A DNA stretch of 64,000 nucleotides from positions 1,196,554 to 1,260,553 of the forward strand of contig NZ_JALGCL010000001.1 in the NCBI RefSeq assembly GCF_022808325.1, written 5' to 3'. The position numbers and the translations under genes were made by a program. The notes below the pieces were generated by a model, which was not told the origin of the DNA, did not search any database, and saw nothing but the letters and a program-made list of their open reading frames with translations. This stretch comes from Cognatiluteimonas sedimenti. GTDB lineage: Bacteria; Pseudomonadota; Gammaproteobacteria; Xanthomonadales; Xanthomonadaceae. Positions 1 to 64,000 of the stretch are shown here, one piece after another; within the stretch, counting starts at the first letter, position 1; every line of letters starts with the position of its first letter.

Positions 1-365
1 GCCCACACCTGGTTGGCGGCCGCCTGGCCGTCGAGCAGGGCCACCACTGCCGGGAACTCCCGCGCCAGCCGCGGCTGCAGCGCCTGCCGCAGTCCGGGGG
101 CGACATGCAGGATCGCGGCGGCGAGGACGTCACCATCGGATTCCAGCAGTGCCAGCGATCCCAGCGTGTCGGCAAGCACCGGCGCCGGGTCGCGCAGGGC
201 GACGGCGCCGGCGGCGATGCCTTCCCGCAACAACGCCTGCAGCGCCGGTGCGATCGCGGCACACGCAGGCGCCGCCAGCATGGCTGGCGTCAGCGTGGCG
301 GCCTGCGGGTTGTCGTGCTCGGGGGGAGGCACGGCGTTCACGACGAGGGGATCGATCGCCACCAT
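1..365 (-). CDS. relA: RelA (p)ppGpp synthetase, N-terminal part (runs off the window)
   Basis: About 121 N-terminal codons are present; the rest lies left of the window. The translated segment contains a helical stretch (ADTLGSLALLESDGDVLAA, then LLDGQAAANQVW) that resembles the pseudo-HD region at the start of RelA, the ribosome-associated GTP pyrophosphokinase of the stringent response. The HD and synthetase domains themselves are not in view, so the family call rests on this short region and on gene neighbourhood seen in xanthomonads. The ATG at 365 has no Shine-Dalgarno sequence; a perfect hairpin ends one base before it, so a downstream GTG or ATG (residue 29) could be the true start. 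It lies downstream of hrpA on the same strand. SpoT-like or another HD protein is the alternative. Confidence 0.6.
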   Translation of the reverse strand, partial: MVAIDPLVVNAVPPPEHDNPQAATLTPAMLAAPACAAIAPALQALLREGIAAGAVALRDPAPVLADTLGSLALLESDGDVLAAAILHVAPGLRQALQPRLAREFPAVVALLDGQAAANQVW

Positions 366-366
366 A

Positions 367-387
367 TCCGGGTCGACGCGACCCGGA
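367..387. terminator. perfect hairpin between hrpA and relA
   Basis: CCGGGTCG, a 3-base loop and CGACCCGG form an 8-bp perfect stem (9 with the flanking T-A). It lies between the hrpA stop (417) and the proposed relA ATG (365). There is no T-tract, so it may be a Rho-assisted terminator or RNA-processing stem rather than an intrinsic terminator. It would also occlude the ribosome site of an ATG at 365. Confidence 0.4.
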
Positions 388-416
388 CAAGCCGGGTTCG
401 CTCGCGGCGACGACGC

Positions 417-3400
417 CTACGACGCCGGGCGTCGCAGTTGCGCCAGCCGCGCCGCCAGCTTCTTCGCCGAAACGCCGCCGCGGGCGCCGAGCTCCTGCGC
501 GAACAGCGAGACCCGCAACTCCTCCAGATCCCAGCGCAGCGCCTGCCATTCCGGCGCACCTGCTTCGCCGGCCGCGGCCAGCGCATCGGCGAACGGCTTG
601 AGCTCCAGCATCCGCGCCTGGTCGCGCACCGGATCGCGCAGCGCGCGCTCGCCACGCAGCGCCAGCGCCTTGAGGTAGCGTGGATATTCGGACAACGCGC
701 TTGCCGGCACCTCGCGCAGGAAGCCCGGCGGCACCAGGGCGGCGAGCTGCGCGCGCATGTCGTCGAGGTTGCCGCTGGCCCAGCCGAGCAGCTTCGAGTC
801 CAGTTTCGCCCGCACCTGCGCCACCAGCGCGAGGATGGTCTCTGCCTGTTGCAACCTCGACATCGCTTCGGGGAACAGCTCCCTGGCGACGGCGTCGCGG
901 CGGCGGGCGAAGGCATCGGCGTCGCGGATCCCGCCGAGGCCGTCGGCGGTGAGCGCGGCGAAGGCGCCGTCGACGAGATCGGCGCGCAGCTGGTCGCCAC
1001 CCTGCCCGCCCGGCTTGCCGGCCTGCGGCCGCGGCGCCGCGGACTCGATCGCCGCATGCAGCAGTGCGGTCTTTGGTTGCAGCGGCAGCTGCCGGCGCGC
1101 CTGCTTCAACTTGTCGGCCAGTGCGAGCGCCAGCAGCCGGCGCACGCCGGCAGGATGCGTGCGTTGCGCGAGCGCGCGGTCAGCGTGCACCACCAGCGAA
1201 ACGCTGTCGCCATCATCGCGCAGCGCCGGATACGCCGGCACGCCGCCGGCACCGGGCACCGACTCGGGGATCGGGGTTTCCGGGAACGAGGCCAGCTCGG
1301 CGCGCGCCATGCCCTGCGCGGCGTGGCGAGCGAAAGCCGCGGCGGCGCGGGCGCCGAAACGCGCACGCAGGTCGTCGAGGTCGCGGGATTCGACCAGCAC
1401 GTCCGCCGCTGGTCCATTGCGGCGGTCGTCGCCTTGGGCGGACGCATCGAGCAGGCGCAGGTTGGCGTGCAGGTGCGGCTCGATCGACGCGGGATCGAAT
1501 TCGGTCGCCGCCAGCGCCACGCCAGTGGCCTTGTGCAGGAAGCGCGCGAGTTCGCCCTCGATGCTGTCCGCCGAGGGCTGCGGCCAGGCCTCGGCGAATG
1601 CGCGCGCGAAATCCGGCCCCGGGACGAAGTTGCGACGCAGCGCCTTGGGCAGCGAGCGGATCAGCGCCGCCGCCTTGTCGGCGACGAAGCCCGGCGCCAG
1701 CCATGACAGCCGCGCCGGATCCAGCGCGCCCAGCAGGTGCAGCGGTACCGCGACGGTCATGCCGTCGTCGGGCGCTCCGGGTTCGAAGCGGTAGCGCAGC
1801 GCCAGGCGCGCATCGCCCAATGCCAGGTACGGCGGAAAACGCGCGGCGTCGCTCTCGTCGCCGACCAGCAGTTCATCGCGCGACCATTCCAGCGCCTTTT
1901 TCCTGTCCGGCGTCAGCCTTGCGTACCAGGCGTCGAGCGCCTGCACGTTGTGCACCTCCGGCGGCAGCCGGTCGAGGTACCAGCGCGCCTGCCAGTCCTC
2001 GTCCACCACCAGCCCGGCGCGGCGCTGCTTGGCTTCTTCTTCGCGCGCCCGCGCCAGCGTGGACAGGTTGCGTGCGAGGAAGGCGCTGCGGGTGTCGATC
2101 TCGCCGGTCAGCAATGCGTCGTGCACGAAGATCAGCCGCGATTCCTCCGGGAACAGCGCGCCGTAATGGATCGGCTTCTTCGGCGCCAGCACCAGCCCGA
2201 ACAGGCTGACCTGCTCGCTGCCGAGCACCCTGCCCTGCGCGCGCGACCAGCGAGGATCGAAATGCCGTCGCGCCAGCAGGTGCGGCAGTTCGGCGATCGC
2301 CCATTCCGGCTCGACCGCGGCGTTGGTCAGCGCCCACACCTTCTCGGTGTCCAGCAGCATCGCCGAGAGCACCCACGGCGGCGGCTTCTTCGCCAGCGCC
2401 GAACCCGGGAACAGCTGGAACCTGCGCCCGCGCGGGCCCTCGTACTGCGCCCCCGCCTTGCGATCCTTGTCGGCCTGCGCGCGGTGCCCAAGCTGGGTCG
2501 GCAGGCCGGCGATCAGGGCGCGATGCAGGGCGACATAGGCGCGGGCGTCGAGCGAGGCCGCCGCCGCGGACTGCTGCCACCCCAGCTCGTCGCACAACAG
2601 CTTCAGCTGCCGATGCAGTTCACGCCACTCGCGCAGGCGCAGGAAGCCGAGGAAATGCTTCTCCGCCCACTTGCGCAGCTGCGACTGCGTGAGCTCCTCG
2701 TGCGCGGTGCGGTAGGCGTCCCAGAGCTTGAGGATGCCGACGAACTCGGATCGCGGATCCGCGAACGATGCATGCGCGTTGTCGGCTGCGGCGCGCTGGT
2801 CGGCGGGACGCTCGCGCGGATCCTGGATGCCGAGGAAGCTGGCGATCGCCAGCATCTCGCGCAGGCAACCGTGCGCATGCGCCGCCACCAGCATCCGCGC
2901 CAGCTTGACGTCGATCGGCATGCGCGCCATGAGCCTGCCGGTCGCCGTCAGCTTGCGCGAGGCATCGACCGCGCCCAGTTCGGCCAGCGTCTGCCAGCCA
3001 TCGGCGACCGCGCGCGGCTCCGGCGGCTCCAGGAACGGAAAATCCTCGACGTTGCCCAGGCCCAGCGACAGCATGCGCAGGATCACGCCCGCGAGCGCGG
3101 CGCGGCGAATTTCCGGATCGGTGTACTGTGGCCGCGACTGGAAGTCGGCCTCGGCATACAGCCGGTAGCAGGTGCCCGGTGCGATGCGGCCGCAGCGGCC
3201 GGCACGCTGGTTGGCGCTGGCCTGGCTGATCGGTTCGACGTGCAGGCGATCGAGCTTCTGCCGCGGGCTGTAGCGCTTGACCCGCGCGTAACCGGGGTCG
3301 ACCACGTCGTGGATCCGCGGCACCGTCAGCGAGGTTTCGGCGACGTTGGTGGCCAGCACGATGCGGCGCTGCGTGCCCGGATGGAACACGCGGTCCTGGT

Positions 3401-4409
3401 CGCGCGCCGACAGCCGCGCGTACAGCGGCAGCACTTCGGTATGGCGGTACTTGCGCTGTTCCAGCGCCTGGTGGGCGTCGCGGATCTCGCGCTCGCCGGG
3501 CAGGAACACCAGCGTGTCGCCGGTCGGACGCCCGCGCGCGATCTCGTCGCAGGCGGCGAGGATGCCGTCCAGCACCGAGCGCTCGCCCGCTTCCGCGCCC
3601 TCGCCTTCCAGCGGCCGGTAGCGCAGCTCCACCGGATAGCCGCGGCCCTCGACGTCCACCACGGGCGCGCCACCGAAATGCGCGGCGAAGCGCTCCGTAT
3701 CGATCGTCGCCGAGGTCACCACCAGCTTCAGGTCCGGCCGCCTGGGCAGGAGCTGCTTCAGGTAACCCAGCAGGAAGTCGATGTTGAGGCTGCGCTCGTG
3801 CGCCTCGTCGATGATCAGGGTGTCGTACTTCGACAGCCAGCGGTCGGACTGGACTTCCGCCAGCAGGATGCCGTCGGTCATGAACTTGACCGCGGTCCGC
3901 TCGCCGACGTTGTCGTTGAAACGCACCTGGAAGCCGACCGCGTCGCCCAGCGGCACCTGCAGTTCCTCGGCCACCCGCCGCGCCACCGCGCGCGCGGCGA
4001 TCCGCCGCGGCTGGGTGCAGCCGATCATGCCGGCGGCGCCGCGGCCGGCAGCCAGGCACAGCTTCGGCAGTTGCGTGGTCTTGCCGGAGCCGGTTTCACC
4101 GGCAACCACCACCACCTGGTGCGCGCGGAGCAGCTCGACGATGCGGCCGGCCTGGGCCGCGATCGGCAGCGACGGATCGACCGGCGCCTGCGGCAGCGCG
4201 GCGGCGCGGGCCGCGCGCGCCGCGACCGATGCCTGCAGGGCCTGGGCGAACGCGGCCTCCACCGCGGCATCGTCCGGCCTTGCGTTCCAGCGCGACCACA
4301 AGCCCAGCAGGCGGCCGCGGTCGCGGCTCAGCGCGCCGTCGATCGCGCGCCGGGCCTGGGACGATCCGGGCCGGGCCTGCGTTTCGATAGGCTTCCTGTA
4401 TCGCTTCAT
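417..4409 (-). CDS. hrpA: ATP-dependent RNA helicase HrpA (DEAH box)
   Basis: A 1330-residue DEAH-box RNA helicase, the usual length for proteobacterial HrpA. It has been linked to mRNA processing and to rescue of stalled ribosomes. Visible motifs are Walker A GETGSGKTTQ near residue 110, DEAHERS near 200, SATI just after it, and QRAGRCGR of motif VI near 400. The helicase-associated (HA2) and OB regions follow, and then the long C-terminal DUF3418-type extension (from the LGSEQVSLFGL region on) that distinguishes HrpA from HrpB. The ATG at 4409 is preferred; a TTG two codons upstream is also in frame. It is transcribed toward relA with a 50-base gap and is divergent from dps. No disruption is seen. 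Confidence 0.95.
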   Translation of the reverse strand: MKRYRKPIETQARPGSSQARRAIDGALSRDRGRLLGLWSRWNARPDDAAVEAAFAQALQASVAARAARAAALPQAPVDPSLPIAAQAGRIVELLRAHQVVVVAGETGSGKTTQLPKLCLAAGRGAAGMIGCTQPRRIAARAVARRVAEELQVPLGDAVGFQVRFNDNVGERTAVKFMTDGILLAEVQSDRWLSKYDTLIIDEAHERSLNIDFLLGYLKQLLPRRPDLKLVVTSATIDTERFAAHFGGAPVVDVEGRGYPVELRYRPLEGEGAEAGERSVLDGILAACDEIARGRPTGDTLVFLPGEREIRDAHQALEQRKYRHTEVLPLYARLSARDQDRVFHPGTQRRIVLATNVAETSLTVPRIHDVVDPGYARVKRYSPRQKLDRLHVEPISQASANQRAGRCGRIAPGTCYRLYAEADFQSRPQYTDPEIRRAALAGVILRMLSLGLGNVEDFPFLEPPEPRAVADGWQTLAELGAVDASRKLTATGRLMARMPIDVKLARMLVAAHAHGCLREMLAIASFLGIQDPRERPADQRAAADNAHASFADPRSEFVGILKLWDAYRTAHEELTQSQLRKWAEKHFLGFLRLREWRELHRQLKLLCDELGWQQSAAAASLDARAYVALHRALIAGLPTQLGHRAQADKDRKAGAQYEGPRGRRFQLFPGSALAKKPPPWVLSAMLLDTEKVWALTNAAVEPEWAIAELPHLLARRHFDPRWSRAQGRVLGSEQVSLFGLVLAPKKPIHYGALFPEESRLIFVHDALLTGEIDTRSAFLARNLSTLARAREEEAKQRRAGLVVDEDWQARWYLDRLPPEVHNVQALDAWYARLTPDRKKALEWSRDELLVGDESDAARFPPYLALGDARLALRYRFEPGAPDDGMTVAVPLHLLGALDPARLSWLAPGFVADKAAALIRSLPKALRRNFVPGPDFARAFAEAWPQPSADSIEGELARFLHKATGVALAATEFDPASIEPHLHANLRLLDASAQGDDRRNGPAADVLVESRDLDDLRARFGARAAAAFARHAAQGMARAELASFPETPIPESVPGAGGVPAYPALRDDGDSVSLVVHADRALAQRTHPAGVRRLLALALADKLKQARRQLPLQPKTALLHAAIESAAPRPQAGKPGGQGGDQLRADLVDGAFAALTADGLGGIRDADAFARRRDAVARELFPEAMSRLQQAETILALVAQVRAKLDSKLLGWASGNLDDMRAQLAALVPPGFLREVPASALSEYPRYLKALALRGERALRDPVRDQARMLELKPFADALAAAGEAGAPEWQALRWDLEELRVSLFAQELGARGGVSAKKLAARLAQLRRPAS

Positions 4410-4481
4410 TCGCAAATATTCATTTCCCGGCGCTGCCGGCGGGCCCTATTGTGGAGGCTGGATCCGAAACGGAGCACGCCG

Positions 4482-5012
4482 ATGGCCAAGTCCAAGTCCG
4501 CGAAACCGAAACCGCAGGCCGCCGCCGCCGCCGCGCCGGCGATCGATATCGGGTTGTCCGGCGCGCAACGCAAGCAGATCGCCGAGGGCCTGTCGCGTTT
4601 CCTCGCCGACAGCTACACGCTGTACCTGAAGACCCACAATTTCCACTGGAACGTCACTGGCCCGATGTTCAACACCCTGCACCTGATGTTCGAGACCCAG
4701 TACACCGAGCAGTGGACGGCGCTGGACCTGGTGGCCGAACGCATCCGCGCGCTGGGCTACAACGCCCCGGGTTCCTACGCCGAGTTCGCGCGCCTGTCCT
4801 CGATCGCCGAGGAACCGGGCCTGGCCGATACCGCCGACTGGCGCGAGATGGTGCGCCAGCTGACCGTCGGCAACGAAGCTGTCTGCCGCACCGCGCGCAA
4901 GGTGCTCCAGGGGGCCGACGACGCCGGCGACGACCCGACCGTGGACCTGCTCACCCAGCGCCTGCAGACCCACGAGAAGTACGCCTGGATGCTGCGTTCC
5001 CTGTTGCAGTAG
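4482..5012 (+). CDS. dps: Dps-family DNA-binding ferritin-like protein
   Basis: A 176-residue ferritin-like protein. Dps dodecamers oxidise and store Fe(II) using H2O2 and coat DNA in stationary phase or oxidative stress. The first 27 residues are Lys/Ala/Pro-rich (MAKSKSAKPKPQ...), the kind of flexible tail that binds DNA. The core carries the ferroxidase signature: HNFHWNVTGPMF around residues 56-67 and the downstream helix with FETQYTEQWTALDLVAERIRALG. The ATG at 4482 is the first codon giving the canonical tail. It is divergent from hrpA across about 70 bases. An OxyR-type site was not identified. Family assignment is firm. Confidence 0.95.
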   Translation: MAKSKSAKPKPQAAAAAAPAIDIGLSGAQRKQIAEGLSRFLADSYTLYLKTHNFHWNVTGPMFNTLHLMFETQYTEQWTALDLVAERIRALGYNAPGSYAEFARLSSIAEEPGLADTADWREMVRQLTVGNEAVCRTARKVLQGADDAGDDPTVDLLTQRLQTHEKYAWMLRSLLQ

Positions 5013-5016
5013 ACGC

Positions 5017-5036
5017 GGCGGTGCAAGCGCACCGCC
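5017..5036 (+). terminator. stem-loop after dps
   Basis: GGCGGTGC, loop AAGC, GCACCGCC: a perfect 8-bp stem five bases after the dps stop codon. It has no downstream T-run, so termination here is plausible but not proven. Confidence 0.45.
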
Positions 5037-5204
5037 ACGCCTGATGGTCCGTTGAGGCGCGGCGCGGGGACAGCACTCCGCCAAGCGAAGCGCAGCCGGC
5101 ACCGATGCGGACGTGCGTCGCCGTTGCCGCACGGTACCGCGCGCATTGCCGGCGGCCGCGGAGGCTTTCACGGTGCGCGCGGCGTGGTGCCCGAAGCCGC
5201 CGTG

Positions 5205-5210
5205 TATCCT
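5205..5210 (+). promoter_or_regulatory. -10-like TATCCT, leaderless arrangement
   Basis: TATCCT ends 8 bases before the ATG at 5219 and no Shine-Dalgarno sequence is present. Transcription would start at or next to the start codon. See the finding on leaderless promoters. Confidence 0.4.
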
Positions 5211-5218
5211 CGCCGCCC

Positions 5219-7285
5219 ATGCCGTCGAACCCGCACGCCGAGCGGTCCCTGCCCAGGCCGCTGGCCGATTGGCGGGCGCGCGTCCCCGGATGGCTGATCT
5301 GGGCGGGCGCCTGCGCGGCCGTGGCAGGGGTCGTCGCGCAGCGGATGTGGACCGCGGTCGTTTGGCCCCGGGCCGGGGACCTGATGTTCCTGGCAGTGGC
5401 TGCGCTGCTGGCTGCAGCGCTCGTTGCCCGCTGCAGCCGGCTTCGCCTGGCCACCGCGCTGGCGCTGGCATGGCTGCTCGCACTGGCCTGGTTCGCGGGT
5501 CCGCTGGTCGTGGCGGCGGGCCTGTTGCTGGCGGTCGCCGCGTTCAACCTTGGCGGCTGGCTGGTTCCGCAGATGCCGTCGCGGCAAGCGGTGGCAACGA
5601 CCGTCGGCCTGCTGGTGATCGCCGGCATCGGCGGTTGGCTGCTGGCCTTGCCGATCCACTACCGGCTGGCCTGGCTCGTCGCGCTGCTGCTGCCGGTGCT
5701 GTTGCGCGCACGCGCCGCGCCCGGCCAACTCGAGGCGTTGCGCAAGGGCTGGTCGGAAGCGGTGGACGCGCATCCGGCGTGGTCGTCGCTGGCGATCATG
5801 CTGCTCGGCGTGGCCTCGACCGCGTGCTGGATCCCCAGCATCCAGGCTGACGACGTCGGCTACCACCTGCGGCTCCCCGCGCAGCTGCTCGCCGACCATG
5901 CCTATGCCGCCGCGCCCGAACACCAGATCTGGGCGTACGCCTCGTGGGGCAATGACGTCCTGCACGCCATCGTCACCGTGCTCGCCGGCACCACCGACGC
6001 ACGCGGTGGCCTGAACGGGTTGTGGCTGGCATTGATCGCCGGCCTGACCTGGTCGCTGGTGGCGGTGCTTGGCGGCGACCGGCGTGCGTGCTGGGCGGCG
6101 GTGGCGCTGTCGTCCAGCGTTCCGCTGTTGGCCGGACTGGCGGGAAGCATGCACACCGAACTCGCCGCGACCGCCGCGTTGCTGGCGATCGCGCTCCTGG
6201 CGGTGGTCGCGCCGCGCAGGTCATGGCTTGCATTGGCGTGCCTGTTCGCGGGCCTGGCGGCGCTCAAGCTCGTGCATGCCTGGAGCGCCCTGCCGCTGCT
6301 GGCCTGGTGCCTGTGGCGTTTCCGCTCACGCTGGAGCGCCCGCGCCGCGCTCGCGGCAGCGACGTTGTCGGTGCCGCTCGCCGGTTCGAGCTACCTGCAG
6401 GCCTGGCTGGCGACGGGCAATCCGGTGCTGCCGCTGTTCAACGGGGTCTTCGCTTCGCCCTACGCGCCGGTCGCGAACTTCGACGACCCGCGCTGGCACG
6501 CCGGGCTGGGCCCGGGGCTGCCGTGGACGCTGGTCTTCGATACCCCGCGCTTTCTCGAGGACGGGCGGGCGGCGCTCGGCTTCGCCAGCGTGGCCCTGCT
6601 GGGCGGCTGGCTGGCGGCACTGCTGGAGCCGCGGTTGCGCACGATCGCCGGCGTCGCGACCTTGGTGTTCGTGTTGCCACTGTTCGGGCTGCAGTACGCG
6701 CGCTATGCATTCCCGGGCCTGATGCTGCTGCTCCCGATCGTCATCGTCGCCGTGTCCACGCGGATGCGGCGCGGGTCTTTCGCGCTGCTGGTGGTAGGCC
6801 TGTGCGCGCTCAACGCCTGTTTCATCCCCAACGGCAACTGGAGCCTCGGGGTGCCGGCGTTGAAGCGCTACGTGACGTCGGGTGGTGATCCTTCGGAGGT
6901 CTTCCGGCGCTTCCTCCCCGAGCGCGAAGTCCTGCGGCAATTGCGGCAATCGCCGTTGCCCGCGGCCAGGCGCGGCAACGTGCTGGCCACCGACCCCTCG
7001 CGCCCGTATGTCGCCGAACTCGGCCGCCGCGGGCGCAACGTCTCCTGGTATTCCCCCGCCCTGCAACGGGCCGCCGTACAGGCCGGGCGCGATGCCGATG
7101 GCAGCGCATGGCGGGCCCTGTTCGCACGCCATGGCGTGCGCTGGGTACTGGTCGGCAGCGGCCATGCCAGCCCGGCGTTGATGCGCGGCATCGCCGGAGC
7201 CGGCGGCAGCCTGTTCGCGCAATCGCGCGACGTGCAACTGTGGCAACTCGATCACGCGCCGTTGCGGCAAAGCCCCACGCGATAA
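5219..7285 (+). CDS. polytopic membrane protein, GT-C glycosyltransferase-like
   Basis: A 688-residue integral membrane protein with roughly a dozen hydrophobic segments between residues 20 and 540. A soluble C-terminal part of about 120 residues follows (AVQAGRDADGSAWRALFARHGVRWVLVGSGH). The architecture, many membrane helices followed by an extracytoplasmic tail, is that of GT-C enzymes and related hypothetical proteins that act on lipid-linked sugars. The acidic pair in the first periplasmic loop (IQADDVGYHLRLPAQLL near residue 208) fits such a catalytic loop. The specific substrate is unknown. The ATG at 5219 is preferred because it directly follows a -10-like hexamer and starts just before the first membrane helix. 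recQ follows 49 bases later. Confidence 0.75.
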   Translation: MPSNPHAERSLPRPLADWRARVPGWLIWAGACAAVAGVVAQRMWTAVVWPRAGDLMFLAVAALLAAALVARCSRLRLATALALAWLLALAWFAGPLVVAAGLLLAVAAFNLGGWLVPQMPSRQAVATTVGLLVIAGIGGWLLALPIHYRLAWLVALLLPVLLRARAAPGQLEALRKGWSEAVDAHPAWSSLAIMLLGVASTACWIPSIQADDVGYHLRLPAQLLADHAYAAAPEHQIWAYASWGNDVLHAIVTVLAGTTDARGGLNGLWLALIAGLTWSLVAVLGGDRRACWAAVALSSSVPLLAGLAGSMHTELAATAALLAIALLAVVAPRRSWLALACLFAGLAALKLVHAWSALPLLAWCLWRFRSRWSARAALAAATLSVPLAGSSYLQAWLATGNPVLPLFNGVFASPYAPVANFDDPRWHAGLGPGLPWTLVFDTPRFLEDGRAALGFASVALLGGWLAALLEPRLRTIAGVATLVFVLPLFGLQYARYAFPGLMLLLPIVIVAVSTRMRRGSFALLVVGLCALNACFIPNGNWSLGVPALKRYVTSGGDPSEVFRRFLPEREVLRQLRQSPLPAARRGNVLATDPSRPYVAELGRRGRNVSWYSPALQRAAVQAGRDADGSAWRALFARHGVRWVLVGSGHASPALMRGIAGAGGSLFAQSRDVQLWQLDHAPLRQSPTR

Positions 7286-7322
7286 CGCATCGAAAGCCGG
7301 GATCGGCGACGGCGCCACTTGC

Positions 7323-7328
7323 TATCCT
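7323..7328 (+). promoter_or_regulatory. -10-like TATCCT before recQ, leaderless arrangement
   Basis: TATCCT is separated by six bases from the recQ ATG at 7335, with no ribosome binding site between them. This suggests a leaderless mRNA. Confidence 0.45.
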
Positions 7329-7334
7329 GCCGCG

Positions 7335-9158
<1,824 letters not shown>

Positions 9159-9204
9159 GGCCGGGCTCGCCTGCGCGCGGGACGCCGCGTTGCCGGCAGC
9201 GGCA

Positions 9205-9234
9205 TTGGCCCGCGCGCGAGGCAACCGCTAGACT
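9205..9234 (+). promoter_or_regulatory. promoter of the manganese riboswitch transcript
   Basis: TTGGCC (9205-9210) and TAGACT (9229-9234) are separated by 18 bases. The predicted start near 9241 lies just before the aptamer. Match to the sigma-70 consensus is moderate, but the position relative to the riboswitch supports it. Confidence 0.45.
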
Positions 9235-9249
9235 GCGCGCACTTCCTCC

Positions 9250-9453
9250 TCCGGGGAGTAGCCCCTCCGCGTCCTGGCCATGCCGGCGTTCGCGGAGACG
9301 CGCGTCAACACGCTTGGCCGGCAGGCCATGGCACGCGAGGCAGCCGTCGCAGGACGGCATGCCGGGCAAGACCGAAGGCAGGCGTCGCGCACCCGGGCCG
9401 GGCAGCGCGGCGTTTGCTTTCGCCTCCGCGATTGCCCGGCCCCGGAGTCCCCA
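9250..9453 (+). ncRNA. yybP-ykoY manganese riboswitch with translational platform
   Basis: The leader shows the conserved segments of the yybP-ykoY (Mn2+-sensing) family in order: GGGGAGTAGC at 9253-9262, GTCAACA at 9304-9310, and GCAAGACCG at 9366-9374. The platform is visible too: GGGCCGGGCA (9395-9404) can pair with TGCCCGGCCC (9433-9442), a 10-bp stem that ends one base before the GGAG ribosome site (9444-9447). The same GCCGGGCA octamer also occurs at 9361-9368 inside the aptamer 3' side, offering a mutually exclusive partner. Mn2+ binding would be expected to free the ribosome site of the exporter gene that follows. Confidence 0.9.
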
Positions 9454-10134
9454 ATGGATGTTTTCCTGCTTGCCGATGGCCTGCGATCCGCCGGCGCGCT
9501 TGCGCATGCTGGTCTTCCGCAGGCATGGGCCGGCGCCGCGCTGCCGCTCGCCGCGCTGGCCAACGCACCGCTGTGGCCCGCGCTGGTATCGACCGGCACC
9601 GTCGCGGTTGCCGAGATCGGCGACAAGACCCAGCTGCTTGCGCTGCTGCTGGCCGCGCGTTTCCGCAAGCCCTGGCCGATCGTCGCCGGGATCCTGGTGG
9701 CCACGCTCCTCAACCATGCCCTGGCGGGCTGGGCGGGCGCCCTGGCCGCGTCGTGGCTGACGCCCGCGGTGATGCGCTGGATCGTCGCCGCCAGCTTCAT
9801 CGCCATCGCACTGTGGACGCTCAAGCCGGACAAGCTCGACGAGGACGACGATCCATTGCCCGCGCGCGGCGCCTTCATCGCCACCACGATCGCCTTCTTC
9901 GTCGCCGAAATCGGGGACAAGACCCAGGTCGCGACGGTGTTGCTGGCGGCGAACTATTCGCCGTTGTGGCAGGTGGTCGCCGGCACCACCGTGGGCATGC
10001 TCCTGGCGAACGTGCCCGTGGTGGCGCTGGGCAACCGCTTTGCGCAACGCCTGCCGCTGCGCGCGGCGCGGATCACCGCCGCGCTGGTGTTCCTCGCACT
10101 CGGGTCGTGGGTCCTGCTGCGCGGGATCGGCTGA
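9454..10134 (+). CDS. Gdt1/TMEM165 (UPF0016) family manganese exporter
   Basis: A 226-residue inner-membrane protein with about six helices and the two hallmark repeats of the family: AEIGDKTQLLALLLA (about residues 51-65) and AEIGDKTQVATVLLA (about 151-165). These acidic motifs form the cation path in UPF0016 proteins, which move Mn2+ (or Ca2+) against protons. The bacterial members under yybP-ykoY control (MneA-like) export Mn2+. The ATG at 9454 is chosen because GGAG lies 6 bases upstream and the N-terminal extension of the longer frame would read through the riboswitch. The riboswitch makes Mn2+ detoxification the most likely role. Confidence 0.93.
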   Translation: MDVFLLADGLRSAGALAHAGLPQAWAGAALPLAALANAPLWPALVSTGTVAVAEIGDKTQLLALLLAARFRKPWPIVAGILVATLLNHALAGWAGALAASWLTPAVMRWIVAASFIAIALWTLKPDKLDEDDDPLPARGAFIATTIAFFVAEIGDKTQVATVLLAANYSPLWQVVAGTTVGMLLANVPVVALGNRFAQRLPLRAARITAALVFLALGSWVLLRGIG

Positions 10135-10184
10135 AGCGGCGGCCTGCGGTTATGCTGCACGCGACGCGGAACGCGGGGGCACGC

Positions 10185-11324
10185 GTGTACGGCAGATCGA
10201 CCCAGGGGTACGGCAAGGTGCTGGCGACGCTGCTGGTGCGGCCGGACGAGATCATGCTCGAACTGGGCGCCGGCGGCGAGTTGCTGGTGGCGCGCCTGCG
10301 CGCGTGGCTGTCGGCGCTGATCCTGCTGCTGCCGCTGGTCAATGCGGCCGGCGGCGGCGATGTCGACGAGACCGTGATCGGGCTCGCGGCGGCGGTGTTC
10401 GTCAACATCATGGCGCAGGTCTGGCTGGTGCTGGCCCGCGGCGGCCGGCGCCATCACTGGCTGCCGTTCGCCACCTGCACCTACGACATCAGCACCACTA
10501 CCGGCGTGCTGGTGCTGCTCGCGCTCGGCGACCGCGCGGCGGGCATGAACTCGATGGTGGTGTGGTGCTTCTACCTGGTTGCCATCGCCATGACCGCGCT
10601 GCGCAACGACGGCCGCCTGACGCTGTACGCGGGCCTGCTGTCGATCGCGCAGTACGCGCTGCTGGCCTGGACCCTGTTCGCCACCGCCGCCAGCCCCGAC
10701 CAGCTGGTGTCGGTCGACTACGGCACCGCCACCGTCGCCAACCAGGGCATGCGCTTGGTGCTGCTGCTGATCATGACCCTGCTCACCGCCACCATCGTCT
10801 ACCGCATGCAGCGCCTGGTGGAACTGTCCGGGCGCGACGGCCTCACCGGCCTGCCCAACCGCATGTGGCTGCTGCAGCAGATGCCGCACGTGCTCGACTC
10901 GCTGCGCAACGGTGGCGGATCGCTGACCCTGGTGCTGCTGGACCTGGACCGCTTCCGCCTGATCAACGACGAGATCGGCCACCTCGACGGCGACCGCGCG
11001 ATCCGGCACGTGGTCGCACTGCTGGCCCAGGGCGTGCACGAGCGCGAACGCCTGATCCGGCTGGGCGGCGAGGAGTTCGTGCTGCTGCTGCACTGCCCGG
11101 TGGGCAGCGGCTGGGAGCGCATCGAGCAGTTGCGGCGCACGCTGTACGACCGCCCGTTCCAGCCCGGCCGCGGCGCCGACCTGCAACGCATCACCTTCAG
11201 CGCCGGACTGGCCGCGTGGCCGCAGGACGGGGCCGACCTGTCGGCCCTGCTGGGCAGCGCAGACCGCCGCCTGCAGGCCTGCAAGCGCGAAGGCGGCAAC
11301 CGGGTCATGGCGCGCGACGGCTGA
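10185..11324 (+). CDS. membrane-anchored diguanylate cyclase (GGDEF)
   Basis: A 379-residue protein with about six membrane helices in the N-terminal 210 residues, then a GGDEF domain that makes cyclic di-GMP from two GTP. The active-site motif appears as RLGGEEFVLLL near residue 290, an accepted GGEEF variant. LDLDRFRLINDEIGHLDGD (the metal/GTP site) and a DGLTGLPNR start of the domain are both intact. No RxxD inhibitory site is evident before it. The N-terminal sensor is of an unassigned type. The GTG at 10185 with GGGGG upstream is preferred; an in-frame ATG at 10152 overlaps a TATGCT hexamer that looks like a -10 element. No EAL domain is present. Confidence 0.85.
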   Translation: MYGRSTQGYGKVLATLLVRPDEIMLELGAGGELLVARLRAWLSALILLLPLVNAAGGGDVDETVIGLAAAVFVNIMAQVWLVLARGGRRHHWLPFATCTYDISTTTGVLVLLALGDRAAGMNSMVVWCFYLVAIAMTALRNDGRLTLYAGLLSIAQYALLAWTLFATAASPDQLVSVDYGTATVANQGMRLVLLLIMTLLTATIVYRMQRLVELSGRDGLTGLPNRMWLLQQMPHVLDSLRNGGGSLTLVLLDLDRFRLINDEIGHLDGDRAIRHVVALLAQGVHERERLIRLGGEEFVLLLHCPVGSGWERIEQLRRTLYDRPFQPGRGADLQRITFSAGLAAWPQDGADLSALLGSADRRLQACKREGGNRVMARDG

Positions 11325-11356
11325 AGCGCCGCGGCGGCGGATCGCGCGGCCAACGC

Positions 11357-11385
11357 TTCACGCCGGCCGCGAATCCCACTACGCT
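11357..11385 (+). promoter_or_regulatory. candidate promoter of the nucleoside permease-ribokinase pair
   Basis: TTCACG (11357-11362) and TACGCT (11380-11385) with a 17-base spacer lie 55 bases before the GTG start. It is a moderate match judged by eye. Confidence 0.35.
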
Positions 11386-11439
11386 CCCGGGAAGCGACGA
11401 CCATCGACGGCCTTCGCCTGCCCCAGGGGAGCGACACGG

Positions 11440-12714
11440 GTGAGCCTGAAACTGCGTCTGATCGTGATGAATTTCCTCCAGTTCTTCGTCTGGGGGGCGT
11501 GGCTGCTGACCATCGGCGCGTACTGGTTCCAGACCAAGCAATGGTCCGGCACCAGCTTCGGCGCGATCTTCTCCACCATGGGCATCGCTTCGCTGTTCAT
11601 GCCGGCGCTGATGGGCATGGTCGCCGACAGGTGGATCAACGCCGAAAAGCTCTACGGCATGCTGCATGTCGGCGGCGCGGTGATGCTGTTCCTCGTGCCC
11701 ACGGTGCAGGACCCGCACACCATGTTCTGGGTGATGCTGGTCAACATGGTCTTCTACATGCCGACCATCGCGCTGGCGATCACCGTCGCCTACAACGCGC
11801 TCAAGAACCAGGGCATGGACGTGGTCCGCGACTACCCGCCGATCCGGGTGTGGGGCACGATCGGCTTCATCGCCGCGCTGTGGACCACCAGCCTGCTGCA
11901 CCTGGAGACCTCGGCGGGCCAGTTCTACGTCGCCTCCGGCGCCTCGCTGCTGCTGGGGCTGTACGCCTTCACCCTGCCGCCGTGCCCGCCCAAGCTGCGC
12001 CGTGGCGAGAGCCGCGCGCTGGTCGATACCCTCGGGCTGTCGTCGTTCCGCCTGTTCCGCGACCGCAACATGGCGGTGTTCTTCGTGTTCGCGATGCTGC
12101 TGGGCGCGGCGCTGCAGCTGACCAACGCCTACGGCGACACCTTCCTGCACGACTTCGCCAACGTCGACGCGTACAAGGACACGCTCGCGGTGCGCTACCC
12201 CGCGATCATCATGTCGATCTCGCAGATCTCCGAAACGCTGTTCATCCTCACCATCCCGTTCTTCCTCAAGCGCTTCGGGATCAAGACGGTGATGACGATC
12301 AGCATGCTGGCCTGGTTCCTGCGCTTCGGCCTGTTCGCCTATGGCGACCCGGGCCCGGGGCTGTGGATGATCGTGCTGTCGTGCATCGTCTACGGCATGG
12401 CGTTCGACTTCTTCAACATCTCCGGTTCGCTGTTCGTCGAGCAGCAGAGCGACCCGCGCATCCGCGCCAGCGCCCAGGGCCTGTTCATGCTGATGACCAA
12501 CGGCGTCGGCGCGGTGCTCGGCAGCGCGATCAGCGGCTGGATGATCGACCGCTTCTTCACCGATGCCGGCGGCGCCAAGGACTGGCATGGCATCTGGACC
12601 ACGTTCGCGCTGTACGCCCTGGCGATGGCGGTGCTGTTCGTGCCGCTGTTCAAGCATCGCCACGTGCGCGAACCGGCGGTGCCGGCGCATTCCGGGCTCG
12701 ACGTCGGGCCGTGA
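11440..12714 (+). CDS. MFS nucleoside permease, NupG/XapB-like
   Basis: A 424-residue major-facilitator protein with 12 predicted helices. It resembles the nucleoside:H+ symporter family (NupG, XapB): MNFLQFFVWGAWLLTIGAY at the N-terminus, and the charged loop DYPPIRVWGTIGFIAA after helix 4. The central loop CPPKLRRGES is typical of MFS proteins. The GTG at 11440 follows a good GGGGAG ribosome site. A ribokinase homologue begins 10 bases after the stop codon, so import and phosphorylation of a nucleoside-derived sugar are probably coupled. The exact substrate cannot be read from the sequence. Confidence 0.88.
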   Translation: MSLKLRLIVMNFLQFFVWGAWLLTIGAYWFQTKQWSGTSFGAIFSTMGIASLFMPALMGMVADRWINAEKLYGMLHVGGAVMLFLVPTVQDPHTMFWVMLVNMVFYMPTIALAITVAYNALKNQGMDVVRDYPPIRVWGTIGFIAALWTTSLLHLETSAGQFYVASGASLLLGLYAFTLPPCPPKLRRGESRALVDTLGLSSFRLFRDRNMAVFFVFAMLLGAALQLTNAYGDTFLHDFANVDAYKDTLAVRYPAIIMSISQISETLFILTIPFFLKRFGIKTVMTISMLAWFLRFGLFAYGDPGPGLWMIVLSCIVYGMAFDFFNISGSLFVEQQSDPRIRASAQGLFMLMTNGVGAVLGSAISGWMIDRFFTDAGGAKDWHGIWTTFALYALAMAVLFVPLFKHRHVREPAVPAHSGLDVGP

Positions 12715-12724
12715 GCCGGCGGCC

Positions 12725-13705
12725 GTGATCGCGGGCCGCGCCGGGGTCGTGGTGGTCGGCTCGTTCAACGTCGACCACGTCTGGCGCTGCGCGGAATTGC
12801 CGCCGCCCGGCGCGACCCTGGCCGGTGATTACGCCAGCAGCGCCGGCGGCAAGGGCTTCAACCAGGCCATCGCCGCGGCGCGCGCGGGCGCGCGCACCAC
12901 CTTCGTCTGCGCGCTCGGGGAGGATGCCGGCGGCCGCCAGGCGCGCGCACTGGCCGCCGCCGACCACCTCGACCTGCGGGCGGCCCGCAGCGATGCGCCG
13001 ACCGGCACCGCCGGCATCTTCGTCGACGCCCGGGGACGCAACAGCATCGTGATCGGCGCCGGCGCCAATGCCACGCTGTCGCCGGGCTTCGTCGCCGCCC
13101 AGGACGACGCGACCGCGGCGGCGGCGGTCGTGCTCGCCCAGCTCGAATCGCCCGTGGCTGCCGTCGCCCAGGCGCTGCGCGGCGCGCGCGCCGCCGGTGC
13201 GATCGCGATCCTCAACCCCGCGCCGGCCAATGCGCCGACCTCGCCCGGGCTGCTGGCGCTGGCCGACATTTTGACGCCCAACGAAAGCGAGTTCGCCGCG
13301 CTGCTGGCGAGGCATGCCGATTTCCGCATCGACCCGGCCGCCCTTGCCGGCAGCGAAGACGCCGGCCTGCACGCACTTGCGCGCCGTCTGCTGCCGCACG
13401 GCACCGTGGTGCTCACGCTCGGCGCCAGCGGCCTGCTGGTCTCGCATCCACCATCGGCGACGCGCGGTGACGCACGCGACTGCTACCGCCTCGCCGCCGA
13501 AGCAGCCGACGTGGTCGACACCACCGGCGCCGGCGACGCCTGCAACGGCGCGCTGGCCGCAGCGCTGGCGCTGCACCCGCAACGCGCGTTCCGGGAGCAT
13601 GCCGTGTTCGCCAATCGCTATGCCGCGCTCTCGACCGAACGCGCCGGCGCCGCGGCCGCGATGCCCTCGCTGACCTGCTTCCGCGCGCGCCATCGCGGCG
13701 ATTAG
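12725..13705 (+). CDS. rbsK: ribokinase-type PfkB sugar kinase
   Basis: A 326-residue PfkB-family kinase. Ribokinase converts D-ribose to ribose 5-phosphate. The N-terminal signature VVVGSFNVDHVWRCAELPPPG, the GGKGFNQAIAAARAGA sugar-binding segment (about residues 40-56) and the C-terminal DTTGAGDACNGALAAAL catalytic motif (about 262-278) are intact. The anion-hole residues and catalytic Asp are present. The GTG at 12725, 10 bases after the permease stop, is the likely start, but nearby in-frame GTG codons just downstream are possible. Overlap in function with the permease suggests ribonucleoside salvage. A deoxyribose or other pentose kinase is a less likely alternative. Confidence 0.85.
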   Translation: MIAGRAGVVVVGSFNVDHVWRCAELPPPGATLAGDYASSAGGKGFNQAIAAARAGARTTFVCALGEDAGGRQARALAAADHLDLRAARSDAPTGTAGIFVDARGRNSIVIGAGANATLSPGFVAAQDDATAAAAVVLAQLESPVAAVAQALRGARAAGAIAILNPAPANAPTSPGLLALADILTPNESEFAALLARHADFRIDPAALAGSEDAGLHALARRLLPHGTVVLTLGASGLLVSHPPSATRGDARDCYRLAAEAADVVDTTGAGDACNGALAAALALHPQRAFREHAVFANRYAALSTERAGAAAAMPSLTCFRARHRGD

Positions 13706-13797
13706 CTCCGCGGCACGCGGGGGAAAGCCTCGTCGCGGTGCTTGCGAAGGCCCCTGCCAGCCCGCCCGCGCGCCGTGAGCGCCGCGGGCGCCGCCCC

Positions 13798-13803
13798 TAC
13801 AAT
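13798..13803 (+). promoter_or_regulatory. -10-like TACAAT before dusB, leaderless arrangement
   Basis: TACAAT is followed by six bases and then the dusB ATG at 13810. No ribosome site is present, so the mRNA probably begins at the start codon. Confidence 0.5.
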
Positions 13804-13809
13804 GGGCGC

Positions 13810-14808
13810 ATGCGCATCGGCCCCCACGACATTTCGCCACGCGTGATCCTGGCACCGATGGCCGGGGTCACCGACAAGCCGTTCCGGCAGCTGTGCAAGC
13901 GACTGGGCGCGGGCATGGCGATGTCGGAGATGACCACCTCCGACCCGCGCTTCTGGAACACGCGCAAGTCGTTGCAGCGCATGGACCACGCCGGCGAGCC
14001 GGATCCGGTCGGCGTGCAGATCGCCGGCACCGACCCGGCGACGATGGCCGCGGCGGCGCGCCACAACGTCGACCACGGCGCCCAGGTGATCGACATCAAC
14101 ATGGGCTGCCCGGCGAAGAAGGTCTGCAATGCCTGGGCCGGCTCGGCGCTGATGCGCGACGAGGCCCTGGTCGCGCGCATCCTCGCGGCGGTGGTGGCCG
14201 CGGTCGACGTGCCGGTGACGCTGAAGATCCGCACCGGCTGGGATCCGCAGCACCGCAACGCGCCGGCAATCGCGCGCATCGCGCAGGACTCCGGGATCGC
14301 GGCGCTGGCCGTGCACGGCCGCAGCCGCGAGCAGCAATACAACGGCGTCGCCGAGTACGACACCATCGCCGCGATCAAGGCGGACCTGTCGATCCCGGTG
14401 ATCGCCAACGGCGACATCGACTCGCCGCGCAAGGCCGCGTTCGTGCTGGCGCATACGGGCTGCGACGCGGTGATGGTCGGCCGGGCCGCGCAGGGCCGGC
14501 CGTGGATCTTCCGCTCGATCGCGCACTACCTGGCGCGCGGCGAATTGCTGGCGGAGCCGCCGGCCACGGAAGTGCGCGACATCCTGCTCGACCACCTCGA
14601 GGCCCTGTACGCCTTCTACGGCGAGGAAGCCGGCGTGCGCATTGCCCGCAAGCACCTGGGCTGGTACGCGAAGGACCGTCCGGAAAATTCTGCCTTCCGC
14701 GCCGTGGCCAATCGCGCCCAGGCGGCGCAGGAACAGCTTCGATTGACCCGCGATTACTTCGACGCGCTGTCCGCCGGCGCCGTCGCCGAGTTGCCGAACG
14801 CCGCGTGA
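13810..14808 (+). CDS. dusB: tRNA-dihydrouridine synthase DusB
   Basis: A 332-residue flavin enzyme that reduces specific uridines in the tRNA D-loop using NADPH. The TIM-barrel motifs are visible: LAPMAGVTDKPFR at the N-terminus, and DINMGCPAKKVCNAWAGSAL near residue 97 with the catalytic Cys. VHGRSREQQYNG near 174 and the phosphate-binding IANGDIDS...VMVGRAAQGRPWIF near 200-240 are also present. The pattern after the Cys (KVCNAWAGSALMRD) is DusB-like rather than DusA or DusC. In many gammaproteobacteria dusB is followed by fis; here it instead runs into a convergent gene and overlaps its 3' end by 55 bases. The start is set by the leaderless promoter. Confidence 0.95.
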   Translation: MRIGPHDISPRVILAPMAGVTDKPFRQLCKRLGAGMAMSEMTTSDPRFWNTRKSLQRMDHAGEPDPVGVQIAGTDPATMAAAARHNVDHGAQVIDINMGCPAKKVCNAWAGSALMRDEALVARILAAVVAAVDVPVTLKIRTGWDPQHRNAPAIARIAQDSGIAALAVHGRSREQQYNGVAEYDTIAAIKADLSIPVIANGDIDSPRKAAFVLAHTGCDAVMVGRAAQGRPWIFRSIAHYLARGELLAEPPATEVRDILLDHLEALYAFYGEEAGVRIARKHLGWYAKDRPENSAFRAVANRAQAAQEQLRLTRDYFDALSAGAVAELPNAA

Positions 14809-15806
14809 ACCCGCCCCCCGTCGCGCCATTGCCGCCACAGCATCCGCAGGGCCTTGCGTAGCTGCTGCCGGTTCGGGTCGAACGGCGGGATCGCGCGCCA
14901 GCCGTCGCCGTCGCGCACCGCCACCGCGAAACGGAAGGCATAGTCCGGCGCCTGCCCCATGCGCAGGTCGGACAGCTGCAGCTGCCCGTCATGCACCTGG
15001 GCGGACATGAAGCCGTGGTTGAACCAGCGCAGCCGGCGCACGGCGGGCAGGCCGTCGGCGGACTCCAGCGCCGCGGTATCCGACGGGTAGCGATGCAGCT
15101 GCATCGGCCCGTTCGCGTCCAGCGCGCGTTCGCCCTCGACGTAGCCGTCGCCGGTCATCGCCACCACCCGCCAGCGTTGCGTGGTCAATGGCATCGGCAC
15201 CGAGAACCACGGCGCATTGCCCAGCCCGCGCGCGGCCAGCACCGGCGTGGCAGCCTGGTCGACCATCGCCTTGGCCACCAGCGACCAGCCCACATAGGCC
15301 ACGCCCAGCGCGATGCCCGCGACCAGCGCGCGCTGCGCGAGCAGTCGTTCGCGCGCCCACCAGGCCACCACGCAGGCCAGCAGCCACGGCAGCGTGAACA
15401 GCGGATCGACGATGAACAGGCTGCTCCACATGATCGGCCGCATCGGCAACGGCCAGAACAACTGGGTGCCGTAGATGGTGAAGGCGTCGATCAGCGGATG
15501 CGCCATCAGGCAGGCGAAGATCGCCCACCACCAGCGCACCGGCGCTTCGGCCACGCGGCCGCCACGGCTGCGGAAGAATGCCCAGATCGCCCATGCCAGC
15601 AACGGCAGCACCAGCCAGGAATGGGTGGCGCTGCGGTGCCAGGTCATGCGCACGATCGGGTTGTCGCACAGCGCCAGCGGGAACACGTCCAGGTCCGGCA
15701 GCGTGTTGAGCGCGGCGCCCGCCAGCAGCGCCGCGCGCCGGTGCCGCGCCGGGGCGATCGCAGCGACGATGGCGCCGCCGAGGAACAGGTGGGTGATCGA
15801 ATCCAT
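14754..15806 (-). CDS. YdjM-like membrane-bound metal-dependent hydrolase
   Basis: A 350-residue protein of the LexA-regulated, membrane-bound hydrolase family (YdjM/DUF457). The N-terminal MDSITHLFLGGAIVAAI and PDLDVFP segments and the HRSATHSWL motif near residue 57 carry the His and Asp residues expected to bind metal. MAHPLIDAFTIYGTQLFWP near 105 completes the set. Four membrane helices follow, and then a soluble C-terminal domain of about 150 residues. The physiological substrate of this family is unknown. Its last 55 bases overlap the 3' end of dusB on the other strand. A TAGCAT hexamer six bases before the ATG suggests leaderless transcription. Confidence 0.85.
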   Translation of the reverse strand: MDSITHLFLGGAIVAAIAPARHRRAALLAGAALNTLPDLDVFPLALCDNPIVRMTWHRSATHSWLVLPLLAWAIWAFFRSRGGRVAEAPVRWWWAIFACLMAHPLIDAFTIYGTQLFWPLPMRPIMWSSLFIVDPLFTLPWLLACVVAWWARERLLAQRALVAGIALGVAYVGWSLVAKAMVDQAATPVLAARGLGNAPWFSVPMPLTTQRWRVVAMTGDGYVEGERALDANGPMQLHRYPSDTAALESADGLPAVRRLRWFNHGFMSAQVHDGQLQLSDLRMGQAPDYAFRFAVAVRDGDGWRAIPPFDPNRQQLRKALRMLWRQWRDGGRVHAAFGNSATAPADSASK

Positions 15807-15812
15807 GCCGGC

Positions 15813-15818
15813 ATGCTA
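15813..15818 (-). promoter_or_regulatory. -10-like TAGCAT before the YdjM-like gene
   Basis: Read on the minus strand, TAGCAT is followed by six bases and the ATG at 15806. It is the same spacing as at recQ, dusB, thiS and thiG. Confidence 0.45.
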
Positions 15819-15907
15819 ACCGCCGCCACCGCCCCCGCGATCGGCTGTAATCGCGCCGCGTGCCGCCCGTACTCCTTGTCGCCATCCACCGCAACGAGGA
15901 CCCCGCC

Positions 15908-17293
15908 ATGCATGCATCCAGCCGTCGCCACCCGGTATCCCGCCCGTACCCGCTTTATTGCGCGCTCGCCACGGCCCTGCTCGCGGCCGTGCCTGCGTGG
16001 GCCCACGCCAGTGCCGTCACCCAGTGGAACACCATCGTGTCCACCGCGCCGGTGGCACCCGTGTTCGGTGGCCCGCCGCAACAGGCGCGGGTCAACGCCA
16101 TGGCCCAAGTCGCGGTGCACGACGCGCTGAATTCGATCGATCCGCGCTACCGGACCTACAGCGTCCTGCCGGGCGCCGCCGCGGACGCGAACCCGGAGGC
16201 CGCCATCGCCGCGGCAAACCATCGCGTGCTGCATGGACTGATCGACCCGAAGCCGGCGAGCGCGGGCAAGACCGCCGCCCTGGACGCCATCGATGCCGCC
16301 TATGCCACCGCGCTCGACGCGATCCCCGATGGCGACGCCGAAACCCATGGTGTCGCCGCCGGCGTCGCCGCGGCCGACGCGATCCTGGCCGCCCGCGCCA
16401 ACGACGGCTCCGACACCCCCAACCTGCCCTACGCGGCGCCGCTGGCCGTGGGTGTCTACCAGCCCACGCCGGTGATGGACACCGACCCGCAAGCCTACAT
16501 CGTGCCCGCCAACGAGGGCTGGGGCCGGATGCTGCCGTTCGTGATGCGCAGCCAGTCGCAGTTCCGCTTCGATCCCGGCGACCTGTTCGACGTCACCGGC
16601 AAGGCCTACACGCGCAACTACAACGAGGTGAAGGCCAAAGGCGATGCCCTGGTGCGTGGTGCCGCGCCGGATTCGGCGGAAAGCGACATCGCCCGCTTCT
16701 GGCCCGGCGGCGGCGCCAACTGGAACCGCGTGCTGCGCGAGATCCTGGCGGCACCGCAAAACAACCCGCAACTGGACCTCGACCTCGACCTGTGGCAGCA
16801 GGCGCGGCTGTTCGCGCTCGCCAACCTGGCCGAATCCGACGCCGCGATCGCGGTCTTCGACACCAAGTACGCCTACCGCTTCTGGCGCCCGGTCACCGCG
16901 ATCCGCTGGCAGGACGACGGCAACCCGGCGACCGCGCCCGACGCAGGCTGGTGGTCGTTCCTGGCCACCCCGCCCTACCCGGATTACGTCTGCGGCCTGA
17001 CCAATGCCAGCGGCGCCCATGCCGAAGTCCTGCGCCGCTTCTTCGGCACCGACGACATCGCCTGGGGCTTCACCTTCAACGCCCCGGCGGTACCGCTGCC
17101 GGCGCCGTTGCTGCCGCTGCCGGCCAAGCCGATCACGCGCGCCTTCGTATCGCTGCACGAGGCCACGGGCGAAGCGGTGGATGCGCGCGTGTTCGGCGGC
17201 ATGCATTTCCGCGAGGGCTGCGTGAAAGGCGTGAAGCAGGGCGAACAGGTCGGCCGTTTCGTGTTCCAGCACGCACTGCGCCCGCTGCGCTGA
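15908..17293 (+). CDS. vanadium-dependent haloperoxidase homologue with altered active site
   Basis: A 461-residue exported protein; a signal peptide ends near residue 34 (WAHA-SA). The all-helical PAP2/vanadium haloperoxidase fold is recognisable. Two vanadate-binding motifs are intact: K320...R327 in KYAYRFWRP, and R427 and H433 in ARVFGGMH. The middle motif, normally PSGH with Ser-Gly-His, reads VCGL at 361-364, so the Ser and His ligands are replaced by Cys and Leu. Loss of this His abolishes halide oxidation in characterised enzymes, so haloperoxidase activity is doubtful; a phosphatase-like or non-catalytic role is possible. The ATG at 15908 has GAGGA upstream. A DUF1232 gene begins 26 bases after it. 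Confidence 0.85.
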   Translation: MHASSRRHPVSRPYPLYCALATALLAAVPAWAHASAVTQWNTIVSTAPVAPVFGGPPQQARVNAMAQVAVHDALNSIDPRYRTYSVLPGAAADANPEAAIAAANHRVLHGLIDPKPASAGKTAALDAIDAAYATALDAIPDGDAETHGVAAGVAAADAILAARANDGSDTPNLPYAAPLAVGVYQPTPVMDTDPQAYIVPANEGWGRMLPFVMRSQSQFRFDPGDLFDVTGKAYTRNYNEVKAKGDALVRGAAPDSAESDIARFWPGGGANWNRVLREILAAPQNNPQLDLDLDLWQQARLFALANLAESDAAIAVFDTKYAYRFWRPVTAIRWQDDGNPATAPDAGWWSFLATPPYPDYVCGLTNASGAHAEVLRRFFGTDDIAWGFTFNAPAVPLPAPLLPLPAKPITRAFVSLHEATGEAVDARVFGGMHFREGCVKGVKQGEQVGRFVFQHALRPLR

Positions 17294-17319
17294 TCGCGGG
17301 TGCCCACCCGGAGTACGCC

Positions 17320-17988
17320 ATGAACGTGTTTGCAGCAAGAACGGCGCCGCCACGGCGCGCCAGCATGACCTTCCCGCTCGGCTTCCTCGATTTCCTCAAG
17401 GTCAGCCCCGGTCGCCGCCACCACGTCGGCGACTACGAGCTGCAGCCGCAGCGGCTCGAGCGCTTCAACCGGGTCCTGCGCGAACTCAGCCCGGAAGCGT
17501 CGGCGATGACCCTGGACCAGATCGCCAGCGCCGCCAAACGCGCGCTGGAAAGGCACCCCGACGGCAGCACGCCGCCGTTCGTGCAGGCGCGCATGGATGC
17601 GCTGCGGCGGCTGGAAGCGCTGGCTGTCGACGATGCCTTCGAGCCGGGCCCGGAGTTGCGGCGCCAGGTGCGCGTCCTGCAGGCCTACCGGGCCGACGAC
17701 GCGGACCTCATCCCGGACGACATCGCCGTGGTCGGCCTGCTCGACGATGCCGTGCTCGTCGACATCGCCCTGCAACTGCTGCAGCGCGAACTCGCCGATT
17801 ACGAGGATTTCTGCCGTTTCCGCAAGGTCGCGGCGGATTTCGCCGGGATGGACGAAGCCGCCACCGGCCTGACCCGCGGCCATTGGCTGGAAGCCCTCGA
17901 GCAGGCCCACGCCAGCCTGGCCAAGGTCGCGGCCACGCCGGTGCGTTTCGTGCCGGATCCGCGCGCCAGCTTGTTCCATATCGGCTGA
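17320..17988 (+). CDS. YkvA/DUF1232-family protein
   Basis: A 222-residue protein with the DUF1232 core near residues 126-160: DLIPDDIAVVGLLDDAVLVDIALQ in two parts. The family signature is LIPDxIPVxGxLDD. These are usually small membrane-associated proteins of unknown function. Here the core is embedded in a longer, mostly helical protein without a clear hydrophobic segment. The ATG at 17320 is used; an alternative ATG at 17365 (MTFPLGFLDFLK) is equally plausible. It follows the haloperoxidase homologue by 26 bases and is probably cotranscribed with it. No function can be assigned from sequence. Confidence 0.75.
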   Translation: MNVFAARTAPPRRASMTFPLGFLDFLKVSPGRRHHVGDYELQPQRLERFNRVLRELSPEASAMTLDQIASAAKRALERHPDGSTPPFVQARMDALRRLEALAVDDAFEPGPELRRQVRVLQAYRADDADLIPDDIAVVGLLDDAVLVDIALQLLQRELADYEDFCRFRKVAADFAGMDEAATGLTRGHWLEALEQAHASLAKVAATPVRFVPDPRASLFHIG

Positions 17989-18105
17989 TGCCAGGCACCG
18001 GTCGGCGGCCTGCCATCCATGCGATCCGCGTTCAACAGGGACGCAGGTCGCAATGCCGGAGGCAGGCGTGGCCAATGCCGGGTCGATGCCCATGAGCCGC
18101 CTGCC

Positions 18106-18801
18106 ATGAGCAGGTTCCAGACCACGCGCTGGAGCCTGATCGCCGCCGCCGCGCACGAGACCCCCGCGCATGCGCGGCCGGCGCTGGAACAGCTGTGCCG
18201 CGCCTACCGGCCACCGGTACTGGCCTACATCCGCCGCAGCGGCCATGCCGCCATCGATGCCGAGGACCTCGCGCAGGCGTTCTTCCTGCGCTTCCTGGAA
18301 CGCGGCTGGTACACCGACGCCGACCCGCGACGTGGCCGTTTCCGCAACCTGCTGCTGGCCTCGTTGCGGCATTTCCTCGTCGACGAGCACGCGCGCGAGG
18401 TCGCGGCGAAGCGCGGCGGCGGAGCCGCGCACGACGATGCAGACGCCGTGCAGCTGCAGGCTGACGAGGAGACACCGGAGCAGGCCTTCGACCGTGCCTG
18501 GCTGGGCACCGTGCTGGCACGGGCAATGGCGCGGCTGCAGCGCGAATGGATGATGGCCGGCAAGCAGTCGCAGTTCGCGAAGCTGGCGCCGTTGCTGGTC
18601 GAACGACCGGATCGCGACGCGGTGGGCAAGGTCGCCGACGCCAGCGGCCAGCGCGGCAACACGGTGTCGGTGCAGGTGCACCGCATGCGCAAGCGCCTGC
18701 GCCAGCTGGTGCGGCTGGAACTGATGCAGACCGTCGGCGACCGCGAGGCGCTCGAGGAGGAACTACAACAATTGCGCGTCGTGCTGGAAGCAGGCGCATG
18801 A
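18106..18801 (+). CDS. ECF sigma factor partnered with a Ser/Thr kinase
   Basis: A 231-residue sigma-70 family protein with an ECF architecture. Region 2 spans about residues 25-100 (DAEDLAQAFFLRFLERGW, then GRFRNLLLASLRHFLVDE), and region 4 ends with a helix-turn-helix (QRGNTVSVQVHRMRKRLRQLVR, read in two parts). The GRFR...LRHFL pattern is typical of ECF groups encoded beside Ser/Thr kinases, such as planctomycete ECF-STK pairs. The EcfK-PknS pair of Xanthomonas citri is a comparable arrangement. No anti-sigma factor gene is adjacent. The stop codon overlaps the kinase ATG (ATGA), so the two are translationally coupled. Kinase control by phosphorylation of region 2 is an inference from those systems. 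Confidence 0.9.
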   Translation: MSRFQTTRWSLIAAAAHETPAHARPALEQLCRAYRPPVLAYIRRSGHAAIDAEDLAQAFFLRFLERGWYTDADPRRGRFRNLLLASLRHFLVDEHAREVAAKRGGGAAHDDADAVQLQADEETPEQAFDRAWLGTVLARAMARLQREWMMAGKQSQFAKLAPLLVERPDRDAVGKVADASGQRGNTVSVQVHRMRKRLRQLVRLELMQTVGDREALEEELQQLRVVLEAGA

Positions 18802-21800
18802 GCGGCCCGCGCGATCCGCAACCCGCGGTGGAGGGCGGCCCGTCGCCCAGCCACTGGTGGCTGGATCCGGCGCTGGCGCAACTGGCCTTCGGTGCCAGCG
18901 TACGCGCCGGCAAGACGGCGTCGGTGTCGATCGCCTCGGCGATGTTCAATGCCCTGCAGGGCGCGGATGCGGCGACCCTGGACCTGGAGGATCCCGCGCA
19001 GCGCGCCTTCGGCGACTACGAGCTGTTGGAACAGATCGGCCAGGGCGGCATGGGCATGGTGTTCCGCGCCAGGCAGCAGCGACTGGGGCGGGAGGTGGCG
19101 ATCAAGCTGCTGTCGGCCGGCGCCTGGGCGCCAGAACCGCTGGTCGACAGCCTGCGCCGCGAGGCCCGCCACGCCGCGCAACTGCAGCACGCCAACATCG
19201 TCACCGTGTTCGAGATGGGCGAGCACGAGGGCCTGATCTTCTATGCGATGCAACTGGTGCGCGGGCGCAGCCTCTCGCAGCAACTCGACGCCGACGGCCC
19301 GCTGCCGGCACGCGACGCGGCGCGGCTGCTGCGAACGATCGCCGAGGCAGTGGACTACGCGCACCAGCTCGGCGTGCTCCACCTCGACCTCAAGCCCGGC
19401 AACATCCTGATCGAAGCCAACCACGGCGATGGCGCCGGCGCACCGCTGGTCACCGACTTCGGCCTGGCGCGGCGGATCGAACAGGCGCTGGAGCGCGACA
19501 ACATCTCGGGCACGCCCAGCTACATGGCGCCGGAACAGGCGCGCACCGACGGCCCGGCGCTGACGCCCGCCACCGACGTCTGGGCGCTGGGTGCGGTGCT
19601 GTACGAAAGCCTGACGGGGCATCCGCCCTTCGAAGGCGAGGACGCCGCCGCTACTGTGCGCCTGTTGCTGGAAGCCGAGGTGCGCAAGCCCAGCCGCTAC
19701 CTGAGCGTGCCGGGCGACCTCGAGGCGATCTGCCTGAAATGCCTGCGCAAGGATCCCGCACAGCGCTATCCCGATGCGCGCGCGCTTGCGGACGACCTCG
19801 GCCATTACCTCGAAGGCCGCGAAGTCAGCGTGCGCCCGCTCAGCGCAGCGCAACGACTGTGGCGCTGGGCGCGGCGCGAGCCACGGGTTGCTGGCGGCCT
19901 GGGCTTTGCCGTGCTGTCGCTGGTAGTCGGGGTGTTCGCCACTTCGCTGCAGTGGCAACGCGCCGACGCCAACGCCCGCACCGCCAGCGAGCGCCTGTGG
20001 GAAACGCGGCGCGAAGCGGCGGTGCGCGCCAGCATGGATGGCAACGGCAACGATGCCCTGCCGCGCCTGCTCGCCAACATCCAGGAACTCGAGGGCGCCG
20101 GCGACGGCGACGCGGCGCTGCTGGACCGGCGCCGCTTCGGCATGCTGGCGCAGCAGGGCGTACAGCTGATCGACGCCATCGCGGTGGCCGACGCCAATCC
20201 GATGGCCGTGGAACTCAGCCCCGACGGCAGCCTGCTCGCCATCGCCTACAACGACCTGAGCGTGCGCTGGTACGACACCGCGACCTTGCACGAGCGCGGC
20301 CGCGCCAGCCTGCAGGGCCGCAAGAGCGCCGACGGCGGGCCGCGGCTGCCGATCCTGCTGCGCTTCGCCGGCGACTCCCTGCTGCGCGTCACCCTGCACT
20401 GGTACGACAACCAGACCAGCCCGACCGACGGCGACAGCTGGCTGGTCGACCTGCGGCGCGCGGCCGTCGTCGAGCCGCCGCCCGGGTTCGCCGATTTCGC
20501 CGACGCCAACTTCAGCGACGACGGCACGCTGGCGCTGCTGCGCGACCGCCGCAAGCGGGTGCAACTGTGGCAGGTGTCGCCGTGGCAGCCGCGCTCCCCG
20601 CTGATCGATCCCGGTGGCGCTGGACGCGTGGATGACCTGAGCTGGCTGCTGGGTCCGCGGATGGTGGCAATGCTGCCGGTGGCGATGCTCGAGATGCACC
20701 TGTTCCGGATGCCGCGCCTTGCGGCCGCGGGCAAGCTCGCGATGCCCAACCGGGTCTCGGTGTCCGCCTGGAACCAAAGCCATGACGGGCACTGGATCGC
20801 GTTGGGCAATTTCGATGGACAGCTGTTCCTGCTCGACACCCGGCTGCGCACGCTGCGCACGTTGCCGACCGCGCGCGGGCGCGAGATCACCTGGGTGGAA
20901 TTCAGCAGCGACGACGCCTGGCTGGCGGCCTGCAGCTACGACGGCACCGCCTATGCCTTCGATGTCGCCAGCGGCGAGGTGCTGGTCTCCGGGCAGATGC
21001 GCCACGATTTCATCCTGCATCGGGTCGGCATCGACCACGGGCAGCGCCTGCTGGTCGCCGCGGGCGAAGGCCGGGTCGGGCTGTGGCGCATCCCGCGCGC
21101 CGGACCGCGTGCGTCGGCGGCGCAGCGGATCGACCTGGCGCCGGCGCCGCATGGACTGAGCGGGCCCTACGCGGCCAGCTGGTCGTTCCGCAGCGGCCTG
21201 CTCGCCAGCGCGGGCATCGACGGCCAGGTACGCCTGTGGCGCCTGCCGCGGCCCCCCTCCCTGCCGGCGCTGGCGCCGCGGCAGATCGCCGAGGAACTGG
21301 AGTTCGACGGCCAGCGCATCGTCGACGTGGAATGGCACCGGCTGCGTCTCTATTCGACTTCCCGCGGTGCCTCGTCGCCGTGGCTCGAACTGCCGCAGCC
21401 TCCCGGCTTCGCCGAGCTGGTCGACCGCGGCCGCACCCTGCTGGTCACCGTGGGGCCGAGCCTTCGGGTGTACGACGTACCTTCGCTGCGGCTGCGGTTC
21501 GCGCCGATCGCCCTGCCCGACAGTCCGCAGCGGTTGCTGGCATCGCCGGACGGCGGGCGCGTACTGCTCAGCTTCGGCGGACACGGCCCGGTCGGCTTCG
21601 AGGATCGCCTGCGCCAGTACGATCTTCGGCGCGGCACGCGGCTGGCCGGCGACCTCGCCCTGCCCGGTCCACTGCGGCAGATCGCGTTTTCCGCCGATGG
21701 TTCGCGCCTGCTCGCGGTCGGACCGGCCGAAGCCGCCACCGACGTGCTGGCAGCCACGCGCCTGGGGCGGCTGGCGCAATACCCGCATGACGCCTTCCAG

Positions 21801-23162
21801 CCGGTGACCTGGGCGGCATTCGCGCCGGGCCGTCGCGACCTGCTGCTGGCCACGCGCGCGCCGGACCCACGACTGGGAAGCGACGTGCTGATGGATTGGG
21901 ATCCCGATGCCGACGCGGTGCGCTCCGAGCGCCCGCTGGGTGCGGCGCAACCGCTGTCGGTGATTGCCTACGGGGCGCGGACCTACGTCGCCGGACTCGG
22001 CACCGACCTGTTGTTCAATGCCAGCGGCGCGGCGCGCGCCGCCCAGCGCTACACCGGTACGGAAGCCACCGCGGTTGCGGCGCTCAGTCCGGATGCGCGG
22101 ATCGTCGCCCATGCCTTCCGCCGCGAGGTGCAACTGGTCGACGCGCGCAGCGGTACGGCCATCGGCCCCCCGCTGCAGGCCGACATCAATGCCATAGACG
22201 TGCTGCAGCAGCTGGCGTTTGCGCCGGACGGCCGCTCCCTGCTCGGCCGCTCCCTGCACGGACATTGGCTGTTGTGGCCGATCGCGCCGGACCTCCGGCC
22301 GACGGCGCAAATCGCCGAACGGCTCGGTTACACCCAGGTCCAGGACGACCACCCGGCGCGCCTGCGGGCACTGGACGCAGCGAAGCGCAACGCGCTGCGC
22401 GCCAGCGATCCCGGGCCCTGGCCCGCGGTCGAACCGCGCCCCCCGGTCACCGCCAGCCACAGTGCCAACCGGCACTGGCAAGTCGGGCGCCCGAACCTGG
22501 ACCGTGGCCCGATCCCGGATCGCGACCCCGCCACGCCGCCGCAGATGCTGGACCTGGCGGCGCACTACAATCGCTCGCCCGATGGCGTGGAGATGCCGTT
22601 CTACAGCGTGCGCGCACAACTGCGTCCGTATCCGGTTGGCGTGCAGCGCATCGGTGGCATCGACTTCGACTTGCGTGGCGTCATGGATGTCTCCAGGAAC
22701 GACGACAACGTCGGCAACCTGCCGATGGGCCCGCGATGCATCGAGATTCCTGCCGCCCGCGTCGCCGCGGTGCATGCGCTGGTGCAGTCGGTGATCCGGC
22801 AGCCCACCGAAGTGGTCACCACGATCGCCAGCCTGACCTGGCGCTACCGCGACGGCAGCCGGGCGCGGGTGCCGATCCGCACCCTGCGGGAAGTGCCCGG
22901 CTTCTCCGGGCGCGACCAGCAGGTGCCGGAAGTGTTCGGCATCAGCCTGGCCTCGCGGTACTTCGGCTTCCGTGGTGAAACCCTGAGCGCGCCACGCCTG
23001 CCCAATCCGCAGCCCGGGCGCGCGGTGGACGCGCTCTGCCTCTCCATCCCCGACGACGCGGAGCCGCTGTCGGTGTTCGCGCTCACGCTGGAGGGCGCCA
23101 CGAAGCCGCCTTTCGTCGGAAAGCCTGCCATTGCCGCGGCCGTTTCCCGTAACCACCATTGA
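18798..23162 (+). CDS. membrane Ser/Thr kinase with extracytoplasmic beta-propeller-like region
   Basis: A 1454-residue kinase. A cytoplasmic PknB-type kinase domain spans about 73-338: glycine loop IGQGGMGMVF (80-89), catalytic Lys103 in VAIKLL, HLDLKPGN at 195-202 (Asp197; the usual HRD Arg is Leu), DFG at 220-222, and SGTPSYMAPEQ. One membrane helix follows at about 366-384. The remaining 1070 residues, predicted outside the membrane, contain WD40/quinoprotein-like repeats (VELSPDGSLLAIAYNDLSVRWYD and later repeats). A C-terminal module near 1250-1450 (GIDFDLRGVMDVSR) resembles domains at the ends of planctomycete kinases. It overlaps the sigma gene by 4 bases. It probably senses an envelope signal and controls the sigma factor. 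Confidence 0.92.
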   Translation: MSGPRDPQPAVEGGPSPSHWWLDPALAQLAFGASVRAGKTASVSIASAMFNALQGADAATLDLEDPAQRAFGDYELLEQIGQGGMGMVFRARQQRLGREVAIKLLSAGAWAPEPLVDSLRREARHAAQLQHANIVTVFEMGEHEGLIFYAMQLVRGRSLSQQLDADGPLPARDAARLLRTIAEAVDYAHQLGVLHLDLKPGNILIEANHGDGAGAPLVTDFGLARRIEQALERDNISGTPSYMAPEQARTDGPALTPATDVWALGAVLYESLTGHPPFEGEDAAATVRLLLEAEVRKPSRYLSVPGDLEAICLKCLRKDPAQRYPDARALADDLGHYLEGREVSVRPLSAAQRLWRWARREPRVAGGLGFAVLSLVVGVFATSLQWQRADANARTASERLWETRREAAVRASMDGNGNDALPRLLANIQELEGAGDGDAALLDRRRFGMLAQQGVQLIDAIAVADANPMAVELSPDGSLLAIAYNDLSVRWYDTATLHERGRASLQGRKSADGGPRLPILLRFAGDSLLRVTLHWYDNQTSPTDGDSWLVDLRRAAVVEPPPGFADFADANFSDDGTLALLRDRRKRVQLWQVSPWQPRSPLIDPGGAGRVDDLSWLLGPRMVAMLPVAMLEMHLFRMPRLAAAGKLAMPNRVSVSAWNQSHDGHWIALGNFDGQLFLLDTRLRTLRTLPTARGREITWVEFSSDDAWLAACSYDGTAYAFDVASGEVLVSGQMRHDFILHRVGIDHGQRLLVAAGEGRVGLWRIPRAGPRASAAQRIDLAPAPHGLSGPYAASWSFRSGLLASAGIDGQVRLWRLPRPPSLPALAPRQIAEELEFDGQRIVDVEWHRLRLYSTSRGASSPWLELPQPPGFAELVDRGRTLLVTVGPSLRVYDVPSLRLRFAPIALPDSPQRLLASPDGGRVLLSFGGHGPVGFEDRLRQYDLRRGTRLAGDLALPGPLRQIAFSADGSRLLAVGPAEAATDVLAATRLGRLAQYPHDAFQPVTWAAFAPGRRDLLLATRAPDPRLGSDVLMDWDPDADAVRSERPLGAAQPLSVIAYGARTYVAGLGTDLLFNASGAARAAQRYTGTEATAVAALSPDARIVAHAFRREVQLVDARSGTAIGPPLQADINAIDVLQQLAFAPDGRSLLGRSLHGHWLLWPIAPDLRPTAQIAERLGYTQVQDDHPARLRALDAAKRNALRASDPGPWPAVEPRPPVTASHSANRHWQVGRPNLDRGPIPDRDPATPPQMLDLAAHYNRSPDGVEMPFYSVRAQLRPYPVGVQRIGGIDFDLRGVMDVSRNDDNVGNLPMGPRCIEIPAARVAAVHALVQSVIRQPTEVVTTIASLTWRYRDGSRARVPIRTLREVPGFSGRDQQVPEVFGISLASRYFGFRGETLSAPRLPNPQPGRAVDALCLSIPDDAEPLSVFALTLEGATKPPFVGKPAIAAAVSRNHH

Positions 23163-23265
23163 AGGCGACCGGGTGGAGGCAACCGGATCCGGATCCGCCG
23201 CGCCCAAGCCCCCGATCGAAGGCCGTCATCGCAACCCGCACAAGCAGCCACCGGAGAAGTTCGCC

Positions 23266-23730
23266 ATGTACCGGACCATCCCCGCCATCGCCGCGTTTTT
23301 CACCATTACCCTCGCTGCGCTGCCCGTGCATGCCTGCGGCGAGGGCCAGTTCAACCTGGGCCAGGGCATGCGCTACCAGGGCTACCTGGCGCCGCGCCCC
23401 GCCACGGTGCTGGTATACGACCAGGATCCCGCCCAGCGCCGCTCGATCTACCAGGGCCTGGACCGCGCCGGCCACCACCTGACGGTCGCCCGTACCCAGG
23501 ACGACCTGGTCCGCGCATTGCGCAGCAAGCACTTCGACGTGGTCATCAGCGAACTCGGCGATTCCGGCGCGATCGACGCCGGGTCCGGGCGCCTGCTGCC
23601 GGTGGTGCAGCGCCAGCAACGCAACGACGCGGGCCTCCGCGGCCGCTTCCAGGTCTTCCTGCTCGACGGCGCCAGCCTCGGGCAGTACCTGAAGGGCATC
23701 GACCGCTTGCTTCGGGGCACGCTGAAATGA
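23266..23730 (+). CDS. exported receiver-like (pseudo-REC) protein
   Basis: A 154-residue protein. Residues 1-23 form a signal peptide ending VHA-C. Residues 45-153 read like a response-regulator receiver fold: ATVLVYDQDPAQRRSIYQGL (strand 1 and helix 1, with Asp52 and Asp54), then FDVVISELGDSG (strand 3). The position of the phospho-accepting Asp is Glu96. This is a phosphomimetic substitution, and such a domain outside the cytoplasm could not be phosphorylated by a normal histidine kinase. The kinase gene ends 103 bases upstream, and the beta-barrel gene overlaps the stop codon by 4 bases. The receiver relationship is my reading of the pattern and needs a structure check. Confidence 0.7.
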   Translation: MYRTIPAIAAFFTITLAALPVHACGEGQFNLGQGMRYQGYLAPRPATVLVYDQDPAQRRSIYQGLDRAGHHLTVARTQDDLVRALRSKHFDVVISELGDSGAIDAGSGRLLPVVQRQQRNDAGLRGRFQVFLLDGASLGQYLKGIDRLLRGTLK

Positions 23731-24671
23731 CAGCGCGCGCGGCGCGATGGAGCGTCTTCGCGCTGGCGGCCTGTACCGTGCTGGGGTGGATCCCGCAGGC
23801 GCGGGCCGACGGCGACGAATTCGACGCTGGCGGCGGCGCCGATCCCGGCGGACAGCGCGGCACCATGTCGCTGGCCTACCAGACCCTGCACAGTTCCGGC
23901 CTGCTGCTGCAGGACGGCATCAACAACCATGGCGCGATCACCGACACGCAGAGCCTGCGGCTGTCGGTCGACTACCTGCTCGATGGCGGCTGGGAGCTGC
24001 ATGCGGCGCTGCCCTACATCAGCAAGCGCTCGCTGCACGACAATGGCAACCACAATCCCCTGAACCTGGTCCTGCCGCACCCGGAGTCGCAGTTCCTGGA
24101 CGATGGCCGCTACCACGGCGGGCTGCAGGACCTGCAACTGGGCGTGTCCCGCCACCTCGTGCGGGGCCGCTACCGGATCGAGCCGCACGTGGTGCTGACC
24201 TGGCCCAGCCACGACTACACCTTCTTCGCCAATGCCGCGATCGGCCAGCACCTGCGCAAGCTCAAGTTCGGCGCGGACGTGACCCGCCAGCTGGCGGACT
24301 CGAACTTCTACTGGTCGGCGGGCTACGACTACGAGTTCACCGAGAAGGTGATGGACATCGGCATCGACAAGCAGCACGCGCGGCTTGCCGCCGGGTATTT
24401 CTTCAGCCCGACCTGGTCGGGACGCGTGTTCGCCACCATGCGCCGCAGCCAGGGGCGCGACGCCGACTTCTTCAGCCCTGCCAACCGCGACGAATACTGG
24501 TACCACCACGACCAGTTGTCGCGGCACAACTACGCCATCGCCGGATTCGGCGCGACCTGGCGCATCAACGACCGCTACGCGCTGTCAGGAACCGTCGGCA
24601 GGATGGTCTGGGGCCGCACCGTGCACGAGCTCAAGCGCGCCTACGAACTGGAACTCAGCCGCAGCTTCTGA
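23727..24671 (+). CDS. outer-membrane beta-barrel protein
   Basis: A 314-residue exported protein. A signal peptide runs to about residue 28 (QARA-DG). The mature part is rich in alternating aromatic and hydrophobic stretches (LRLSVDYLLDGGWELHAALP, then TRQLADSNFYWSAGYDYEF), and it ends in an aromatic residue (LSRSF). That is the classical C-terminal signature for BAM-dependent insertion. It looks like the transporter/porin-like proteins of unknown substrate often annotated as 'transporter'. The ATG overlaps the stop of the receiver-like gene (ATGA), so the two are translationally coupled. It is the last gene of the sigma-kinase module; 296 bases separate it from metK. Confidence 0.8.
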   Translation: MTARAARWSVFALAACTVLGWIPQARADGDEFDAGGGADPGGQRGTMSLAYQTLHSSGLLLQDGINNHGAITDTQSLRLSVDYLLDGGWELHAALPYISKRSLHDNGNHNPLNLVLPHPESQFLDDGRYHGGLQDLQLGVSRHLVRGRYRIEPHVVLTWPSHDYTFFANAAIGQHLRKLKFGADVTRQLADSNFYWSAGYDYEFTEKVMDIGIDKQHARLAAGYFFSPTWSGRVFATMRRSQGRDADFFSPANRDEYWYHHDQLSRHNYAIAGFGATWRINDRYALSGTVGRMVWGRTVHELKRAYELELSRSF

Positions 24672-24967
24672 CCACCGGTGCCGCGGCCCGTTGCGGCCTG
24701 CATGGCCGCGCACCGGCAGCGCGGGCCGCAACGCCCGCGGGAACCGTGGCGGCGGCAAGTCCCGGGCGCGATCCGGGCCGCAGGGAAACCCGTGAACCCG
24801 TCCGACGCGCAACAGCCGCGCGGCGGATCCCGGGACGACAATGAACGGCGCCGCGCCCGCGCCGGGCCGCCGCACGTACGCCGTCCTGGGGCATCATGCA
24901 GTCCCCCGGCCGGGCGTGTATCATGCACGGCCATCCTTTCATCCGCATCAAGGGATATAAGCCTACG
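24672..24967 (+). promoter_or_regulatory. metK upstream region
   Basis: This 296-base non-coding stretch holds the metK promoter candidates: TATCAT at 24919-24924 and TATAAG at 24956-24961 (the latter exactly six bases before the ATG). AAGGG at 24950-24954 is a possible ribosome site. The octamer ATCATGCA occurs twice (24893-24900 and 24920-24927), the second copy overlapping the -10. No SAM riboswitch pattern was recognised. Confidence 0.35.
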
Positions 24968-26185
24968 ATGACCAGCTCCGCCTACCTGTTCACTTCCGAA
25001 TCGGTCTCCGAAGGCCATCCGGACAAGGTCGCCGACCAGATTTCCGACGCCGTGCTCGACGCGATCCTGGCCCAGGACAAACGCGCCCGCGTGGCCTGCG
25101 AAACCATGGTCAAGACCGGCGTGGCGATCGTCGCCGGCGAGATCACCACGTCCGCATGGATCGACCTCGAGGCCTTGACCCGCAAGGTGATCCTGGACAT
25201 CGGCTACGACAGCAGCGAAGTCGGTTTCGACGGCGCCACCTGCGGCGTGCTCAACCTGATCGGCAAGCAGTCGCCCGACATCAACCAGGGCGTCGACCGC
25301 AAGAAGCCCGAGGAACAGGGCGCCGGCGACCAGGGCCTGATGTTCGGCTACGCCACCAACGAGACCGACAGCGGCATGCCGGCGGCAATCCATCTCTCGC
25401 ACCGGCTGGTCGAGCAGCAGGCCAAGGTGCGCAAGAAGAAGAATTCCCCGCTGCCGTGGCTGCGCCCGGATGCGAAGTCGCAGGTCACCCTGCGCTACGA
25501 GGACGGCAAGGCGGTGGCCATCGACGCGGTGGTGCTGTCGACCCAGCACGACCCCGACGTGAAGCAGAAGGACTTGGTGGAGGCGGTGCGCGAGCACATC
25601 CTCAAGCCGGTGCTGCCCGCCAAGTGGCTGCACAAGGGCACCAAGTTCCACATCAACCCGACCGGCAAGTTCGTGATCGGCGGCCCGGTCGGCGATTGCG
25701 GCCTGACCGGCCGCAAGATCATCGTCGACACCTACGGCGGCTGGGCCCGCCACGGCGGCGGCGCGTTCTCGGGCAAGGATCCGTCCAAGGTCGACCGCTC
25801 GGCGGCCTACGCCGCGCGTTACGTGGCCAGGAACATCGTTGCCGCCGGCCTGGCCGACCGTTGCGAAGTGCAGGTGAGCTACGCGATCGGCGTCGCCCAC
25901 CCGACCTCGATCTCGGTCACCACGTTCGGCACCGGCAAGGTCTCCGATGCGCAGATCGAGAAGCTGATCCGCGCGCACTTCGACCTGCGCCCGTACGGGA
26001 TCCTGCGGATGCTCGACCTGATCCACCCGATGTACCAGCGCACCGCTTCCTATGGCCACTTCGGCCGCAAGCCGGAAGTGGTCGAGTACGTCGACGGCGC
26101 GGGCAAGAAGCAGAAGGCGACCGCATTCTCGTGGGAGCAGACCGACAAGGCCGAGGAACTGCGCAAGGCCGCGAAGCTGAAGTAG
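24968..26185 (+). CDS. metK: S-adenosylmethionine synthetase
   Basis: A 405-residue enzyme that joins methionine and ATP to make S-adenosylmethionine. The family signatures are complete: [21 protein letters not shown] at the N-terminus with the ATP-binding His, and [12 protein letters not shown] near residue 118. The glycine-rich [22 protein letters not shown], read in two parts near 260-280, is also present. The length matches the family, with a slightly long central loop ([10 protein letters not shown]). The ATG at 24968 starts the canonical N-terminus. The downstream genes ahcY and metF complete the activated methyl cycle; a strong 13-bp stem and the SAH riboswitch lie between metK and ahcY. 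Confidence 0.98.
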
Positions 26186-26191
26186 GGACCA

Positions 26192-26222
26192 GCATCGCGC
26201 CGGGAACCACCCGGCGCGATGC
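26192..26222 (+). terminator. strong stem-loop after metK
   Basis: GCATCGCGCCGGG, loop AACCA, CCCGGCGCGATGC: a perfect 13-bp stem six bases after the metK stop. There is no T-tract. It probably separates the metK transcript from the riboswitch-controlled ahcY unit, or protects the metK 3' end. Confidence 0.6.
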
Positions 26223-26263
26223 GCAAGACAGGCGCGGACGTCGAGCGACGGCCGCGCCCTCCT

Positions 26264-26343
26264 CCATCGAGGGGCGCTGCAAGCCCGGCGCAAGGCGCAA
26301 GGGAACAGGCTCGATGGACGGCAAACGCAACAACGGCGCCCGT
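26264..26343 (+). ncRNA. SAH riboswitch
   Basis: The segment fits the S-adenosylhomocysteine riboswitch consensus: GAGGGGCGCTGC at 26269-26280, CAGGCTCG around 26306-26313, and AACGGCGCC at 26332-26340. Pairings are exact: P1 CCATCGAG (26264-26271) with CTCGATGG (26310-26317), 8 bp; and the pseudoknot GGGCGC (26272-26277) with GCGCCC (26336-26341). It sits 56 bases before the ahcY ATG, the position where this riboswitch turns on ahcY when the toxic by-product SAH accumulates. Confidence 0.93.
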
Positions 26344-26398
26344 TAATGCGAGTCCCTGCCAACAGCGCATGCGGACTTCCAACAACGGAGCAACACAC

Positions 26399-27829
26399 AT
26401 GAACGCTGTCGCCAAGACCTTCTCGACCGAAGGCGACTACAAGGTCGCCGACATCTCGCTGGCCGACTGGGGGCGCAAGGAAATCGACATCGCCGAGCAC
26501 GAGATGCCGGGCCTGATGTCGATCCGCAAGAAGCACGCCGGCAGCAAGCCGCTCAAGGGCGTGCGCGTGACCGGTTCGCTGCACATGACCATCCAGACGG
26601 CGGTGCTGATCGAGACGCTGAAGGACATCGGCGCCGACGTGCGCTGGGCTTCGTGCAACATCTTCTCCACCCAGGACCACGCCGCGGCGGCGATCGCCGC
26701 GAGCGGCACGCCGGTGTTCGCCTGGAAGGGCGAGTCGCTGGAGGAATACTGGGACTGCACCCTCGACGCGGTCACCTTCCCCGGGGGCAAGGGTCCGCAG
26801 CTGGTCGTCGACGACGGCGGCGACGTCACCCTGCTGATCCACAAGGGCTACGAGCTGGAGCAGGGTTCCAGGTGGGTCGACGAGCCCGCCGCTTCGCACG
26901 AGGAAGGCGTGATCAAGGCGCTGCTCAAGCGCGTGGCGACGGAGCGTCCCGGCTTCTGGACCAACGTCGTCCGCGACTGGAAGGGCGTGTCGGAGGAAAC
27001 CACCACCGGCGTGCACCGCCTCTACCAGATCGCCGAACAGGGCAAGCTGCTGGTGCCGGCGATCAACGTCAACGATTCGGTGACCAAGTCCAAGTTCGAC
27101 AACCTGTATGGCTGCCGCGAGTCGCTGGCCGACGGCCTCAAGCGCGCGATGGACGTGATGCTGGCGGGCAAGGTCGCGGTGGTCTGCGGCTATGGCGACG
27201 TCGGCAAGGGCTCGGCGCACTCGCTGCGCGCCTACGGCGCGCGCGTGGTGGTCACCGAGATCGACCCGATCTGCGCACTGCAGGCGGCGATGGAGGGCTT
27301 CGAGGTCAACACCGTCGAAAGCACGCTCGGGCGCGGCGACATCTACGTCACCACCACCGGCAACAAGGACGTGCTCACGCTCGCCCACATGCAGGCGATG
27401 AAGGACCAGGCGATCGTCTGCAACATCGGCCACTTCGACAACGAGATCCAGGTCGATGCCCTGTACGCCTCCGGCGCCACCCACACCAACATCAAGCCGC
27501 AGGTGGACAAGTACACCTTCCCCGGTGGCAACAGCATCTTCCTGCTCGCCGAAGGCCGCCTGGTGAACCTGGGCTGCGCCACCGGCCATCCGAGCTTCGT
27601 GATGTCGAACTCGTTCTCCAACCAGACGCTGGCCCAGATCGACCTGTGGGCGAACCGGGACAAGTACGAGAAGACCGTGTACCGCCTGCCCAAGCAGCTC
27701 GACGAGGAAGTCGCGCGCCTGCACCTGGAGAAGATCGGCGTGCAGCTGACCACGCTGACCAAGGCGCAGGCCGATTACCTCGGCGTCGCGGTCGAGGGGC
27801 CGTACAAGCCCGAGCACTACCGCTACTGA
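26399..27829 (+). CDS. ahcY: S-adenosylhomocysteine hydrolase
   Basis: A 476-residue NAD-dependent enzyme that splits S-adenosylhomocysteine into adenosine and homocysteine, relieving product inhibition of methyltransferases. Signatures are intact: [16 protein letters not shown] near residue 84, and the NAD-binding [20 protein letters not shown] near 260. The C-terminal KPEHYRY, whose Lys and Tyr reach into the neighbouring NAD site, is also present. The insertion around residues 150-190 ([16 protein letters not shown] and following) is the one common in bacterial enzymes. The start follows GGAG by 8 bases. Expression should respond to SAH through the riboswitch upstream; metF is downstream, 59 bases away. 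Confidence 0.98.
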
Positions 27830-27837
27830 GGGTGCGT

Positions 27838-27859
27838 GCGGGCGGCTGCGGCCGCCCGC
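27838..27859 (+). terminator. stem-loop between ahcY and metF
   Basis: GCGGGCGGC, loop TGCG, GCCGCCCGC: a perfect 9-bp stem 8 bases after the ahcY stop codon. It has no T-run; it could attenuate read-through into metF. Confidence 0.45.
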
Positions 27860-27888
27860 TTCGCTTTGCATCGGCAACGGAGTCAGGC

Positions 27889-28722
27889 ATGGTCGCCCGC
27901 GTCCCGGTTTCCTTCGAGTTCTACCCGCCCAAGACCGACGAGCAGCGCGCGCAGCTAGACCGGACCGCGGCGCGGCTGAAGGCGCTGGCGCCCGAGTACG
28001 TGTCCTGCACCTTCGGTGCCGGCGGCTCCACGCTTTCGTACACGCCCGAAACCATCCAGCGCCTTCGCGACCTCCACAAGCTGGATGCGGCGCCGCACCT
28101 GAGCTGCATGGGCGGCAGCCGCGAGGAAATCCGGCAGCTGCTCAAGCTGTATCGCGCCATGGGCTGCAGGCGTCTGGTTGCGTTGCGCGGCGACCTGCCG
28201 TCCGGAATGGCGCGCATGGGCGACCTGCGCCATGCCACCGACCTGGTGGCCTTCATCCGTGCCGAGCACGGCGACTTCTTCCACGTCGAGGTCGGGTGCT
28301 ATCCGGAGACACATCCGCAGGCCGACGACGCGCTCGCGGACTTGCGCCATTTCAAGGCCAAGGTCGATGCCGGCGCGGATGCCGCGATCACCCAGTACTT
28401 CTACAACGCCGATGCGTATTTCCGCTTCGTCGACGACGTGCGCAGGCTCGGCGTCGAGGTCCCGATCGTGCCGGGAATCATGCCGATCTCCAATTTCGCC
28501 CAACTCAAGCGTTTCTCGGAAGCGTGCGGCGCCGAGATCCCGCGCTGGGTCGGCAAGCGCATGCAGGCCTTCGGCGACGATGCCGATGCGATCCGCGAGT
28601 TCGCCGCCGAACTGGTCGCCGCCATGTGCGACCGCCTCGTCGACGGCGGCGCGCCGGCGTTGCACTTCTACACGTTGAATCTTTCAAAACCGACGCTGAA
28701 CGTGCTGCGCAACCTGCGCTGA
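27889..28722 (+). CDS. metF: methylenetetrahydrofolate reductase
   Basis: A 277-residue flavoprotein that reduces 5,10-methylene-THF to 5-methyl-THF, the methyl donor for methionine synthesis. The N-terminal SFEFYPPKTDEQ with the catalytic Glu, and the FGAGGSTL loop are present. GDLPSG and the EVGCYPETHPQA region (residues about 140-150) and the QYFYNADAYFRFVDDVRR segment match MetF. The ATG at 27889 is close to a CGGAG ribosome site. Together with metK and ahcY it forms the methyl-cycle block, and homocysteine produced by AhcY is re-methylated with its product. No methionine synthase gene is in the window. Confidence 0.96.
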   Translation: MVARVPVSFEFYPPKTDEQRAQLDRTAARLKALAPEYVSCTFGAGGSTLSYTPETIQRLRDLHKLDAAPHLSCMGGSREEIRQLLKLYRAMGCRRLVALRGDLPSGMARMGDLRHATDLVAFIRAEHGDFFHVEVGCYPETHPQADDALADLRHFKAKVDAGADAAITQYFYNADAYFRFVDDVRRLGVEVPIVPGIMPISNFAQLKRFSEACGAEIPRWVGKRMQAFGDDADAIREFAAELVAAMCDRLVDGGAPALHFYTLNLSKPTLNVLRNLR

Positions 28723-28820
28723 ATTCGACGCAGGTTCAGTTCCACGAGCGTTTTCGCACGTTGCGTTGACGGCCGAACACCGAGTATGCGCGCACCCCCG
28801 CATGCCCGTGATGTCCGTCG

Positions 28821-29501
28821 ATGAACAAGTCCCTGCTCACCACCCTTGCCGCCGCCGTGTTGTGCGCGGCGACCGTTCCCGTGCCGGCGCCGGTGGAAGC
28901 CGCGAGCGGCATCCAGCGCTGCCAGTCGCCGGACGGCACGCTGGTCTATACCGACAAGGCCTGCGCGGCGTTCGGCGCGAAAGCGACGCCCATGTCCGGT
29001 GAGTTGCTGACGCGGATCGCGCATGAAGAGGCCCTGTCGGCGCGCGCTGGCGGACTGGAAGGCACGGTCGATGCAGCGATCCCGCTGGACACCGGCTCGC
29101 TCGCCCGCGCTTCCAGCGGACGCCGTTCGCCGGCTTCGGGCTGCGCACGCACCCCGACACAGCTGCAGATGGACCTGCGCGGCGCGCTGCTGCTCGGCGA
29201 CGTCAATCGTGTCGCCGAGAGCTACCACTGGGTCGGCATGTCCAGCAAGGCCGGCGAGCGCACGCTCGACCGCCTGCAGCACCTGGTCGGGCGCCAGGTG
29301 GTCGACAGCCAGTACTTCAATGCGCAGATCGGGCTTGCCGGTGCCGGCGGTTACGCCGACGCCTCGACGCTGCTGTCCGATGCATCGGGCGGCGATGGCG
29401 ATGCCGGGGTGCTGCAGCTGGTGCTCGGCGACGACGGTACGCGGTCGATGGTGGATTTCGACGTGCACAAGTACGCTGGCTGCTATTTCGTCAGTTTCTG
29501 A
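28821..29501 (+). CDS. exported DUF4124-like protein, paralogue 1
   Basis: A 226-residue exported protein of unknown function. A signal peptide runs to about residue 28 (VEA-AS). A DUF4124-like segment follows (IQRCQSPDGTLVYTDKACAAFG), with Cys residues likely to form a disulfide. The C-terminal half (CARTPTQLQMDLRGALLLGD, then VNRVAESYHWVGMSS) closely parallels the protein encoded immediately downstream. The shared pattern is a Cys, a helix, DVNR(V/L)A, YxW-G-S and a terminal CxxVS(F/L). The two genes are therefore tandem paralogues. It is separated from metF by 98 bases with no obvious terminator. No partner or process can be inferred. Confidence 0.75.
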   Translation: MNKSLLTTLAAAVLCAATVPVPAPVEAASGIQRCQSPDGTLVYTDKACAAFGAKATPMSGELLTRIAHEEALSARAGGLEGTVDAAIPLDTGSLARASSGRRSPASGCARTPTQLQMDLRGALLLGDVNRVAESYHWVGMSSKAGERTLDRLQHLVGRQVVDSQYFNAQIGLAGAGGYADASTLLSDASGGDGDAGVLQLVLGDDGTRSMVDFDVHKYAGCYFVSF

Positions 29502-29554
29502 ATCCGGGCGCATCTTCGGCGCAGCGGGGCCTTTCCGCGACCGGCGGCGGACGT

Positions 29555-29560
29555 TAGTCT
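29555..29560 (+). promoter_or_regulatory. -10-like TAGTCT before the second DUF4124-like gene
   Basis: TAGTCT is followed by six bases and the ATG at 29567, with no ribosome site. Leaderless transcription is likely. Confidence 0.45.
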
Positions 29561-29566
29561 GCCGCG

Positions 29567-30109
29567 ATGACGCGCGCTTCGTGGGTTGCCCTGCTGCTGA
29601 CGCTCCTCCTGCTTGCCGTGGCCGGCAGTACGCAGGCGCAGGTGCGCCGCTGCACTGCGACCAACGGCACCACCGTGTTCACCGATCGCCGCTGCCAGGA
29701 CATCGGCGCGGTCGACCACGTTCCAAGCGCAACCGCAGGCCTCGGCGCGCGCCCGTACCGCAATGCCTGCGCGCGCACCCTGCAAGATCTGGTCTACGAA
29801 CTGACCAGCGCCATCGACGATCGCGACGTCAACCGGCTGGCCGGCGTGTATCAGTGGACCGGCGTCTCGACCGGGACCGGTTATGCGCTGATGCAGCGCC
29901 TGGACGCGATCGCGCAGCGGCCGCTGGTCGATATCGTCCCGGTCTATCCGGCCGGCCCCGGCGACGAGGACGATTACTACCCGCAGGCGACGGTGCGCCG
30001 CCGCCCGATCGGCTTGCGCCTGGAGCAGACGCTGGCCAACGGCAGCACGCCGTCGCGGACTGTGCTCGGCCTGCGGCGGTCGTTCGGTTGCTGGTGGGTG
30101 AGCCTGTAG
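29567..30109 (+). CDS. exported DUF4124-like protein, paralogue 2
   Basis: A 180-residue exported protein. A signal peptide runs to about residue 24 (STQA-QV). It is followed by VRRCTATNGTTVFTDRRCQD, a DUF4124-like segment, and then CARTLQDLVYELTSAIDDRD with VNRLAGVYQWTGVS. The order of motifs and the terminal Cys (GCWWVSL here, GCYFVSF in the neighbour) match the 28821-29501 product, which is 46 residues longer through extra central sequence. The four shared Cys positions suggest two disulfides. Function is unknown. It appears to have its own leaderless promoter rather than depending on read-through from its paralogue. Confidence 0.75.
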   Translation: MTRASWVALLLTLLLLAVAGSTQAQVRRCTATNGTTVFTDRRCQDIGAVDHVPSATAGLGARPYRNACARTLQDLVYELTSAIDDRDVNRLAGVYQWTGVSTGTGYALMQRLDAIAQRPLVDIVPVYPAGPGDEDDYYPQATVRRRPIGLRLEQTLANGSTPSRTVLGLRRSFGCWWVSL

Positions 30110-30178
30110 CACGGCCGTGGGCGCCTGCCGCCGGGTCGTTTGGGGCAAAATGACGCCTTTCCGGCAGGAACCGCGACC

Positions 30179-31096
30179 ATGCAGTATCCGCAATGGATCT
30201 GGCACAACGGCACGATCAAGCCGTGGGCCGAAGCCACCACCCACGTCATGTCGCATGCGCTGCATTACGGCTCGTCGGTGTTCGAGGGCATCCGTAGCTA
30301 CGACACCCCCGCAGGCCCGGTGATCTTCCGCCTGGGCGACCACGCGCGGCGGCTGTTCGCGTCGGCCAGGATCTACGAGATGGCGATCCCCAACACGGTG
30401 GACGACATCAACGCCGCCTGTCGCGAGGTATTGCGCCGCAACGCGCTGACCAAGGCGTACCTGCGGCCGGTCGCCTGGCGCGGCCTGGGCGGGTTCGGGC
30501 TGTCGGCCGACACCCCCGTCGACGTCGCCGTGGCTGCCTGGCAGATGGGCGCGTACCTGGGCGACGGTGTACTGGAACAGGGCATCGACGCCTGCGTTTC
30601 GAGCTGGCAGCGGTTCGCACCCAATACCATTCCCGCCGGCGCCAAGGCCGGCGGCAACTACCTGTCCGGGCAACTGGTGGCGCGTGAGGCGCGGCGCCTG
30701 GGCTTCGGCGAAGGCATCGCCCTGGCATCGACAGGGCTGCTGAGCGAAGGTGCCGGCGAGAACCTGTTCCTGGTGTTCGACGGCGCGTTGCATACCACGC
30801 CGGTCAGTGCCGCGCTGCTCAACGGCATTACCCGCAACACCTTGATGACGCTGGCTCGCGATGCCGGCATCACGGTGGTGGAGCGCGACCTGCCGCGCGA
30901 ATACCTGTACCTGTGCGACGAGGTGTTCATGTGCGGCACCGCCGCGGAAATCACGCCGATCCGCTCGGTCGATGGCCGCCAGGTCGGCGCGGGCAAGGCC
31001 GGGCCCGTGACCCGCAGGATGCAGGAACTGTTCTTCGGCCTGTTCGACGGCCGCACGCCCGACAAGTACGGCTGGCTGGACCCGGTCGACGCCTGA
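30179..31096 (+). CDS. ilvE: branched-chain amino acid aminotransferase
   Basis: A 305-residue class IV PLP enzyme that performs the last step of Leu, Ile and Val synthesis by transamination with glutamate. It matches IlvE along its full length: HALHYGSSVFEGIRSYD near residue 25, and AKAGGNYLSGQLVAREARR near 155 with the PLP-binding Lys. GAGENLF near 195 and EVFMCGTAAEITPIRSVDGR near 250 complete the set. The ATG at 30179 is used; a CAAAAT hexamer at 30148 is a plausible -10 with a short leader carrying CAGGAA. It is convergent with the two-component genes, with only 12 bases between the stop codons. Confidence 0.95.
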   Translation: MQYPQWIWHNGTIKPWAEATTHVMSHALHYGSSVFEGIRSYDTPAGPVIFRLGDHARRLFASARIYEMAIPNTVDDINAACREVLRRNALTKAYLRPVAWRGLGGFGLSADTPVDVAVAAWQMGAYLGDGVLEQGIDACVSSWQRFAPNTIPAGAKAGGNYLSGQLVAREARRLGFGEGIALASTGLLSEGAGENLFLVFDGALHTTPVSAALLNGITRNTLMTLARDAGITVVERDLPREYLYLCDEVFMCGTAAEITPIRSVDGRQVGAGKAGPVTRRMQELFFGLFDGRTPDKYGWLDPVDA

Positions 31097-31108
31097 GCGG
31101 CAGGCCGC

Positions 31109-32503
31109 CTAGGCGGTCAGCTCGGCCGCCGCTTCCACCGCATCAGGCGAGAACGACAGCGTCGCCACCACGCCCTGCCGGTCACCCGGCACGACGCGCA
31201 CGTTCCAGCCGTACAGCGTGCACAGTCGGCGCACGATCGACAGGCCGATGCCACCGCCCTGCGAATGCTCGGCGTGGGTGCCCCGGTAGCCGCGCTCGAA
31301 CAGGCGCGCGGCATCCTCGGCCGTCAGCCCGGGGCCCGAATCGACCACTTCGACCGCATTGGGCAGCAGCCGCGCGACCACGTCGCCCTGCGCGGTGTAC
31401 TTGACCGCATTGCCCACCAGGTTGCCCAGCGCCACGGCCACGGCGGCCTCGGGCGCATCCACGACCAGCCCGCGCTCGCCTTCCAGGCGCAATTCCAGCG
31501 GCTTGCCCCCGAGCTGGGCGCGATGCGCATCGAGCAGTTGCTCCGCGATGCGCGCGACATCGGCGGCCCCATGGCCGCGCTCGTTGCGCGACAGCAGCAG
31601 CAACGCGCTGATCAGGTCGGTGCACTGCTGTTCCGCGCGCTGGATGCGCTGCAAGCGCGCCCGGGTCTTGTCGTCCAGGTCCGGCTTCGACAGCAGCAGC
31701 TCGATCGCCCCCTTGATCACCGCCAGCGGCGTGCGCAGCTCGTGGCTGACGTCGGCATTGAACTCGCGGTCGCGCTTCACCACTTCGGTCAGGCGTCCCG
31801 AGTAGTCGTCGAGTGCCTTGGCCAGTTCGCCGACCTCGTCCTCGGCAAAGTAAGGCGCCAGCGCCTCCGGCTGCGCGCTGCGCCCCGAACGGCGCAGCCG
31901 TTGCGCCAGCTCCGACACCGGGCTCATCACCCGCGACGCCGCCCACCAGCCCACCAGCAGCGACAACAGCGTGAATACAGCCACCACGCCGATCAGCGCG
32001 CTGTTGAACTGGCGTTCGCCGCGCATCGACTGGCTCATGTCGTAGGCCAGGAAAAACCAGACATCCGGCGTCTTGCGGACCGCCAGCTTGTAAGAGAACG
32101 CGCTGCCGTCGGGGTCGACTCCGGTGACGTTGTGGATGCCGTCGTCGAACTCGTACCAGTCCGGCTGCTCGGCGCGCAGCGCCTCGAAGTTGGGCCGCCT
32201 GACCACGCGCGCCAGCATCTGCTGCACCGGCAGGTCCGGATTCTTGGCCGGATCGGTGTAGAAACGGCGCGCGTACTCGTCGATGTTCTTGTTCATCACG
32301 TCTTCGACCAGCTGGTTCTCGACGCGGTTTCGCGCCCAGTTGGTGGCGAAGGCGAGCAGCAGCGTCAGGCCGAAGCCCAGCAGCAGGAACGAGAGGATGA
32401 TGCGGCTGCGAAGGCGCCGCCGGTAGCGGGTGGGCTTCCTGCGAGCAGGCGCCCCGCCTGACGGCGCCGCCTGCCCGGGGGCCACGTCTTCAGCTGGCGG
32501 CAT
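31109..32503 (-). CDS. sensor histidine kinase
   Basis: A 464-residue membrane histidine kinase. Membrane helices lie at about 34-54 and 168-189, flanking a periplasmic domain of about 110 residues. HAMP-like sequence follows at 185-240. The HisKA phosphoacceptor is His254 in DVSHELRTPLAVIKGA; an ATPase domain with the N box (LGNLVGNAVKY) and G boxes (VDSGPGL, GGGIGLSIV) completes it. The first 33 residues are a Pro/Arg-rich cytoplasmic tail. Its start overlaps the end of the response-regulator gene by 14 bases, so the two form an operon with the regulator first. The signal is unknown; ColS- or PhoQ-type sensors are possible relatives, but the sequence alone does not decide. Confidence 0.93.
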   Translation of the reverse strand: MPPAEDVAPGQAAPSGGAPARRKPTRYRRRLRSRIILSFLLLGFGLTLLLAFATNWARNRVENQLVEDVMNKNIDEYARRFYTDPAKNPDLPVQQMLARVVRRPNFEALRAEQPDWYEFDDGIHNVTGVDPDGSAFSYKLAVRKTPDVWFFLAYDMSQSMRGERQFNSALIGVVAVFTLLSLLVGWWAASRVMSPVSELAQRLRRSGRSAQPEALAPYFAEDEVGELAKALDDYSGRLTEVVKRDREFNADVSHELRTPLAVIKGAIELLLSKPDLDDKTRARLQRIQRAEQQCTDLISALLLLSRNERGHGAADVARIAEQLLDAHRAQLGGKPLELRLEGERGLVVDAPEAAVAVALGNLVGNAVKYTAQGDVVARLLPNAVEVVDSGPGLTAEDAARLFERGYRGTHAEHSQGGGIGLSIVRRLCTLYGWNVRVVPGDRQGVVATLSFSPDAVEAAAELTA

Positions 32504-33173
32504 CGGGTGCGGCGATCCGGTAGCCGATGCCGTGGCGGGTCTGGATCAGCTGCGTCGGGAATGGCTTGTCGACCACCGCGCGCAGGCCGTGGATGTGCAC
32601 GCGCAGCGAATCCGAATCCGGCAGCTCCTCGCCCCAGACGCGGGTTTCCAGTTCCTGCCGCGTGACCACCGCCGGCGAGGCTTCCATCAGCGCCTGCAGG
32701 ATCTTCAGCGCGGTCGGATTGAGCTGCAGCAGCTTGCCCTCGCGCCGCACTTCCAGGGTATCGAGGTTGTATTCCAGGTCGGCGACCTCGAGCACCCGCG
32801 TCTGCACTCCCTTGCCGCGGCGGGCAAGCGCGTTGAGCCGCACTTCCACCTCCTGCAGGGCGAACGGCTTGATCAGGTAGTCGTCGGCGCCGGAATCGAA
32901 CCCGGCCAGCTTGTTGTCCAGCGAATCGCGCGCGGTCAGCATCAGTACCGGGGTCTGCTTGCGTGCCTCGTTGCGCAGCTTGCGGCAGACCTCCAGGCCG
33001 TCCATGCCGGGCAGGCTGAGGTCGAGCACGACCGCGTCGAAGTCGTGCACCACCGCCAGGTGCAGGCCGGTGACGCCGTCGGCGGCGAAATCGACGGTGT
33101 GCCCGCGATCCTCGAGGTAATCGCCGAGGTTGGCGGCGATGTCGGTGTTGTCTTCGATGACGAGGATGCGCAT
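32490..33173 (-). CDS. OmpR-family response regulator
   Basis: A 227-residue regulator. The receiver domain has the acidic pocket at Glu7-Asp8, the phosphoacceptor Asp51 in AVVLDLSLPGMDG, Thr80 in LMLTARDS and Lys102 in YLIKPF. The C-terminal winged helix (about 130-225) has the recognition segment DSDSLRVHIHGLRAVVDKPF and ends with GIGYRI. It is transcribed before its kinase, with which it overlaps by 14 bases. The intergenic region upstream contains a phased TTAAA array, the type of site such regulators bind as tandem dimers. No ribosome site of note is seen. Direct target genes are unknown. Confidence 0.94.
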   Translation of the reverse strand: MRILVIEDNTDIAANLGDYLEDRGHTVDFAADGVTGLHLAVVHDFDAVVLDLSLPGMDGLEVCRKLRNEARKQTPVLMLTARDSLDNKLAGFDSGADDYLIKPFALQEVEVRLNALARRGKGVQTRVLEVADLEYNLDTLEVRREGKLLQLNPTALKILQALMEASPAVVTRQELETRVWGEELPDSDSLRVHIHGLRAVVDKPFPTQLIQTRHGIGYRIAAPDAAS

Positions 33174-33338
33174 CGGGGATCCTGTGGCTGGGTGGCGTTG
33201 GAACGCGGCAGTGGCCGGGCAGTTCCCCGGGCGCCTGCTGGCGTTGCGTGTCGGATCGCGTTCGGGCGAGCGGCGGCGGATCGAACAGCCTTCGGCGATT
33301 CTTGCATACGGCCGCGTGAATCCCGCATGCGCCCGGGG

Positions 33339-33464
33339 AAAACAAAGGCCCAGGCGCGGGAGCACCGCGCCTGGGCCAAACGAGCCCCGATTACCGTGAT
33401 CTGCGACGCCCAAGGAGCGGCACCTGACGAGGTGTGTCGATCTGGAGAAAGCAGAACTTCGGTC
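33339..33464 (-). ncRNA. candidate small RNA between rimK and the response regulator
   Basis: On the minus strand a TAGCCT hexamer (33471-33476) lies 11 bases downstream of the last TTAAA repeat. The predicted start is near 33464, and a perfect terminator ends the unit near 33339, giving about 126 nt. The body contains a short hairpin (CACCT/AGGTG at 33421-33434) and no open frame worth naming. It may instead be the rimB-rimK 3' UTR or an attenuated leader of the regulator gene. Confidence 0.35.
33347..33377 (-). terminator. intrinsic terminator after rimK / candidate sRNA
   Basis: GGCCCAGGCGCGG, loop TGCTC, CCGCGCCTGGGCC on the minus strand: a perfect 13-bp stem followed by TTTGTTTT. It ends transcripts coming from rimB-rimK or from the TTAAA-array promoter before they reach the response-regulator gene. 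Confidence 0.8.
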
Positions 33465-33487
33465 CCGCCTAGGCTACGCGGGAATCG

Positions 33488-33527
33488 ATTAAACAGCCGT
33501 TAAAGCCGGTATTAAATTTCCGTTAAA
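33488..33527. promoter_or_regulatory. four phased TTAAA repeats (probable response-regulator operator)
   Basis: TTAAA begins at 33489, 33500, 33512 and 33523, spacings of 11, 12 and 11 bp, so all copies face the same side of the helix. Two copies are extended to CCGTTAAA. OmpR/PhoB-type regulators bind direct repeats at 11-bp spacing. In this GC-rich sequence four such AT-rich repeats stand out strongly. Confidence 0.55.
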
Positions 33528-33548
33528 ACCTCCGGAACCGGTGCAGTC

Positions 33549-34454
33549 TCACGCTGCTGAGCGACGGCGGACCGGGATCGGCTGGTGCCCGGCCACGACG
33601 AAATCGATGATGCGGCCGGCGATGTCGATCCCGGTGGCTTCCTCGATCCCTTCCAGGCCAGGGGAAGCGTTCACCTCCAGCACCAGCGGGCCGCGACGGG
33701 ACCGGATCAGGTCGACGCCGGCGATGCCCAGCCCCAGCACTGCCGCCGCACGCACGGCGGTCGCCTGTTCGGCCACGGAGGCACGCACCGCCCGGGCAGT
33801 GCCGCCGCGGTGCAGGTTGGAACGGAAGTCGCCCTTGGGCGCCTGTCGCCGCATGGTCGCCACCACCTGGTCACCGACCACGAAGCAGCGCAGGTCGGCG
33901 CCACGCGCCTCGGCGATGAACTCCTGGACCAGGAAGTTGGCGTACAGGCCGCGCAGCGCCTCGATCACGCTGCGGGAAGCCGAAGGTTTCTCGGTCAGCA
34001 TCACCCCGGCGCCCTGGGTGCCTTCATTGAGCTTGATCACGTGCGGCGGCGGGCCGAGCATCGACAGCAGGTCGGCGGTGTCGTCGGGGTTGTCGCCGAA
34101 GACCGTGATCGGCAGGCCGATGCCCTGCGCCGCCAGCAACTGGTGGCACCGCAGCTTGTCGCGCGCGCGCGCGATCGCATCGGACGGGTTGGGTGCATGG
34201 CTGCCCATCAGCTCGAACTGGCGCAGCACCGCGGTGCCGTAACGGGTGATCGAGGCGCCGATGCGCGGGATCACCGCGCCATAGCCGGCGATCGGGCGCC
34301 CCTTGTAGTGCATCCCGAAGCCGTCCGCGCTGATGCGCAGGTAGCAGCGCAGCGGGTCCAGCACGCGCACGCTGTGGTGGCGCTCGCGCGCTGCCTCGAC
34401 CAGGCGCCGGGTCGAATACAGCTTGCTGTTGCGCGAGAGGATGGCGAGCTTCAT
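33549..34454 (-). CDS. rimK: RimK-type ATP-grasp ligase
   Basis: A 301-residue ATP-grasp enzyme. RimK adds glutamates to the C-terminus of ribosomal protein S6 (and can make poly-alpha-glutamate), altering ribosome behaviour. The N-terminal [21 protein letters not shown], the [16 protein letters not shown] nucleotide-binding loop near residue 140, [21 protein letters not shown] near 175-195 and the metal-binding [15 protein letters not shown] near 260 are all typical. Its start overlaps the stop of the upstream protease gene by 4 bases (ATGA). That protease family (RimB) partners RimK in pseudomonads. A strong terminator follows. Confidence 0.93.
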
Positions 34455-34894
34455 GGGCGGGGCTCGAGGGTCGAGGGCGGGCGCCCGTGGAGGAAGGAGC
34501 GTGCCGGATCGACCATGAACGCACCGTCCATCGCGCTGCGGCCAAGCAGCATCGGGAACAGCATGCCGCGGCGATCGGTCAGGTTGATTTCAATCTCGCG
34601 TTCCTGCCCGGCCAGGCGCAGGTGCGTGCGCAGGAAGACGCGATGGTTGCAGTGCCCGCCGGAGTCGGTCACTTCGCGCTCGTCCAGCACCGGTGCGCTG
34701 GCCTCGATGGCCACGCGGCGGGTACGCCCGGGCGTGAACCGGAACCCGACCCAGGGCGCCCCGCGCTCGACGAAACGCCATTGCTCGTCCACGTGCAGCG
34801 CCGAGGTACGCGCGCCGCTGTCGACCTTGGCGCGCACGCGCGCTACGCCCAGGTCGGGCAACGCCAGCCATTCCCGCCAGCCGAGCACGATCAT
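34451..34894 (-). CDS. rimB: retropepsin-like ATP-dependent zinc protease family protein (RimB-like)
   Basis: A 147-residue protein of the 'ATP-dependent zinc protease' family (DUF785), which has a pepsin-like fold. The catalytic motif is [13 protein letters not shown] near residue 22, with Asp-Ser-Gly; [16 protein letters not shown] near 108 matches the second conserved block. In the pseudomonad Rim system RimB and RimK act together to set S6 glutamylation. The ATG at 34894 (MIVLGWREW) gives the family's usual N-terminus. A 14-codon longer frame from 34936 is less likely. It is cotranscribed with rimK and lies close to a tRNA gene. Proteolytic activity is inferred from family. Confidence 0.85.
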
Positions 34895-34963
34895 CGACGC
34901 TGCCTTGCGCGGAGGAAAGAAAATCGGCGGCGCCATCGCGTGGATGACACCGCCGTTGCATGG

Positions 34964-35037
34964 TGGAGCGGGTGAAGGGAATCGAACCCTCGTCAGTAGC
35001 TTGGGAAGCTACAGCTCTACCATTGAGCTACACCCGC
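34964..35037 (-). tRNA. tRNA-Gly (anticodon CCC)
   Basis: A 74-base tRNA with the CCA end encoded. The acceptor GCGGGTG pairs with CACCCGC. The D-stem GCTC/GAGC, the anticodon stem GTAGC/GCTAC around the loop TTCCCAA (anticodon at 35003-35005 on the complement), and the T-arm GAGGG-TTCGATT-CCCTT are all intact. It corresponds to the glyU-type isoacceptor reading GGG. Confidence 0.97.
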
Positions 35038-35107
35038 AGGCGGCGAAGTCTATGCCCCCCGCGCCGGGCATGGCAATGCGCGGCGGGGGCCGCCGCGCGG
35101 TGCCGCA

Positions 35108-36982
35108 TCAGAAACGACTGCCGATGGTCATGAACACGCTGGCGTCGTTGCCGCCTTCCTGGGCGAAGGTGGCGCTGGCGCCGACGTTCGCGTCGAGCCC
35201 CAGCAACTGCGTGCGCGCGCCCAGCAACAGGGTGCCGTAGTCGCGGTCGAACTCCTGGCCAGGGACCGCATAGGCCAGCGAACCCGGGATCGACTGGGCA
35301 ATGGCGAAGGCCTGCCCGGCCGAATCCTCGAACTCGTGGTCCCAGGTCACGCGCGCGTAGGGATGGATGCGCTCCCCGGGCGCGTAGCTGAATTGCCAGC
35401 CGGCGCTGCCGATCAGCGAATCCACGCCCTGGTCCGGGTAGGCCAGCGAAGTCGACAGCGACGGCTCGCTCTCGGCGAAGCCGTCGATGTCGATCTGCTG
35501 CGACAACAACGAAACCACCGGGCCATGGCGGAACGCGCCGTCGCCGAAGGTCCAGCCGCCGTTGACGCCGATGCTGAGGTTGCTGCCGTCGGCAGAACCG
35601 TGGTGGGTCCGGGTGGCCGCGCCCAGTTGGACGTCGCGGTCGGTGTCGAAACCGAGCCATGAATAACTGGCCTGGGCATTGGCCCATGCGCGCCCGCCCT
35701 GCCAGCCCAGGTAGCCGCCAAGGCTGGCGTCGGTCTGGTCGAAGCTGCCGCGACGCTGGCCCCAGTCCATGCCTTGGCGGCCGTAGCCGCCGAAGACGCC
35801 ATAGACGAGGTTGCCGCTGGCCCAGTCGACTCCCACCGTCAGGGTCGGGCCGCCGCCGTCGTAATTGCTCACGTCTTCGCCGTAGCGCTGCGAGTCGCCG
35901 CGCACGTCGGCCCACCAGCGCATGCCCTCGCCTTCGCGCGCCTGCGACAGCTGCGCCCCGACGCGCTCGGCACGGGCACGCCCGACCACGGCCTCGGAAT
36001 GCGGCAGTACCGCCATCTGGCCGGGCGCTTCCAGGATCGAGATCGCGTACTGGGCGAGGACTTCGTGTGCCGTCGTGGTCGGATGCACGCCGTCGGCGAA
36101 GACGAAGCTGGTGTCGGCGTCGGGTGCGACGAAATTGGCCGGGTTGCACCCCAGCGCCGGCGCCGCGCCACAAGCCGGCGTGGTGACGTTGCTGAAGCCA
36201 TACAGGCCGGGGTTGGCCGTGATTTCGTGCAACAGGCTGTAGGTATCCAGCGGGATCACCTGCAGGCCGGCGGCACCGAGCCCGCCGAACAGGGTCTGGT
36301 TGTAGGCAGTGACCAGCGCGGTGACGCCGGCTGAGCCATCGGGCCCCAACGACAGGCCGAACGGGGTGGTGCCCACGTCGGGCATGGTCGGCACCAGGAT
36401 GTACTGCGCGCCGGCCGCCGTCAGCGTGCCGACCAACCCGACCTCGGCGCCGGCCGCGGCCAGGAACTGCTCCTGGGTGGTGGCGCCGTTGAGGTGGAAG
36501 AACAAGTCGTTGGCCCCGCCCCACACGGTATAGAGCGCGTCGGGATCCGCCTGGCCGCCGTTGAGCGCCAGGTAGGTGTTGACCTGGTCGGTCAGCGAGG
36601 GCGCGAACTGGGTCGGAATCGAGGGCGGGAAGCCCGCGCCCAGTTCCGGACCGATGGTGGCGCCGCCGGCGGCGAAGTTGTCGCCCCCGGTCAGGGCCAC
36701 GCCGGTGGCGGTCAGCTGCCAGGCGGCCGAAGCGTCGGTGCCGTAGAAGTCGGCCAGGAACTCCGACCACACCAGGCCCGGGTTGGTGGTGAAGCGCGCC
36801 GCCACGGCAGCGGACGGGTCGACGTTCTCGACCAGGAAAGTCTGGTAGAAACCGCTGTCGGTGAGGCTGTCGCCGAAGAACACCGTCTGCGAGAACGGAG
36901 CACTCTGGGCGAACACGGGGGCCGCCGCCAGCGCGAGCGCCGCAGCAAGAAGGGAGCGGAGGGGCCTGCGGGACGACGCCAT
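35108..36982 (-). CDS. GDSL esterase/lipase autotransporter (EstA-like)
   Basis: A 624-residue autotransporter. A signal peptide runs to about residue 25 (VFA-QS). The passenger is an SGNH hydrolase: [13 protein letters not shown] with Ser39, the [11 protein letters not shown] oxyanion block near 150, and [19 protein letters not shown] near 290 with the catalytic Asp-His. The last 280 residues form a 12-strand beta-barrel domain ([17 protein letters not shown] onward) ending in Phe (MTIGSRF). Such EstA-type enzymes stay anchored on the cell surface and hydrolyse short-chain esters or lipids. The C-terminal barrel is complete. It is divergent from thiS with a 159-base gap and is followed by the tRNA gene. 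Confidence 0.93.
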
Positions 36983-37129
36983 GGTGTTCTCCTGGGAATG
37001 TTGGATGACCGGCCGGGCCGATACGCCACCGGATGGCAGGATCGTTTCACGAAAATGACACGCGACTCAAGTACGGCATCGGCGGTCGCCCGGGCTGGAC
37101 AGCAGGGTGCAGGAAGGGGCGATAACCCG

Positions 37130-37135
37130 GACAAT
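37130..37135 (+). promoter_or_regulatory. -10-like GACAAT before thiS, leaderless arrangement
   Basis: GACAAT is followed by six bases and the thiS ATG at 37142. GGAAGGGG lies too far upstream to serve as a ribosome site. Confidence 0.4.
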
Positions 37136-37141
37136 GGCGGC

Positions 37142-37342
37142 ATGGATATCCGCTTGAATGGCGCCCAGCAGCGCCTCCCCGCCGGTTGCAGCGTGCTGCA
37201 GTTGCTTGCCGAGGCCGGCCTGGCCGATCGCAGGGTCGCGGTCGAGGTCAATGGCGAAATCGTGCCGCGCAGTGCCCACGCCACCCGCCTGCTGCTGGAC
37301 GGGGACCGCGTCGAGATCGTGCACGCGCTCGGCGGCGGCTGA
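37142..37342 (+). CDS. thiS: sulfur carrier protein ThiS
   Basis: A 66-residue ubiquitin-like sulfur carrier. Its C-terminal Gly-Gly is converted to a thiocarboxylate that donates sulfur for the thiazole ring of thiamine. The sequence opens [18 protein letters not shown], contains [20 protein letters not shown], and ends ALGGG; ThiS normally ends in GG. The extra glycine is within the usual variation of the family. It is followed by the thiazole synthase thiG, but 484 bases away, whereas the two genes usually abut. No TPP riboswitch was found upstream. Its start agrees with a leaderless promoter. Confidence 0.92.
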
Positions 37343-37826
37343 CGCCGCAATGCGGCCTGCAGCGAGGAATACGCGCGCCGCAGGCGGGGAAGTACTGGCG
37401 GGCAAGTTGCCCTGTGCGAGCATGGCGCCGTTCAAGCAACGGGCGACGGACTGTCGTTGACCATGCCATCCACCGGCCAGCCGAGCCGAGGTCTCGGATC
37501 CGGGTGCGTCCAGCCGGACCGGCCAAAACCGCGCGATGACCACCGGCGGTATGGGAACCCGGCTGTCCCTCGGCGGTGGGGTGATCGCCGGGACCCATGG
37601 GCTTTGCGACGCCGGCTTGCGCCGGTTGTGCGTTTGGCGTACCGCGCGATGGCACCGCGCGCGAGCCGACGACCGGTCCGGGGTCAGGGGTGCCGCCTGA
37701 CCGGATCGCCCACTCATTGCGCTACACGCACCGGGGAACGAGCGGCGGCCACGGATCCGCACATTCCGGCACCTGGCTGACCATCGGCCGTCCATGGCCG
37801 ACCGACGGCGCTGGTAACATTCGTCC
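37343..37826. other. thiS-thiG gap, no convincing gene
   Basis: This 484-base stretch has no convincing coding frame; a 107-codon open frame at 37457-37780 looks like compositional noise rich in Arg and Pro. It contains several stem-loops: GCCGC/GCGGC directly after thiS, and GGTCAGG/CCTGACC (37682-37688 with 37696-37702). It also contains a TAACAT hexamer (37815-37820) before thiG. No TPP-riboswitch signature was seen. Confidence 0.5.
37815..37820 (+). promoter_or_regulatory. -10-like TAACAT before thiG, leaderless arrangement
   Basis: TAACAT is followed by six bases and the thiG ATG at 37827, with no ribosome site. This suggests thiG is transcribed from its own promoter. Confidence 0.45.
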
Positions 37827-38633
<807 letters not shown>

Positions 38634-38762
38634 CGGGCGCACGCGCGAGCGGTCGCGTTCGCCCTGGGGGATGCGCCGCACGGCCGGAGTCGAAGAACTC
38701 GAGGCAGTCGCAAGGGCTTGCGGCTTCGCCACTGCGTGGCCTCGCCCGGGACGCCCGGTGAG

Positions 38763-39497
38763 ATGACCGATCCGTTTTCCAGCGACGGCGCCAAGGCCCC
38801 GCCCAAGCCCTTCACCGTCGAAGAAGGCCGCCGCAAGGTGCGCAGCTTCGTGTTGCGGCAAGGCCGCTTCACGCCCGCGCAGCAGCGCGCCTTCGACGAA
38901 CTGTGGCCGCGTTACGGACTGGATTACACCGGGCAGCCGCGCGACTTCGACGCGGTCTTCGGCCGCAAGGCGCGGCGGGTGCTCGAGATCGGCTTCGGCA
39001 ACGGCGAGGCGTTGCGCTTCGCCGCTGGCCGCGACCCCGGACGCGACCTGCTCGGAGTCGAGGTCCACGCCCCCGGCGTCGGCCGCCTGCTCAATGCACT
39101 CGCGATCGACGGCAGCACGCATGTCCGCGTGTACCACCATGATGCGGTCGAAGTGCTGCAGCACGAGGTCGCCGACGGCGCGCTCGACGAGATCCGCATC
39201 TACTTCCCCGATCCCTGGCACAAGAAGCGCCACAACAAGCGCCGCCTGCTGCAGCCGGAGTTCGCCGCGCTGCTGGTCCGCAAGCTCGCGCCCGACGGCC
39301 GCTTGCACCTCGCCACCGATTGGCACGACTATGCCGAGCAGATGTGGGACGTGCTCGATGCCACGCCGGGCCTGCGCAACCGCGCCGGACCACGGGGCCA
39401 CGTACCGCGCCCCGACTGGCGGCCGCAGACTCATTTCGAGGACCGCGGCCGGAAGCTCGGGCACGGCGTCTGGGACCTGGTCTACGACAGGACGTGA
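38763..39497 (+). CDS. trmB: tRNA (guanine-46-N7)-methyltransferase TrmB
   Basis: A 244-residue SAM-dependent enzyme that makes m7G46 in the variable loop of tRNAs. The SAM-binding [20 protein letters not shown] is near residue 75. The family signature [21 protein letters not shown] is near 147, and [15 protein letters not shown] near 184. The first 30 residues ([24 protein letters not shown]) are a typical disordered, basic entry. The ATG at 38763 follows GGTGAG. It is separated from thiG by 129 bases without a clear terminator, so the two may be cotranscribed. Assignment is firm. Confidence 0.96.
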
Positions 39498-39624
39498 CTG
39501 GTGATTCCGTGATTCGCAAACGCCAAGGCATCACGCACCAGGCCCTGCCGAACCCCGAACCCGGTCGGCGCCCCGTGCCCGGCCGCTGCGCTCCCCGCAA
39601 CCCGCACCAGCAGTCGCCCTGCTG

Positions 39625-41463
39625 ATGGACACCGCGCTGACGCTCACCACCGACATGCAGCTCGTGCTCGGGCTGGTGGGCTTCACCATGCTGATGTTCG
39701 TGTTCGAGCGGATCCGCGCCGACGTGGTGGCGCTGGTGGTGCTGGTGCTGCTGGGCCTGACCGGGCTGGTCGCGCCGGAGGACATCTTCAGCGGCTTTTC
39801 CTCCGACGCGGTGATCAACGTCATCGCCACGATGGTGCTGGGCGCCGGCCTTGACCGCACCGGCGCGCTCAACCGCCTCGCCGGCTGGCTACTGCGGCGC
39901 GCGCGCGGGGTCGAGGAACGGCTGCTGCTGTTCACCTCGGCGGTCGCCGGCCTGAACTCCTCGATCATGCAGAACACCTCGGTGACCGCGCTGTACCTGC
40001 CGATCGCCTCGCGCCTGACCGCACGCACCGGCCTCAGCCTGTCGCGGCTGCTGATGCCGATGTCGGCGGCGATCATCATGGGCGGCGGGCTGACCATGGT
40101 CGGCAACTCGCCACTGATCCTGCTCAACGACCTGCTGGTGTCGGCCAACGCCAACTTGCCGTCGGGCGTGGCGACGCTGGAACCGTTGAAGATGTTCGCG
40201 CCGCTGCCGATCGGCCTGGCCTTGCTCGCCGCCTGCCTGTTGTACTTCCATTTCTTCGGCGCCAGGCTGCTGCGCGAGGACGGCGACAAGGGCGTGACCC
40301 CGGCGCGCACCCAGAGCTACTTCGCCAACACCTACGGCATCGAGGGCGAAGTGTTCGAACTGACCGTCAGCGCCGACAGTCCGCTGGTGGGCATGTCGCT
40401 GGGCGAGGCCGAGGCGCTGCACGGCGCGCCGTTGCTGCTGGCCCTCAAGACCGGCAACGAGTCCCGGCTGGCGCCACCGGCCGACACCCGCATCTGGGTC
40501 GGCAGCGTGCTCGGCGCGATGGGCGCGCGGCAGCAGGTGGCGGATTTCGCCCAGAACCAGTTCCTGCGCCTGTCGACCAGGCTGCGCGAGTTCGGCGACC
40601 TGTTCAACCCCAGCCGCGCCGGCATCTCCGAGGCGGTGGTGCCGCCGACCTCGAAGTTCATCGGCAAGAGCGCGGCCGACCTGCGCCTGCGCAAGCAGCA
40701 GGGCATCAGCCTGCTGGCGATCAACCGCGACAAGGAAGTGCACAACGAAGGCATCCGCAACATGCCGCTGCGCGCCGGCGACATGCTGGTGCTGCACAGC
40801 ATCTGGACCGACCTGGCCGATGCCGCCAGCAGCCGCGACTTCGTCGTGGTCACCGATTACCCGAAGGGCGAGCAACGCCCGCACAAGTTCAAGGTCGCGA
40901 TGGTGATCTTCGCCATCAGCATGCTGCTGGCGCTGTCCTCGCGGATCCCGACCTCGATCGCGCTGATGACCGGCGTCGCCGGCATGCTGGTCACGGGCGT
41001 GCTGAAGATGGACGAGGCGTACGCCGCGATCAGCTGGAAGACGGTGTTCCTGATGGCCTGCCTCATTCCATTGGGCTGGGCGATGGACAGCAGCGGCACC
41101 GCGGCCTGGGTCGCCGGGCACAGCATCGAGCGCCTGCCGCACGGCTTGCCGGTCTGGCTGATCGAACTGGTGCTGGGCCTGCTGACGACCGCGTTCTCGC
41201 TGGTGATCAGCCATGTCGGCGCGACCATCGTGATGGTGCCGCTGGCAATCAACCTGGCGCTGGCGGTGGGCGGCGACCCGACCGGGTTCGCGCTGATCGT
41301 GGCGTTGTCGGCGTCCAACAACTTCATCACCGCGTCCAATCCGTCGATCTCGATGATCACCGGGCCCGCCGGCTATACCCCGGGCGACATGTGGCGCGTG
41401 GGCGGGCCGCTGACGCTGGTCTACACCGCGATCGTGGTGGTGGCGGTCAACCTGATGTTCTGA
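39625..41463 (+). CDS. SLC13-type permease with central RCK_C domains
   Basis: A 612-residue transporter. Five to six N-terminal membrane helices (residues 10-215) contain the LNSSIMQNTSVTALYLP motif, and the second membrane half has SASNNFITASNPSISMITG. Both are repeats of the DASS/ArsB-type ion-transporter superfamily, whose members move Na+-coupled anions such as sulfate or dicarboxylates. The middle region (about 230-410) carries two TrkA-C (RCK_C) domains, visible as FELTVSADSPLVGMSLGE and AVVPPTSKFIGKSAADLRLR. These usually bind ligands and regulate transport. The substrate is not determined by sequence; sulfate or a related anion is a reasonable guess. Confidence 0.88.
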   Translation: MDTALTLTTDMQLVLGLVGFTMLMFVFERIRADVVALVVLVLLGLTGLVAPEDIFSGFSSDAVINVIATMVLGAGLDRTGALNRLAGWLLRRARGVEERLLLFTSAVAGLNSSIMQNTSVTALYLPIASRLTARTGLSLSRLLMPMSAAIIMGGGLTMVGNSPLILLNDLLVSANANLPSGVATLEPLKMFAPLPIGLALLAACLLYFHFFGARLLREDGDKGVTPARTQSYFANTYGIEGEVFELTVSADSPLVGMSLGEAEALHGAPLLLALKTGNESRLAPPADTRIWVGSVLGAMGARQQVADFAQNQFLRLSTRLREFGDLFNPSRAGISEAVVPPTSKFIGKSAADLRLRKQQGISLLAINRDKEVHNEGIRNMPLRAGDMLVLHSIWTDLADAASSRDFVVVTDYPKGEQRPHKFKVAMVIFAISMLLALSSRIPTSIALMTGVAGMLVTGVLKMDEAYAAISWKTVFLMACLIPLGWAMDSSGTAAWVAGHSIERLPHGLPVWLIELVLGLLTTAFSLVISHVGATIVMVPLAINLALAVGGDPTGFALIVALSASNNFITASNPSISMITGPAGYTPGDMWRVGGPLTLVYTAIVVVAVNLMF

Positions 41464-41468
41464 AGGCG

Positions 41469-41519
41469 CGCACGCGGTCGAGGCATTTGCCGGGCCGTGC
41501 GTCGCAGCGGCCGCGTGCG
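41469..41519. repeat. long-loop inverted repeat between convergent genes
   Basis: CGCACGCGG (41469-41477) and CCGCGTGCG (41511-41519) are perfect complements separated by 33 bases. They lie between the stop codons of the permease and the Rieske gene. It may act as a weak bidirectional terminator structure. Confidence 0.3.
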
Positions 41520-41537
41520 GGCCTGCAGTCGGCGATC

Positions 41538-41912
41538 CTAGGTTGCGGGGGCTTGGCCTGCCAGCACGACCGCGCCGTCGTGCACCTCGACCGGCACCGC
41601 GCGCAGGCAGTCGCCGCGACACGGCCCGGCCACGCACTGACCGCGCTGCAACTCGAAACTGGCCCCGTGCACGGCGCACACCAGCAACCCGTCTTTCGAC
41701 TTCAGGAACTTGCCCGGGGCCCAGTCCAGGCGCCTGCCGGCATGCGGGCAAACGTTGAGCCACGCGCGCACGGCGGCGCCGTCGCGATGCAGGATCACGG
41801 ATTCCGGAGTGCCATCGAAACGGGCTTCGGCCTCGGCGAAGCCGCCGTCCTCGATCTGCTCCAGGCGCGCCAGCAGCGTGCTTTCGCCGTCGTTGTTTAA
41901 CGAAGTTCTCAC
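41538..41912 (-). CDS. Rieske [2Fe-2S] protein
   Basis: A small protein, 124 residues from the GTG at 41912. It has both halves of the Rieske cluster site: CPHAGRRLDW near residue 54 and CAVHGASFELQRGQCVAGPC near 75-95. The pattern is CPHxG...CxxHG, with Cys-His pairs ligating the 2Fe-2S cluster. The small size and the lack of a signal peptide suit a soluble ferredoxin-like Rieske protein of the nitrite-reductase small-subunit or dioxygenase-ferredoxin type. Which electron partner it serves is not known. The start is uncertain: ATG codons at 41954 and 41996 are in frame, but would reach into the divergent gene's upstream region. Confidence 0.82.
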   Translation of the reverse strand: MRTSLNNDGESTLLARLEQIEDGGFAEAEARFDGTPESVILHRDGAAVRAWLNVCPHAGRRLDWAPGKFLKSKDGLLVCAVHGASFELQRGQCVAGPCRGDCLRAVPVEVHDGAVVLAGQAPAT

Positions 41913-41986
41913 AAACGCAACTGCGCTCCGCCCGATACTGGCCGTCCCGGCCATCGTGCCGATTGTGTCACGACAGCGAAGAACAG

Positions 41987-42283
41987 ATGTCCGCATTCCA
42001 CTTCCGATTCGACCGTTTCCGCGCTGGCCGCGCCACGTTCCGTGCCGGCATGGCGCCGCGCAAGCCGCGACATCCGCTGCTGCGCGTGCTGCTGGGCCTG
42101 CTCGGGCTCGGGGTGTTGCTGGTGCTGGTGTTCTTCAGTGTCTTCATCGGCGTGGCGATGCTGGCCGCGGGCCTGCTGTACCGGTTGTGGAAGCAGCGTG
42201 GCAAGCCGCTGGCGCGGCAGCAAGCACGCGTGGTCGACGGCGAATTCCGGGTACTCGGCAAGCCGGCCCTGCCCCAGGCATGA
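41987..42283 (+). CDS. small single-pass membrane protein of unknown function
   Basis: A 98-residue protein with a basic N-terminus (MSAFHFRFDRFRAGRATFRAG), one or two long hydrophobic stretches (LLRVLLGLLGLGVLLVLVFF and the following VFIGVAMLAAGLLY), and a short charged tail (WKQRGKPLARQQARVVDGEF). I do not recognise a family. Its stop overlaps the ATG of the FAH-family gene (ATGA), implying translational coupling. Upstream it is divergent from the Rieske gene. It may be a membrane anchor or assembly factor for a neighbour, but nothing in the sequence shows this. Confidence 0.6.
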   Translation: MSAFHFRFDRFRAGRATFRAGMAPRKPRHPLLRVLLGLLGLGVLLVLVFFSVFIGVAMLAAGLLYRLWKQRGKPLARQQARVVDGEFRVLGKPALPQA

Positions 42284-43011
42284 GCGATGTCATCGCGGCG
42301 GCGCCGACTGCGCGGGTGGCCGTGCGCGGCGACGACCGGGACGCCGGAACTTTCCCGGTCCATCGCATCTATTGCGTCGGCCGCAACTTCGCCGAGCATG
42401 CGCGCGAAATGGGAGCGCCGGCGCCGGCCGCGCAGTCGGGGCGCGGCCGCCCGGTGTTCTTCCTCAAGCCAGTGGACGCGATCGTCGGCGACGGCGTCGT
42501 GCCCTATCCGCGCGGCACCCGCGAACTGCACCATGAAGTGGAACTGGTGGTCGCGCTGGGCCGCGATGCGCCCCCCGGGGAACTCGCCACCGCCGATGCG
42601 CCGGCGCTGGTCTTCGGCTACGCCGTCGGCCTGGACCTGACCCGCCGCGACCTGCAGGCGCAGGCCAAGGCCCAGGGCCTGCCATGGGACATCGGCAAGG
42701 CCTTCGATGCCTCCGCGCTGATCAGCGCGATCGTCCCGGCGGCGGAGGTCGGCGACCTGTCCACGCGCACGCTCAGCCTCCAGGTCAACGGCAGCCTGCG
42801 CCAGCACGGCGCGTTGTCGGACCTGGTCTGGGACGTTGCGGAAATCCTGCACGAGCTCTCGAAGTTGTACGCGTTGCGTGCCGGCGACCTGGTGTTCATG
42901 GGTACGCCGGCGGGCGTCGGTCCGCTGCAGCCCGGGGATACCTTCCGCGCCGCCCTGGATGGCGTGGTCGAGTTCCGCGGCCGCATCGCGCCGCCGTCGC
43001 TGCCGTTGTAG
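42280..43011 (+). CDS. fumarylacetoacetate hydrolase (FAH) family protein
   Basis: A 243-residue protein of the FAH/hydratase-lyase fold. Metal-binding acidic residues lie in [17 protein letters not shown] near residue 88 (Glu-x-Glu) and in [17 protein letters not shown] near 112, and [15 protein letters not shown] near 134 carries the conserved Lys-Asp pair. [16 protein letters not shown] near 206 closes the fold. This family includes acylpyruvases, oxaloacetate decarboxylases and hydroxyhepta-dienedioate isomerases, and the substrate cannot be chosen from sequence. It is translationally coupled to the small membrane-protein gene upstream; mscL begins 41 bases later. Confidence 0.85.
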
Positions 43012-43051
43012 GCTGGCCGCGCGGGGGGCCGCGGCGTACCTGGAGGCTACG

Positions 43052-43456
43052 ATGGGCATGGTCAGCGAGTTCAAGGAATTCATCGCCAGGGGCAACGTGC
43101 TCGACCTGGCGGTGGGCGTCGTGATCGGCGCGGCGTTCGGCAAGATCGTTACCGCACTGGTCGACGGCATCGTGATGCCGATCGTGGGCGTGGCCTTGGG
43201 CGGTGTCAGCGTCAGCGACTGGAAATACGTGTTGCGACCGGAAACGGTGGATGCCGCCGGTGCCAAGGTCGCCGAAGTGGCGATCGCGTACGGTGCGTTC
43301 ATCCAGACGCTGATCGACTTCCTGATCATCGCCTTCGTGATCTTCCTGGTGGTCAAGGCCTACAACCGCATGCGCACGCCGACCGCCGAGGTGCTCGCCG
43401 CACCGCCGGAAGACGTGCTGCTGCTGCGCGAGATCCGCGATTCGCTGAGGCGCTGA
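43052..43456 (+). CDS. mscL: large-conductance mechanosensitive channel MscL
   Basis: A 134-residue channel that opens under membrane tension to relieve hypo-osmotic shock. The canonical N-terminus [22 protein letters not shown]1 [22 protein letters not shown]2 [19 protein letters not shown] and the charged cytoplasmic helix RMRTPTAE...[10 protein letters not shown] are all present. It is assumed to form a homopentamer. The loop between TM1 and TM2 is of average length. TGGAGG lies 8 bases before the ATG. A stem-loop follows the gene. No unusual feature is seen. Confidence 0.97.
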
Positions 43457-43480
43457 TGCGCGGCGGGGCGTGACTAGAGG

Positions 43481-43523
43481 CACAAGCCGCGAAGCCGCGG
43501 GCTGCTAAGCTCGCGGCTTCGTG
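43481..43523 (+). terminator. stem-loop after mscL
   Basis: AAGCCGCGA (43484-43492) pairs with TCGCGGCTT (43511-43519), and flanking CAC/GTG adds three more pairs across a one-base bulge. TTT follows. The 18-base loop is longer than usual, but the structure fits an intrinsic terminator for the FAH-mscL unit. Confidence 0.5.
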
Positions 43524-43560
43524 TTTCCCGATGTGCCCCTTTGCCGAAGCGGAGTCCGCC

Positions 43561-44982
43561 ATGCGTCTTGCGCCGTTGCTGCTTGCCCTCGCCATCGCCC
43601 TGCCTGCAGCCGCCGCGCAACCCACGCAGATTTCAGACGCCGCGCTGGCGACGGCCGCGCAGTTGCGCGAAACCGCGCTCAAGGACGACACCGGCTGGAA
43701 AGTCACCGAATCGCTGACCACCGAGGTCGGCCCGCGCCTGGCCGGCAGCGAAGCCGATGCGCGCGCGGTGGCCTGGGCGAAGGCGAAGTTCGAGCAGCTG
43801 GGTTTCGACAAGGTCTGGACCGAGCCGGTGACCTTCCCGAAATGGGAGCGTCGCAGTGAGCATGCGCAGGTACTGGGCCCGCACTCGCAAGCGCTGGTGC
43901 TGACGGCCCTGGGCGGCAGCCCCGCCGGCACGGTCGAGGGCCAGGTGGTGCGTTTCGCCAACCTGGATTCGCTCGCGAAGGCCGCCCCCGGATCGCTCGA
44001 CGGCAAGATCGCCTTCATCGACTACCGCATGGCGCGCGCACAGGACGGGCACGGCTACGGCATGGGTTCGCGCGTGCGCGGCGCCGGCCCGTCGGCCGCG
44101 ATCCGCGCCGGGGCGGCCGCGTACCTGATGCGTTCGGCCGGCACCGACAACCATCGCGTCGCCCATACCGGCATCACCCGTTTCGACGAAGGCCTGGCAC
44201 CGATTCCGTCGGCGGCGCTGAGCAATCCCGATGCCGACCAGCTGGCGCGACTGCTGGCGCTGGACCCGTCGACCCGGGTCCGGGTCGCGCTGGACTGCGG
44301 CTGGAACGGCGAATACACCTCGCAGAACGTGATCGGCGAGATCACCGGCAGCAGCCGCCCGGACGAGATCGTATTGATCGGCGGGCACCTGGATTCCTGG
44401 GATGCAGGCACCGGCGCGATCGACGACGCCGCCGGCATCGGCATCTCGATGGCCGCGGCCAAGCTGATCGGCGACCTCCCCCGGCACCCGGCGCGCACGA
44501 TCCGCGTGGTCGCTTTCGCCAACGAGGAACAGGGCTTGCACGGGGGCTTCGCCTACGCCGAAGCGCATGGAGCCGAGCTGGCCCGGCACGCGATCGTCTC
44601 GGAAAGCGATTTCGGCGCCGGCCGCATCTACGCCTTCGACGCAGGAAACATCGCCGACGACGCCAGGGATGCGGTCGCGAAGATCGCGGCCGCGTTGAAG
44701 CCGCTTGGGATCGAATGGACGCCGGGCCAGGGCAGCCCGGAGTCGGATGTCGGTCCGTTCGCGGGCGCGGGCGCGGCCTGGGGCTGGCTCGGCCACGATG
44801 GCAGCGAATACTTCGACCTGCACCACACCGCCGACGACACCCTCGACAAGATCGATCCGCAGGCGCTGGCGCAGAACGTCGCCGCCTACGCGGTGTTCAC
44901 CTACCTCGCGGCGCAGGCGGACGGCGGCTTCGGCAGTTCCCCCGAGCAGGCCGGGTCGCGGCGCCGCGGCCTCGGCCGCTGA
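43561..44982 (+). CDS. exported M28-family metallopeptidase
   Basis: A 473-residue exported zinc peptidase. A signal peptide covers about residues 1-19 (PAAAA-QP). The M28 fold has two-zinc ligands in GGHLDSWDAGTGAIDDAAG near 280, NEEQGLHGG near 320, ESDFG near 345 and LHHTADDTLDKIDP near 420. The PA (protease-associated) domain sits between residues 110 and 250. M28 aminopeptidases remove N-terminal residues from peptides in the periplasm or medium. The ATG at 43561 starts the signal peptide; an upstream ATG at 43531 would add ten residues and is less likely. It is convergent with the methyltransferase gene, 9 bases away. Confidence 0.93.
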   Translation: MRLAPLLLALAIALPAAAAQPTQISDAALATAAQLRETALKDDTGWKVTESLTTEVGPRLAGSEADARAVAWAKAKFEQLGFDKVWTEPVTFPKWERRSEHAQVLGPHSQALVLTALGGSPAGTVEGQVVRFANLDSLAKAAPGSLDGKIAFIDYRMARAQDGHGYGMGSRVRGAGPSAAIRAGAAAYLMRSAGTDNHRVAHTGITRFDEGLAPIPSAALSNPDADQLARLLALDPSTRVRVALDCGWNGEYTSQNVIGEITGSSRPDEIVLIGGHLDSWDAGTGAIDDAAGIGISMAAAKLIGDLPRHPARTIRVVAFANEEQGLHGGFAYAEAHGAELARHAIVSESDFGAGRIYAFDAGNIADDARDAVAKIAAALKPLGIEWTPGQGSPESDVGPFAGAGAAWGWLGHDGSEYFDLHHTADDTLDKIDPQALAQNVAAYAVFTYLAAQADGGFGSSPEQAGSRRRGLGR

Positions 44983-44991
44983 GGCACTCCG

Positions 44992-45717
44992 TCAGGGCCG
45001 CGCCCACGCGGCCAGCAGGACGGCGGTCGCGGCGGCGACATTGAGGCTTTCGACCGCCCCGCTGCCGGGAATCGAGAGGCGCAGGTCGCAGGCCGCGGCC
45101 AGGCCCGCGTCCATGCCCTCGCCTTCGGCGCCGAGCACGTAGACCAAGCGCCGCGGCAATGGCGTCGCGAACAGGTCCGCGCCGCCGCGGACCACCGTGG
45201 CGGCCAATGCGAATCCGGCGCTGCGCAACTGCGCCATCGCGTTGTCGTCGCGCCCCATGCGCACGAACGCGACGGCCTCTGCACCGCCCTCGGCGACCCG
45301 CGCGGCGGCGGCCGACAGCGCCAGCGTCGAGGTTTTGGGAAGCAGCACCGCGGACGCGCCGAAATGCGCGGCGCAACGCAGGATTGCGCCCAGGTTGTGC
45401 GGGTTGCCGACGCCGTCGAGCCACAACGCGCAGTGCGGGCCGTCGCCCAGCGCGCGCAGCCAGTGCGCCAGCGGTTGCGGTTCCTCGCGCAGCACGTCGG
45501 CGACAACGCCTTCGTGGTGGCTGCTCGCGGCGAGCTTGCGCAGGTCGTCCTCCGCGACGACCCGGTAGCCGATCCGGTTGGCCACGCACCACTTCAGCAC
45601 TGGCTGCAGCTGCGGAATCCGTGCTTCTGCCAGGTACAGCTTGCGGATCGCCTGGGGCCGCCGCGCGAACACCGCGCGCACCGCATTGAGCCCGTGCAGG
45701 CGCAGCTCCCCGCTCAC
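44992..45717 (-). CDS. TrmH/SpoU-family RNA 2'-O-methyltransferase
   Basis: A 241-residue SPOUT methyltransferase. The N-terminal substrate-binding part (LRLHGLNAVRAVFARRPQAI) is followed by the trefoil-knot motifs: DGVGNPHNLGAILRCAAHFG near 100, VLGAEGEGMDAGL near 195, and IPGSGAVESLNVAAATAVLL near 215. These are motifs 1-3 of the family, binding SAM. Members 2'-O-methylate rRNA or tRNA; the target here (23S G2251-like or other) is undetermined. The GTG at 45717 overlaps the stop of the RND permease (GTGA), so it is translationally coupled to the efflux operon, an unusual partnership. Confidence 0.88.
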   Translation of the reverse strand: MSGELRLHGLNAVRAVFARRPQAIRKLYLAEARIPQLQPVLKWCVANRIGYRVVAEDDLRKLAASSHHEGVVADVLREEPQPLAHWLRALGDGPHCALWLDGVGNPHNLGAILRCAAHFGASAVLLPKTSTLALSAAAARVAEGGAEAVAFVRMGRDDNAMAQLRSAGFALAATVVRGGADLFATPLPRRLVYVLGAEGEGMDAGLAAACDLRLSIPGSGAVESLNVAAATAVLLAAWARP

Positions 45718-48700
45718 GCCTCGTCCTCGACCGGCCGGATGCTTGCATCCAGTTCGCGCACCCGGGCCTCGATCGCCTTGGGCGAATGCGTGTAGGGCGC
45801 CAGCAGCGCATAGAACGCGGGCACCACGAACAGCGACAGCAGGGTCGAGAAGCCGACGCCGAAGATCACCACCACGCCGATGGTCGCGCGGCTGGCGGAA
45901 CCCGGCCCGCCCGCGGCGACCAGCGGAATGGCGCCGACCATGGTCGCGATCGAGGTCATCAGGATCGGTCGCAGCCTGACCCCGGCCGATTCGACGATCG
46001 CCTCGCGCACGCCGCGCCCGGCATCGCGCAGCTGGTTGGCGAACTCGACGATCAGGATCCCGTTCTTGGCCGCCAGCCCCACCAGCATCACGATGCCGAT
46101 CTGCGAGAACAGGTTGAGGGTGCCACTGGTGACCCACAGCCCGACCAGCGCGCCGAGCACGCCCAGCGGCACGGTCAGCATGATCACCAGCGGATGGATG
46201 AAGCTCTCGAACTGCGCCGCCAGCACCAGGTACACCACCAGCAGCGCCAGGGTGAAGGTCAGCAGCACAGCGCCGCCGGCTTTCTGGTACTCGCGCGATT
46301 CGCCCTTCCAGTCGACCTGGGCGTACTCGGGCAGGTCCGCGGCAACCACGCCATCGAGGAAGGCGAGCGCCTCGCCCATGGTGTAGCCGGGGGCCAGGCC
46401 GGCGCTGATGGTGATCGCGCGCAGGCGGTTGAAGCGGTTGAGGCTGCCGGCCTCGGCCAGCTCTTCGAGCGTGACCAGGTTGGAGAGCGGCACCAGCTCG
46501 CCATTGCGCGCGCGCACCTGCACCGCCTGCAGGTCGGCCGGCGCGGCGCGGCCTTCGCGCCCGGCCTGGACGATGACGTCGTACTCCTCGCCGTCCTGCA
46601 CGAAGGTGGTGACCTGGCGCCCGCCCATCATCGTCTCCAGCGCGCGACCGATGTCGGACACGCTGACGCCGATGTCGGACGCACGCTGGCGGTCGATGCG
46701 CACGCGCATCTGCGGGCGCGTTTCCTTGTAGTCCGAATCGACCGAGAAGAAGCCGGGGTTGGCTTCCATCTTCTGCATCACGATGTCGCGCCAGCGCGCG
46801 ATCTCGGCGTACTCCGGCCCGCCCAGCACGATCTGCACCGGCTGTCCGCGGCTGCCGACCAGCCCGCCGCCCACCCGCGGTTGCGCGCGCACGCCGGTGA
46901 GGCCGTCGAGGTCCTTGCGCAGCGACTCGGCGACCTGCGCGGTCGACTGATCGCGCTTGTCCCAGTCCTCCAGGAACACGATCACGTTGCCGGTGTGCAT
47001 CTCCTCGCTGGCGCCGAAGCCGCCGGGCGCGCGGGTGTTGTAGCGGCGGATCGGGCCGTCGCCGCCGACCCTGCTGGCGAAGATCTTCTCGACCTGCTGC
47101 ACCTGCTTGACGGTGTAGTCGAAGCCGGCGCCCTCGGGCCCCACGATCGAGACGAAGAACGCACCGCGGTCCTCGGCCGGGGCGAGCTCGGACGGCACCA
47201 GCTTGAACAGCGCGTATGCCAGCACGCCCGCGGCCAGCAGCAGGCCACCGATGAGCCAGTAGCGGCCCAGGGTGACCCGCAGCGCGCGTTGGTAGCCATC
47301 GGCCAGCTGCGCCAGGCGGGCATTGGCCCAGCGATGCACGCGCGTGCTTTTCTCCTGCGCGTGCGGGCGCAGCAGCTTCGAGGACATCATCGGGGTCAGG
47401 GTCAGCGCCACGAATGCCGACAACGCCACCGCCCCGGCCAGCGCCACCGACAACTCGCGGAACAGGCGCCCGGTGTTGCCTTCCATGAAGCCGACCGGCA
47501 GGAACACCGCCACCAGCACGGTGGTGGTGGCGATCACCGCGAACGCGACCTGGCGGGTGCCGCGCACCGCCGCCAGCAAGCGCGGCTCGCCGAGGTCGAC
47601 CCGTCGCTGGATGTTCTCCAGCACCACGATCGCGTCGTCGACCACCAGCCCGATCGACAGCACCAGGGCCAGCAGCGTCAGCAGGTTGATCGAATAGCCG
47701 AACGCGTACAGCGGGATGAACGCCGCCATCAGGCACACCGGCACCGTCAGCGCCGGGATCATCGCCGCGCGGAAGCTGCCCAGGAACAACCAGATCACCA
47801 GCAGCACCAGCGCGATCGACTCTGCCAGGGTGGCGTACACGCGCTCGATCGAGGCCTCGATGAACACGGTGTCGTCGAAGGCGACGAAGATGTTGGTGCC
47901 CTGCGGCAACGACTTCTGGATCTCCGCGGCGGTGGCTCTCGCGGCCCGGGTAACGTCGAGCGCGTTCGCGGTCGAGGTCTTGATGATGCCCAGGCCGATG
48001 TTGGGCTGGCCGTTGCTGCGGTAGTAGGCGCGACGCTCGGCCGAGGCGAGCTCGACCCTGGCAACGTCGCCCAGCCGCACCACGTAGCCGCCCGCGCCTT
48101 CGCGCAGCGGGATCCTGGAGAAATCTTCCGCGGTCCGGTAATTGCGCTCCACCCGCAGGGTGAAGTCGCGGCTGCCCGATTCCAGGCGCCCGGCCGGCAG
48201 TTCGACGTTCTCGGCACGCAACGCGGATTCGACGTCGGCGGGGGTGATCCCGCGCGCGGCCATCGCCGCGCTGTCCAGCCACACGCGCATCGCGTAGCGC
48301 TGGCGCCCGCCGATGCGCACCTGGGCCACGCCCTCCAGGCTCGACAGCCGATCCACCACGTAGCGGTCGGCGTAGTCCGACAACTCCAGCGTGTCCATCG
48401 TGGTCGAGCTCATGTTGAGCCAGATGATGGTGTCCGAGTCGCTGTCGGCCTTCTCGACTTCCGGCGGATCGGCCTCGTCGGGCAGGCGGTCGGCGACGCC
48501 GCTGATGGCGTCGCGCACGTCGTTGGCGGCGGCCTCGATGTCGCGGTTGAGGGTGAACTCCAGGGTCACCGACGAGCGTCCGTTGACGCTGCGCGACTGC
48601 AGTGTCTCGATCCCCTCGATGCCCGACAGCGCATCCTCCAGCACCTGGGTGATGCGGGTCTCGACCACCGCCGCCGAGGCGCCCGGATAGCTGACGTCGA

Positions 48701-48839
48701 CCGAGACGATTGGCGGATCGATCGCCGGCAATTCGCGCAGGGTCAGCCGCGAAAACGCCATGATCCCCAGCACGATCAGCAGCAGGCTCATCACCGTGGC
48801 GAACACCGGCCGCTGGATCGAGGTATCCGACAGCTTCAT
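45714..48839 (-). CDS. RND efflux permease (HAE1 family)
   Basis: A 1041-residue resistance-nodulation-division pump protein. It has the 12-helix plan with two large periplasmic loops. The N-terminal MKLSDTSIQRPVFATVMSLLLI and the charged LSIGLVVDDAIVVLENIQRR near residue 400 (the Asp-Asp proton relay of TM4) are visible. GFSTLLSLFVVPAFYALLAP is in the last helices. It exports hydrophobic drugs or metabolites in exchange for protons, and needs a periplasmic adaptor and an outer-membrane channel. The adaptor gene is immediately upstream; no channel gene is in the window. The C-terminal tail (HSPKAIEARVRELD) is cytoplasmic. Confidence 0.96.
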   Translation of the reverse strand: MKLSDTSIQRPVFATVMSLLLIVLGIMAFSRLTLRELPAIDPPIVSVDVSYPGASAAVVETRITQVLEDALSGIEGIETLQSRSVNGRSSVTLEFTLNRDIEAAANDVRDAISGVADRLPDEADPPEVEKADSDSDTIIWLNMSSTTMDTLELSDYADRYVVDRLSSLEGVAQVRIGGRQRYAMRVWLDSAAMAARGITPADVESALRAENVELPAGRLESGSRDFTLRVERNYRTAEDFSRIPLREGAGGYVVRLGDVARVELASAERRAYYRSNGQPNIGLGIIKTSTANALDVTRAARATAAEIQKSLPQGTNIFVAFDDTVFIEASIERVYATLAESIALVLLVIWLFLGSFRAAMIPALTVPVCLMAAFIPLYAFGYSINLLTLLALVLSIGLVVDDAIVVLENIQRRVDLGEPRLLAAVRGTRQVAFAVIATTTVLVAVFLPVGFMEGNTGRLFRELSVALAGAVALSAFVALTLTPMMSSKLLRPHAQEKSTRVHRWANARLAQLADGYQRALRVTLGRYWLIGGLLLAAGVLAYALFKLVPSELAPAEDRGAFFVSIVGPEGAGFDYTVKQVQQVEKIFASRVGGDGPIRRYNTRAPGGFGASEEMHTGNVIVFLEDWDKRDQSTAQVAESLRKDLDGLTGVRAQPRVGGGLVGSRGQPVQIVLGGPEYAEIARWRDIVMQKMEANPGFFSVDSDYKETRPQMRVRIDRQRASDIGVSVSDIGRALETMMGGRQVTTFVQDGEEYDVIVQAGREGRAAPADLQAVQVRARNGELVPLSNLVTLEELAEAGSLNRFNRLRAITISAGLAPGYTMGEALAFLDGVVAADLPEYAQVDWKGESREYQKAGGAVLLTFTLALLVVYLVLAAQFESFIHPLVIMLTVPLGVLGALVGLWVTSGTLNLFSQIGIVMLVGLAAKNGILIVEFANQLRDAGRGVREAIVESAGVRLRPILMTSIATMVGAIPLVAAGGPGSASRATIGVVVIFGVGFSTLLSLFVVPAFYALLAPYTHSPKAIEARVRELDASIRPVEDEA

Positions 48840-48842
48840 CGC

Positions 48843-49946
48843 TCAGTTCCCGGGCGCGGGCGCCGCAGCGGGCGCGGGCGCGCCGGCTTGCGCGCCAGCA
48901 TCCGCTTCCGCGATCTTCGCGCCGGGGCGCAGCTTGCCGGTGCCGTCGACCACGATGCGGTCGCCGGCCCGCAGGCCCTGCCGGACCTCGACCTTGCCGT
49001 CGGCCCGTGCGCCGAGGACGACCCGCGCCTGCTCGACCGTGGCGTCGGCCTTCACCCGGTAGACGAACGACGTCTGCCCGACCTGGACCACGGCGATCTC
49101 CGGCACCAGCAGTGCCTCGCGCTGCGGGCGCTGCACCTGGACCGTGACCAGCATGCCCGGCCGCAGCGCCCGGTCCGGATTCGCGAACGCGGCGCGCACC
49201 GTCACCGCGCGCGTGGCCGGGTCGACCCGTGCATCCACGGTTTCCACCATGCCGGCGAAGTCGCGGCCGCCGTAGACCTCGGTGCGGCCACGCACCTGCT
49301 GTCCTGCGCCGACCTGCGCCAGCGCCGCCTCCGGCATCGGGAAATCGACGTAGACGCTCGACAGGTCATCGAGCGTGGCGATCGGCGTACCCGGCGTGAC
49401 CAGCGCGCCGGGGCTGACCTGGCGGATGCCAAGCACGCCGGCGAATGGCGCGCGGATCACGCGGTCGCCCAGTTGCGCGCGCACCTGCGCCACCTGCGCC
49501 TGCGCCGAGTCGCGCGCGGCGCGCTGGCTGTCCAGTTGCGAGCGCGCGATCAGTTGCTGCGAAGCCAGCTCGAACTGGCGCTTGTACAGCCGCTCCGCCT
49601 CCACCGCCGCCGCCTGCGCCTGCGCGAGTGCCGCCTGCTGCTGCTGCCCCGACAGGGTAACCAGCAACGCGCCCTTGCCGACCTCGTCGCCACTGTCGAA
49701 GTGCACCCGTTGCACGGTCTCGCTGACCTTGGCCGTGATGGTGACGGATTCGTGCGCGCTGGCGGTGCCGAGCGCCTGCAGGGTGTCGTGGAACGCCTGT
49801 GGTGCGACCCGCACGGTGGTCACCATCGCCGGCGCTTCCCCGGGCGCGGGTCGCTCCGCCTTGCCGCAGCCCGCCAGCGCGCAGATCGCCAGCATCGCCG
49901 TGACTGTTGTGAGCGCGGTGGGCATGGAACGAAAGCGAGTCGGCAT
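48843..49946 (-). CDS. RND periplasmic adaptor lipoprotein
   Basis: A 367-residue membrane-fusion protein, lipidated: the lipobox LAGC ends the signal sequence near residue 24 (AMLAICALAGCGK). A lipoyl half (VTITAKVSETVQRVHFDSGD), an alpha-helical hairpin rich in Gln/Ala (AALAQAQAAAVEAERLYKRQ), a beta-barrel and a membrane-proximal domain follow. The C-terminal tail is Ala/Pro-rich (AGAPAPAAAPAPGN). It links the inner-membrane pump to an outer-membrane channel. The ATG at 49946 is preferred; 49925 is also in frame. Three bases separate it from the permease start, so the two are cotranscribed. Confidence 0.94.
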   Translation of the reverse strand: MPTRFRSMPTALTTVTAMLAICALAGCGKAERPAPGEAPAMVTTVRVAPQAFHDTLQALGTASAHESVTITAKVSETVQRVHFDSGDEVGKGALLVTLSGQQQQAALAQAQAAAVEAERLYKRQFELASQQLIARSQLDSQRAARDSAQAQVAQVRAQLGDRVIRAPFAGVLGIRQVSPGALVTPGTPIATLDDLSSVYVDFPMPEAALAQVGAGQQVRGRTEVYGGRDFAGMVETVDARVDPATRAVTVRAAFANPDRALRPGMLVTVQVQRPQREALLVPEIAVVQVGQTSFVYRVKADATVEQARVVLGARADGKVEVRQGLRAGDRIVVDGTGKLRPGAKIAEADAGAQAGAPAPAAAPAPGN

Positions 49947-50176
49947 TTTTCGGTTGGTCTGCAAGGGACCACCGATTCTAGCGGCTGCCCATGTCCCGCA
50001 CCCATGCCAGGAGGCCCGCCCCGCCGCTTGCGGGCCTGCCGATGGCACGTTCACGCCTTTCGCGGCAGTCTGGCCATGCGGCCGCGTTTTTGCCAGGCGC
50101 CTTGCAGCCCGCTGCCGGTCTGCGTGGCGGATGCCGTTTGCGATCAGGCAGCCCCTCCCCCAACCGGAAACCCCCC

Positions 50177-51133
50177 ATGATCCACGACAGCATCCTCGAC
50201 ACCATCGGCCACACCCCGGTGGTACGCCTGCATCGCATGGCGCCGTCCGGCGTTGCCCTCTACGCCAAGGTCGAAAGCTTCAATCCCGGCGGTTCGGTCA
50301 AGGACCGCCTGGCGCTCGCCATCATCCTGGATGCCGAGGCGCGTGGCCTGCTCAAGCCCGGGGACACCGTGATCGAGGCAACGTCCGGCAACACGGGCGT
50401 GGCGCTGGCGATGGTCTGCGCGGCGCGCGGCTACAAGTTCGTCGCGGTGATGACCGAGACCTTCTCGATCGAACGCCGCAAGCTGATGCGCGCCTACGGC
50501 GCCAAGGTGATCCTGAGCGCCGCGGCCGAGCGCGGGACCGGCATGGTCCGCATCGCCGAGGAACTGGCGGCCAAACACGGCTGGTTCCTGGCGCGGCAGT
50601 TCACCAACCCGGCCAATCCTGGCTACCACCGGCAGACCACGGCGGCGGAAATCCTGCGCGACTTCGCCGGACGCCGGCTCGACCACTTCGTCAGCGGCTG
50701 GGGCACCGGCGGCACCCTGACCGGTGTCGGCGAGATGTTGAAGCTGGCGCGGCCGGAAGTGCGGATCACCGCCTGCGAACCGGCGGGCGCGTCGCTGCTT
50801 GCCGGCAAGGACTGGCAGCCGCACAAGATCCAGGGCTGGACCCCGGATTTCGTCCCGGAGGTGCTAAACCGCGACGTCGCCGACGCGATCGTGCCGGTGG
50901 ACGACGTGCTCGCGCGCGATACCGCGCGCCGGCTGGCGCGGGAGGAAGGCGTGTTCGTCGGTATTTCCGCCGGCGCAACCGTCGCCGCGGCGCTGGAAGT
51001 GGCGAAGTCGGCCAGCGCCGGCGACGTGATCCTGGCGATGCTGCCCGATACCGGCGAGCGTTACCTGTCGACTTTCCTGCTTGAGGGCGTGAACGAGGGC
51101 TCCGACGACGAGTGGCTGGCGTCGCTGGGTTGA
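50177..51133 (+). CDS. cysK: cysteine synthase (O-acetylserine sulfhydrylase)
   Basis: A 318-residue PLP enzyme that makes cysteine from O-acetylserine and sulfide. The PLP Lys is in NPGGSVKDRLAL near residue 40, the SGNTG loop at about 68 (EATSGNTGVALAMVCAARGY), the PLP phosphate loop in WGTGGTLTGVGEML near 178, and the FVGISAGATVAAALEVA segment near 272. Cystathionine beta-synthase-like or CysM-type activity cannot be excluded. It starts after a purine-poor leader, without a clear ribosome site. A bidirectional terminator lies between it and the convergent aldolase gene. Confidence 0.93.
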   Translation: MIHDSILDTIGHTPVVRLHRMAPSGVALYAKVESFNPGGSVKDRLALAIILDAEARGLLKPGDTVIEATSGNTGVALAMVCAARGYKFVAVMTETFSIERRKLMRAYGAKVILSAAAERGTGMVRIAEELAAKHGWFLARQFTNPANPGYHRQTTAAEILRDFAGRRLDHFVSGWGTGGTLTGVGEMLKLARPEVRITACEPAGASLLAGKDWQPHKIQGWTPDFVPEVLNRDVADAIVPVDDVLARDTARRLAREEGVFVGISAGATVAAALEVAKSASAGDVILAMLPDTGERYLSTFLLEGVNEGSDDEWLASLG

Positions 51134-51176
51134 ATCCAAGCCCCCGGGCGGGATCCGAGGCAACGGCCCTGGAACG

Positions 51177-51205
51177 AAAAACGCCGGCGCAAGGCCGGCG
51201 TTTTT
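51177..51205. terminator. bidirectional intrinsic terminator between cysK and the aldolase gene
   Basis: AAAAACGCCGGC, loop GCAAG, GCCGGCGTTTTT: a 12-bp symmetric stem with A- and T-runs at the ends. It can terminate transcription from both cysK and the convergent aldolase gene. Confidence 0.9.
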
Positions 51206-51226
51206 CCTGATCCGTGCGAGCCGTGC

Positions 51227-52237
51227 CTACGCGGCCTTCGACCACTTGCCCAGCGCCGCCATGCCATTGTCGCGGGCACGCTCGTGGACCATCGCCTGGG
51301 CCTTGGCGACATTGTTGGCCAGGTCCTGCGACCAGATCTTCAGCGCGGCCGACTGCATCGCGCGGCCGTAGCTGAAGCTCAGCGGCCACGGATTCGGGCC
51401 CATGCGGTTCATCGCATCCAGGTGCGCGGTGGCGTCCTCGTCGGACTGGCCACCGGACAGGAACACGATGCCGGGCAGGATCGCCGGCACCGTCGATTTC
51501 AGGCACATCAGCGTGGACTCGGCCACCTCCTCGACCGACGCCTGTTCGTCGCAGTCCTTGCCGGAAATCACCATCGATGCCTTCAGGATCGTGCCTTCGA
51601 GCATCACGTTCTGCTGGTACAGCGCATCGAACAGCGAGCGCAGCACCACCTCGGTGACCTCATAGCAGGTCTCGATGTCATGGCTGCCGTCCATCAGCAC
51701 TTCCGGTTCCACCATCGGCACCAGCCCCTGCTCCTGGCACAGCGCCGCGTAGCGCGCCAGCGCGTGCGAGTTGGCCTCGATGCAGCTGCCCGAGGGGATG
51801 TCCTCGCCGATGTTGATCACCGCACGCCATTTCGCGAAGCGCGCACCGAGCTGGTAGTACTCCTTCAGGCGCTCGCGCAGGCCGTCCAGGCCCTCGGTGA
51901 CGACCTCGCCCGGGAAGCCGGCCAGCGGCTGCGGGCCCTTGTCGACCTTGATGCCCGGGATGATGCCGTTGTCCATCATCACCTTGGTGAAGGGCACGCC
52001 GGCGGCGGTCGACTGGCGGATGGTCTCGTCGTACAGGATCGCCCCCGAGATGTGCTCGCCCAGGCCCGGCGTGGTCAACAGCATCTCGCGGTAGGCGCGG
52101 CGATGTTCCTCGGTGCTTTCCACGCCCACGCCGGCGAAGCGCTTGGCGATGGTGTTGTTGGACTCGTCGATGGCGATGATGCCCTTGCCCGCGGCGACCA
52201 TGGCCAGGGCGGTTTCGGCAAGCTGTTCGATGCTCAT
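51227..52237 (-). CDS. class I fructose-bisphosphate aldolase
   Basis: A 336-residue Schiff-base aldolase that cleaves fructose 1,6-bisphosphate (or condenses the triose phosphates). It is a class I enzyme: IAIDESNNTIAKRFAGVGV near residue 21, EGTILKASMVISG near 215 with the Schiff-base Lys, and LSGGQSDEDATAHLDAMNR near 258. No metal-dependent class II motifs are present. The promoter has a consensus TATAAT and a 33-base leader. It lies in a block of lower-glycolysis genes (pyk, pgk, gap) on the same strand, though each has its own leader, so they form a neighbourhood rather than one operon. Confidence 0.96.
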   Translation of the reverse strand: MSIEQLAETALAMVAAGKGIIAIDESNNTIAKRFAGVGVESTEEHRRAYREMLLTTPGLGEHISGAILYDETIRQSTAAGVPFTKVMMDNGIIPGIKVDKGPQPLAGFPGEVVTEGLDGLRERLKEYYQLGARFAKWRAVINIGEDIPSGSCIEANSHALARYAALCQEQGLVPMVEPEVLMDGSHDIETCYEVTEVVLRSLFDALYQQNVMLEGTILKASMVISGKDCDEQASVEEVAESTLMCLKSTVPAILPGIVFLSGGQSDEDATAHLDAMNRMGPNPWPLSFSYGRAMQSAALKIWSQDLANNVAKAQAMVHERARDNGMAALGKWSKAA

Positions 52238-52270
52238 GGTGTCCTGCGGCGGCGTTTGTGGAAAAACGCG

Positions 52271-52276
52271 ATTATA
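52271..52276 (-). promoter_or_regulatory. -10 element TATAAT of the aldolase gene
   Basis: A perfect TATAAT on the minus strand, 33 bases before the ATG at 52237. The -35 region about 17 bases upstream is poorly conserved. It is the best -10 match in the window. Confidence 0.6.
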
Positions 52277-52421
52277 CCCGGTCGCGCAGGCAAAAGTTCA
52301 TTACCAAACAGTGGCTTACGCCAGAATCCAGATGGCCGCGCGAGCGGCTTCGGAAAATGTCGTGCGCGGCCGGCACGCGTGTGGCGCGCCGAATCCGGCA
52401 GATGCCAGGTTCCGCGCGCGG

Positions 52422-53036
52422 TCAACCGCCGCGTGGCGGTGAATTCGCACGTCGCAGTGTGTCCTCGACCTGCTGCTCCTGCTGGCGCAAGCGGTGCTTT
52501 TCCATATCCTGCTTGGTGGTGTCCCCACGCTCGAAACGCTTCGATTTGACGCGTGCCAGCTGGTCGGCGAGATCCTTGATCTGGCAATGCCCGCGCAGGG
52601 TGGCGGCATCCATGGGCTGCTTGCCGCCCTGGAACCCCAGGGTCGCGACCGTGTAGGTCGGGACGACCACGTCGACCCCGGGGCGCGCCTTGAAGCGCCA
52701 TTGCGACACCGCGTCGGCGCCGGCCTGGGCGAAGGCCTGCCAATACCCTTCGACCGGTGCGACCTCGCCGGCTTCGCTGTTCCATTGCTTGAGCACCGCG
52801 AAATCGGACGTGGTGCCGTCCTTGCCGATCAGGTAGCCCAAGGCAATGCACGCGCTGCCGCCACGGGGAGCGAGGGACGCCGGATAGGTCGCGGTCGCCA
52901 GCTGCAACCCGTCGGCCAGCATCCATTTGTCGCCAATGGTGCCTTCGTTGGCGATGCGTTGCTTTTCCTGCGCCAGGGCCGTACCCGACAAGGCCAGGCC
53001 GAGCACGAGGGCAGCGAAGATCCGTTGCCTGTTCAT
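52422..53036 (-). CDS. exported TonB C-terminal-domain-like protein
   Basis: A 204-residue exported protein. A signal peptide covers about residues 1-23 (SGTALA-QE). The central part (ACIALGYLIGKDGTTSDFAV, then GADAVSQWRFKARPGVD) resembles the TonB C-terminal beta-alpha fold, in which the two strands and helix bind TonB-dependent receptors or peptidoglycan. There is no N-terminal membrane anchor and no Pro-rich spanner, so it is not a true TonB. The last 50 residues are charged (SKRFERGDTTKQDMEKHRLR). The ATG at 53036 is chosen from the signal peptide. Its position between the aldolase and pyruvate kinase genes gives no functional hint. Confidence 0.75.
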   Translation of the reverse strand: MNRQRIFAALVLGLALSGTALAQEKQRIANEGTIGDKWMLADGLQLATATYPASLAPRGGSACIALGYLIGKDGTTSDFAVLKQWNSEAGEVAPVEGYWQAFAQAGADAVSQWRFKARPGVDVVVPTYTVATLGFQGGKQPMDAATLRGHCQIKDLADQLARVKSKRFERGDTTKQDMEKHRLRQQEQQVEDTLRRANSPPRGG

Positions 53037-53123
53037 CCCAATCACCTCCAAACGCAATTGCGGCAATGCCGGTCGCCAACCGAATACTTCAGTTGCGCGG
53101 GATAGCACGCGGAACCGCGCGGG

Positions 53124-54590
53124 TCAAATCTCCCCCAACCCCTGCGCCAGCCCGCCGGGGCCGACCTGCAGCAGGCGCAGGGTATTGGTCGCGCCGTGCT
53201 GCTCCATGTGGTCGCCGCTGGTGAGGATCACGCGGTCGCCCTCGGCCAGCAGGCCGGCGTCGAACAGCGACTTCAGCGCCTCGCGCGCGGCCTCGCGGGT
53301 GGCCAGGCCGCGGCTGTCGAAGGCAATCGGGAACACGTCGCGCATCAACGCCATCCGCCGGCGGGCGCCGGCATGCCGCGACAACCCGAAGATCGGCACG
53401 TTGGAGCGGAAACGCGACAGGTAGCGCGCGGTGCCGCCGGATTCGGTCATCGCCACGATCGCGCGCACGCCGATGTGCTCGGACAGGAACATCGCCGCCA
53501 TCGCGATCGCCTGGTCGGCGCGCTGAAGGTCGCGTTGCGCCTTCTCGAAATCGGTGTCCCGCTCGAACTGCTTCTCCGCGCCGACGCAGATCCGCGCCAT
53601 CGCCTCCACCGCCTTGAGCGGATGGTTGCCGGCCGCCGATTCCTGCGACAGCATCACCGCGTCGGTGCCGTCGATCACCGCGTTGGCGACGTCGAGCACC
53701 TCGGCCCGGGTCGGGATCGGGCTGTCGACCATCGACTGCAGCATCTGCGTGGCGGTGATCACGACCCGGCTGCGCGCCAGCGATTCGCGGATGATCTTCT
53801 TCTGCAGACCCGGCAGCTCGGCATCGCCGATCTCCACGCCGAGGTCGCCGCGCGCGACCATGACCGCGTCGCTGGCGTCGATGATCTCGGCCAGGTTCTC
53901 GATCGCCTCGGATCGCTCGATCTTGGCGCAAAGCGCCGCATCGCTGCCATGGTCGCGGGCGATCGCCCGCGCCTCCTCCATGTCGGCGGCGTTGCGGCAG
54001 AACGACACCGCGATGAAGTCGGCCCCCAGTTCCGCGGCGACCGCGATCAGTTCGCGGTCGCGTTGGGTCAGGGCGCCGAGCGAAAGGCCGCCGCCAAGGC
54101 GATTCAGGCCCTTGCGGTCGGACAGCGCGCCATCGTTGAGCACGCTGGTGACGATGCGTTCGCCCTCGATGCGCTCCACCTGCAGTTGCACCATGCCGTC
54201 GTCGAGCAACAGGGTGTCCCCGGCGTGGACATCGTTCGGCAGGCCGAGGTAGCTGATCCCGACTTCGCGCTCGCTGCCCGGCGGCGCATCGGCGCGCGCC
54301 ACCAGGTCGAAGCGTTCGCCGGCCCGCAACTGCACGCGCCCGGTGGCGAAACCTTCGATCCGCAGCTTTGGCCCGGGCAGGTCGGCGAGGATGCCGACTT
54401 CGACCCCGACCCGCAGCGCCGCCTCGCGCACCGCGTGCGCGCGCGCGACCTGCGCGGCCGGGTCGCCGTGCGAAAAGTTCAGCCGCACCACGTCAACGCC
54501 CGCGCGCAACAGCGCATCGAGCATGCCCGGCGGGTCGGTGGCCGGCCCGAGCGTGGCGAGGATCCTGGTACGGCGGCGATGCTGGCTCAT
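53124..54590 (-). CDS. pyk: pyruvate kinase
   Basis: A 488-residue enzyme converting phosphoenolpyruvate and ADP to pyruvate and ATP. Motifs: RTRILATLGPATDPP at the N-terminus, RLNFSHGD near residue 37, the catalytic KIERSEAIENLAEIIDASDAV near 218, MVARGDLGVEIG at about 240, and a C-terminal domain with MTESGGTARYLSRFR near 380. The structure is that of a type II single-chain enzyme. Its leader contains a GGAG site close to the ATG. It is divergent from the acetyltransferase gene with a 48-base gap. It belongs to the glycolytic neighbourhood with fba, pgk and gap. Confidence 0.97.
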   Translation of the reverse strand: MSQHRRRTRILATLGPATDPPGMLDALLRAGVDVVRLNFSHGDPAAQVARAHAVREAALRVGVEVGILADLPGPKLRIEGFATGRVQLRAGERFDLVARADAPPGSEREVGISYLGLPNDVHAGDTLLLDDGMVQLQVERIEGERIVTSVLNDGALSDRKGLNRLGGGLSLGALTQRDRELIAVAAELGADFIAVSFCRNAADMEEARAIARDHGSDAALCAKIERSEAIENLAEIIDASDAVMVARGDLGVEIGDAELPGLQKKIIRESLARSRVVITATQMLQSMVDSPIPTRAEVLDVANAVIDGTDAVMLSQESAAGNHPLKAVEAMARICVGAEKQFERDTDFEKAQRDLQRADQAIAMAAMFLSEHIGVRAIVAMTESGGTARYLSRFRSNVPIFGLSRHAGARRRMALMRDVFPIAFDSRGLATREAAREALKSLFDAGLLAEGDRVILTSGDHMEQHGATNTLRLLQVGPGGLAQGLGEI

Positions 54591-54638
54591 GTCGCGTATT
54601 CTCCGTGGCGCACGCTAGCACAGCCGTGCGAGCCCGCG

Positions 54639-55226
54639 ATGACCGACGCCTGCCGCATCGATATTGCCGCTGCCCTCGACGCACTGCCGGCGTTCCCGCG
54701 CCTGCGCGGCCAGCGCGTATGCCTGCGCGGCCCGTGCCCAGGGGATGCCGATGCGCTGTTCGCGCTGTTCTCCGATCCGGCGGTGATGCGCTACTGGAGC
54801 CGGTCGCCGATGGCCGCGCGCGGCGAAGCCGAAGGCAGGATCGCCGAGATCGTCGAGGATTTCGCCGCGCGCAAGGCGCTGCAATGGATGATCGCCGCCC
54901 GCGTGGACGATGCGGTGATCGGCACCTGTTCGCTGTTCCGGTTCGACCCGCGCCACCGTCGCGCCGAGGTCGGCTACGCGTTGCGTTCCGACCACTGGGG
55001 CCGCGGCCTGGCGCGCGAGGCGGTCGCGCTTGCGCTGGAGTGGGGGTTCCGCACGCTCGGCCTGCATCGGATCGAGGCCGGCATCGATCCGCGGAATGCC
55101 GGCTCACGCCTGCTGCTGGCGAGGCTCGGATTCACCAGCGAGGAATTGTTGCGCGAGCGCTATCGGGTCGGCGGCGAGGCAGGCGACATCCAGCTGTTCG
55201 GCCTGCCGGCCCCCGGAATGCGGTGA
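54639..55226 (+). CDS. GNAT-family N-acetyltransferase (RimJ/RimL-like)
   Basis: A 195-residue acetyl-CoA-dependent transferase. The fold begins near residue 20 (LRGQRVCLRGPCPGDADALF). The acetyl-CoA-binding segment is AEVGYALRSDHWGRGLAREA near 110, followed by ALEWGFRTLGLHRIEAGIDPRN, read in two parts near 130-150, and FTSEELLRERYRVGG at the end. This resembles RimJ/RimL-type protein-alpha-N-acetyltransferases or small-molecule acetyltransferases (ribosomal-protein N-terminus or aminoglycoside-like targets). The substrate is not clear from sequence. It is divergent from pyk and convergent with pgk. Confidence 0.88.
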   Translation: MTDACRIDIAAALDALPAFPRLRGQRVCLRGPCPGDADALFALFSDPAVMRYWSRSPMAARGEAEGRIAEIVEDFAARKALQWMIAARVDDAVIGTCSLFRFDPRHRRAEVGYALRSDHWGRGLAREAVALALEWGFRTLGLHRIEAGIDPRNAGSRLLLARLGFTSEELLRERYRVGGEAGDIQLFGLPAPGMR

Positions 55227-55359
55227 CGATGCCGGGGTTGGCGCAACCGATTCCGCAATCCACATCAGCGCGGGCACCCGCGGCCGGCAATCGCGTAAAC
55301 CTAGCGCGCCATCGTCGCGGCACGGAATCGGCATCGCATCATCGCGTACCGGAACACGT

Positions 55360-56535
55360 TCAACCGCGCGTCCGCAATGCCGCCACCGCCGGCAGCTCCT
55401 TGCCTTCCAGGAACTCCAGGAACGCACCGCCACCGGTGGAGATGTAGGAAACGGCGTCGGCGATGCCGTACTTTTCGACCGCGGCCAGGGTATCGCCACC
55501 GCCGGCGATGGAGAACGCGTCCGATGCCGCGATCGCCCGTGCCAGGGTTTCGGTGCCGTGACCGAATGCGTCGAACTCGAACACGCCAACCGGCCCGTTC
55601 CACACCAGCGTGCCGGCGCCAGCGATCATCGCCGCGTAGCGCGCCGCGGTTTCCGGTCCGATGTCCAGGATCATGTCGTCGGTTCCGACCGCATCCACGG
55701 CCTTGACCGTCGCCGGAGCGTCGGCGGCGAAGCGCGGCGCGACCACCACGTCGGTCGGCACCGGGATCTGCGCGCCGCGCGCCCGGGCTTCCGCCATGAT
55801 CTTCTTCGCGGTGTCGACCAGGTCCATTTCCACCAGCGACTTGCCGACGCCATGGCCTTCGGCGGCGATGAAGGTATTGGCGATGCCGCCGCCGACGATC
55901 AGCTGGTCGACCTTGCCGACCAGCGAGGCCAGCAGTTCCAGCTTGGTACTGACCTTGGAGCCGGCGACGATCGCCAGCAGCGGCCGCGCCGGATCATCGA
56001 GTGCCTTGCCCAGCGCATCGAGCTCGGCCATCAGCAGCGGTCCGCCGCAGGCGACCTTGGCCTGCCGGATCACGCCGTGGGTCGACGCCTGCGCGCGATG
56101 CGCGGTGCCGAAGGCATCCATCACGAACACGTCGCACAGCGCGGCGTACTGGCGCGACAGCGCTTCATCGTCGGCTTTCTCGCCGACATTCATGCGGCAG
56201 TTTTCCAGCAGCACCAGCTGCCCCGGCGCGACCTCGACGCCACCGAGATAGTCGCGCAGCAACGGCACCTCCATCCCCAGCAGCTGCGACAGCCGCGCGG
56301 CCACCGGCGCCAGCGAATCGGCCTGGCTCCACGCCCCTTCCTTCGGCCGCCCCAGGTGCGAGGTGACCATCACCGCGGCGCCGCTTGCCAGCGCCATCCT
56401 GAGCGTCGGCAGTGCCGCCACGATGCGCTGTTCGGAGGTGATCTCGCCGTCTTCGTCGATCGGCACGTTCAGGTCTTCCCGGATCAGCACGCGCTTGCCG
56501 GCAAGGTCGAGGTCGGTCATGCGGAGGATGGACAT
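55360..56535 (-). CDS. pgk: phosphoglycerate kinase
   Basis: A 391-residue enzyme transferring phosphate from 1,3-bisphosphoglycerate to ADP. Motifs: [19 protein letters not shown] near residue 14, [10 protein letters not shown] near 60, [13 protein letters not shown] at about 150, and [20 protein letters not shown] near 174. The nucleotide-binding end reads [20 protein letters not shown] and [20 protein letters not shown]-type -10 and a GGGAG ribosome site stand before the ATG at 56535. The protein is complete. It belongs to the same-strand glycolysis neighbourhood. The truncated haemoglobin gene begins upstream on the same strand, 113 bases away. Confidence 0.97.
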
Positions 56536-56648
56536 GGGGCTCCCGGCGCGTGGTGTGCGGAGGCGCATTGTCCCCGCCGGCGCCGCGTCGGCGCAAATTC
56601 CGATCATGCCCTTCCCCTTCCTGCCCAGCCGCCGTGCGCGGCCACCGA

Positions 56649-57053
56649 TCACCCCTGGCGGGCGACCGGCAATCCCAGCGGACGCAGGTTGCGGTCGATT
56701 CCCAGGCCGTAACGCAGGCTGCGCCCGATGCGTTGCGCGTAATCGACCATCGTTTCGGCCTGCTCCGCCGGCAGCAGCGATTGCGCGGTGTCGCGCCACA
56801 GTGCCAGCCAATGGTCGAAATGCGCCGCATCGATGGGCAACGGCCGGTGCACCGCCATCGGATTGCCGCGATAGGTCGCCGCCCGCAACGCGACGGAACA
56901 CCAGAACGAGGTCAGCAACGCCTTGTGTCCGGGCCAGTCGTGCACGATCGGGTTGAAGACCGGGCCGAGTACCGGATCGGCCTGTACGCGGTCGTAGAAG
57001 CGGTCGACCAGGCGGGCGATGGCGGTTGCGTCTGGCGCGGGTGCGGATGGCAT
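56649..57053 (-). CDS. group III truncated haemoglobin
   Basis: A 134-residue globin of the group III truncated type. The fold is short: helix B-like [20 protein letters not shown] near residue 16, the CD region [18 protein letters not shown] near 40 and [18 protein letters not shown] near 80 with the proximal His. The distal pocket residues (Tyr of FYDRV and Trp in SFWCSV) are consistent with the group. Such proteins bind O2 or NO at haem and may act in redox or NO handling. The ATG at 57053 is chosen because the longer frame has no ribosome site. It is divergent from fdxA across 123 bases. Confidence 0.88.
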
Positions 57054-57176
57054 GGCAGGCAAGGCCGGTGGGCGGCCGATTATCGCATTGCCGCCTGGCA
57101 CGGGCGCTGATCCAGGTCATGGCGCGCGCAGATCGCCGGGAACATACTTGCAGGCCCGGCGCGACGGAACGCGTGC

Positions 57177-57500
57177 ATGACCCACGTCGTCACCGAAAAC
57201 TGCATCAAGTGCAAGTTCACCGACTGCGTCGAAGTCTGCCCGGTGGACTGCTTCCACGAAGGCCCGAACTTCCTGGTGATCGACCCGGAAAGCTGCATCG
57301 ACTGCACGCTGTGCGTCGCCGAATGCCCGGTCAACGCGATCTTCCCGGAAGACGACGTCCCCGCCGGGCAGGAAAACTTCCTCGCCATCAACGCCGAACT
57401 GGCGCCGCTGTGGCCGGTGATCGACCGCAAGATCCCGGCGCCGCCCGACGCCGACGAATGGGACGGCGTGCCCAACAAGCTGCCGCTGCTGGAGCGCTGA
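57177..57500 (+). CDS. fdxA: seven-iron ferredoxin FdxA
   Basis: A 107-residue ferredoxin with [3Fe-4S] and [4Fe-4S] clusters. The Cys pattern is [21 protein letters not shown] at the N-terminus, and [20 protein letters not shown] near residue 40. This is the FdxA type rather than a 2[4Fe-4S] ferredoxin. The acidic C-terminal extension ([20 protein letters not shown]) is characteristic. It is a low-potential electron carrier used by several reductases. The ATG at 57177 starts the conserved [12 protein letters not shown]. It is divergent from the truncated haemoglobin gene. Confidence 0.97.
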
Positions 57501-57574
57501 GCCGCGCCGCTCGCGGCCGGGGCCGCCAGGGCGCGGCACGGCCGCGATTGCCAAGCGCCAGCCGCGCCTGCCTA

Positions 57575-59137
57575 ATGCAGCCCTCCGGCCCCAGGCGACC
57601 ATCGATGCCGATCGCTCCCGGCGCTTCGCAGCGCCGCACCACCCTGCTGCTGTTGGCGCTGGCGCTGGCGCTGCTGCTGTTGCACCTGCTGGCCAACGGC
57701 CAGTACGGCTTCCACCGCGACGAACTGGCGGTGCTCGACGACGCCCGTCACCTTGCATGGGGTTATGTCGCCTATCCGCCACTGGTGCCGTTCCTGGCGC
57801 ATGTCTCGATGCAGCTGTTCGGCGATTCGCTGACCGCCTTCCGCGCGCCTTCCGCACTGGCGCAGGCGCTGGCGATGCTGTTCACCGGCCTGATCGCGCG
57901 CGAACTGGGTGGGCGTCGCGCCGCGCAGCTGGTGGCGGCGATCGCGGTCGGGTGCGGGCCGTTCGCGATGCTCGCCGGCTCGATGCTGCAGTACACCAGC
58001 CCGGATTACCTGTGGTGGGTGATGGCGGCGTGGCTGTTGTTGAAACTGGCCAACGCCGACGATGGCGATCCTTCCAGGGGCCGGTACTGGTGGCTGGCAC
58101 TGGGGCTGGTGATCGGCCTGGGGATGATGACGCGCTACACGATGCTGTTCTGTGCAGCGGGCATCGCGGTCGCGATCCTGGCCACGCCGTTGCGGCGGCG
58201 ACTCGCCAGCCCTTGGCCGTGGCTGGGCGTGCTCGTGTCGCTGCTGGTGTTCGCGCCCAATGCATGGTGGCAGTGGCAGCACGATTTCATCTACCTGGAT
58301 TTCGTCCAGCACATCCATGCGCGCGACGTCCGCATCGGTCGCACCGGCGGTTTCCTGTCGGGACAACTGCTGGTCGGCACCAGCCCGCTGCTGGCACCCC
58401 TGTGGCTGGCGGGGCTGGCCTGGCTCGCATTCGCCGGGGCAGCGAAGCGCTGGCGCGCACTGGCGTGGCTGTACCTGGCCGCGCTGCTGCTGTTCCGGGT
58501 GGCCGGCGCGCGTGACTACTACCTGGCGCCGGCCTATCCGATGCTGGTGGCGGCGGGCGTCGTTGCACTGGAACGCGGCATCGCGCGCCTGCGTCCGCGC
58601 ACGGCCACGCTGGCCCGCGGCGCGGCGGCACTGGTACTGCTTGCCGCGGTGGCGACGACCGGACTGATCGGGTTGCCGCTGGCGCCGATCGGCTCGCACG
58701 GCTGGCGCATCAGCCGCCAGTTCCACGACAACTTCGCCGAGCAGGTCGGCTGGCCGGAACTGGTGGCGCAGGTCGCCGCGGTCTACCGCGCACTGCCACC
58801 GGAGGAACGCGCGCGCACCGCGATCTACGCCAACAACTATGGCGAGGCCGGCGCGGTCAACCGCTACGGGCCGCGACTTGGGTTGCCGACGGCGATCAGC
58901 GGCATCAACTCGTACTGGGCACGCGGCTACGGCAATCCACCGCCGACCACGGTGATCGTGCTTGGGGACGACGCCGAGGGCATCCGCGATACGCCCGCGA
59001 CCTGCACGCTGGCCGCTCGCGTGCGCATTCCGCACGGCGTGGAGAACGAGGAAAGCGGGCACCCGGACATCTACGTCTGCCGCGACCTGCGATTCGACTG
59101 GGCGAAGGCATGGCCGAAGATGCGCAGCTTCGGCTGA
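57575..59137 (+). CDS. GT39-type (ArnT/PMT-like) membrane glycosyltransferase
   Basis: A 520-residue membrane protein of the dolichyl-phosphate-mannose mannosyltransferase/ArnT-like superfamily. The first periplasmic loop contains YGFHRDELAVLDDARHLAWGY near residue 48, with the acidic pair that is catalytic in this family. About ten helices follow (TMLFCAAGIAVAILATPLRR and others), and then a periplasmic domain near 400-520 (YRALPPEERARTAIYANNYG). It transfers a sugar from a lipid carrier to lipid A, protein or another acceptor; which one is unknown. The ATG at 57575 is used; 57605 is an alternative. A long repeat-rich gap follows the stop codon. Confidence 0.85.
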   Translation: MQPSGPRRPSMPIAPGASQRRTTLLLLALALALLLLHLLANGQYGFHRDELAVLDDARHLAWGYVAYPPLVPFLAHVSMQLFGDSLTAFRAPSALAQALAMLFTGLIARELGGRRAAQLVAAIAVGCGPFAMLAGSMLQYTSPDYLWWVMAAWLLLKLANADDGDPSRGRYWWLALGLVIGLGMMTRYTMLFCAAGIAVAILATPLRRRLASPWPWLGVLVSLLVFAPNAWWQWQHDFIYLDFVQHIHARDVRIGRTGGFLSGQLLVGTSPLLAPLWLAGLAWLAFAGAAKRWRALAWLYLAALLLFRVAGARDYYLAPAYPMLVAAGVVALERGIARLRPRTATLARGAAALVLLAAVATTGLIGLPLAPIGSHGWRISRQFHDNFAEQVGWPELVAQVAAVYRALPPEERARTAIYANNYGEAGAVNRYGPRLGLPTAISGINSYWARGYGNPPPTTVIVLGDDAEGIRDTPATCTLAARVRIPHGVENEESGHPDIYVCRDLRFDWAKAWPKMRSFG

Positions 59138-59253
59138 CTCGGCGCCGGACAGGTGACACGCAACAGCAAAAGGACCTTCTCTTCGCGGCTGAGTGAAAAG
59201 CGCCGCGGCGGTTGAATCGACCGGGCGCCAGGAACGGATGCCCGCCGGGGCCC

Positions 59254-59364
59254 GGGTACGGACATGCGCAGGGCGCCGGGTACGGACATACGCGCGCGCG
59301 TCGGGTACGGACATGCGCGAGCGCGTCGGGTACGGACATGCGCGAGCGCGTCGGGTACGGATGC
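59254..59364. repeat. 25-bp tandem repeat, about 4.4 copies
   Basis: The unit is GGGTACGGACATGCGCGAGC followed by GCGTC. Copies begin at 59254 (24 bp, slightly degenerate), 59278, 59303 and 59328 (the last two identical), with a partial copy from 59353. There is no spacer between copies, so it is not a CRISPR array. Confidence 0.9.
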
Positions 59365-59438
59365 CCTTGGGTGCGAATGTCCTCCGGCGCCGGCCTTTGG
59401 CCGACGCCTCCTCCTTGATTTCGCGCCCAAGGGCATCC
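59359..59438 (+). repeat. palindromic element A
   Basis: Arms GGATGCCCTTGGGTGCGAA (59359-59377) and TTCGCGCCCAAGGGCATCC (59420-59438) are complementary with one G-U/T-G exception. The loop is ATGTCC-TCCGG...GGCC...GCCTCCTCCTTGAT with an inner GGCC/GGCC stem. It shares its core with element B in the opposite orientation. Confidence 0.8.
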
Positions 59439-59520
59439 GCACCCCCCGCGTTGCGGCTTGCGCAGCGACCCACAAGTCAAAGCAGCGCAAGACTTCGAGC
59501 AAGCCTGCGATCCGACGTCC

Positions 59521-59608
59521 CGGCGTGGCCGCCAGCCCTTCGGGGCGAAATAAAGGAGGAGGCCGCAGGCCGGGGGACATTCGCCCCGAAGGGGTGGCGG
59601 CCACGCCG
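59521..59608 (-). repeat. palindromic element B
   Basis: Arms at 59521-59551 and 59579-59608 are complementary over about 30 bp with one mismatch (CGGCGTGGCCGCCA outside, CCCTTCGGGGCGAA inside). The loop on the minus strand reads TGTCCCCCGGCC...GGCCTCCTCCTTTATT. It is the same core as element A, inverted, but with different arms that remain self-complementary. Confidence 0.85.
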
Positions 59609-59693
59609 GGGCCCGTCAAGTCGCAGCGAAGGCATGCGACCAAAACGTTCCCGCAGGCGCTCTCCCCGGAATTGCGCCAAGCACCAAAGAAAA

Positions 59694-59713
59694 AGCCCCG
59701 CAATCGCGGGGCT
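59694..59713 (-). terminator. gap intrinsic terminator
   Basis: On the minus strand AGCCCCGC, loop GATT, GCGGGGCT, followed by TTTTCTTT. A perfect 8-bp GC stem and T-tract 27 bases after the gap stop codon: a textbook Rho-independent terminator. Confidence 0.93.
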
Positions 59714-59740
59714 CTTCGTGCATCCACCGCGGCGGTGTGA

Positions 59741-60802
<1,062 letters not shown>

Positions 60803-60844
60803 GCCTGCCCCCGCCCCTTTCCGGCCAGCAAACGGATTCCCGCC

Positions 60845-61696
60845 ATGCGCAAGACCGCCGTCCTCGCCCTGACCGCCGTGCTGGTCGTCGCCGCCAGCCC
60901 CGCGGCAATGGCCTGGAGCGCGCTGGGCCATCGCCTGGTCGGCGAGCTGGCCGAGCGCCACCTGGACCCGGTGGCCGGGGCGCAGGTGAAGCTGCTGCTG
61001 GCAGGCGAGCCCGACCCGACCCTGGCCGGGGTCGCCGACTGGGCCGACCGCCTGCGCGACCTCGACCCGGCGGAATTCAAGGCGACCTCGCGCTGGCATT
61101 ACATCAATGCGACCGACCAGAGTTGCCGGTTCGAGCCCGCGCGCGACTGCCCGGATGGCAACTGCGTGACCGGCGCGATCGAGCGCCAGCGCGCGATCCT
61201 GGCCGACCGCAGCCAGCCGCTGCCGGTGCGACGCGACGCGCTCAAGTTCATCGTCCACTTCGTCGGCGACGTGCACCAACCCATGCACGCCAACAGCCAC
61301 GACGACCTCGGCGGCAACAAGTACCAGATCAGCCTGCGCACCGACCTTGCACCGGAGGCCTACGCCCGCAACCGCTACGTGGACGGGGTGATGGGGACCA
61401 ACCTGCACTCGGTGTGGGACTACTACATCCTCGGCAGCGCGAAGCTGTCGCTGCGGCAGTACGCGGCGCGGCTCGACGCGCTGCCGTGGCCGCCGATGCC
61501 CGCGGACGGCCCGGCCACCGGACCGATGGCGTGGGCGGCCGAGTCCTGCCGCCTGGTGGATGCGCGCCACCTGTATCCGCAGGGGCACAAGCTGGACATT
61601 GCCTACCTCGACGCTTACCGCCCGCTGGCCGAGCAGCGCGTGCGCCAGGCCGCGTGGCGGCTGGCGCAGGTGCTGGACGCGACCCTGGGCGATTGA
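60845..61696 (+). CDS. S1/P1-type nuclease
   Basis: A 283-residue exported zinc nuclease. A signal peptide runs to about residue 23 (PAAMA-WS), placing the mature Trp at the N-terminus, where it is a zinc ligand in this family. The remaining ligands are in SALGHRLVGELAERHL near residue 26, the FVGDVHQPMHANSHDDLGGN segment near 138, and NLHSVWDYYIL near 185. The enzyme degrades single-stranded RNA and DNA, and often 3'-nucleotides, in the periplasm or medium; with the nucleoside permease elsewhere in the window it could support nucleotide scavenging. It is divergent from gap. Confidence 0.93.
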   Translation: MRKTAVLALTAVLVVAASPAAMAWSALGHRLVGELAERHLDPVAGAQVKLLLAGEPDPTLAGVADWADRLRDLDPAEFKATSRWHYINATDQSCRFEPARDCPDGNCVTGAIERQRAILADRSQPLPVRRDALKFIVHFVGDVHQPMHANSHDDLGGNKYQISLRTDLAPEAYARNRYVDGVMGTNLHSVWDYYILGSAKLSLRQYAARLDALPWPPMPADGPATGPMAWAAESCRLVDARHLYPQGHKLDIAYLDAYRPLAEQRVRQAAWRLAQVLDATLGD

Positions 61697-61739
61697 CCCG
61701 GCGCCGCCGGGTGCCCGCGCCGCGTCGCGGCCGGCGCGA

Positions 61740-62873
61740 TCAACGGTATCGGCGCAGGTAACGCTTCTCGAACGCGACCTTGGCCCAGTGCATCGCCCGC
61801 AGCGGCGGCAGCACGCGGCTGCCGCCTTCGCGCCGCGTCACCAGCATGCCGCGGTCGAGCGAATCGACGATGCACACCAGCTCGCTGCGGAACGACTCCG
61901 CAGGCGCCTCGCCGCGCAGCTCGCGCAGCAGGTTGCGGGCGGCGACTTCGGCCTGCAGGTCGGCCTGGTGCGCCTGCTTGGGCATCCAGTCCGGGCCCGG
62001 GAAGCTGCCGCCGTCGCCGGCGACATAGGTGCGGGCGAAGCCGGGCACGCGGCAGCTGGCCTCGCCCTGCACGAAGCCGCCCGGCGAGCGTGGCAGCGCG
62101 GTGTCGTCCAGCCAGGCCTGGCCGGTCAGGCCCGGCATGAACAGGGTGAGGTCGCTGTCGATGCGGGTGCGTTCCAGCCGCACCGCGCCGGCCTCGAAAC
62201 GCTGCGGCTTCTCGCCCAGCACCGTGTCGATGCCGCGCTTGCGCATTTCACCAAGGAGCATTCCCACCGCGCGCTCGCCAAGCCGCTGGCCGGGCGTCTG
62301 CGAGGGGCTGAAGAAGACGAGCCGGAACTTGTCCCGGCGCCCCTGCCTGCGCAGCAGGGTATCGATGCCGAACACGAACTCGAACACCGGCCCGCCGCGC
62401 ATCGCGATCGGCTCGTTCGGATTGCTGCCGAAGCCGAAGCACAGGGTGCCACCGTCGAGCGCGGCCAACCGGTCGCGGATCGCCTCGCCGGCCACCACGC
62501 CTTCGCAGGGGATGATGGCGTGCTCGATGCCCGGCAGCTTGCGCAGGAAACGCGCGCCGGTGGCGATCACCAGGCCGTCGTTGTCCACGTCGCCGGCATC
62601 GGTGCGGAGCCGGCGGCCGTCGGCCGAAAGCCCGGTGGCATGCGCGGCATGGAAATCGATGCGCTCGCGGCGCAGGAATCCCTCCAGCGGCACTACCAGG
62701 TCCTCGCGCCGGCGTTGCCCCGACGGCAACCAGATGGTGCCCGGCAGGTACTGCAACTCGGCGACCGGCGCCACCAGCGTCAAGCGCGCGCGCGGCGCCT
62801 GCCGGCGCAAGGTGCGCAGCGCGGTCAGGCCGGCGAAACCGGCGCCGACGACGGTGATCCGCGCGTCGTCCAT
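61740..62873 (-). CDS. FAD-dependent oxidoreductase related to sulfide:quinone oxidoreductase
   Basis: A 377-residue flavoprotein. The N-terminal dinucleotide-binding motif is ITVVGAGFAGLTALRTLRR; DNDGLVIATGARFLRKLPG near residue 107 and TYVAGDGGSFPGPDWMPKQA near 300 are the second and third nucleotide/FAD contacts. The arrangement resembles sulfide:quinone oxidoreductases and type II NADH dehydrogenases. Cysteines in IIPCEGVV, LCFGF and ASCRVPG might serve in sulfide oxidation, but the spacing does not prove it. The ATG at 62873 is used; 62891 is a longer alternative. It is followed, toward lower coordinates, by a convergent nuclease gene and preceded by a phosphatase-like gene 8 bases away. 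Confidence 0.85.
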   Translation of the reverse strand: MDDARITVVGAGFAGLTALRTLRRQAPRARLTLVAPVAELQYLPGTIWLPSGQRRREDLVVPLEGFLRRERIDFHAAHATGLSADGRRLRTDAGDVDNDGLVIATGARFLRKLPGIEHAIIPCEGVVAGEAIRDRLAALDGGTLCFGFGSNPNEPIAMRGGPVFEFVFGIDTLLRRQGRRDKFRLVFFSPSQTPGQRLGERAVGMLLGEMRKRGIDTVLGEKPQRFEAGAVRLERTRIDSDLTLFMPGLTGQAWLDDTALPRSPGGFVQGEASCRVPGFARTYVAGDGGSFPGPDWMPKQAHQADLQAEVAARNLLRELRGEAPAESFRSELVCIVDSLDRGMLVTRREGGSRVLPPLRAMHWAKVAFEKRYLRRYR

Positions 62874-62880
62874 GGTCGAA

Positions 62881-63462
62881 CTACCGGCCAAGGCCCAGCG
62901 CCTCCCGCAGCCGCGGCTCGGTACTGGTCATCCCGGCCTTGCGCGCCAGCGCCAGCGCCGCATCCACCGGCACGCCGTCGAATTCAGCCTGTTCCAGCGC
63001 CAGCAGCGCGCCGGCGCGGTTGCCACTGGCGCAATGCACCAGCACCTGGCCGTGGCCTGGCGCGAGCGCATCGTGCAGCAGGCGCGCATTGTCGACGGTG
63101 ATGCCATCGGCACCGGCGACCGGGATCTGCACGTACCGCAGCCCCGCCGCGCGCACCTCGGAGCCTTCGTCGCGACCCGCCAGTTCCTCCCCGGTGCGCA
63201 GGTTGACGACCGTGGCGACGCCGCGGGCGGCGATCGCGCTCCAGTCGCCGGGCGCGGGCTGGCCCGCCGTGTACAGGCCTGGCAACACTTCGACCACGGC
63301 CACCGTCGGCGTCGTCACCTCCGGAGGGTTGGAGGCGCAGCCGGCCGCGAGCAGCAGCGCGAATGCAATGGCGGCAATGCGCGGCACGCCGCGCCCGCAC
63401 CTGACCGGCGTGGCGCAGGTGGCGGCGGAAGCGGATACGGGATGGGATCGGGATGGGTGCAT
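62881..63462 (-). CDS. lipoprotein with DSP/PTP-like phosphatase domain
   Basis: A 193-residue protein. The signal peptide ends in a lipobox (LLLAAGC near residue 42), so it is probably an outer- or inner-membrane lipoprotein. The domain (VVEVLPGLYTAGQPAPGDWSA near 58, ATVVNLRTGEELAGRDEGS near 84, and VLVHCASGNRAGALLALEQA near 140) is of the DSP-PTPase/DUF442 type. The P-loop reads HCASGNR, with four residues between Cys and Arg where standard tyrosine phosphatases have five. This shorter loop occurs in relatives linked to sulfur metabolism. It lies 8 bases upstream of the flavoprotein gene, so the two are cotranscribed. Confidence 0.82.
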   Translation of the reverse strand: MHPSRSHPVSASAATCATPVRCGRGVPRIAAIAFALLLAAGCASNPPEVTTPTVAVVEVLPGLYTAGQPAPGDWSAIAARGVATVVNLRTGEELAGRDEGSEVRAAGLRYVQIPVAGADGITVDNARLLHDALAPGHGQVLVHCASGNRAGALLALEQAEFDGVPVDAALALARKAGMTSTEPRLREALGLGR

Positions 63463-63521
63463 CGTGGTGCTACTCGGAAAGTGTGGAAGGACAGGCGACG
63501 CCGCGCAGCCGTCACCGGCCA

Positions 63522-63959
63522 TCATGGCAACTGCGCGCGCGTCCAGCGCACGATGTCGGCCGCACCCATCGCACCGGCCTGCCGCGCAAGTTCGCGGCCA
63601 TGGTGGAACAGCGCCAGCGTCGGGATACTGCGGATGCCGAAGCGATTGCCCAGCGCCGGTTGCGCTTCGGTGTCGACCTTGGCCAGGCGCACGCGCGGCT
63701 CCAGTTGCGCGGCGGCCTGCTCGAACTGCGGCGCCATCATCCGGCACGGCCCGCACCACGGCGCCCAGAAGTCGACCAGCACCGGCAGCTGGCCACGCTC
63801 GACGTGGGCGGTGAAGCCCGGTGCGTCCAGCGCCAGCGGCTGACCGGTGAACAGCGGCTGGTGGCAGCGCCCGCAGTCCGGGCGCGCGTCCAGGCGCCCT
63901 GCGGGCACGCGGTTGAGCGACTGGCAGTGCGGACAGGCGACGAGCAGCGGATCGGTCAT
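63522..63959 (-). CDS. trxC: thioredoxin 2 (TrxC)
   Basis: A 145-residue thioredoxin with an N-terminal zinc finger: ACPHCQSLNRVP and DCGRCHQPLF supply the four Cys ligands. The thioredoxin fold follows, with the WCGPC active site in FWAPWCGPCRMMAPQFEQA near residue 70 and IRSIPTLALFHHG (cis-Pro) near 115. This N-terminal CxxC pair marks TrxC rather than TrxA; it is a cytoplasmic disulfide reductase induced by oxidative stress in enterobacteria. It is upstream of the phosphatase-like lipoprotein gene on the same strand, 59 bases away, and overlaps a gene entering from the right edge (ATGA). Confidence 0.95.
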   Translation of the reverse strand: MTDPLLVACPHCQSLNRVPAGRLDARPDCGRCHQPLFTGQPLALDAPGFTAHVERGQLPVLVDFWAPWCGPCRMMAPQFEQAAAQLEPRVRLAKVDTEAQPALGNRFGIRSIPTLALFHHGRELARQAGAMGAADIVRWTRAQLP

Positions 63960-64000
63960 GCGGCCTCCTCGCGCGGCGCCGCTTTCGGGCGCGCGCGCAA
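63956..64000 (-). CDS. C-terminal end of an unidentified protein (window edge)
   Basis: Only the last 14 codons are in view (ending RPKAAPREEAA), with a TGA that overlaps the trxC ATG by four bases. The frame and the overlap suggest a real upstream gene coupled to trxC, but nothing identifies it. Confidence 0.4.
   Translation of the reverse strand: MRARPKAAPREEAA

What the first reader, a model, noticed from the sequence alone, without database searches (positions are those of the whole stretch)
18106..24671. Four-gene ECF sigma factor / giant Ser-Thr kinase / exported receiver-like protein / outer-membrane barrel module
Seen: an ECF sigma factor gene overlaps the kinase gene (ATGA), the receiver-like gene follows 103 bases later and overlaps the barrel gene (ATGA). 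No anti-sigma factor is present. Known: ECF factors paired with Ser/Thr kinases occur in planctomycetes and in Xanthomonas citri (EcfK-PknS, controlling type VI secretion), where phosphorylation replaces an anti-sigma factor. Inference: the kinase's large extracytoplasmic propeller may sense an envelope signal, possibly delivered by the exported receiver-like protein, and the barrel may be the source of the signal or an output gene. I know of no description of this gene set.
Basis: partly seen in the sequence, partly recalled or inferred. Interest (0 to 1): 0.78.

Follow-up and report, generated by a model that had tools for sequence, protein, structure and literature searches.

The report
Kinase-linked sigma operon with surface barrel
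A bacterial signalling operon joins a gene-switching sigma factor, a giant membrane protein kinase and a cell-surface barrel with a small exported partner; the set recurs in relatives, which suggests that the kinase ties events at the outer membrane to gene expression without the usual anti-sigma factor.

Summary
The four genes are real, at the stated coordinates, with both ATGA overlaps and the 103-base gap. Of 395 family genomes, 8 have the exported receiver-like protein; they are exactly those with a close homologue of this kinase, and it stands beside kinase and barrel each time. A ninth set lies in another family of the order. The receiver-barrel pair also occurs without the kinase (six genomes), so it is a unit that the kinase locus recruited.

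Two results change the picture. First, the sigma keeps DAED in region 2.2 and so fails the defining ECF43 (EcfK/EcfP) feature. Second, 17 of 34 kinase loci carry two sigmas, the second degenerate in region 2.2 (this window lacks it), and 11 of 34 have a TonB-dependent receptor instead of the barrel pair. The general plan is sigma, pseudo-sigma, kinase, outer-membrane protein. I read it as kinase-based surface signalling; conservation is shown, while signal, direction and phosphorylation are inferred. Against it: about ten such kinases have no outer-membrane partner beside them. The receiver-like protein lacks a conserved phosphoacceptor and its model is weak; the ectodomain model failed. New variant of a known kind.

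The parts
18106..18801 (+). ECF sigma factor of the sigma-A type; DAED of region 2.2 at residues 51-54 (18256-18267)
18798..23162 (+). receptor Ser/Thr kinase, 1454 aa; overlaps the sigma gene by ATGA
19017..19772 (+). kinase domain, residues 74-325, with HLDLKPGN in place of HRDxKxxN
19881..19955 (+). single hydrophobic stretch, residues 362-386, presumed membrane span
   Evidence: hydropathy only
19956..23159 (+). presumed periplasmic part with WD40-type matches (best around residues 651-767); last ~250 aa without a Pfam match
   Evidence: side of the membrane inferred; structure model failed
23266..23730 (+). exported receiver-like protein (pseudo-receiver), invariant A-C-G after a signal-like stretch
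23727..24671 (+). outer-membrane barrel-like protein (weak PF13557 match, C-terminal Phe invariant in the alignment); overlaps the receiver gene by ATGA

Best explanation
The operon is a kinase-controlled sigma switch tied to the outer membrane. Shown: sigma, kinase, exported pseudo-receiver and barrel form one conserved, tightly packed, one-strand unit, and related loci vary on the plan sigma-A, sigma-B (degenerate in region 2.2), kinase, then receiver plus barrel or a TonB-dependent receptor. Inferred from the families: the kinase spans the inner membrane, catalytic domain inside and WD40-like part in the periplasm, and controls the sigma in place of an anti-sigma factor, by phosphorylation somewhere other than a missing region-2.2 charge, since those charges are present. 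Inferred from the gene slot: the periplasmic part monitors the co-encoded outer-membrane protein (here the barrel, with the pseudo-receiver as periplasmic adaptor; elsewhere a TonB receptor), and the sigma feeds back on its own operon. Sigma-B would be a partner of sigma-A or of the kinase that does not itself bind polymerase normally; this window's sigma belongs to a subtype that goes without it.
For: Eight of 395 family genomes have the full-length receiver; all eight have the close kinase and have both genes beside it; a ninth set in another family. Kinase end to next partner domain: -4 to 106 bases in seven of nine sets. The pair label needs 2 changes on the kinase tree, shuffled mean 8.0, 0 of 500 shuffles as low. 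In 11 of 34 kinase loci a TonB-dependent receptor is on the same strand, nine times directly after the kinase, in genomes with 5-38 plug matches each (ten genomes checked). Sigma-B and an outer-membrane partner go together in 28 readable loci: 16/1/2/9, Fisher p 7e-5. Sigma-A acidic at motif positions 3 and 4 in 26 of 26 readable rows, sigma-B in 2 of 20.
Against: No transcript, binding or phosphorylation data. Nine of the 28 readable loci have neither partner nor sigma-B, and L069 has sigma-B without a partner, so the kinase can do without a co-encoded outer-membrane protein; two partner-less rows (L054, L055) are nested among the receiver-barrel kinases. The sigma-B association drops to suggestive when relatedness is allowed for (5 independent pairs, 4.0 agree, 0 against, median p 0.125, range 0.0625-0.5). 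The pair lives without the kinase in six genomes. The TonB receptors tested (3) show no STN domain. The window itself has a partner but no sigma-B.
Confidence: 0.45

Rival explanations
1. Output only: the kinase senses a separate envelope or external cue, and the receiver-barrel pair (or the TonB receptor) is a target of the sigma that rides in its operon, for instance a surface transporter with its periplasmic partner; nothing passes from barrel to kinase.
For: The pair exists without kinase and sigma in six genomes, so it has a job of its own; nine readable kinase loci have no such partner; PF13557-like barrels and TonB receptors are mostly transport proteins (family knowledge, recalled).
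Against: Output genes need not stay next to the kinase, yet an outer-membrane protein of one of two unrelated kinds is there at 20 of 34 kinase loci.
Confidence: 0.33
2. Kinase as a brake: the kinase holds or phosphorylates the sigma to keep it off, acting like an anti-sigma factor, and a signal at the periplasmic part releases it. Sigma-B, where present, would compete for the same site.
For: The sigma keeps DAED and so need not be charged up to bind polymerase; sigma-B is a degenerate paralogue kept next to sigma-A in 17 of 34 loci.
Against: Described cases (EcfP, EcfK) are activating; sigma-B is absent here.
Confidence: 0.11
3. ECF43-type switch: phosphorylation in region 2.2 supplies the negative charge needed to bind polymerase, as in EcfP/EcfK.
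For: Sigma next to a receptor kinase, no anti-sigma gene seen; EcfK also has linker phosphosites, and Thr123 in the acidic linker is Ser/Thr in 89% of 27 sigma-A rows.
Against: DAED is present; Ser/Thr stands in the motif in 1 of 26 readable sigma-A rows (L064) and in 4 of 20 sigma-B rows.
Confidence: 0.06
4. Passengers: the sigma-kinase pair is the system; receiver and barrel merely landed at a variable site before metK.
For: The stretch between kinase and metK differs between relatives; the 8 other genomes of the genus searched have no match to the ectodomain.
Against: Nine sets in two families, mostly tight spacing, with a 4-base overlap in L050.
Confidence: 0.05

Closest known systems
ECF43 sigma-kinase pairs: EcfK-PknS (Xanthomonas citri), EcfP-PknT (Vibrio parahaemolyticus)
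   Same: ECF sigma encoded next to a receptor Ser/Thr kinase, no anti-sigma factor
   Different: ECF43 lacks the acidic region-2.2 motif; here DAED is intact. Kinase has HLD where PknS is described with H/YRD. The papers' passages that I saw name no outer-membrane partner; in PMC13147305 'TonB' and 'outer membrane' occur 0 times.
DAED-bearing kinase-associated ECF groups (ECF59, 61, 62, 217, 283; several from planctomycetes)
   Same: sigma with DAED-like motif next to a kinase gene; mechanism stated to be open
   Different: group membership not tested; the degenerate second sigma and outer-membrane partner are not mentioned in the section read
Receptor kinases with periplasmic WD40 arrays (Planctomycetota)
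   Same: cytoplasmic kinase, membrane span, WD40 repeats on the other side
   Different: here single kinase genes tied to sigma genes; kinship between the two groups not tested
Cell-surface signalling, FecA-FecR-FecI / FoxA-FoxR-FoxI type
   Same: ECF sigma, inner-membrane regulator with a periplasmic part, outer-membrane protein, encoded together
   Different: kinase instead of anti-sigma factor; small barrel plus exported pseudo-receiver here; TonB receptors of sister loci without a detected STN domain (3 tested)

Membership tests
ECF43 | gene next to a receptor Ser/Thr kinase, no anti-sigma gene beside it | tested here: met
ECF43 | acidic DxxD motif of region 2.2 replaced by uncharged residues with a conserved phospho-Thr | tested here: not met
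   DAED at residues 51-54; acid at positions 3 and 4 in 26 of 26 readable sigma-A rows; definition
DAED-bearing kinase-associated ECF groups | DAED-like motif and neighbouring kinase gene | tested here: met
DAED-bearing kinase-associated ECF groups | match to the ECF group models | not testable with these tools
   models and classification paper not held
Cell-surface signalling | membrane anti-sigma factor | tested here: not met
   a kinase stands in its place; no anti-sigma family among the Pfam matches shown for the kinase or the eight neighbours
Cell-surface signalling | TonB-dependent transducer with N-terminal STN domain | tested here: not met
   window barrel has no plug or TonB-receptor match; in sister loci plug and barrel but no STN at E<=0.01 in 3 of 11 receptors tested
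Response-regulator receiver domain | receiver fold | tested here: inconclusive
   model pLDDT 61.8; Foldseek no match at E<=0.001 and a decarboxylase first, then mostly receivers at TM 0.3-0.5; VIA Z 6.9-8.2, first row a designed protein, then mostly receivers
Response-regulator receiver domain | conserved phosphoacceptor Asp at the end of strand 3 | tested here: not met
   the six-letter stretch after the conserved D/E-x-V ends in E, S, A, D, A, D, A, D, G in nine homologues; position assigned by me from the recalled receiver pattern
Receptor kinase with periplasmic WD40 part | kinase domain, one membrane stretch, WD40-type matches after it | tested here: met
   (topology by hydropathy only)

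The most novel reading that the evidence does not exclude
A separate route across the Gram-negative envelope to an ECF sigma: an outer-membrane protein (a TonB receptor, or a small barrel with an exported pseudo-receiver as its periplasmic messenger) is read by the WD40 part of a non-RD receptor kinase, which controls a DAED-bearing sigma, with a degenerate second sigma acting as a pseudo-sigma inside the relay.
Probability: 0.27. Interest if true: 0.84.

Novelty: new variant of a known kind. Interest (0 to 1): 0.63.

Why it matters
How kinases control those ECF sigmas that keep DAED is stated to be open (PMC8999054, section 3.4). These loci are a compact test case with natural variants: with or without the degenerate sigma, with a barrel pair, a TonB receptor or neither. 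If the outer-membrane protein feeds the kinase, this is surface signalling without an anti-sigma factor. A receiver-like protein exported from the cytoplasm would itself be unusual.

Tried and rejected
Ectodomain structure: the two-sequence model failed (pLDDT 30.3), so there is no blade count and no fold for the C-terminal ~250 aa (no Pfam match). Receiver model: usable core only; not decisive. Promoters: no sigma-70-like site in 17900-25000; no hexamer pair shared upstream of 23 sigma-A genes above shuffles (5 against 4-5). Class-wide receiver search: 18 of 369 genomes at E<=1e-4, only the window's own match full-length, the rest 23-29 bits, nearly all in long frames. Class-wide ectodomain search: 2 of 158, both of the same family. 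Plasmids: no receiver match. Genome-contig scan: two loci, L012 over residues 10-149 and L013 over 47-98 only, the latter not pursued. ECF43 phospho-switch considered and set low. L071 and L103 have no sigma match in the stretch read.

Rows dropped or weak. L070 was left out of the kinase tree and of the two-by-two table (kinase split over frames). L012 and L102 have no readable sigma side; L051, L063 and L101 end inside or just after the kinase. L063 and L101 were still labelled 'without pair' in the tree count, which could hide a pair. L071 and L103 (no sigma at all) count as 'no sigma-B, no partner'. L072 starts at sigma-B, so its sigma-A is unknown. L092 lacks the start of sigma-A and the end of the barrel. 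Two fragmentary kinase matches (G822:C170, G806:C142) were not fetched. L047 (G744:C193) was taken as the same record as L012 on equal length and match places, not by alignment. Trait coding was typed by hand; the map agrees with it. Trees are quick; one search is the careful sigma tree. The AU test held nine sigma-A rows together (those of receiver-barrel loci plus L051, whose downstream end is unread) after a first tree had been seen; it rejects one clade for the nine as a whole, not for the window row in particular.
Full report
OBSERVATION. The kinase is secure (Pkinase 5.5e-49; WD40 1.7e-11, over its cut-off). The sigma is recognised by general sigma models just under their cut-offs. 'Receiver-like' and 'barrel' rest on weak matches (0.0035 and 0.0017, under cut-off) and on their homologues. 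Downstream lie metK and the SAH hydrolase gene with a SAH riboswitch.

CONSERVATION OF THE MODULE. The kinase ectodomain (1047 aa) matched 23 of 395 family genomes at E<=1e-20, 15 of 299 order genomes and, at E<=1e-15, 2 of 158 class genomes, both of the same family. The 8 other genomes of the genus searched had none. The receiver profile matched 10 of 395 family genomes at E<=1e-8; two of these (37 bits, in frames over 700 aa) look like receiver domains of larger proteins; the other 8 are exactly the genomes with a kinase more than 40% identical in the ectodomain. At each of these loci receiver and barrel stand beside the kinase on the same strand; L053 has them in the other order. A ninth set, L092, lies in another family of the order. 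From kinase end to the next partner domain the distance is -4 to 106 bases in seven of nine sets, 259 in L010 and 666 in L048. On the kinase tree (33 rows) the nine lie in one 12-row group of support 100, together with L051 (cut off) and two rows without the pair (L054, L055); the label needs 2 changes, shuffled mean 8.0, 0 of 500 shuffles as low (quick tree; L063 and L101, cut soon after the kinase, counted as without pair).

THE PAIR ALONE. In the order search the receiver also occurs in G057 and in five genomes of family f7 (9 of 299 in all); none of these six has a kinase match. A barrel adjoins the receiver at 8 of 8 loci examined (L011, L092-L098; in L098 the barrel reads in two frames and the receiver runs into masked bases; L092 and L097 end within the barrel). 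In f7 the pair has a neighbour of one thioredoxin-like family at 6 of 6 loci (Pfam run on the one of L093), each with a CxxC; a TPR membrane protein follows at 5 of 6, L097 being cut. The pair is an envelope unit of its own that the kinase locus took up.

TWO SIGMAS. Of 34 kinase loci 17 carry both sigma types before the kinase, 10 (the window among them; in L056 it follows the kinase) only sigma-A, 3 only sigma-B, 4 none that could be read. The two types are separated by a branch of 100/100 support, 27 against 20 rows. Sigma-A keeps acid at motif positions 3 and 4 in 26 of 26 readable rows, sigma-B in 2 of 20; Ser/Thr stands in the motif in 1 of 26 and 4 of 20. The window's sigma belongs to a group of five of support 100/99 or better (with L054, L055, L058, L059), none of which has sigma-B. 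The kinases of L058 and L059, however, fall with L060, L061 and L063 in another group of support 100, and the window's kinase with the receiver-barrel kinases. So sigma and kinase seem to have been exchanged independently at these loci. Holding the sigma-A rows of the receiver-barrel loci (with L051) together is rejected (AU p 2.7e-49; tested after a first tree had been seen).

TONB RECEPTORS IN SISTER LOCI. At 11 of 34 kinase loci a TonB-dependent receptor stands on the same strand, nine times directly after the kinase, twice upstream (L056, L057). Three were run in Pfam: plug and barrel, no STN at E<=0.01. None of the nine receiver-barrel loci has one in the stretch read. Ten genomes checked, eight of them with such a locus, hold 5-38 plug matches each, so adjacency by chance is unlikely. 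In the 28 loci readable on both sides, sigma-B and an outer-membrane partner go together (16 both, 1 sigma-B only, 2 partner only, 9 neither; Fisher p 7e-5). Allowing for relatedness there are 5 independent pairs, 4.0 in agreement on average and 0 against, median p 0.125 (range 0.0625-0.5): suggestive only. The window is one of the two loci with a partner but no sigma-B.

THE PROTEINS. The kinase has Gly loop, Lys, catalytic Asp and DFG, but HLD in place of HRD in 32 of 32 readable rows. That non-RD kinases often do not depend on activation-loop phosphorylation is recalled, not from a call. PknS is described with H/YRD. The receiver-like protein has a signal-like stretch (residues 4-25, hydropathy only), then an invariant A-C-G (lipoprotein or ordinary cleavage: not decided), and no conserved phosphoacceptor: Asp in 3 of 9 homologues at the place I assign to it. 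Its two-sequence model is of low confidence (pLDDT 61.8); most structural neighbours are receivers, but at scores that can mean a common arrangement only, and the first rows are a decarboxylase (Foldseek) and a designed protein (VIA). The ectodomain model failed.

MECHANISM. Sequence and comparison show a conserved unit and its variants. That the kinase controls the sigma is the standard inference for such pairs (PMC8999054, section 3.4 read; PMC13147305, passages), and the first of these states that groups with DAED may work differently. I infer that the outer-membrane protein is what the periplasmic part watches, because the slot is filled by outer-membrane proteins of two unrelated kinds at 20 of 34 loci; the output-only rival explains nearly as much and gets 0.33. 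Loci without any partner count against a strict requirement.

KNOWN AND NEW. Sigma-kinase pairs and periplasmic-WD40 kinases (PMC11032199, passages) are known. Surface signalling with an anti-sigma factor and STN receptors is known (PMC11637429, passages). Searches of open papers listed no title or abstract start that describes this gene set, a tandem degenerate sigma with a kinase, or TonB receptors with sigma-kinase pairs. The main ECF classification paper is not held, so absence from print is not shown.

Noticed in passing
L010, L048-L053, L060, L063, L064, L066-L068, L092, L100, L101, L104, between sigma-A and kinase: A second sigma gene, degenerate in region 2.2, stands before the kinase in 17 of 34 loci together with sigma-A; the window lacks it.
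   Followed up: yes
L056, L057, L060, L064, L066, L067, L068, L072, L100, L102, L104: A TonB-dependent receptor gene on the same strand beside the kinase, nine times directly after it.
   Followed up: partly
L093-L098: In another family the receiver-barrel pair stands without kinase or sigma, beside a membrane-anchored thioredoxin-like protein with CxxC and TPR proteins.
   Followed up: partly
window 18798-23162, kinase residues 195-203: HLD instead of HRD in the catalytic loop in 32 of 32 readable relatives: a non-RD kinase family.
   Followed up: partly
L012 3554-6504: The receiver-barrel pair is duplicated in tandem; both genes of the second copy are interrupted by an in-frame stop. L048 has two barrels and L010 a barrel fragment.
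   Followed up: no
window 15958-17988: An upstream frame without a Pfam match has relatives upstream of the same kinase in L052, L054, L055, L062 and L065.
   Followed up: no
window 26263-26348 (+) and 37550-37642 (-): A SAH riboswitch at the SAH hydrolase gene and a c-di-GMP-I riboswitch.
   Followed up: no
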